From Cyanobacteria bacterium J069 (GTDB taxonomy: Bacteria; Cyanobacteriota; Cyanobacteriia; Elainellales; Elainellaceae): a stretch of 35,514 nucleotides of DNA. Shown here in pieces: positions 1 through 35,514 of this stretch. Where the stretch lies: positions 1-35,514 of the forward strand of contig RFIF01000572.1 of assembly GCA_003695655.1 (NCBI GenBank), read 5' to 3'. The position numbers were made by a program, and so were the translations under genes. Position 1 is the stretch's first letter; each line of letters begins with the position of its first letter. The notes beneath the pieces are model-generated. The model made no database searches. It was not told the origin of the DNA and worked only from the letters and a program-made list of their open reading frames with translations.

Positions 1-560
1 ATATGGCCCAGGGAGCCGTTGGGGTTGCTTTCGTCTGTCAGCCTTCCGTCGGCAGCACAATAGCGGAACAGCACCTGCTGATGCTCTTCCAGCGCTGCCA
101 GCGTGTCGGCATCGGCATAGTAGCAGCCTTCACCGTGGGCGATCGGCAGCGTGATCACCTGATTTTGCGAGTAGCGCTGCGTCCAGGGTAGGTTATTGCG
201 CTCTACTCGCAGCGACAGGCGATCGCAGATAAAGTGCAAACCTCGATTGCGCACCAGCGCCCCCGGCAGCAGCCCCGCCTCCGTCAACACCTGAAAACCA
301 TTGCAAATACCCAGCACCAGCCCGCCCCGCTCGGCGTGCACCACCACGGCGCGCATAGCGGGAGAAAAGCGGGCGATCGCCCCACACCGCAAGTAATCGC
401 CATAGCTAAATCCACCCGGCACAATCACCAAGTCCAGCCCCGACAGATCGCTCTCTTCGTGCCACACCATCCGCGTCGGCAGACCCAGCAGGTCGCGAGT
501 CACCATCGCCACATCGCGATCGCAGTTGGAACCAGGGAAGACGAGTACGCCAGTTTTCAT
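1..560 (-). CDS. purQ: Phosphoribosylformylglycinamidine synthase subunit PurQ (glutaminase), 3' end truncated by window edge
   Basis: Minus-strand translation from ATG at 560: [28 protein letters not shown]...[25 protein letters not shown]...[23 protein letters not shown]; class I glutaminase nucleophile motif GICNGFQ; next to purS. Not in the ORF track because it runs off the window. Confidence 0.95.
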
Positions 561-626
561 GGGGAGGGTTGGGGGGTTGGGGAAGGAGAGAGGGAGAGGA
601 GGAGAGAGGGAGAGGGAGAGAGCGGG
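561..626. other. Purine-rich (+ strand) / polypyrimidine (- strand) tract with G-quadruplex potential, immediately upstream of purQ ATG
   Basis: ggggagggttggggggttggggaaggagagagggagaggaggagagagggagagggagagagcggg directly adjoining the purQ start codon. Confidence 0.75.
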
Positions 627-681
627 TGTTGTGGTGCTGGAATGAGATGCTTCTCCATTACCCCGTCACTCCATCACTCCC

Positions 682-942
682 TCACCCGCCAGGCGTAAGT
701 TCAAACCGATAGTTCTCAATCACCGGATTTGCCAAGAGCTGGTCGCACATGCGATCGAGCTGGCTGCGGGCGTCGCTTTCGTCGGCGGCGGTGAGGGTGA
801 GTTCGACGTATTTGCCGATGCGGACGGGGCCGATGTTGTCATAGCCGAGGTGCTGAAGCCCCGACTGCACAGCGGTTCCAGCCGGATCGAGCACAGAGGG
901 ACGCAGCGTAACAAAGACCTTGGCTTGATAAGTCTGACTCAT
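682..942 (-). CDS. purS: Phosphoribosylformylglycinamidine synthase subunit PurS
   Basis: MSQTYQAKVFVTLRPSVLDPAGTAVQSGLQHLGYDNIGPVRIGKYVELTL...CDQLLANPVIENYRFEL; typical PurS length; upstream of purQ on the same strand. ORF-track start at 1029 is probably too long. Confidence 0.93.
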   Translation of the reverse strand: MSQTYQAKVFVTLRPSVLDPAGTAVQSGLQHLGYDNIGPVRIGKYVELTLTAADESDARSQLDRMCDQLLANPVIENYRFELTPGG

Positions 943-1076
943 GGGGATGGGGCGATCGCGCAACTCGACCGTTGAGGATGCAAAATTTGAGAATGCAAAA
1001 TTGGGTGGGAAATTGGGACGAACCCGCATCCCATTCTATAGCGGCTGGAGCCGACCTTAGAGCGATCGCCCATACA

Positions 1077-1128
1077 GGTTTCTCCAGACGGTTTCTCCAG
1101 ACGGTTTCTCCAGACGGTTTCTCCAGAA
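1077..1128. repeat. Tandem repeat, 13-bp unit ggtttctccagac x4 (last copy ends in a instead of c)
   Basis: Direct reading: four head-to-tail copies between purS and zur. Confidence 0.95.
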
Positions 1129-1238
1129 GGGTACGGGCGATCGCGATTATGATGAAACTGAAGCGGTCTGCGAGATGTCTCTCGTTGGCCCAGAGCGTCT
1201 AAGATCCTGCCTCACTGCCCCATCCACTTGAACCCACC

Positions 1239-1661
1239 ATGAGAACGCGCCGCACCCGCAACCAAGAGCGGATTCTCACCCTGCTCAAAACCTTGAACCG
1301 GGCGGTTTCGGCGCAGGAGCTATTTCTGGAGCTTCGCAAAGACGGGCACAACATTGGGCTGGCCACCGTTTATCGCTCACTGGAGGCGCTAAAGCTGGAA
1401 GGCGTGGTGCAGAGTCGCCAGCTCAGCACGGGTGAAGCGCTCTATAGCTCCACCCAAGAAGATCGCCATCACCTCACCTGTCTGCGCTGCGGCAGTTCCA
1501 TCCCCATCGACCAGTGCCCGGTGCATGAACTAGAGGCCCAGCTCAACCAGTCCTACCGCTTCAAAATCTACTACCACATGCTGGAGTTTTACGGGCTGTG
1601 TACCCAGTGCCAGGAGGCGATCGCCAGCCTCGAAGGGCAGGACGAGGAAATCGTGAGCTAG
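1239..1661 (+). CDS. zur: Fur-family transcriptional regulator, Zur (FurB)-like
   Basis: MRTRRTRNQERILTLLKTL...GLATVYRSLEALKLEGVVQ...HHLTCLRCGSSIPIDQCPVHELEAQ...YYHMLEFYGLCTQCQ; Fur winged helix, HHLTC and two CxxC motifs. Confidence 0.85.
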   Translation: MRTRRTRNQERILTLLKTLNRAVSAQELFLELRKDGHNIGLATVYRSLEALKLEGVVQSRQLSTGEALYSSTQEDRHHLTCLRCGSSIPIDQCPVHELEAQLNQSYRFKIYYHMLEFYGLCTQCQEAIASLEGQDEEIVS

Positions 1662-1670
1662 AGATTTTGC

Positions 1671-2585
1671 CTAATCCAGCGGAATTGAAAACACCCAGTC
1701 GCGAAACTCAGGATCGCGATTTTCGGTGATTGCCGTCAGCTTGTCCCGCAGCTTATCAGTGATGGGACGATGCGTTGAAAATTCGTAATTCTCCACGCGG
1801 CGAATCGGCGTGACGCGAGCAGCCGTGCCGCTGAGAAAAGCTTCGTCGGCGATAAACAGTTCCGACTTGTCCACTGGCCGCTCCACCACCTCAATGCCCA
1901 GCGACCGAGCAACGGTGATCACACTGTCGCGGGTGATGCCTTCCAGCACATCCTGGTCAAACCCTGGCGTAATCAGCCTGCCGTTGCGGACAATGAAGAT
2001 ATTCATGCCCGACGCTTCGCTGACTTTGCCCTGAGAATTGAGCAAAATTGCCTCATCAAAGCCCGACTCTACCGCCTCTGTCTTGGCCAGCGAAGAGGTG
2101 ATGTAGGCTCCGCTGATTTTGCCACGCAGGGGCAGGCTGCGGTCTTCCTGCCGATGCCAGGAGCTAATTCGGCAGCTCACGCCCTCCGGCGAAAGATAGT
2201 CGCCTAACTCCAGCCCATAGACAAAGAAATCCTTTTCGACGCTGTGTAGCCGGGGCGAGATGCCGAGGTCAGACGTGTACACAAACGGGCGGATATAGAA
2301 AGACGTGGCGGGGCTGTTCTTTTTCACAAAATCGATGAGCACCTGCTGGATCTTGTCGGGTGGCAGGTCATAGTGCATAAAGCGGGCGCTCTGACTCAGG
2401 CGCTGACAGTGGCGATCGAGCCGAAACAGCAGAATGTGCCGGGGATTCTGCGGATCGGGAAGGCCGCGCATCCCGCCGAATGCACCCGTTCCATAGTGGA
2501 GCGCGTGGGTCGCAATCGAAACGTTGGCCTCAGCAAACGGAACGAACTGGTTTCGGAAGTACGCGATCGGCAGGAAATTGTGCAT
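1671..2585 (-). CDS. ilvE: Branched-chain amino acid aminotransferase
   Basis: Fold-type IV PLP aminotransferase: YGTGAFGGMRG, SFYIRPFVY, GFDEAILLNSQGKVSEASGMNIFIVRNG, LEGITRDSV, DEAFLSGTAARVTPI. Confidence 0.93.
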   Translation of the reverse strand: MHNFLPIAYFRNQFVPFAEANVSIATHALHYGTGAFGGMRGLPDPQNPRHILLFRLDRHCQRLSQSARFMHYDLPPDKIQQVLIDFVKKNSPATSFYIRPFVYTSDLGISPRLHSVEKDFFVYGLELGDYLSPEGVSCRISSWHRQEDRSLPLRGKISGAYITSSLAKTEAVESGFDEAILLNSQGKVSEASGMNIFIVRNGRLITPGFDQDVLEGITRDSVITVARSLGIEVVERPVDKSELFIADEAFLSGTAARVTPIRRVENYEFSTHRPITDKLRDKLTAITENRDPEFRDWVFSIPLD

Positions 2586-2692
2586 AGTTAATGGAGATGG
2601 AGCGGCAAGCTGAAGAGTCCGCAGGATTTAATCGTAATGGATAGCCTAAGCGCAAGGCGATCTTTCGATCAAGTCTTGTAACAGAGTTAAGA

Positions 2693-2770
2693 CTTACGCG
2701 GATAATTTTTCGCGAGTTGCGCCCGCGAAAAATTATCCAGAATCTATAAAACTCGTTTCAACTGCGTAAG
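2693..2770. mobile_element. Candidate palindromic MITE-like element: 7-bp terminal inverted repeats (cttacgc/gcgtaag) around a perfect 15-bp-stem hairpin
   Basis: ggataatttttcgcg (2700-2714) and cgcgaaaaattatcc (2724-2738) are exact reverse complements with a 9-nt loop; outer cttacgc (2693-2699) pairs with gcgtaag (2764-2770). No clear target-site duplication. Confidence 0.45.
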
Positions 2771-3018
2771 GACTGAGAGTATGAAGCGGGCAAGCGGGGG
2801 TTGCTGGCGCTGTCCTCCCGCAACTCAGCCTGATTCCTGCGTATGGGTGGTTATCTGTAAAGAATGGTAGCGAAAGCAACAAAAAAACACCCGGATTTCC
2901 TATGATTGAGGTGGAGCAAGTTAAGGATAGTTTATATTTCCTACCGTTCTCCGCTCTATCCCGACCCGCTCGCTCCTCCGTCCATTTGCTCTACAAACAG
3001 ATTGCTGAGGTCAGCGTT

Positions 3019-3171
3019 ATGAATCTTTTCAAGGTCATTGGACAGGCTCTCCAATTTCTGACTGAGGGAGCATCCGAAATTTTTAGCCCTGACCGAGACG
3101 AATACCCGAAAACGGGCGTACAGCCCTATGAGGGCGACCCGCTGTCTGAGCGCGTGGAGTCTACTAAGTAA
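3019..3171 (+). CDS. Small protein of unknown function (50 aa), start re-assigned inside the longer ORF
   Basis: MNLFKVIGQALQFLTEGASEIFSPDRDEYPKTGVQPYEGDPLSERVESTK; the upstream extension from 2902 looks non-coding; terminator-like hairpin downstream. Confidence 0.6.
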   Translation: MNLFKVIGQALQFLTEGASEIFSPDRDEYPKTGVQPYEGDPLSERVESTK

Positions 3172-3238
3172 GTCCCAGAAAGTAAGCCTCAGCGAGTCAG
3201 TCCCAGCCCAGTTTAGTCAATTCACCTGTGGCAAGAAG

Positions 3239-3329
3239 GGCGTTGCTGAATCAGTCTATGAAACGGTTTCTGAAGACCTTGGGACTCTGCCCCAAATCCG
3301 GCGAAATCATAGCGTCATTCAGCAACGCC
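3239..3329. mobile_element. 91-bp MITE-like element with 23-bp imperfect TIRs, flanked by 8-bp direct repeats gcaagaag (3231-3238 and 3330-3337)
   Basis: Left end GGCGTTGCTGAATcagtCTATGA; reverse complement of right end GGCGTTGCTGAATgacgCTATGA (20/23 identical); perfect flanking 8-bp duplication gcaagaag. Confidence 0.85.
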
Positions 3330-3367
3330 GCAAGAAGCTTCAGGAAACCGGGAAACGGCCCCCCTCC

Positions 3368-3417
3368 ACAGAAAGCCCCCCTCAGCAGCGTCAAGCTTGC
3401 AAAGGGGGGCTTTCTGT
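3368..3417 (+). terminator. Strong hairpin, probable terminator or attenuator downstream of the 50-aa ORF
   Basis: acagaaagcccccct (3368-3382) and aggggggctttctgt (3403-3417) are perfect 15-bp arms with a 20-nt loop; little poly-T follows. Confidence 0.6.
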
Positions 3418-3449
3418 TAAGCATTCGTTCTAGTGTTGCTCTGGTGTTC

Positions 3450-3491
3450 CTTTCCTGGTGTTGCTTTCCTGGTATTGCTTTCCTGGTGTTG
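3450..3491. repeat. Tandem repeat, 14-bp unit ctttcctggtgttg x3, with degenerate copies just upstream
   Basis: ctttcctggtgttg ctttcctggtattg ctttcctggtgttg read directly. Confidence 0.9.
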
Positions 3492-3510
3492 CTTTCATAG
3501 ATGAGTGACG

Positions 3511-4101
3511 TTAGAGAGTCACCTCATCGGCAAAGCTGGCCCACCGGACAAAGTGAAACGGGCCAGCGACGGAACCCCAGAGATGCTCGTCGGTTTCAGG
3601 ATCGCGCCCACGGTCGAGGCTGATAAAGATCTGGTCGTCGATTTCAAACTCGCTATCGAGGTAGGTTTCTTTGCCTCGGCGGGTGACCATGCAGGCTTTG
3701 CCGGGTTCCACCTGGCCGCGAAAGCTGTGTCCTGTCCATTCCACGATCATGTTGCAGCCGGGTAGTTTTTCGAGGCGATCGCTTGTCAGCTTGCTGAGTT
3801 GCGCGAGGTCGCGGGATGCGCCATACAGGTCTGCTTCATCTTTAACGGTGTAATTTTCGATCTCAATGTGATCGCCCGCATTGATCAGCTTGAGCACGCG
3901 CAGCCGATAGGGGTCATTTAGCGCATAGTCGTAGGCCTGCTCCACAAATAAGCTGATGCCCGACAATAACTCGTTAGGCAGCGGTCGCATACAGACCCGG
4001 ATGTGGGCAAAAAAGGGCGGATTTTCAAACGCTTGTGCCTGGTTGCTAAAGTCGGCAGCCATCCAGCGGGCCAGAGCAGCAATGTCGGTGGAATGAGTCA
4101 T
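3511..4101 (-). CDS. cpcT: CpcT/CpeT-family phycobiliprotein chromophore lyase
   Basis: MTHSTDIAALARWMAADFSNQAQAFENPPFFAHIRVCMRPLP...YRLRVLKL...IEIENYTVKD...LPGCNMIVEWTGHSFRGQVEPGKAC...YLDSEFEI...SLDRGRDPETDEHLWGSVAGPFHF. Confidence 0.93.
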   Translation of the reverse strand: MTHSTDIAALARWMAADFSNQAQAFENPPFFAHIRVCMRPLPNELLSGISLFVEQAYDYALNDPYRLRVLKLINAGDHIEIENYTVKDEADLYGASRDLAQLSKLTSDRLEKLPGCNMIVEWTGHSFRGQVEPGKACMVTRRGKETYLDSEFEIDDQIFISLDRGRDPETDEHLWGSVAGPFHFVRWASFADEVTL

Positions 4102-4264
4102 GGGCGATCGCATTTTGAAGCAATGCCATTTATTGTAAGGGAAGGGAGTCCTCACTTTTGGGGGCGATCGCCGCGCTTCCCAACCACACCTCTAATTTGT
4201 TTTATTCGTTTCATTTTTATTTGTTTCATTCCGCTTGTTTGATCCCGCGCCTCAATCTAGATTT

Positions 4265-5254
4265 ATGAATTCAGTCTTTGATGCTGTGAGTCGCCAGGTA
4301 ACGGCTGCCCGCGCTGGGGTAGTGGTTTATGATGCCTCGTCCTGGGGGCGAATTGTCGTGTCGGATGGCGATCGCCTCCGGTTTTTGCACAACCAAACCA
4401 CGAACTATTTTCAGACGCGCCAGCCCGGAGAAGGCTGCGACACGGTGTTTGTCAACTCGACTGGGCGCACGATCGATTTGGCAACGGCTTATGTCTTGGA
4501 AGACTCGGTGCTGCTGCTGGTATCGCCCGGCCGTCGGGAATATTTGATGGGCTGGCTAGATCGCTTTATCTTTTTTGCCGACAAGGTGAAATTGACAGAT
4601 GCGACGGGCGACACTATGGCGCTGGTGCTAATTGGCCCAGAGAGCGATCGCCTGATTGAAACCCTGGGAGCGGGCGATCGCATCGGACAGCCCTACGGTA
4701 GCCACGCGGTTTACCCAGTCGCAGGCGCAGACGTGCGGATTGCGGTGGGCAGCGGGTTGGCGCTACCGGGCTACACGCTGATCGCCTCGGCAGCGGCGGC
4801 AGCAGACCTGCGGGCAGCCGTACAGTCAGCGGGTGCAATGCCGCTGACCGAAGCTGCCTGGGAGCGGCTGCGAATCGAGCAGGGACGACCGATGCCCGAT
4901 TGCGAACTAACTGAAGACTATAACCCGCTCGAAGCCGGACTCTGGCACACGATTTCCCTTAGCAAGGGCTGCTATATCGGGCAAGAAACGATCGCCCGCC
5001 TGCACACCTATCGCGGCGTGAAACAGCAACTCTGGGGCGTGCGGTTCGATGCGTCTGTGCCGTCAGATCGTGTGCTGTTGTGGGGCGAGGATAAGGTAGG
5101 GCAGCTTACCAGCCTGGTGGAAACCGAGTCAGGAGCGCTGGGACTGGCCTACGTTCGCACGAAGGCGATCGAAGCAGGGCTGAACAGCGTGCAGGCGGGT
5201 GACGCAACAGGGACACTAGTGCCGCTGCCGTTGCTCAGCCACGAGTATTTGTAG
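4265..5254 (+). CDS. ygfZ: Folate-binding YgfZ/GcvT-like protein
   Basis: GRIVVSDGDRLRFLHNQTTNYF...GCDTVFVNSTGRTIDLATAYV...RIEQGRPMPDCELTEDYNPLEAGLWHTISLSKGCYIGQETIARLHTYRGVKQQLWG; K-G-C-Y-x-G-Q-E motif of the YgfZ family. Confidence 0.88.
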   Translation: MNSVFDAVSRQVTAARAGVVVYDASSWGRIVVSDGDRLRFLHNQTTNYFQTRQPGEGCDTVFVNSTGRTIDLATAYVLEDSVLLLVSPGRREYLMGWLDRFIFFADKVKLTDATGDTMALVLIGPESDRLIETLGAGDRIGQPYGSHAVYPVAGADVRIAVGSGLALPGYTLIASAAAAADLRAAVQSAGAMPLTEAAWERLRIEQGRPMPDCELTEDYNPLEAGLWHTISLSKGCYIGQETIARLHTYRGVKQQLWGVRFDASVPSDRVLLWGEDKVGQLTSLVETESGALGLAYVRTKAIEAGLNSVQAGDATGTLVPLPLLSHEYL

Positions 5255-5282
5255 CGTTGCTGGCTAGTAGATAAGATTTCCC

Positions 5283-5969
5283 TTATCCCTCGATCTGCTG
5301 CTGAATCCAGCGTTCAAACTGCTCATTGAGCAAACGCTGGCTCGTTTCTTCGTCCAACTGGGCTGAGATTTTTTCCTCAATGCGGATGATGGCGCTGCGG
5401 CCTTCCAGGCGGATGGGCGACAGCAGTTGTCCCGGTTGGCTGGTGGCCAGCAGCCTGGCAAAGTTGGGCGGGTAGGTGCCAAGTTCCACTGGGCCAATGA
5501 TGCCGCCCGTGAGGGCTTCCGGGCCTTCGGAATAGCGCTTTGCCAGCTCTGCAAACGACTGCTCCCCTTCCAAAATGCGGAAGTATAGCTCATCCGCTAC
5601 GCCCCGATCCTGCGTGCGAAGCATGGAATAAATCACCTGATCAAGCTGACTTTTGCGTTCCAAGAAGTATCCTTCTAGCTTGTGCTGCCATTGTCTTTGC
5701 TTGAACGTTTGGATTTTTAGCCAGCGAATGGCAGCTTCTTTGATTTGTTCTATGCTTTGTTCGCTTAACGCTTCCAAGGCGCGATCGCCCTCCTGTTTAA
5801 CCTGATTCATTAAGTCATCCACTTCGCTATCCAAAAGCTCAATATCGGCGATCGCCTGATCGATGATCAGCTCGCGCATCAGATGCGGCAAAATATGATA
5901 TTTCGAGAGGAGTGGAATAATTTCATCAGGGGCGATCGCCCGTTCATTAAGATGCAAAATAGCCGTCAT
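5283..5969 (-). CDS. Parvulin-type (PpiC/SurA-like) peptidylprolyl isomerase
   Basis: Parvulin-like block SFAELAKRYSEGPEALTGGIIGPVELGTYPPNFARLLATSQPGQLLSPIRLEGRSAIIRIEEK preceded by a SurA-N-like helical region. Confidence 0.85.
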   Translation of the reverse strand: MTAILHLNERAIAPDEIIPLLSKYHILPHLMRELIIDQAIADIELLDSEVDDLMNQVKQEGDRALEALSEQSIEQIKEAAIRWLKIQTFKQRQWQHKLEGYFLERKSQLDQVIYSMLRTQDRGVADELYFRILEGEQSFAELAKRYSEGPEALTGGIIGPVELGTYPPNFARLLATSQPGQLLSPIRLEGRSAIIRIEEKISAQLDEETSQRLLNEQFERWIQQQIEG

Positions 5970-6008
5970 GATTGTTAACCTACCTTTGAGTCAGGGTAAA
6001 AAGAAACA

Positions 6009-6040
6009 GAATACTTTGAGCTTTGAATACTTTGAGCTTT
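6009..6040. repeat. 16-bp direct tandem duplication gaatactttgagcttt x2 upstream of the parvulin gene
   Basis: Perfect copies at 6009-6024 and 6025-6040, 40-71 nt upstream of the start codon at 5969 (minus). Confidence 0.9.
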
Positions 6041-6179
6041 TTAGAGATTGATGCTGATGCCCAACCAATCTTTACTTCCGATCTGCTCCGGTTCTCCCCT
6101 TTCTTCTGGCACAGCGGCGCGTCAGTGCGGGGGCTAAGGGGGATCGAACCGACGATATTCGCTCTGGACTTGGATCTCT

Positions 6180-6222
6180 AAAAAAGCGGAACTTAACAGA
6201 ACTGATGGTTGCTAAGTTCCGC
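6180..6222 (-). terminator. Rho-independent terminator for the minus-strand ORF ending at 6267
   Basis: Minus strand: GCGGAACTTA-(17 nt)-TAAGTTCCGC then TTTTTT; perfect 10-bp stem plus U tract. Confidence 0.85.
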
Positions 6223-6266
6223 TGTCGCCAATCCGAAATAGAAACACAGTTCAACCTGTGTCCATG

Positions 6267-7523
6267 TTAGAAAATCGGGGTGTAGTTGACGTTAAACGTC
6301 ACTTGAGCAGCCTTAACATCAACATCAAACCGACTCAGAGGTGTTCCGTCTCCCTTCATTGTGATGGACGATCCCTCACTATAAACTCCACTGAATTCCT
6401 TGCTAGTAATGATCTGTTTTACCGTGTCATATTGGAAGTGCAAAGAAAGCTGTTCTTTGTGAGGGCTGATGTCTGCATAGGTTTTTCCCCAAACATCTTT
6501 GTCGTCCAGATCAATCTTGATATTGACAAATCGCTTATTTGGATCAACGACCTGGCTGAATGTTAAGCCCCTAACCACATCTTGATCTTGAAACGTACCA
6601 AACTTGTGATCCTTCCCGTCAATTCTTACATAACCTTTGAAGTCGGCGCGGTGCCAGTTGGTAAAGCGTGTTCGGTCGTCAAACTGCTCAAGTGCCATAA
6701 TTTCCTGGAGATTCACCGTCACCTTGGCGCTTTGGATGGGCGTGGCATTGAGCTGGAGGTTGTAGTCTGTGCTGCCCGTTTGCTGTTTGTTGACTTGGAG
6801 GTAATAGTCTCCGGCAGCTAGGGTTTCTTTCATGATCAGACTGGTGTTCGCACCATTCTTGGCAAAGGTGATTAGTTCATCTGGCTCCATCACGCGATTT
6901 CGATTTACGTCGTGATAGAGGTATTGAACCGTGTCTCCTTGCTGAGGCGTTAAAAAGCTGCGGAAGGCAACCGCTTGATTCAGCGTAAAGCGATAGTAAT
7001 CGTTGCGATCGTTGTCGGCGTTGACGTTGCCTTTAAACTCACGCACACCGTTCAACTGCCCCAGAATGTTGATTGCCGTTTGGGGGCTGTTGGAATCCAC
7101 ACCGGACGGTTCTCCAGGAATGCCCGAAATTCCCTTCAGTTCTAGGTTGTAATACATTGAGGCGTTATTAACGCTATAGACGCGCAGAAAGTAGGTTCCG
7201 GCTCCCAAGCCCTCGATTCGCATCGATTCTGGCAAAGTGGTGGCACGAGAACTACCATGAATCACCTCACCTGGGTCAAGCCGACCATTGCGATTGGCAT
7301 CTTGAATCAGCTCAAATTTAGCATCTTTGGTTAGCCCGAAGAGAGACATCTCAAAAGTGCCTGTTTTGCTGAATGAAAATCGATGAAAATCCGACGGCTT
7401 TCTGTCAGAAAGAGGATTTCTGAAAGTATAACCAATCGTTTGATTGTCAGGCGCACCGCCAAAAACGAGAGCGCCCCAGTCAAAAATTGGATCGAAAACT
7501 ACACTTTGAGTGTTCGTAGACAT
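6267..7523 (-). CDS. Putative exported protein with two pre-peptidase C-terminal (PPC)-like domains and an unassigned C-terminal beta-rich domain
   Basis: Two PPC-like blocks (DFHRFSFSKTGTFEMSLFGLTKDAKFELIQDANRNGRLDPGEVI...GAGTYFLRVY and DYYRFTLNQAVAFRSFL...YHDVNRNRVMEPDELI...AAGDYYLQVN) with Asp-rich DxNxNGxxDPGE calcium-type loops; about 150-aa C-terminal region not recognised. Confidence 0.7.
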   Translation of the reverse strand: MSTNTQSVVFDPIFDWGALVFGGAPDNQTIGYTFRNPLSDRKPSDFHRFSFSKTGTFEMSLFGLTKDAKFELIQDANRNGRLDPGEVIHGSSRATTLPESMRIEGLGAGTYFLRVYSVNNASMYYNLELKGISGIPGEPSGVDSNSPQTAINILGQLNGVREFKGNVNADNDRNDYYRFTLNQAVAFRSFLTPQQGDTVQYLYHDVNRNRVMEPDELITFAKNGANTSLIMKETLAAGDYYLQVNKQQTGSTDYNLQLNATPIQSAKVTVNLQEIMALEQFDDRTRFTNWHRADFKGYVRIDGKDHKFGTFQDQDVVRGLTFSQVVDPNKRFVNIKIDLDDKDVWGKTYADISPHKEQLSLHFQYDTVKQIITSKEFSGVYSEGSSITMKGDGTPLSRFDVDVKAAQVTFNVNYTPIF

Positions 7524-7713
7524 TAGAGTGTTCCTGAGTTTGTTGTGAGTAGTGTGAAATTGAATGGTGTCGCCAATCTATAAATTGATGAGATTGGTGA
7601 ACCATTGTTTGAGAGTCGGCATTTTGCTTTGACCCAAAAAGATGGATTTTGCAATATGCCCTTGGTCGAGAAACCAAGCTTGTCGTGGGGGCGATCGCCC
7701 TTCGCAAATCCAA

Positions 7714-9759
7714 TTACACGAACTGAAACGCGCTGCTGTTGAGGTTGAGCTTTCCACCGCCCTGCACGACGGCGATTAGCTCATCGGTTCTGCCTGTTTC
7801 CAGAAAGATCGCTGTGCCTTTGCCAACAGGCGATGCACCCAAGCGATAGTCCAACGCGCCATGAAGCTGAATTGCGTCTTGCTTGCGGTTAAAGTCTTTG
7901 ATCAGCGCGTGGTCCTGGAGTCCGGCGCGGCTGCGATTGCCGTCGTTGTAATAGACCCGCTGGCGATCGCCCAGCACGAACAGATCGCGTCCTGCGCCGC
8001 CCGTGAGCTGATCAATTTCCTTTCGCCCCGGCGTGCGGTGATCTGGGTTTACGCCAATCAAAATGTCGTGCCCGCCGCGTGCATTGATGCGGTCATTGCC
8101 TCGCAGCCCCACCAGCATCTCGCCTGCATTTGTTCCAGTGAGCGTATCTTTGCGGTTGCTGCCGCGCAGGGTTCGCAGCCCTGGCACCGGTGGCAGAGAC
8201 GGCTCATCGACCGACGGTAATCCCGGCTGGGGGTTGGGGTGGTTGCCACCGCCGCTCGGTGGGTTGCCGCCTGGGAGATTGCCCGGCCCGCCGCCCATTG
8301 GGCGATCGTCATCGAGAATCGTCACCGTTGTTTGCGTGTTGCTGTGCAGGAGGCTGCGACCGCCTGCCACTTCCACCAGCCGCAGTTCCAGCGTTTCATC
8401 AACCTCTAGCAGCCCATCTTGCAAAATCGGAATTGAGATCGTTTTGCGAAATTCGCCAGGGACAAAGTTGACAAATTCGGCACTGGGCAGCCTGTAATCT
8501 TGACCATTGGTTGCTGTGCCGCCCGCCACCTCCAGCACCACGCTAGAAGCAACCTGCAAGTTGCCTGTGCGAGTGATCGTGATTTCTGCGCCCACCGGAG
8601 CGCCATCTTCCCCAATTGTGTAAATCGGTTGACCAAAAGCCACCTCCGCTGCTACCTCAAACCGCTGAGCATAGATGTTGTATTTGTTCACATCTGTTGC
8701 TTCGCCTTGCCAGGTGACGACGAAATCGCCGTCCGGCTGTAGAGCAACAGCATGGAAGCTTTGAATCCCCTCAGTCGTGGCATTGACTGAGAGACTGTCG
8801 CTCAGCGGCGTGCCGTCGGCGCTAAAGCGGCGTGCGTAAACTTCAGCCGTCGATTCGCTATCCCCTTCGAGCCAAGTCACCACAAAGTTTCCGGCTGCGT
8901 CCATATCCAGGCTGGGCAATTTCGTTTCCGAGGTTTGGCTAATTGAGATTTCGTCGCTGATGGGGCGACCCGTCGCATCGAACCGCCGCGCCACAATGCC
9001 TTTGGTCTCACAGTTCCACACAACAACGAAGTTACCCGCTGCATCCATCCTCACAGCCGCACTATTTTGATACCCGGCTGTGGTTTGGTTGACTGGAATC
9101 TCCGCACTGAGGGCGGTTCCAGCCGCATTGAACCGACGGGCGTATACGTTAAAGCCGCTGTCGTCCTGAGCAACGCTAGACCAGGTGATGACAAAATTGC
9201 CGGAACTGTCTACGGCGATCGCCGGGTCAATCTGATTCCTTTGCGTGGTAACGTTTACCAGAAACTCGCTGCGAGAGGGCGAACCATCAGCATTAAACAG
9301 GCGGGCATAGACCCCAGATCCGCTGCCGTCTTGACCCTGGCTGACCCAGGCGACGACATAGCTGCCGTCAGGTCTGGTGGCGATCGCCGCACTACTTTGC
9401 ACACCGGGGCGCTCTACCGCGAAGAAAGCCGGACGGCGATCGCCCGATGCGTTGAAGCGAGATACCGAAATATCAGCGCTATAGGTTCTTTCGTTTTGTA
9501 GGGTTTTGGCAATTGCAATATCGCCGTTAGGGCCGATGGCGATCGCAGGCAGCGTCGCCTCTTGAGCCAGCAGAAGGCGATCGCCCAGCGGCGTGCCATC
9601 CCTCTGAAATCGACGAGCGTACACAACAGAGCTGTTTACATAATCTTCCCAGGCAACTATGAAGTTGCCATCCTTATCGGCTCCTATTACAGGTAAAAAC
9701 TGGTTGCTGCTTAGGTTTGGTGCAACGCGAAACTCTGCTCCAGCTTTGATAACTGACAT
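7714..9759 (-). CDS. Putative type I secretion substrate: about 7 repeats of a D-x-x-G-[ND]-F-V-V-x-W ... Y-A-R-R-F module, Calx-beta domain, RTX-like C-terminus
   Basis: Repeats such as DSSGNFVITWSSVAQDDSGFNVYARRFNAAGTALSAEIPVNQTT; Calx-beta GTATNGQDYRLPSAEFVNFVPGEFRKTISIPILQDGLLEVDETLELRL; RTX-like GSNRKDTLTGTNAGEMLVGLRGNDRINARGGHDILIG...DQLTGGAGRDLFVLGD...LIKDFNRKQDAIQLHG; no N-terminal signal peptide visible. Confidence 0.82.
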   Translation of the reverse strand: MSVIKAGAEFRVAPNLSSNQFLPVIGADKDGNFIVAWEDYVNSSVVYARRFQRDGTPLGDRLLLAQEATLPAIAIGPNGDIAIAKTLQNERTYSADISVSRFNASGDRRPAFFAVERPGVQSSAAIATRPDGSYVVAWVSQGQDGSGSGVYARLFNADGSPSRSEFLVNVTTQRNQIDPAIAVDSSGNFVITWSSVAQDDSGFNVYARRFNAAGTALSAEIPVNQTTAGYQNSAAVRMDAAGNFVVVWNCETKGIVARRFDATGRPISDEISISQTSETKLPSLDMDAAGNFVVTWLEGDSESTAEVYARRFSADGTPLSDSLSVNATTEGIQSFHAVALQPDGDFVVTWQGEATDVNKYNIYAQRFEVAAEVAFGQPIYTIGEDGAPVGAEITITRTGNLQVASSVVLEVAGGTATNGQDYRLPSAEFVNFVPGEFRKTISIPILQDGLLEVDETLELRLVEVAGGRSLLHSNTQTTVTILDDDRPMGGGPGNLPGGNPPSGGGNHPNPQPGLPSVDEPSLPPVPGLRTLRGSNRKDTLTGTNAGEMLVGLRGNDRINARGGHDILIGVNPDHRTPGRKEIDQLTGGAGRDLFVLGDRQRVYYNDGNRSRAGLQDHALIKDFNRKQDAIQLHGALDYRLGASPVGKGTAIFLETGRTDELIAVVQGGGKLNLNSSAFQFV

Positions 9760-9875
9760 ACCGTTTGCTCCTAATAATCCGGATCAAATGCAATAAAAAT
9801 GAAGTAAAAAAGGCGAGGCGGCAGGCTGCATCGAATTATCTATTTTCCATTCGTGCAGTCCTGCGCTTTTCGTGG

Positions 9876-10151
9876 TTATGGCCGAATATGCCGATCTAGC
9901 CAGGCGTGCAAGCCATCCTCAGTTGTGAAGCAATACCACTTTCTAGTTGCTGGGTCGTAAGCCTCCCAATACTCATCGCCAAACTTGGGTTTAATACGGT
10001 GTACTTTTAATTCATCTGAGCCTCTAAAAAGCTGAACCACTAAATTCCAGGCTGCGCTCAGCAGTCCTTTCGTAGATTCCTTCTCTTTGGCATTCTTGAT
10101 TGCGTTCAGCATTGTGGTCTGAGACTTGAGATTGACCATGTATAGTTTCAC
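9876..10151 (-). CDS. Small hypothetical protein (91 aa), GTG start with strong Shine-Dalgarno
   Basis: Minus strand AAAAGGAGGATTTCATT-GTG then VKLYMVNLKSQTTMLNAIKNAKEKESTKGLLSAAWNLVVQLFRGSDELKVHRIKPKFGDEYWEAYDPATRKWYCFTTEDGLHAWLDRHIRP. Confidence 0.65.
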   Translation of the reverse strand: MKLYMVNLKSQTTMLNAIKNAKEKESTKGLLSAAWNLVVQLFRGSDELKVHRIKPKFGDEYWEAYDPATRKWYCFTTEDGLHAWLDRHIRP

Positions 10152-10351
10152 AATGAAATCCTCCTTTTGGGTTTTGAATTGCTGTTGAAATAGCCCTTGC
10201 CAACTGCCTTGCAGCGAAAAAAGACAATAAACTTCTGTGCGCCTGCTGGAGCGCTGGCGCAGTGATAGCGCTGATATTTTGTGCGGTGCAAGATGTTGCA
10301 AGATTTTGGTTTGGTCGGGCGGGCGAAACTTCTCTCGTCCGCCGACCTGTT

Positions 10352-10942
10352 TTAGTAAGCCAGCCGGGCCATCATCAGCACGTCGGCATATCGGCCCGCT
10401 CGAAAGCCGTAGTCTTTCATCACGCCCTCCGGCACGAAACCAAACTTTTTGTAGAGGGCGATCGCCGCTTCGTTGTCGGTATAGACCAGCAACTCCAGCC
10501 GATGCAGGTTTAGCACTTGATCTGCCAGATCAACGGTCGCCTGCATCAGCGCCGTGCCGATGCCCTGCCCTTGAAAGTTGGGATGCACGGCCACCGCGCC
10601 CAGATGCCCCACATGGCGCAGGCGCGGATGCGGGCTGACATCCAGCCCCAGCGTACCCGCCACGCAAAAATTGCTAATGGCAACCAGGGTGGAGTGCCCC
10701 GCTGCTGGGTGCATCACCCGCTGATACATGGCATCGCTCGTCACGTAGGGCAGTTCGTTGGTATGAGCCACAATTTCAGGAAGGGTCAGGAGCTGGTGTA
10801 GCTCGCTCACGTCTTCTATCTGGGCGTGGCGAATCGTGACTGCGCTGGCTGCTGGGCGGGCGGGCTGCTGAGCGGGAAAGTGGGAGGAAATCTCTGAGGG
10901 GGCGATCGCCCGAAAGGAATTTGATTTGGGCTGAGTAATCAT
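10352..10942 (-). CDS. GNAT-family N-acetyltransferase
   Basis: VTIRHAQIEDVSELHQLL...LGAVAVHPNFQGQGIGTALMQATVDLADQVLNLHRLELLVYTDNEAAIALYKKFGFVPEGVMKDYGFRAGRYADVLMMAR; Q-G-x-G-I-G-x-A acetyl-CoA motif. Confidence 0.93.
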   Translation of the reverse strand: MITQPKSNSFRAIAPSEISSHFPAQQPARPAASAVTIRHAQIEDVSELHQLLTLPEIVAHTNELPYVTSDAMYQRVMHPAAGHSTLVAISNFCVAGTLGLDVSPHPRLRHVGHLGAVAVHPNFQGQGIGTALMQATVDLADQVLNLHRLELLVYTDNEAAIALYKKFGFVPEGVMKDYGFRAGRYADVLMMARLAY

Positions 10943-11118
10943 GATTGTTTCTATGGTTAAGTATTTAGGATTGATGGTGAGTATGAAGTCGTAGCGGGCG
11001 GCTGATGAACGTTCCCAACCATCAAGCAGAAACGTTCACAAGCTTTTTGAAGTTGAACAATTGCCAGAAATTTGGCATTCATAAATGGCGTGAGCTGATT
11101 AAAGCTCAATGCGAAATT

Positions 11119-11145
11119 ATGCAGAAACTATGCAGAAACTATGCA
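11119..11145. repeat. Short tandem repeat atgcagaaact x2 plus partial third copy
   Basis: atgcagaaact (11119-11129) atgcagaaact (11130-11140) atgcag. Confidence 0.8.
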
Positions 11146-11149
11146 GGTA

Positions 11150-11371
11150 TTACAAAACGGTTGAAAACTGCTGGATATAAGAATTTCCCAAAAATCGAAG
11201 AACCACAGGCTGGGAATGTTGCGGTGCTAATGCGACCGCATGAGCCACTGGGATAGCGTAGGAAATTCCTCGATATCGAGCCAATTTTATCTCGGCGCTG
11301 TTTGCACTTGCCATATTAGAAAACACGGTATCAAGCTGGTTGTAAGGCACTCCACGATAGATTAGTTGCAT
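11150..11371 (-). CDS. DUF4278-type small protein
   Basis: MQLIYRGVPYNQ...LARYRGISYAIP: paired YRGxxY motifs typical of DUF4278. Confidence 0.7.
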   Translation of the reverse strand: MQLIYRGVPYNQLDTVFSNMASANSAEIKLARYRGISYAIPVAHAVALAPQHSQPVVLRFLGNSYIQQFSTVL

Positions 11372-11724
11372 GATAGAAAGTCTCCTGAAGATTCAAGATT
11401 ACAGAGTCAAAATTGCAGCGAGTCACGGTCGATTATCAGAAGAATATTCCCAGTGATTTGGAGCTGTAGAATTAGCTTTTTAGAGCTGGTTCTATGAAAC
11501 CGTTCCTGTGAAAGTTGCCTCTGATGTCTCTAACGATAGGGGTAAGTTTTGAGCCTGTCTTTACAGAAAAGTATGGACTCAGGTATGGAGTTCCCAGACC
11601 CAAAAGTATGGTGCAGGACATCCTGCTGTGGCCCAAAAGCCTCCCACTGGAGGGCAATCCCCGCTAAAATCAATTAGTTGTGATAGAAAATAGCACCGGG
11701 TATCGTTCCTGAAATATCAGTTCC

Positions 11725-14700
11725 ATGGAGCTTGAGCAGGTCATCCCCAGCATCAACGCCACCTTGCTGTCCAGCCACCACCGCTGCCTAACAGAGCTAG
11801 AAATCGAGCTATTGCGGGGAGCCTGGGAAAACTTGACCTACGACGAAATTTCCGCAGCATCAGGCTATTCCCTCAACTACTTGCAGCGCGACATTGGCCC
11901 CAAGTTTTGGAAGCTGCTAAGCGACACTTACGGCCGCAAGCTCAACAAAACTAACGCCAGAGCTATCCTGACCCGCTTCGCGCAAGAGGCGAAAACGCCC
12001 CCCACTCAGCCACTCCAGGACTTGCTCTCCTCCTTTTCCCCGCCGAACCCACCCAAAGCCGACTGGGGCGAAATCATTGACGTGTCCACCTTCTACGGTC
12101 GCGCCGATGAGCTAGACACGCTGACAGGCTGGATTCGGGGCGATCGCTGTCGGCTGGTTGCGCTGGTAGGCATGGGCGGCATTGGCAAAAGCTCCCTGGC
12201 GGCGAAGATTACCCAAACCCTGCAAGACGAGTTTGACCTGATTATCTGGCGATCGCTCCGCAATGCCCCACCGCTGGACTCGCTGCTGTCGGAACTGGTG
12301 CCCTTTTTGTCGCAGCAGCAAGACACCCAGGCAAAGCCAGAAAGGCTTCTGCACTGGCTCCGCGCTCATCGCTGTTTGCTAATTCTGGACAATGTGGAAA
12401 CGATCATGCAGGCGGGCGATCGCGCCGGATATTACCAGCCAGATTATGAAAACTATGGCGATCTATTTCGGCTGCTGGGCGAAACATCGCACCAGAGTTG
12501 TGTACTGCTGACCACGCGAGAAACCCCAGCAGAGGTAGGTATGCTGGAGACATTAGACGGGCCAGTGCGCCTGCTGCCGCTGAAGGGGTCAGCAGAAATG
12601 GCGCTGGCGCTGCTGGAATCTCGCACTCTCATTGGCTCAGATGAAGAGAAGCGCCAGATCTGTGAGTTTTATAATTGCAGCCCGCTAGCGATCAAGCTAA
12701 TTTCCTCATCAATCCAAAGCCTGTTTGACGGCAGCATTTCAGCATTCTGGCGCGAGGAAGTCAAGGTTTTTAACGGCATTCGTCGGCTTCTAGAGCAACA
12801 GTTTGAACGGTTATCTTACCTAGAGCAAACAGTTATGTACTGGCTGGCGATTAACCGTGAGTGGGTGTCGCTGGATGAACTAATGGCAGACCTGGTGCCG
12901 CCTGTGTCGCGGGCGAGCCTGCTGGAGTCGCTGGAGTCGCTGAGCTGGCGATCGCTCATCGAAAAAAATCAGGGACGCTATACACAGCAGCCTGTAGTCA
13001 TGGAATATGTTACGTCTCAGTTCATCCATCAGGTTTCGACGGAGCTAGTTACGTGCCGATTGAACTTCTTTGCTCGATTTGCGCTGGCGAAAAACTCTAT
13101 TCGTGACTACATTCACGAAAGCCAGGTTCGCATCATTCTGCAACCTGTGCTCAATCACCTCCAGACAGCGTTCAGCCAGCCCGACTTACTGCGAGATCAG
13201 TTCTGCAAAATTCTGAAGCAAGTCCGGCAAGGATGCTGCTATCCTAACTGCTACAGCGCAGGTAACTTACTCAATCTCATGGGTCAATATGACCTGGATT
13301 TGACGGGATATGATTTTTCTGGCTTGACGCTGCGCCACGCCCATTTGCAAAAGCGCAATCTGCACAAAGTTAACTTCACCCAAGCGCAGTTTATTGACCC
13401 TGTTTTTACCCACACGCTGACTTCTATTTTTGCTGTTGCTTTCAGTCCTGATGGAACGCTGCTTGCCACGGGAGAAAGCACGGGCGAGATTCACATCTGG
13501 CGCACGGGCGACACGCAACCGCTCTTGGCGCTGACCGGCCACGCGAATCGGATTCTGTCGGTCAGCTTTAGCCCGGATGGATGCTGGCTAGCCAGCGCCA
13601 GTGCCGACAGCACCATCAAGCTGTGGGATTTGGACTCTGGGGCGATCGCCACGACGTTGACCGGGCACACGAACGGCGTTTGCTCAGTACGCTTTAGCGC
13701 CGATCAGTCCCTGCTAGCCAGCGCCAGTCTAGACGGCACAATTCGCCTGTGGGACGTGCAAACGGCGCAATTGCTTCGTGTGCTGGATGGACATACCGAC
13801 TGGGTGTGGGGCGTGTGCTTTAGCCCGATTGCGGGCCCCCCACTGCTGGCTAGCGGCAGTGCCGATGCTACTGTCAAACTCTGGGATGCGGCATCGGGAC
13901 AACTGCTGCAAACACTGGAAGGGCATGGCGATCGCATCTGGTCGGTGCAGTTTAGCCCAGACGGCCGCCTGCTGGCCAGCACCAGCGAAGACTGCACGAT
14001 TAAGCTGTGGGACGTGGCAACGGGTCAGCTTTTGCGGACGCTGGCGGGGCACAGCAGCATCATCTGGTCGGCCAGCTTTAGCGCCGATGGTCGCCTGTTG
14101 GCCAGCGGCAGTTCCGACCAAACGGTGCGCCTGTGGAATGTGGAAACGGGGCAACTGATGCGGGTGTTGACAGGGCACACCAATCGCGTTTGGTCGGTGC
14201 GATTTAGCCCGTCTGTCGAGCATTTGCCCTTTGACTCACAAAGCCTGCTGGCCAGCGGCAGCGCCGACTGCACCATGAAGCTATGGGATGCGGCATCGGG
14301 GCAGTTGCTCAAGACCATCCAGGGCTATACCAACGGCGTGCGATCGCTCGACTTTAGCGAAGATGGGCAAACCCTGGCAAGTGGAACCATTGCAGACGAC
14401 GCGGTTCGGCTCTGGCACGTCCCGACGGGCACCCTTCTAAAAACGCTGACGGGGCATACCGATTCCATTCATACAGTTCGCTGTTACACTGCCCCCGACG
14501 GACAGGAACGGGTGATTAGCGCCGGGTCTGACCATACGATTCGGCTGTGGAACGCGCAAACAGGACAACTGATGAAAACGCTGCATGGACATACTGACAC
14601 GATCTGGTCGATTAGCGTTGCGCCACAGTTGAATTGGTGTGCCAGTGCTGGAGCCGACAACACAATCCGGCTGTGGGATTTGGAAAGCGGTCGCTTGCTC

Positions 14701-15310
14701 CATACACTGACAGAAACGAAAGGATGGGTTTGGGCAGTCACCTTTAGCCCCGACGGTCGCCAGATTGCAACGGGCAGCGCCAATTGCCTGGTCAAGCTGT
14801 GGGATGTGGCATCGGGCAAATTGCTGAAAGCCCTGGAAGGACACACGGCTTGGGTGCGATCGGTCAAGTTTAGCCTGGATGGATTGCTGATTGCGAGTGG
14901 CAGCGCCGACTGCACAGTGAAAGTATGGTGTGCCCGAACAGGTGAATTGAAAATGACATTAGCCGGACATGATAGCTGGACGTGGGAGGTCAGCTTTAGT
15001 CCTGATTGCAGAACGCTGGTAAGCAGCAGTACAGATGGCACTCTGAAGCTATGGGATACGCAAACTGGAACGCTATTGAACACGCTGAAAGGACATACAG
15101 GCGAAGTTTGGTCAGCACGCTTTAGCCCCGATGGAAGCCTGCTGGCTAGCAGCAGCGCCGATGAAACCGTGCGCCTGTGGGATGCCAAAACGGGCAAATG
15201 TGTGCAAGTGTTGAGGAGCGATCGCCCCTACGAAGGCATGAACATTACTGGCGTGATGGGGCTGACGGAGCCGCAAAAAGCCGCGCTAATCGCCTTGGGC
15301 GCAGTAGAAA

Positions 15311-15324
<14 letters not shown>
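11725..15324 (+). CDS. STAND NTPase: N-terminal HTH-like region, NB-ARC ATPase, pentapeptide-like linker, 14 WD40 repeats
   Basis: P-loop ALVGMGGIGKSSLAAK (about 12160-12205), Walker B CLLILDNVE, sensor VLLTTRET; N-terminus LTELEIELLRGAWENLTYDEISAASGYSLNYLQRDIGPKFWKLLSD; linker LDLTGYDFSGLTLRHAHLQKRNLHKVNFTQAQF; 14 copies of the (V/I)xSVxFSPDGxxLASGSxDxTIKLWDxxTGxLLxTLxGH unit from about 13417 to 15213. Confidence 0.93.
13417..15213 (+). repeat. WD40 repeat array (14 blades, consistent with two 7-bladed propellers) within the STAND gene
   Basis: Manual alignment of 14 about 42-aa units ending in LWD...GH. Confidence 0.85.
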
Positions 15325-17584
<2,260 letters not shown>

Positions 17585-18283
17585 TTAGGGCTGTCCGGCT
17601 GGCGGTGTCACAGGTAGTGGCCGACCGCTCGGCGCAGTGGGATTGGTTCCCGGCTGTGGCAGGCTGCCCGCACCCGGGTTGCTGCTCCTTGGCAGGGGCG
17701 AAGTAGGAGCACCCAGCGGGTCACCCGGTACTGTGGGTAAACCAAACGGGTCAAGCGGCGTGCCGGGATTGCCCAAGCCAGGATTTCCTGTACCGGGATT
17801 GCCCAAGCCAGGATTGCCAGAACCCGGCGCTGAAAAATCAGGCTGCCCCGGTGCAAGCTGCTCACTTGGGTCTTGGGAACTGGGGGTCACGGCCAACGCG
17901 ACGCGATCGCCCCCAACGGCCCGCAGCAAATCCAGCACTCTGACCACGCTGTCATAGCTGGCATAGGGCGGCGCGTTGAGCACAATGATGCCGTCGGGCG
18001 ACTCTTGCTGAAACGCTTCCACAAGCTGAACGAGCTGAGATTCGGCTACCGGATCTTGATCCCAATAGAGCGTCCCTACCGGGTCAATCGTCACAATTTT
18101 AGTTTGCCGCATCTGGGCAACGCCGGTCGAGGCGCTGGGCAAGTCGGTGTTAATGGCAAACTGCCGCGTCAGCGATACTGCGGCCAAAATAAAGAAAGTC
18201 AGGATGCAAAAAATTACGTCGATCAGCGGAATCAGTTCGATCCGCACATCTTCTTCCTGCGATCCAGGGTTGAGGATTTTCAT
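17585..18283 (-). CDS. exbD: ExbD/TolR-type biopolymer transport protein with Pro/Gly-rich C-terminal extension
   Basis: MKILNPGSQEEDVRIELIPLIDVIFCILTFFILAAVSLTRQFAINTDLPSAST: single TM with conserved Asp (PLIDVIF); downstream of exbB. Confidence 0.92.
   Translation of the reverse strand: MKILNPGSQEEDVRIELIPLIDVIFCILTFFILAAVSLTRQFAINTDLPSASTGVAQMRQTKIVTIDPVGTLYWDQDPVAESQLVQLVEAFQQESPDGIIVLNAPPYASYDSVVRVLDLLRAVGGDRVALAVTPSSQDPSEQLAPGQPDFSAPGSGNPGLGNPGTGNPGLGNPGTPLDPFGLPTVPGDPLGAPTSPLPRSSNPGAGSLPQPGTNPTAPSGRPLPVTPPAGQP
17763..17822. repeat. 30-bp coding tandem repeat x2 in exbD (encodes GNPGLGNPGT on the minus strand)
   Basis: ccgggattgcccaagccaggatttcctgta followed by ccgggattgcccaagccaggattgccagaa. 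Confidence 0.85.
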
Positions 18284-18450
18284 AACCAGCGTTCCCACCC
18301 ATTAAGGGACTGACTAAAAATTGCGACGAAAGATAAATTCAAAAGACTTCAGGGATGGCCAGACGCCATTTTCCATCAGCCTTGATCAGCAGGTGAGATG
18401 AAGCGACGCGATGAAAGGGGGCTTATCACGAACGCAGCCTGGTAGAACGG

Positions 18451-19164
18451 CTAGGACGGCTCGGCAGCTTCCGTCGTGGTGCTCGGCGCATCGGCGGCGA
18501 TCGCACTGGAGTTGGCACGGCTGGTCGTGCGTCCCACCTCTTGCCCGCTCCAGGTTTTGCGATAGAGCAGCTCTAGCTCGTTGCCAGACTTTTGGAAAAT
18601 TTTAGCTTGCTGAGCAATCAGCCCTTGAAACACGCGATAAAACGCCAGCGACAAAATCGCAATAATCAGTCCGGTAGCTGTGGTAATCAGCGCTTCCGAA
18701 ATTCCCAGCGTTACGTTTTCGGTGGCGGTGGTGCCCAAGTCACCCAGGCGAATCGAGCCGAGGGAATTAATCAAGCCCACCACCGTGCCCAGCAGCCCCA
18801 GCAGCGGGGCGATCGCAATCACGGCTTCCAGAATCTTGTCGCCCTTGTGCATGGCGGCGAGTTCTTCCTGCGCACTGGCTTCCATCGCCAACTGCACCAC
18901 ATCCGGCTCCTGGTTTTTTAGCTCCAGCCCAGCGTTGAGAAATCGCCCGATCGGCTGATCGGTGGCGCTTTTAGCCAGATCTCCCGCCGATCGCCAGTCG
19001 CGCTGAGCCGCCTCCAGGACTCGCCCAGCCGTTTCGCGCTCGCGGCTCAAAATTTTCCACCAAAAGAGGACGCGCTCAATTACGACGGTTAGCGACAGGA
19101 TTGAGAGCAGCAGCAGCGGCCACATTACAAAGCCGCCTTTAGAAAAAATCTCAGCGATATTCAC
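18451..19164 (-). CDS. exbB: ExbB/TolQ/MotA-family proton channel
   Basis: GGFVMWPLLLLSILSLTVVIERVLFWWK...IAPLLGLLGTVVGLINSLGSI...ISEALITTATGLIIAILSLAFYRVFQ. Confidence 0.93.
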   Translation of the reverse strand: MNIAEIFSKGGFVMWPLLLLSILSLTVVIERVLFWWKILSRERETAGRVLEAAQRDWRSAGDLAKSATDQPIGRFLNAGLELKNQEPDVVQLAMEASAQEELAAMHKGDKILEAVIAIAPLLGLLGTVVGLINSLGSIRLGDLGTTATENVTLGISEALITTATGLIIAILSLAFYRVFQGLIAQQAKIFQKSGNELELLYRKTWSGQEVGRTTSRANSSAIAADAPSTTTEAAEPS

Positions 19165-19578
19165 AGTGTTGTTCGTCCTCCATCCATACTGGCGGGTTCG
19201 CGGAATCTAGGGGGCTGGCTTAAAAACCCGGCTATTGGCCTAGGGCGTTTCAATTTTAGAGAATTTTCGGCAACCTTTCCCAAACCAGATCCGGGTGGAC
19301 AGTTAAAAAATCCCAGAAAGGTCTGATTTTCAGGGCGATACATCTTCAGAAATCAGCTTAGAAATCAACATCCACAGCGTTCCTTAGCGTTCCTTTAAAG
19401 GAATTCCCTTAAAACATTCTCTAACCAGGACGAATCTAGTCTTTGCCAGGTTCTGCCAGCTTTTGGGAATTTTGGTGGGGCATAGGCTATACGGCAGCGC
19501 ACCGTTACTTTAAGATCTGGGGCAAAGCTGGGCACCCTGGAAAGGAAATGGGGAACGGGTGCATAGGATCGACAGAAT

Positions 19579-19650
19579 CGACCAACACAGCGACCAACAC
19601 AGCGACCAACACAGCGACCAACACAGCGACCAAAACAGCGACCAAAACGC
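19579..19650. repeat. Tandem repeat, 12-bp unit cgaccaacacag x6 (last two copies cgaccaaaacag / cgaccaaaacgc)
   Basis: Direct reading upstream of the TPR gene. Confidence 0.95.
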
Positions 19651-19698
19651 AGCACCAGGACTGAGAACTGGTCTGCTTGACACGCTCATTACTGAATC

Positions 19699-21189
19699 AT
19701 GGGGAGAACCGCGATGCATCCAGCGCAACGAAGTCATCTAACGCATCTGTCGTTTCGTGTGCTGCGGCTGACGCGATCGCACCGGAGAATCCTCCATACG
19801 GCTCGCCAGCTTGCCAACTGGCGTGTGCCTGTGATGGCTGGGCTGTCGGCCCTCTGGATTAGCAGTGCAGGGCTGACTGGGGCGCTGGCGCAGACTGCGC
19901 TTCCTCAGGCGGCGCAGCGGGCCTACGACAGCGGCGTTAGAAAGCTGAATGATCGCGACTATAGCGGCAGCATTGCAGACTTGACCCAAGCGCTGAGTTT
20001 CAGTCCCAGTAGCGCGGCGATCTATGCCATGCGGGGCGCAGCCTATGCGGGGTTGGGGCAGTTTGAACCCGCGATCGCCGACTATACCGCCGCCCTACAA
20101 CTCAACCCAACCTACGCCGATGTCTATTTCAATCGGGGCGTGGCCTATTACAGCGTGGGCAATGCAAGTGCTGCCCTCAGCGACTTTAATCAGGCCGCCC
20201 AACTGACGCCCAACCGGGCCGAGACCTATCTGAATCAGGGGCGGGCGCTGGTGGCGATGGGCGACTTGGGCGGGGCGATCGCCGCTTTTAATCAGGCGAT
20301 CGCCCTCCAGGCAAACTATCCCGAAGCATACCTGAATCGGGGCGTGGTGCGGGCACAGCAGGGCGATCATGCCGCCGCGATCGCCGACTATGACCAGGCA
20401 ATTGGCCAGCGCGCTGGCTATGCCGATGCCTATCTCAATCGCGGTAGCTCCTACTTTGCCCAGGGCAACCTGGAGGCAGCGCTGTTTGACTTTAGCGAGG
20501 CGATCGCCAAAGACAACACCTCAGCCGTGGCCTATTTCAACCGGGGCTATGTCGCCGGAACGCTGGGCGATCGCCGGGCAGCCCTGGCTGATTTCAACCA
20601 GGCTATTCAGCTTGATCCAAGTTATACCGCTGCCTATATGAACCGGGGCGTTTTGCGGGCGGCCGGCGGCAACCTAGAGGGGGCAATCAGCGACCTCAAC
20701 CAGGCGATCGCCCTGTCGCCTGATGCCGCACCTGCCTATAAAGCGAGAGCCGATGTGCTAATGCAAACGGGAGACACCCAGCAGGCGATCGCCGACTATA
20801 GCCGCGCCATCGAGCGCCAGCCCAACGACGCCAGCCTGCTGATCGCCCGCGCCGACGCCCGCATTGCCCGCAGCGACCTGTCCGGGGCCAACCAAGACCT
20901 GACGCAGGCGATCGCCCTCCGCCCCAACGACGCCCAGGCCTATGGCCAACGGGGTGCTGTGCGCTTGCGCCTCGGCGATGCCCGGAGCGCCCTCAACGAC
21001 CTCAACCAGGCAACTCGGCTCAATCCACAAGATGCCGACAGCTTTTATAACCGGGGCATTGTCAAAGCCAGATTGGGCGATCGCTCTGGGGCCCTGGCCG
21101 ACCTACGCCAGTCTGCCGAACTCTACCGCCAGCAGAGCAGCGCCGAGGGCTATCGGAATGCGATCGCCGAAATCGCCGCCATTCAATAA
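19699..21189 (+). CDS. Exported TPR-repeat protein (about 12 TPRs)
   Basis: Hydrophobic signal-like segment MAGLSALWISSAGLTGALAQ, then consecutive 34-aa TPR units such as ADVYFNRGVAYYSVGNASAALSDFNQAAQLTPNRAETYLNQGRAL; exact start uncertain. Confidence 0.9.
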   Translation: MGRTAMHPAQRSHLTHLSFRVLRLTRSHRRILHTARQLANWRVPVMAGLSALWISSAGLTGALAQTALPQAAQRAYDSGVRKLNDRDYSGSIADLTQALSFSPSSAAIYAMRGAAYAGLGQFEPAIADYTAALQLNPTYADVYFNRGVAYYSVGNASAALSDFNQAAQLTPNRAETYLNQGRALVAMGDLGGAIAAFNQAIALQANYPEAYLNRGVVRAQQGDHAAAIADYDQAIGQRAGYADAYLNRGSSYFAQGNLEAALFDFSEAIAKDNTSAVAYFNRGYVAGTLGDRRAALADFNQAIQLDPSYTAAYMNRGVLRAAGGNLEGAISDLNQAIALSPDAAPAYKARADVLMQTGDTQQAIADYSRAIERQPNDASLLIARADARIARSDLSGANQDLTQAIALRPNDAQAYGQRGAVRLRLGDARSALNDLNQATRLNPQDADSFYNRGIVKARLGDRSGALADLRQSAELYRQQSSAEGYRNAIAEIAAIQ

Positions 21190-21261
21190 ATCCCTGACGG
21201 AACCCAAGCTCTGCCCCAGCTCTGTGTAGGCGTGAGTCGTTGCGCCATTATGCACGACGGC

Positions 21262-21945
21262 TCACGTCGGCAGTCGATTCATCCAAGCTGCGACTAGCCC
21301 AATAATGGCGATGTGCGCCGGATAAAACCAGTAAAACCAGCGGGCTTTGGGGCCGCGTTCGCAGTTTGCCAGAGCAAAGATCAACGCAGCACCGCCAGCC
21401 AAAAACTGCATACTATCCGGCAACACCAGTGCCGTCAGTGCCGCAAAAACGCTCCAGGTTGACCACCATAGCAGCGTCGGCTTATATTGTCCGACCAGCG
21501 CAATCATGGCAATTCCGTAGGCGTCGTAGTTAAAGTTAGCCAGCTCTGCTACTACGGCTCCGCCAATCCAGATCAGCACTGCCCAGCCAGGCCACAGCCG
21601 AGCGCCACGCAAACACAGCAGCCCCAGCAACAGTGTAAATAAGATGTTGAAATCTTCCCCCAGATCAATCCCAAACGTGAGCTGGTAAATGGGCTGAGAG
21701 AGGATCGCCATACCCAAAAGGCGCAGCGCATATTGTTGGAAATTCTGCGTGTGGGCCTCGCCTTGCACCAGCAGCCACGCAAACAGCGGAAAGCTGAGCC
21801 GTCCCAAGCTGTAGCAAAGTAGCCCCAAATCAGTCTCTCGCAGGAAGACGTATCCAAGATGATCAATCACCATCAAACCCGCAGCCAGCAGCTTGATTTG
21901 ATAGTTGGTCAAAGTTGCAAAGCGGGCTGGAAAATCTGAAAACAC
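21262..21945 (-). CDS. TraX-family membrane protein
   Basis: YQIKLLAAGLMVIDHLGYVFL...LGRLSFPLFAWLLVQGEAHTQNFQQYALRLLGMAILSQPIYQLTFG...NILFTLLLGLL...WFYWFYPAHIAIIGLVA. Confidence 0.85.
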   Translation of the reverse strand: MFSDFPARFATLTNYQIKLLAAGLMVIDHLGYVFLRETDLGLLCYSLGRLSFPLFAWLLVQGEAHTQNFQQYALRLLGMAILSQPIYQLTFGIDLGEDFNILFTLLLGLLCLRGARLWPGWAVLIWIGGAVVAELANFNYDAYGIAMIALVGQYKPTLLWWSTWSVFAALTALVLPDSMQFLAGGAALIFALANCERGPKARWFYWFYPAHIAIIGLVAAWMNRLPT

Positions 21946-22157
21946 AGCACTAATCCGAACTGTATGCAGGATATCGCAACTTAGGAATTTGGGTTTTCGC
22001 GACTATGCGCTACTAGGCAACCTTGAAACAAGGCTGCTAGTGTATACGTGGATTGAACGAGCCGGGAAGCAGAACGCAAGTTCAACCTGATTTCAAATCA
22101 CCTGATTTCAACCCGGTTGTACCATTCTGGTTTGACAACACGCCCCCCTAAGCAATC

Positions 22158-22691
22158 ATGAGTAAACAACTTTCTGATCAGGCTAACAAACTCTGGACGC
22201 TGATCACGGAACCCAGCACAGCAAAAACCTATCGAGAATCGCTGGATGTTTCCTGGAAGATTTTAAAGGAGACGGGGAATTTTCTTTGGCTGGTGCTTTG
22301 CTTGTCGCTGGTCGGGATTGACTGGTTCTGGGAGAATTCTATTGCAGCCGGTCGCAAGACGCGCGACTGGGTAAACGATGTAACGACTGCCGAAAAGCCT
22401 TCTCCAGAGCAGCTTTTGACGCCGGAAACCGGAAAGAAACTGCTAGAGACGGGCAAATCGACGCTGGATACAGCGATCGCCGCCGCCCGCAAGCAGCTTG
22501 GTCTGTCGGAAAAGCCCGCAACCCCGGCTGCCCCGTCCAGCCCGCCCGCCGTTGCGACGCCGACTCCAGTGGCGAGCACTCCAGTAACGACTACTGCCCC
22601 GCCCGCAGCTAGCTCTCCGCCAGCGCCTCCCTCAGATCCCATTGACCCTGTGCTAGAAACGCCCACTGCAATCGGGGCGACTGAGGAATAG
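22158..22691 (+). CDS. Conserved hypothetical protein with one hydrophobic segment and Pro/Ala/Thr-rich C-terminus
   Basis: MSKQLSDQANKLWTLITEPSTAKTYRESLDVSWKILKETGNFLWLVLCLSLVGIDWFWENSIAAGRKTRDWV... with low-complexity PAAPSSPPAVATPTPVAS tail. Confidence 0.75.
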   Translation: MSKQLSDQANKLWTLITEPSTAKTYRESLDVSWKILKETGNFLWLVLCLSLVGIDWFWENSIAAGRKTRDWVNDVTTAEKPSPEQLLTPETGKKLLETGKSTLDTAIAAARKQLGLSEKPATPAAPSSPPAVATPTPVASTPVTTTAPPAASSPPAPPSDPIDPVLETPTAIGATEE

Positions 22692-22852
22692 CTTAATATC
22701 CCTTGGCAGCAGAATGGTAGAAGCCCTGGCGGCATGTAGGGTGGCGGAGGGCTGGCTTCAACGCTGGGCTGGCTGGTGGCGATCGCCGCTGGGAAAAGCC
22801 TGAGCCGTTTAAGTGTCGAAGCATTCTTCATGCACACTAGGCTTGTAGCTGT

Positions 22853-22858
22853 TACAAT
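22853..22858 (+). promoter_or_regulatory. Possible -10 element for rpsN
   Basis: tacaat in gcttgtagctgttacaatagagaacgctgtc, about 40 nt upstream of the rpsN ATG. Confidence 0.35.
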
Positions 22859-22898
22859 AGAGAACGCTGTCTAAATCAAAAGGTGAATGTGAGTATTC

Positions 22899-23201
22899 AT
22901 GGCTAAGAAGAGCATGATCGAGCGTGAGAAAAAGCGGGAAAGGCTGGTTGCCAAATATGCAGCCAAGCGAGAGTCTCTCATGGAAGAATTTGCGAATGCC
23001 GCAACGCAGCAAGAAAAGCTCGAAATTCACCGGAAGATTCAGCAACTGCCTCGCAACAGCGCCCCCACTCGCCACCGCAACCGCTGTTGGCTGACTGGAC
23101 GCTCCAGAGGCTACTATCGTGACTTTGGTCTGTCTCGCCATGTCATTCGAGAAATGGCGCACCAGGGTTTGCTTCCTGGTGTTGTGAAGTCAAGCTGGTA
23201 A
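22899..23201 (+). CDS. rpsN: 30S ribosomal protein S14
   Basis: [31 protein letters not shown]...[51 protein letters not shown]. Confidence 0.99.
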
Positions 23202-23335
23202 GGTTCACTCCCAAGTGGCGATCGCCACCCTGAATCCAGCCGCACTTAAAGCGCATTAGTTTAAGCATATTAGGCATATTAGTTTAAGCACATTAGACTA
23301 GGTCTACTAGACGGCGCATTAGAGATAGTTGAGTT

Positions 23336-23677
23336 TTGAATCAGCATCCACTCCAGCCCGGGCAAGTTTTTTCGAGTCCGGGCTGTTGCTATACCTACCG
23401 CATTTTGGGGCCCTGCTGTCGCCTGTTTGATCGAGACGAGTTGCCCTATCCCTGCTGTCGGCTAGAATGGCGTGGCAAAGAGCCAAGCTGGCGACGCATT
23501 GGGCGACGACTGGTGCCAGACATGGGGGCGCGGTCTTCGCCTTCCTATGCCGTTGAAATTTTGGGACAAGAGCAGGCAAGTGAACCGTTTGTGGTCACTT
23601 TTTATTGGCTAAAACTGCCGTCTGAACAGCGCGAGTGGTGGTATTCGCGCAGGCTGAAACTTGAAGAAGATGCCTAA
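23336..23677 (+). CDS. Conserved hypothetical protein, TTG start
   Basis: HPLQPGQVFSSPGCCYTYRILGPCCRLFDRDELPYPCCRLEWRGKEPSWRRI...YWLKLPSEQREWWYSRRLKLEEDA; cysteine-rich N-terminal half. Confidence 0.55.
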   Translation: MNQHPLQPGQVFSSPGCCYTYRILGPCCRLFDRDELPYPCCRLEWRGKEPSWRRIGRRLVPDMGARSSPSYAVEILGQEQASEPFVVTFYWLKLPSEQREWWYSRRLKLEEDA

Positions 23678-23833
23678 GGTCAGGCTTGCTATAGGGCGCA
23701 TCATCAATTCACCTCAGAACTCTTGAGGAATCAGCACTATCGCGCCCGCCCCAGCAGGTCAAGCTTGGGGCTGAAACCCGCAAGAAACTAGTGTTTTGCT
23801 GACAATTGATGACAGCCCGTAGCGCCCGGCTCG

Positions 23834-24355
23834 TTAGTTTTCGCTAAATTTCGGCTGATTTTCAATCACTTGATGAGCGATCGCCTCTAGCACAGGCACC
23901 GATGCCGACGACACCAGCGTAGACGGGTACACCGCCGTTCCCAGGCTGGGGTGCAAAATCACACGGCAGTTGCCACAGTGCCCAGTCGAGTAACCCAAGG
24001 CTGACCCCGCCACAGCGACATCATCCAAGGACAGGGTGCCTGCCCCAGACAACATTGGCCATCCGGTTCGCGGATCAAAGACTTCTGCGAGATAGCCTTC
24101 ATTCTGGAGCATTTGGGCGATTGCCCCTCCTAAAACGAGAAAGTGCGATCGCAGATGCTCCTTTTCATGCTCGGTATCGGCCGTCCGCTCCACCAGCGCA
24201 ACCTGACTCGGTTGCAGCAACACTAGCATCGACGCAATCGGCTGCGACCATCCGGGCAGCAGGCGCGGCTGATGTCGCAACAGATAATCGCTGGGCGGAT
24301 GAACCGAGTAATACACAGCAGTGTGCCGGAAAGCAAGACTGTCGAGAACGGGCAA
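23834..24355 (-). CDS. Methylmalonic aciduria and homocystinuria type D (MMADHC)-like protein
   Basis: YYSVHPPSDYLLRHQPRLLPGWSQPIASMLVLLQPSQVALVERTADTEHEKEHLRSHFL...FDPRTGWPMLSGAGTLSLDDVAVAGSALGYSTGHCGNCRVILHPSLGTAVYPSTLVSSA; matches my recollection of cyanobacterial proteins annotated with this name. Confidence 0.6.
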   Translation of the reverse strand: MPVLDSLAFRHTAVYYSVHPPSDYLLRHQPRLLPGWSQPIASMLVLLQPSQVALVERTADTEHEKEHLRSHFLVLGGAIAQMLQNEGYLAEVFDPRTGWPMLSGAGTLSLDDVAVAGSALGYSTGHCGNCRVILHPSLGTAVYPSTLVSSASVPVLEAIAHQVIENQPKFSEN

Positions 24356-24516
24356 ATCGAGTTTTTCTTAAACCTGCCTTTACCAAAAGATCGGGGAAAC
24401 CCGCTAGGATTCAGGACGCTGGGCTACGTCATGTTAGGCAAGCAACTTGGGCAAGCATATGCCGGATAATACACGCCTGGCAGTCAGCGTAGCTAAAAAA
24501 TCTATGAGCAAAATCT

Positions 24517-24963
24517 ATGAGTGAACTGATTGTGGCAGTGTTTGACCAAAAGCTGGCAGCCGATCAGGCGCTGCTCGATCTGCTGGGTCGTGAGCAATCC
24601 CACCTGACGGATTTTGAAGATGCAGTGGTGGTCGTCAAAAACGCAGACGGAAAAATTCGGGTCAAGGCCTATCATGACTTGCTGGAACCCGTCGGTGAGT
24701 TAAGCAACGACCTCTGGGGTGGCATCGTTAGCTCAGTTGTGTTTCATCGCTCGCTGGCGATCGCCCATGAGGTCTTCAATCCTGACTTTCTGAATCAAGT
24801 CGAAGACGCTCTCCAGCCTGGATCGTCAGCGTTGCTGGTGCTGGTTCATCCCGAAGCCTCGGCGCGCATTGTTGAGGAGTTGTCTGAGCTAAGCAGTGTC
24901 ATCATCAAAACGCCGCTGCCCGAAGCCAAACGCAAATCGCTGAAGTCTCTGTCGGCTTCCTAA
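24517..24963 (+). CDS. DUF1269-like protein
   Basis: LIVAVFDQKLAADQALLDLLGREQSHLTDFEDAVVVVKNADGKIRVKAYHDL...GGIVSSVVFH...LVLVHPEASARIVEELSELSSVIIKTPL. Confidence 0.7.
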   Translation: MSELIVAVFDQKLAADQALLDLLGREQSHLTDFEDAVVVVKNADGKIRVKAYHDLLEPVGELSNDLWGGIVSSVVFHRSLAIAHEVFNPDFLNQVEDALQPGSSALLVLVHPEASARIVEELSELSSVIIKTPLPEAKRKSLKSLSAS

Positions 24964-25178
24964 TCGCTTTCTAAGCCAGGTTCTAAGCCAGGCAGACCGG
25001 CTGCTAAAAATCGACTGTCAGATTTGGCTGAATAGCCCAGAGATGGGATAGAAAAATGTTTGATCTCATCTTCGGGCTGTGTTTCAACCAGATGCATATC
25101 AAACCGTAAAGTTGAATTTAGCAAAGGCTTGAAACCTGACTCTTAAAACCTGACCCCTGACCTCTATCCCCCAACCTG

Positions 25179-27260
25179 TTACTTGGGAAAGCTGGGCAGA
25201 TCGATCGCTGCCAGCGACGAGAGCTTCTTGGTAGGACGAGTTGGGTAGACGACGGGAGCCAAATTCTCTGCGGCTTCTGGATTGGGGGCGTCGGAGCCAG
25301 CGATGGGTGTTGCGGCATCTGCCGCAGACGCAGTGGCCCAGCGATGCGTCTCAAATGGCATTGTCAGCAGCTTGGGCTGAACCGGAGTCGCTCGGGGCGG
25401 CATCGGCGGAATGGGTGCAGAGGCGGCCGGCGTAAAAGCTGAGGAACGGGCAGCAGTCCGTTCAGACTCGGCCCCTTCTGACTCAGCCCCTTCTGACTCA
25501 GCAAATGCAGGAGATGGACGTTTGAGATCGGATGGCTGAGCAGCCGGAGTAGCAGCCGTTGACGGCAGGTGCGGCGGCGCGGCAGGCGGCGGACTGGGTG
25601 GCACAGCCAAATCCAGATTGTTACCAGCGGCGATCGCCTCGGTGGAGAGCGCTGCCAACTGGTCAATCAGCCCCGCTTGCAGCAGATCTTCCGCTGACCC
25701 CTCCACCAATTTTGCCAGGTCTTGCCAGAGAGAGGTTTCGGCATCGCCATCGGTGCTAGGGGCACTGCCCACTTCGTTCACCAGTTCTGTAAACTCTCGG
25801 AACAATGAGCGGATATTGTCGGCAGCGGCGGCCTCAGTGGCCGCCAGCTCTGGCGAGGTAGCAGAAGACGGAGCGATCGCCGCCCCATCAGCCTCCGGTG
25901 CCATCCTCATCGCGTCTACCGATTGACCAAAATTGAGGGCAATAACGTTGGCAGCGGTGTCATTGGGAGGCGTCACACCGCTGACTTCCGCAACCGCTGG
26001 TGACTCTGAATCTGCTTCACTGCTCCGGCTTGCTCCTGCACCCGCTGGGTGATCCGAATTGTCGGCATCATTCGACCCAGCATTACTAGAGAGATGCAAA
26101 GAACTAACGCTCGAATCATCAGCAGACAAGTCTGCATCTGCTAAAGCCACCTCTGCCAGCCAGGATGCCGAGTCCTCCCCCTCCGCAGAGCGACTCGCCA
26201 GCACATCCACTAGCTTAGAGGGCACGACTGACTGAGCCGATTCCGCCGACCAAGGCTGGATCGTCGAGGCTCTGGGCAGCAAAGACGGAGCAGCCAGCAA
26301 TTCAGCCGTGGCTCCGGTTTCCTGCCAGGGCTGGGCAGTTGGCGGAGCATCCGTTTCTCCTGGGGATTCCAGCAGCGCGGCAGGCACCTCCAGACAGCGC
26401 TCAAGTGCTGCCTTGAACTGGAGGGTATAGCGCTGCTGTCGCTGGAGGCGCGCCTGCAAATCTCGCGCCAGGGCTTCACTGCGGCCGAGGCGCTGCGACT
26501 GTTCCTCATATTGCTGCTGGGTTCGCGCACAGTCTTGCTCAAGCTGGGTAATACGCTCCTGGCTCAGCGTCAGTTCCTGAGATAGAGTCTCTGCTAAGAC
26601 CTGCTGGCGATGGCCAAGCTGCTGCGCGGCTTCTAGCTGCTCTGTAAGCTGGATTACCTGCTGCTCCAGGGCTTGGGCTGTGATCTGCAACCGCTCTATA
26701 TCCGGCATTGCCCCGGTTTCTGCTTGCCGCCGCTCCAGCGCGTCTTCAAGCATCGATACGCGGTCGAGTAGGGCATTGTTGCACTGATTGAGTTCTTGAA
26801 TCAGGCTAATCATGTCGGCAACCTGGGGTGCTGCCTGTGCTGCATCAGCAGCCCCAGCCGGCGTTGCCACGTTCCAACTAGGGCGCTCTGGGGAAATCCG
26901 GCGCGTTGCGGGCTGGGAAATGGGTTGAGCGGGTTGAGAATTCGGCTGTGGTGCGGGCCGGGAAATGGGTTGGATGGGCTGAATGTTGGGTTTTGCCTGT
27001 CCATACATCGCCTGCCGCTCGATGGCGTCGGCACTAATCGCGTTGGGGAAATTCACAGGCTGCCACTCTTCCCAAGGTTCAGCCGGAGGCTGGGGCGCAG
27101 GCGTGGCATCCGGAGCACCTGCTCCCTCAACTGCGGCGGATGCTGGCTCTGCACTCGGCTCGGTCGAAAATTCTGCCCAGCCAGCAAACCAGCTTGAAGG
27201 GGATGGCAGGTTTTCCGAGTGGGGGGTTTGTTCGTTGGGGGAAGAGTTTGGCTCGCTCAT
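25179..27260 (-). CDS. Large hypothetical protein with Pro/Gln-rich N-terminus, central coiled coil and acidic Ala/Ser-rich C-terminal half
   Basis: Single long ORF; heptad-rich segment NQCNNALLDRVSMLEDALERRQ...LEQQVIQLTEQLEAAQQLGHRQQVLAETLSQELTLSQERITQLEQDCARTQQQYEEQ. Confidence 0.7.
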   Translation of the reverse strand: MSEPNSSPNEQTPHSENLPSPSSWFAGWAEFSTEPSAEPASAAVEGAGAPDATPAPQPPAEPWEEWQPVNFPNAISADAIERQAMYGQAKPNIQPIQPISRPAPQPNSQPAQPISQPATRRISPERPSWNVATPAGAADAAQAAPQVADMISLIQELNQCNNALLDRVSMLEDALERRQAETGAMPDIERLQITAQALEQQVIQLTEQLEAAQQLGHRQQVLAETLSQELTLSQERITQLEQDCARTQQQYEEQSQRLGRSEALARDLQARLQRQQRYTLQFKAALERCLEVPAALLESPGETDAPPTAQPWQETGATAELLAAPSLLPRASTIQPWSAESAQSVVPSKLVDVLASRSAEGEDSASWLAEVALADADLSADDSSVSSLHLSSNAGSNDADNSDHPAGAGASRSSEADSESPAVAEVSGVTPPNDTAANVIALNFGQSVDAMRMAPEADGAAIAPSSATSPELAATEAAAADNIRSLFREFTELVNEVGSAPSTDGDAETSLWQDLAKLVEGSAEDLLQAGLIDQLAALSTEAIAAGNNLDLAVPPSPPPAAPPHLPSTAATPAAQPSDLKRPSPAFAESEGAESEGAESERTAARSSAFTPAASAPIPPMPPRATPVQPKLLTMPFETHRWATASAADAATPIAGSDAPNPEAAENLAPVVYPTRPTKKLSSLAAIDLPSFPK

Positions 27261-27536
27261 CGATTTAGCCTGGCGGGGAGGGAAGCGGTAAACAATTAAA
27301 GACCTAACCTTGGTAACACAGAAATTTGACTTGGGAACGGTTTTTTACCGAATCCTTTGCGAAGTTCTGCAAGTTCTGCATAATTTTTCGGGAAATGGGT
27401 ACATTTGTGGCGCATTTGGAGGATATTGCCGCAATCACGATATCGCCGTACTGGTTGAAGAAATGGTAGACGATTTTATGCGGTTTGAGCCTCAGCGTTG
27501 CGGATGTGTCAATCCTAGCGAATGCTGAGTTAAGGG

Positions 27537-27632
27537 GGACTCTGGTCGGGGCGGACTCTGGTCGGGGCGGACTCTGGTCGGGGCGGACTCTAGTTAGGCG
27601 AACTCTAGGCAGGGCGAACTCTAGGTGGGGCG
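27537..27632. repeat. Tandem repeat, 16-bp unit ggactctggtcggggc x6 (three perfect, three diverged)
   Basis: Three exact copies 27537-27584, then ggactctagttaggcg, aactctaggcagggcg, aactctaggtggggcg. Confidence 0.93.
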
Positions 27633-27647
27633 ATCGCCCTTGTCGGG

Positions 27648-28685
27648 TTACTGAAGAATGCTGGCGAGCAATTCTCGGTGCATGGCGGCGCGATCGCCAA
27701 TAGCAGCAAGCTGATCGGCTGAGAGTCCGTCGCCATTGGCGTAGAGGTCGATCCATCTCTGGCTGATGGCTGTGGCATTGTCGGGCAGTTGGTCAAGCTC
27801 CCAGCCTGGCATCTGAAATTCATCCATCAGGCGGCTGACCTTGGGGTCATAGCTGATGGCAAAACAGCGGCACTGGTGAGCGGCCGCCATGATTAGCCCG
27901 TGCAGGCGCATGGCGATCGCCATCTCGACGCCCTGAAACAGTCCGGCAAGCTGAAGCGGGTCGGTCAGGGTGAGCACGGTGCTGTGGTGGGGCAGATGGG
28001 CGTGGAGGGCTTGGGCGATCGCCTCGTCTTGTGAAGGCTGAAACGGCACCAGCAGCACATGAGCCTGAGTCGCCTGCTGAAACATCGCCAGCGCCTGTCC
28101 CAGCGTTTGCAGCCGTGCTTCAGTCAGCAGCGGATGCGGACGCAGCGCTACGGCAACGCGGGGAGCGGGCAAATCCCACAGCCCCGGCACTGGGCTACCC
28201 TGCAACGCCCACACCGGGTCGGGAGCCAGCGTCACGGGAATTCCCCAAGAGGTGAGCAGCTCTGCTGAGGGGCGATCGCGCACGCTGACGCCCTGACACC
28301 CAGCAAAGGCCCGCTGGGCCAGCCAGCGGCTGGGGGCGCGGTGGAGCGGGCCCACGCCCTGGGCCCAGGCGATCGTCTTTAGCCCGAGGCGCTGGGCAAG
28401 TAGCATCAGCCCGCCATAATACCAGGGATTGAGCGCGCTGGTGGCGTCTTGCATGAGGCTGCCGCCGCCCCAGATCAGGGCGTCTGACCGCTGGAGCGCC
28501 TGCAAAACAGTGGAGAGATTCATGCGATCGCCCGCTTCGACGCCAAATCGAGCGGCCGTTTCGGCAGGATTGCCCGACAGCACCAGCGGCGTGACGTGGG
28601 CAGGCAGCATTTGTAATAGCGTCGCTAGCAGCGCCTCATCGCCGCCATTGCCCTTGCCGTAATACCCACACAAAACTGCCCGCAT
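27648..28685 (-). CDS. csaB: Polysaccharide pyruvyl transferase CsaB
   Basis: MRAVLCGYYGKGNGGDEALLATLLQML...DALIWGGGSLMQDATSALNPWYYGGLMLLAQRLGLKTIAWAQGVGPL...AMRLHGLIMAAAHQCRCFAISYDPKVSRLMDEF. Confidence 0.93.
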   Translation of the reverse strand: MRAVLCGYYGKGNGGDEALLATLLQMLPAHVTPLVLSGNPAETAARFGVEAGDRMNLSTVLQALQRSDALIWGGGSLMQDATSALNPWYYGGLMLLAQRLGLKTIAWAQGVGPLHRAPSRWLAQRAFAGCQGVSVRDRPSAELLTSWGIPVTLAPDPVWALQGSPVPGLWDLPAPRVAVALRPHPLLTEARLQTLGQALAMFQQATQAHVLLVPFQPSQDEAIAQALHAHLPHHSTVLTLTDPLQLAGLFQGVEMAIAMRLHGLIMAAAHQCRCFAISYDPKVSRLMDEFQMPGWELDQLPDNATAISQRWIDLYANGDGLSADQLAAIGDRAAMHRELLASILQ

Positions 28686-28785
28686 CGCCTTCGCCCAAGC
28701 AAACCCGTGAAACATGTCATCATTTTGATAGTGCTGGCCGCGCCGCACCCCCAAATCATGCCACGAGTTGCCCCAAGTTCCGCCT

Positions 28786-29100
28786 ATGCACGCCCTCTCA
28801 ATCCCTACCTGGATCATCCACATCTCTAGCGTGGTGGAATGGATCGCCGCCATCTGGCTGATTTGGATTTATGCTGATGTGTCCAAGCAGCCCGCCTGGC
28901 GATCGCTCTCCTGGGGAATGCTGCCCGTACTGATCAGCGCGATGTGCGCCTGTACCTGGCATTTTTTCGACAATGCGTCCAGCTTGGAATGGCTGGTCAC
29001 GGTTCAAGCCGCAACGACCGTCTTGGGAAACATCACGCTTTGCATTGCGGGCTGGTGGATCTGGCGCGCTACGCAGGTTGCCAAAGAAGAGGGCGAGTAG
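28786..29100 (+). CDS. DUF2499 / Ycf49-like membrane protein
   Basis: MHALSIPTWIIHISSVVEWIAAIWLIWIYADVSKQPAWRSLSWGMLPVLISAMCACTWHFFDNASSLEWLVTVQAATTVLGNITLCIAGWWIW. Confidence 0.88.
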   Translation: MHALSIPTWIIHISSVVEWIAAIWLIWIYADVSKQPAWRSLSWGMLPVLISAMCACTWHFFDNASSLEWLVTVQAATTVLGNITLCIAGWWIWRATQVAKEEGE

Positions 29101-29141
29101 CAAACCTGCTGCCCGCCCTCTCCACATCTCACCGTCCCGCG

Positions 29142-29645
29142 CTACCCTTCACTACTCTTCGACTGTCCTCGCTGGGTAAAATCCTCTGGACTCAGGTTTG
29201 AAAGAAAATCACGAAACGCCTGACGCTCTGCTTCATCCGCATCTGTGTCTACCGGATAGGAGGCATCAGCGACCACTTCTTCCATCACCCAGATTGGGCT
29301 GCGCGTGCGAATCGCAATCACAATTGCATCGCTGGGGCGGGCGTCGATCTCCTTGCGCACCTCGCCCTGGCGGATCGTCAAGATGGCATAGAATGTGTTG
29401 TCTTGAAGCGAATGAATCACCACTCGTTCCACCGTCAAATCGCATTCATCCAGGATGTTGACCAGCAAATCATGGGTGAGGGGACGGGGTGGAGTCTGGT
29501 TTTCTATAGCGCTCATGATGGCTCGTGCCTGGTCATGAGCGATATAGATCGGAAGCTGCCGTCGTTCGGACGCATCCCGCAGTAGCACCAAAGGGCTGCG
29601 AGAGGCTGCCTCTAGGGCAATTCCAGCGACTTTCATCTCAATCAT
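29142..29645 (-). CDS. Bifunctional nuclease family protein (BFN/DUF151)
   Basis: MIEMKVAGIALEAASRSPLVLLRDASERRQLPIYIAHDQARAIMSAIENQTPPRPLTHDLLVNIL...IDARPSDAIVIAIRTRSPIWVMEEV. Confidence 0.92.
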   Translation of the reverse strand: MIEMKVAGIALEAASRSPLVLLRDASERRQLPIYIAHDQARAIMSAIENQTPPRPLTHDLLVNILDECDLTVERVVIHSLQDNTFYAILTIRQGEVRKEIDARPSDAIVIAIRTRSPIWVMEEVVADASYPVDTDADEAERQAFRDFLSNLSPEDFTQRGQSKSSEG

Positions 29646-30224
29646 TCATCTAGCCTCTAGAATCCGTTCAGCAAATAGAATGGAAAGGCGGGGACTGGAT
29701 TCGTGGAACCCTTGAGCTTGATATAGCCTAGCATCAAGCCCTATAGATTATGGGAGCAGGCTGGGGGAGCATTTGAAACCGCCCGATCGAACGCCGAGGG
29801 CTTTGAACTTTTACGGAGAATTGTCGAGTCCGGCAGTCTGAGACTCAGGAACTCAGTCTGCGATCGCCACAATTAGGTCAATCGCTTCGATCCTAGCCTC
29901 AGTCCAGTATGACAAGATCGATTAATGAGTTCAATCCGATCTGCGGGTCATCCGGCTGGTTTAAGTCAATCTAAATTGTTGATTTAGAATAAGCCCACTG
30001 CCTGGTGCACCTGCCTGGCTCACCTGCGCTGATCGATATCAGACCCCAAGTCTTAGGATTTTGGGTAGCGCCGAAAAAATCGTCTCCTTCAAGAGTGGAT
30101 TGAATTCCAGTATGCCCTGAAGCGCCGACCAATCCACAGCCGCAATTCTGAAGGTTTGCCAAAAAATCGGAGGTTTGTAACCGATTGATAAAGCAGCTTA
30201 GACCAAACAGGACAACTCTTTACA

Positions 30225-30254
30225 GATTGATACTTCACGGATTGATACTTCACG
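30225..30254. repeat. 15-bp tandem duplication gattgatacttcacg x2 in the BFN-ribE intergenic region
   Basis: Perfect copies 30225-30239 and 30240-30254. Confidence 0.9.
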
Positions 30255-30403
30255 GACAGTAGTCTTTATGAATCTGCCTGGGGATCTGTCCTGGGAATTG
30301 CTGGAATCTGATTTGCTCCTTTTTTGCAGCCGATTACAGCTTGCATGTGATCTATGAACTATCTACGAATGCCGCCGTCCCGCCATCCTCAGAAGCGATT
30401 CCC

Positions 30404-31084
30404 ATGTTCACTGGACTGATTCAAACCACAGGTACGCTGTCTGCCCTCAGCGAGACTGAAGTGCAGGTGATCTGCGATGATGCGAAGCTGATCCGCGACC
30501 TGGAACTGGGCGATAGTGTGGCGGTGGACGGGGTGTGCTTGACGGTAATGCGCTGCTTGAGCAACGGATTTGTGGCAGCAGTGTCGCCGGAGACGCTCGA
30601 TCGCACGGCTCTCGGACGACGCAACGCCGACTTGCCGGTCAACCTGGAGGCGTCGCTGCGGGTGGGCAGCAAGCTGGGCGGGCATTTTGTGACGGGGCAT
30701 GTGGACGGCGCGGGCTATCTAGAGTCTGCTGTCCCTACCGAAACTTCTTGGGAAATGCGGTTTTCGGTGGGCGATCGCCGGGTGGCGCGCTACATCGTGC
30801 CAAAGGGCAGCATTGCCGTGAATGGCATCAGTCTGACGGTGGCGGACTGCGACGCGACAGGCAGTTGGTTTACCGTGGCGGTGATTCCGCTGACCTACAC
30901 AGAAACCAACTTGCAGCACCTCCAGCCGGGCGATCGCGTCAATCTGGAAGGCGACATTCTGGGGAAATATGTTGAAAAATTTCTGCGACTAGGCGCGCCC
31001 GAAACATCACCCCAAACGACACAGCCCGAAGCACCACCCGATCGCCTAACGCCTGCTTTTCTAGCAGAACATGGCTATCTCTAG
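30404..31084 (+). CDS. ribE: Riboflavin synthase alpha chain
   Basis: MFTGLIQTTGTL...DLELGDSVAVDGVCLTV...GSKLGGHFVTGHVDGAG...IVPKGSIAVNGISLTV...VAVIPLTYTETNLQHLQPGDRVNLEGDILGKYVEK; two lumazine-binding repeats. Confidence 0.97.
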   Translation: MFTGLIQTTGTLSALSETEVQVICDDAKLIRDLELGDSVAVDGVCLTVMRCLSNGFVAAVSPETLDRTALGRRNADLPVNLEASLRVGSKLGGHFVTGHVDGAGYLESAVPTETSWEMRFSVGDRRVARYIVPKGSIAVNGISLTVADCDATGSWFTVAVIPLTYTETNLQHLQPGDRVNLEGDILGKYVEKFLRLGAPETSPQTTQPEAPPDRLTPAFLAEHGYL

Positions 31085-31124
31085 CGGACTTCGGGTTGAG
31101 CAGATTTCCGGGCACCAGCAGTCA

Positions 31125-31169
31125 GCCAGCGGCAGATTTGCCAGCGGCAGATTTGCCAGCGGCAGATTT
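31125..31169. repeat. Tandem repeat, 15-bp unit gccagcggcagattt x3 between convergent ribE and M23 genes
   Basis: Three perfect copies read directly. Confidence 0.95.
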
Positions 31170-31194
31170 GATAGATGCCGCCTTGCCAGGCACC

Positions 31195-32652
31195 CTATTC
31201 AGCGGCAGGTGCTTGCTGGGGAACGACCACAGTCGGCAGAGCAGCTTGCGTTTCTGTCACAGCAGATTTCGCAGTGGCAGCTTCAACTTCGGGCTTGGCG
31301 CGGTCTGCCAGCTTGCCAAAGTCCTGTAGCCCCTTAACCAGCACCGCCGACTCAGGGGCTTCAGACTTGGTAGGCGCTGCCTGAGCAAGCTGGAAGCCGT
31401 TAAACAAGCTGTTCAAGGCAGTTTGTAGCACCAGCCCTGCATCCAGCGCCACCCAGCCCTGCGGCGTTAGTTCCCGAAATTCAAAGTGGAGGTGCGGCCC
31501 GGTAGACAGCCCTGTGCTGCCGACTCGACCGATCACTTCACCCTGTTCGACCCGCTGCCCCGGCCGCACAAATAGCTCAGACATATGGGCATAGAGCGTT
31601 TGCTCCGTACCGTTGTTGTGTTGCAGCACAACCGTCAGCCCATAGCCCCGCAAATAGTCGGCAGTCTCGACTTGACCAGAAAAGGCTGCCAACACGGGCG
31701 TGCCTGTGGGTGCAGCTAAGTCTGTCCCGGCGTGGAACCGGGCGTCACCCGAAATCGGATGAATCCGCCAGCCAAACGCGGAGGAAATCGCCGCAGGCAT
31801 CGACAGTGGGAACATCAAGTGGGTGTTGCCGTTGCCTCGGAGCGCCAGTGGCCGAATCGTGCGGTTGTAGAAAGACTGGAGCGAGGCAACCGAGAGGCTG
31901 AGGGCACGTCCGCCAGTTGACGCAGCGCTGGCAGGAACCGCGCCGGGGATGTCACCAGCGGCGATCGCCCCTGTCCCTGGAATCGGCTTGCCCGTCTCTG
32001 GGTCAATTTGCGCGTTGAGGGAACCTGCTGCGCCCGCTCCCGAAATGCAGACGCTGTTGGGAACACCCGCCCCCGGTTGCAGCACGACCTGGCAGCCCGT
32101 AGACCGCTCTGAAAGCACCACGGGCGCTTGTCCGCTGCGGGTAGAACCCAGGTTATATTGCGGCGTATCGTCGATATAGACGTTGGTATAGTCTTGCGGA
32201 TTGAGCGAAGGCGCACTCACTGGCGCTGGCTGCCGCTCTGAAGACGCTGCGCTGGCAGGGCCACTGCTGCTGGCGGCTGGGCGAGCTGGTTCGGCGGATG
32301 GGTTGGCCGCAGGTGTAGGGGAGCGTTCTGCGACGGGGCGATCGACCGCTGGCCGGGGTAGTGCCGCAGGCTGGGCGGGTGCTTCAGCGGCGGGCGCAGA
32401 GCGATTGAGGCGGGGCACGCGGGCGGGCGCAGCAGGTTGGGGCGGGGGCGTGGATACGGCGGGCGAGAGCAACTCTTGAGCGCTGGGAACTGCTTCTGAG
32501 TCTTCGGCAGTTTGGGCGATCGCCATCGCAGTCGGCAAAAATCCGGTGCTTCCCAAAATGCTGAGTCCTAAGACCACGGATAAGGAGTGGCGGACGCTAT
32601 TAGCCTTCGCGGGAGCATTCTTTGCAGAGGTAGTGTTCCGATTCTGAGTCAT
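31195..32652 (-). CDS. M23-family metallopeptidase (murein endopeptidase-like), exported, Pro/Ala-rich N-terminal region
   Basis: ISSAFGWRIHPISGDARFHAGTDLAAPTGTPVLAAFSGQVETA...LQHNNGTEQTLYAHMSELFVRPGQRVEQGEVIGRVGSTGLSTGPHLHFEFR (HxxxxD and HLHFE zinc ligands); signal-like VVLGLSILGSTGFLPTAMAIAQ. Confidence 0.93.
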   Translation of the reverse strand: MTQNRNTTSAKNAPAKANSVRHSLSVVLGLSILGSTGFLPTAMAIAQTAEDSEAVPSAQELLSPAVSTPPPQPAAPARVPRLNRSAPAAEAPAQPAALPRPAVDRPVAERSPTPAANPSAEPARPAASSSGPASAASSERQPAPVSAPSLNPQDYTNVYIDDTPQYNLGSTRSGQAPVVLSERSTGCQVVLQPGAGVPNSVCISGAGAAGSLNAQIDPETGKPIPGTGAIAAGDIPGAVPASAASTGGRALSLSVASLQSFYNRTIRPLALRGNGNTHLMFPLSMPAAISSAFGWRIHPISGDARFHAGTDLAAPTGTPVLAAFSGQVETADYLRGYGLTVVLQHNNGTEQTLYAHMSELFVRPGQRVEQGEVIGRVGSTGLSTGPHLHFEFRELTPQGWVALDAGLVLQTALNSLFNGFQLAQAAPTKSEAPESAVLVKGLQDFGKLADRAKPEVEAATAKSAVTETQAALPTVVVPQQAPAAE

Positions 32653-32686
32653 CACAATTCCTGACAAACGAGTCCTGAGCAACGAG

Positions 32687-32708
32687 TTTTTGCACACTTT
32701 TTGCACAC
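32687..32708. repeat. 11-bp tandem duplication tttttgcacac x2 upstream of the M23 gene
   Basis: Perfect copies 32687-32697 and 32698-32708. Confidence 0.85.
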
Positions 32709-33190
32709 TTACTGCCTTGAGGCAGCTTGGATATCTGCCGCCGTGAGGCAGCGCCGACAGCTTAGACCAGCGGATCTCCGCACTGCTTCGCCAATGATCC
32801 TACTAAGAATCCGTAATCGTCACAGCACCCATACATGAGCTTAATGACGACTTCATCAACTCATGTAAATTTCGTGTCAAGCAGATCAATATTAGCCTTT
32901 CTTAACATGAAGTTGGGGTGCAGTGCTGCTTTCAGGGTGCCTCCCAAACTGGAACGGATCGCTGCATCCCGGATTACCAGGGAAATTAACCCCAAGCAGG
33001 TGGCGTACAGTCTGCCCAGCTTATTTCTGCTCAGACCTATTGCAGTTAGACGAACGCCTATGCAAGACAGACCTGTAGCAAAGCGGCACCTGGCAGCTTT
33101 CGCAGACTCCCCTTGTTCTAGGAGATTCTTCACGCTCGCGGGCAGTTGTTCAGGACAGCTAGAGGGCGATCGCTCCAACGGGTTTAGACT

Positions 33191-34036
33191 TTAGCCCGAG
33201 AAACAAGTTCCCACCGAATAGCCCAGACGCACACTCCCCGGTTGCAGCAACCGCCCTGGCTCGTCAGCCGTTTGCCGAGAGCGGACGTGCAGTTGCCCAT
33301 TTAGACTAATCCCTACAATTTCTACGGTTTCCTGAGTGGTTCCGGCATCCCCCACCAGGGTAATTGTCTGACCGCAGTTGCTTAGCAGCGCCTCGTAGTG
33401 TCGTCGCACTGCCTCCATGCCGCGCTGCTGCCAGTAGCGGTATCCCAACCGCAGCCCCTGGAGGGCGATCGCCACCAGTTCTTCCAGTGAGGCGATTTGA
33501 ATGTTGCACCCCTGGGTTTGCAGCGTTTTTAGATTGATCCCGATTTCTGGAACGGGGTTTGCCCAATTCAGACCGACGCCCACCACCGCTTGAGCAACCT
33601 GCCCCTGCTGCACTCGCGTCTCCGTCAGCACTCCGCCCAGCTTATGCCCAGAAACTACTAAATCGTTGAGCCATTTGAGCTGCACAGGCACGCCCGCCTG
33701 GCGCAGGGCAATCGCCACACCCCAGGCGCTCCACAGCGTAATTTGCGGGGACTGTGCTACGGGTAGCATCGGGCGAAAGCCCCAGGACAGGTATAGTCCG
33801 CCCGCCTGCGATTGCCACTGCCGTCCCCACTGTCCCCGCCCCGCTCGCTGCTGCTCGGCAATCACCACTACGTCCGCCGCTGCATCCTGCGCCAGCCCGT
33901 CCCAAGCAGCGCGATTTGTGGAGTCCAGCACATCGTAGATTTGGACGGTTAGCCCAGCGGTATCGGCCGCAACCGAGACGCCATCTAGCGCGATCGCCGG
34001 GAGCGCATCATAAAACTGGGTCAGGCTAAACGTCAT
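33191..34036 (-). CDS. birA: Biotin-[acetyl-CoA-carboxylase] ligase
   Basis: YDVLDSTNRAAWDGL...VVIAEQQRAGRGQWGRQWQSQAGGLYLSWGFRP...LKWLNDLVVSGHKLGGVLTET...VVGVGLNWANPVPE. Confidence 0.93.
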   Translation of the reverse strand: MTFSLTQFYDALPAIALDGVSVAADTAGLTVQIYDVLDSTNRAAWDGLAQDAAADVVVIAEQQRAGRGQWGRQWQSQAGGLYLSWGFRPMLPVAQSPQITLWSAWGVAIALRQAGVPVQLKWLNDLVVSGHKLGGVLTETRVQQGQVAQAVVGVGLNWANPVPEIGINLKTLQTQGCNIQIASLEELVAIALQGLRLGYRYWQQRGMEAVRRHYEALLSNCGQTITLVGDAGTTQETVEIVGISLNGQLHVRSRQTADEPGRLLQPGSVRLGYSVGTCFSG

Positions 34037-34070
34037 AAGTAAAAGGCAAAACAGGCAGCGCTATGCGGCG

Positions 34071-34105
34071 CTATTAAACGCTATTTATATCTATTAAACG
34101 CTATT
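34071..34105. repeat. 15-bp direct repeat ctattaaacgctatt x2 (5-nt spacer) upstream of birA
   Basis: Copies 34071-34085 and 34091-34105. Confidence 0.85.
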
Positions 34106-34124
34106 AAAAATGTGTGTGAATTAT

Positions 34125-34154
34125 GTGTGTGAACCGATGCTTCAGTTCACACAC
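34125..34154 (-). terminator. Hairpin between pntB and birA, possible pntB terminator
   Basis: gtgtgtgaac (34125-34134) and gttcacacac (34145-34154): perfect 10-bp stem, 10-nt loop; a T-rich run occurs about 14 nt further on the minus strand. Confidence 0.45.
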
Positions 34155-34230
34155 CCAGGGAAACCGCTCAGTTTATATCAGCAAGCTCGCTAGCGTCGAG
34201 AACTGCTGAGCGGTCATGCCCCGGCGCTGG

Positions 34231-35514
34231 CTACAGCTCCTTGACCCCAACCACAAGCTGCGCCACGACATCCTTTGCGCCGCCAAACAGCATCAGGGTT
34301 TTGTCCTGATAAAACAGCTCGTTTTCTACGCCAGCAAAGCCCTTGCTCATGCCGCGCTTGATCACGATCGTATGGGCCGCCTTCTCCACATCCAGGATGG
34401 GCATTCCGTAGATCGGGCTGTCGGTGTCGTGGGATGCGGCGGGGTTGACCACGTCGTTTGCGCCGATCACCAGCGCCACATCGGTATGTTCAAATTCGGG
34501 GTTGATCGCGTCCATGTCGTAGAGCTGAGGATAGGGCACGTTTGCCTCCGCCAGCAGCACGTTCATATGGCCGGGCATCCGCCCAGCAACCGGGTGAATC
34601 GCGTATTTCACATCCACGCCCAGGCGCTCTAGCTGATCCGCCAGTTCCCGAACCGCGTGCTGAGCCTGGGCCACTGCCATGCCATATCCGGGCACAATCA
34701 CCACCGATCGCGCGTAGCCCAGCATCATTGCCGCTTCTTCGCTATCGACCGAGTGAACCGTCTTGTCGGCGATCGCCCCAGTCGCCCCACCCGCGCTTTT
34801 TTCCTTGGCTTTGCTAAAGGCGCTAAACAGCACATTGGTCAGCGAACGGTTCATCGCCTTGCACATAATCTGTGTCAGGATGATCCCCGATGCGCCCACC
34901 AGCGCCCCCGAAATGATCAGCATATTGTTTTGCAAGACGAACCCGGCAGCGCTGGCGGCCAGACCCGAAAAGGAATTCAGCAGCGACACAGCTACGGGCA
35001 TATCCGCGCCGCCAATGGGAATGGCAAACAGCACACCCAAAATCAGCGAAATGCCCACCAGCAAAAGGAAAATCGTGGGATCATGGGGTTCCAAAATCAG
35101 CAGTCCGCTGCCCACCAGAAAGAGTCCCAGCAGCCCGATGCTGACAAAGCGCTGGAGCGGGAAGATGATTGGCACGCCGCTGAGCAGCTCTTGCAGCTTG
35201 GCAAAGGCCACCAGGCTGCCCGTCAGGGTGATGCCGCCAATCAACACGCTGAGGATGATGGTCAACACGCTGCCCAGCGGCAGCCCGGCGTCCGTGCCCA
35301 TCAGCCGCCAAAATTCCGCCATCGCCACCAGGGTCGATGCGCCGCCACCCAAGCCGTTTAGCAAGCCCACCATCTGGGGCATGGCGGTCATTTCCACCTT
35401 CTTTGCCATCACCACGCCCACGACAGAGCCGATGACGATCCCCACCAAAATCAGCGTGTAGTCCACCACGGCATGGTCGAGCAGCGTGGCGGCGATCGCC
35501 ACCAACATCCCCAC
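34231..35514 (-). CDS. pntB: NAD(P)(+) transhydrogenase (Re/Si-specific) subunit beta, possibly 5'-truncated by the window edge
   Basis: VGLLNGLGGGASTLVAMAEF...VLIGGITLTGSLVAFAKLQELLSG...IPIGGADMPVAVSLLNSFSGLAASAAGFVLQNNMLIISGALVGASGIILTQIMCKAMNRSL...VIVPGYGMAVAQAQHAVRELAD...HPVAGRMPGHMNVLLAEANVPYPQLYDMDAINPEF...VIGANDVVNPAA. Confidence 0.97.
   Translation of the reverse strand: MGMLVAIAATLLDHAVVDYTLILVGIVIGSVVGVVMAKKVEMTAMPQMVGLLNGLGGGASTLVAMAEFWRLMGTDAGLPLGSVLTIILSVLIGGITLTGSLVAFAKLQELLSGVPIIFPLQRFVSIGLLGLFLVGSGLLILEPHDPTIFLLLVGISLILGVLFAIPIGGADMPVAVSLLNSFSGLAASAAGFVLQNNMLIISGALVGASGIILTQIMCKAMNRSLTNVLFSAFSKAKEKSAGGATGAIADKTVHSVDSEEAAMMLGYARSVVIVPGYGMAVAQAQHAVRELADQLERLGVDVKYAIHPVAGRMPGHMNVLLAEANVPYPQLYDMDAINPEFEHTDVALVIGANDVVNPAASHDTDSPIYGMPILDVEKAAHTIVIKRGMSKGFAGVENELFYQDKTLMLFGGAKDVVAQLVVGVKEL

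Follow-up and report, generated by a model that had tools for sequence, protein, structure and literature searches.

Transposition of IS1 is normally held tightly down by InsA and frameshifting, and its classical target duplication is 9 bp. Within the same family, ISAba3 makes 8-bp target-site duplications (TSDs; PMC6382973), the IS1-like ISMae3 occurs in Microcystis (PMC11448079; likened here by family), and in E. coli, where the IS1 transposase promoter overlaps the IRL, a mini-IS1 with IRL and IRR alone has been reported, as a preliminary result, to transpose (PMC12428005). Among small passenger elements, Nezha is a MITE of Anabaena and Nostoc (Zhou et al. 2008, cited in PMC10969869 and PMC3049150) that PMC3049150 attributes to an ISNpu3-like IS whose TIRs match; its likeness to the element described below is one of description, as a cyanobacterial MITE of this kind. 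MITEAba12 of Acinetobacter (PMC6382973) is similarly short (~113 bp), non-coding and uniform in length, and has TIRs common to a resident IS; it differs in its TSDs, which are 9 bp long, and in its ends, which are of the ISAba12 type (GGCTTTGTTGCAC-like) and not of the IS1 type.

The window, by which we mean the whole stretch of DNA analysed (35,514 nt; Cyanobacteria bacterium J069, assembly GCA_003695655.1, contig RFIF01000572.1, positions 1-35,514, forward strand), contains a 91-bp element at 3239-3329. It consists of a left TIR on the plus strand (GGCGTTGCTGAATCAGTCTATGA, 3239-3261), a non-coding interior of 45 bp to which no strand is assigned (3262-3306), and a right TIR on the minus strand (GGCGTTGCTGAATGACGCTATGA, 3307-3329); the two 23-nt arms, 45 nt apart, are complementary at 20/23 positions (87%). 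On both sides stands the 8-bp direct repeat gcaagaag (GCAAGAAG, strandless), whose copies at 3231-3238 and 3330-3337 are 100% identical. This anatomy, re-derived base for base, is the one that an earlier note had read from the letters alone, and that note was also correct in placing the element between a 50-aa ORF and an inverted repeat (3368-3417), a region to which it adds 99 bp (91 + 8). When we scanned the window for exact 8-bp duplications enclosing 23-nt TIRs with at least 15/23 matches, 3231-3337 was the sole structure found (20/23); 98 of 100 first-order Markov shuffles of the window had no such structure, two had one at 15/23 and none had a better one. With only 91 bp, the element is too small to hold transposase coding capacity.

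The element is multi-copy: a same-genome search of the kind the earlier note had proposed returned 25 matches at ~23 loci in the J069 assembly (4.61 Mb, 626 contigs, 86% complete). One copy at a different site (C102) is the same as the window element over 91/91 bases, and both of these identical copies carry perfect TSDs; most remaining copies form one group with ~88% identity to the window copy. Flanking sequence and octamer vary between copies. Nineteen copies are complete, and their duplications are exact over 8 bp in 12, matched at 7/8 positions in one, exact over 7 bp in two and over 6 bp in one, and not recognisable in three, while left and right flanks taken from different copies gave 0 exact 8-bp matches. 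One further copy (C407) is split by a second type of palindromic repeat, with the element halves still recognisable. As a separate observation, the halves are also recognisable in a copy (C322, L028 502-750) split by ~150 bp that carry a 10-bp duplication (CTCTGTCCTC) and are apparently another small mobile element.

Joined flanks of the 19 copies (100-160 bp per side) were then compared with relatives, among which G001 was the only same-genus genome reached. At the site of copy C350, G001 is empty: 91 bp and one octamer are missing and a single gcattctt is present, vs. the gcattcct that flanks the copy in J069 (~330 bp of alignable flank; 93% identity over the 200-bp joined query). The C182 site in Kaiparowitsia (G016) also lacks the element, with a less clean junction. 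At the window locus itself, G001 keeps the small ORF and the left flank and has no element before the downstream hairpin, and the right flank is too diverged for a base-exact empty site with a single gcaagaag; the orthologous empty site that the earlier note had proposed to look for is seen at base resolution for the sister copy C350. Because it occupies ~23 loci with fixed ends and site-specific 8-bp duplications, and because a sister copy has an empty site, the window element belongs to a genuine mobile family. The earlier description of a non-autonomous, MITE-like element is therefore supported by the copies, the related TIRs and the sister empty site; where that note had named a single-copy element, with no cyanobacterial TIR relatives and no empty site, as grounds against it, we found copies, relatives and an empty site of a sister copy.

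The family of the mobilising IS had been left unnamed in the earlier note, on the ground that an 8-bp TSD fits several DDE families, and the end matches now assign it to IS1. We consider the 3239-3329 element very probably an IS1-type MITE, ordinary in kind, because full-length elements with the same ends encode IS1 transposases and make 8-bp TSDs. The closest full-length element (754 bp, G026) has a right end (IRR) that is GGCGTTGCTGAATCAGTCTATGA, identical to the window left TIR at 23/23 positions, and it encodes a DDE_Tnp_IS1 protein (PF03400, 83 bits vs. a cut-off of 24); this particular copy shows no clear TSD. In all, we collected 23 distinct full-length IS1 elements that have GGCGTTGC ends and a frame encoding an InsA-like zinc finger. 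Eleven of these are bounded by perfect 8-bp TSDs, a size that, for the MITE and the same-ended IS1s, lies within the 8-9 bp of the IS1 family. In IS1, insA (with a CxxC zinc finger) and insB lie in different frames that are joined at a poly-A frameshift site. These partners contain CPEC..CKEC, and several copies change frame at an A-run, but the shift varies and some have a single open frame; their Pfam zinc-finger matches score below the cut-off.

Cyanobacterial IS1s (L077, L078, L107, L111, L242 and L251) resemble the window element in their GGCGTTGC.. ends and 8-bp duplication, but are ~750-800 bp long, encode a DDE_Tnp_IS1 transposase and differ in the arrangement of their ends: their upstream ends (IRL) are mostly GCATAAT and their downstream ends (IRR) often GCTGAAT, whereas the window MITE has GCTGAAT at both ends (the right TIR is likewise of the TGAAT, IRR-like type), i.e. 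the IRR type twice. Since the IRL overlaps the transposase promoter in E. coli IS1, a gene-less passenger would be freed from that constraint and could carry two right-type ends. We would picture the insertion as follows: IS1 transposase supplied in trans would bind both element ends, an 8-bp staggered cut would open a lone gcaagaag lying 3' of the 50-aa ORF, and filling of the gaps would double the octamer to give the TSD; at the window site the element would merely extend the 3' intergenic region, where a transcript would fold as a hairpin. Origin by simple internal deletion of a particular IS1 was considered but found no support, as a by-eye comparison with the IS1s examined found similarity at the ends and none in the interior.

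No intact IS1 with matching ends was found in the 86%-complete, 626-contig J069 assembly; IS1 relics there comprise a broken PF03400 fragment (C439) and a partial InsA-like match (C296), both without TIRs, and the J069 helper may be missing, whether lost or unassembled. It is a serious possibility, to which we give somewhat less than even credence, that the window copy is a fossil whose ancestor lost its IS1 helper and whose family no longer moves, and both the lack of an intact helper in the assembly and the group, ~88% identical to the window copy, that holds most J069 copies would fit this; against it, two copies identical over 91 bp sit at separate sites with perfect TSDs, and a repetitive helper could be hidden in assembly gaps. 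A fossil state bears on present activity, not identity, and is compatible with the IS1-type MITE reading.

We regard it as very unlikely that the MITE is moved by another DDE family with 8-9 bp duplications and GG-starting ends (IS5/IS903-like, IS1595 or ISL3). TSD size alone is compatible with several families, and a Microcystis MITE with 8-nt repeats has been assigned to ISL3 (PMC11448079), but the ends of that MITE differ (GGCTCTTCG; PMC11448079) and the only full-length elements found with the ends of the window element encode IS1 transposases, in several genomes and with 8-bp TSDs, so that this alternative is largely refuted already by the IS1 end match. Finally, it is extremely improbable that the element is primarily an RNA hairpin or a REP/ERIC-like transcription-control element selected by the host, with secondary transposon features. 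Both strands do fold much more strongly than shuffled sequences (z -4.8 and -6.0), and in an alignment of 14 relatives 86.6% of the TIR-stem cells are paired, some through changes on both sides. Such a fold, however, is the TIR pairing expected for any such element, ends bound by one transposase co-vary regardless, RNAalifold finds no interior stem and a covariation term of nearly nil (-0.02), the Rfam search had no match at or above a family's gathering score, and site-specific TSDs require transposition. A promoter scan of the window element found none, and nothing here argues for a separate function as RNA.

Returning to the IS1-type MITE, we found element and candidate helper together in Richelia intracellularis RC01. 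This genome, unlike J069, holds hundreds of MITE ends alongside IS1 copies (563 MITE-end matches vs. 0 for the reversed control, and 57 IS1 matches), including intact 750-755-bp IS1s with 8-bp TSDs; the Richelia MITE end (GGCGTTGCATAAGTGCGGGATGAATTAG) and the Richelia IS1 end (GGCGTTGCATAAGTGCGGGATGAATTGA) are equal at 26/28 positions. One Richelia locus (L248 571-1370) is an 800-bp hybrid in which 48 bp of a MITE end are fused to a 752-bp IS1 within a perfect 8-bp TSD (aataaaaa). Having its own TSD, this hybrid implies that an IS1 transposase probably used a MITE end there, and it lends indirect support to mobilisation in trans. The 91-bp repeats of RC01 (CBZS contigs; L126-L189 in part) share with the window element their length, outer TIR, 8-bp TSDs and an interior similarity above chance, but have 64-69% overall identity to it and a different inner TIR (CAGGGGATGA). 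Closer to the window element are the 91-bp elements of Kaiparowitsia implicata (G016; L130, L134, L045), with 87-89% identity over their full length, the same TIRs and an 8-bp TSD where intact; unlike J069, however, this genome has few copies, and the IS1 elements resident in it have ends that depart at several positions of the inner TIR.

In a pattern search of 85,462 species genomes, elements with the same TIRs occurred in many cyanobacteria: the exact paired-TIR pattern was found in 65 stretches, all recorded as cyanobacterial, of which ~45 are in Richelia and the others in Kaiparowitsia, Oculatella, Nostoc, Anabaena, Moorena, Fischerella and more. The pattern had 0 matches in viral contigs (IMG/VR), and a plasmid search gave one Calothrix match (76%). 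In a collection made with spacers of 50-85 bp, 67 of 86 distinct elements are exactly 91 bp, a count to be read with the spacer window, which biases length, and the dominance of Richelia in mind. In their interiors, the window element and the Richelia 91-bp copies are 44-53% identical, which exceeds the level in composition shuffles (p <= 0.006), and because of this excess the sequences suggest that the 91-bp elements share descent, as opposed to independent shrinking of IS1s; the length and interior parts kept across several cyanobacterial lineages suggest one old or horizontally spread lineage. We propose tentatively, and with more doubt than conviction, that the J069, Kaiparowitsia, Richelia and other 91-bp elements form a single MITE lineage whose length would be fixed while the interior is about half diverged, as the IS1 transposase would need two right-type ends at a set spacing, and which would have multiplied to hundreds of ends in Richelia, a diatom symbiont. 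Longer elements (134-238 bp) that share the outer TIR are present in other cyanobacteria (L061-L066 and L071-L073; G042, G019 and G023) and are apparently further MITE families.

The 91-bp family seems to be undescribed, and an earlier description under another name is possible: a literature search with the TIR string matched only unrelated primers, in a corpus that did not include the Nezha paper or Wolk et al. 2010 (Anabaena 7120 MITEs). An IS family is now given to a cyanobacterial MITE group that has copies, TSDs, an empty site and, in Richelia, a same-genome helper, which offers a system for testing how IS1 mobilises passengers, and the Richelia case in particular offers a test of whether MITE amplification goes with genome decay in a diatom symbiont.

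At the window site itself the insertion is an ordinary one, placed between a small conserved gene and the hairpin that follows that gene. The upstream 50-aa ORF (MNLFKV..., MNLFKVIGQALQFLTEGASEIFSPDRDEYPKTGVQPYEGDPLSERVESTK, 3019-3171) has no Pfam match and is kept in the same-genus G001 with mostly third-position changes. Downstream, the earlier note had described a terminator-like hairpin starting at 3368; a strong inverted repeat does lie there (ACAGAAAGCCCCCCTCAGCA / TGCAAAGGGGGGCTTTCTGT, 3368-3417), but the terminator part of that description calls for a reservation, as the scanner made no intrinsic terminator call and a T-run is absent. In G001 a similar hairpin stands at the matching place and is followed by TTTTTG. 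A second palindromic repeat, with ends ..CTTACGCAGTTG / CAACTGCGTAAG.. and a central CGCG-rich hairpin, occupies 2690-2787; its type is represented in the J069 genome by 40 or more scored copies and by 212 candidates, one of them the copy inside the 91-bp MITE on C407. At 3427-3496 a 14-bp unit (CTGGTGTTGCTTTC) occurs in tandem as five imperfect copies.
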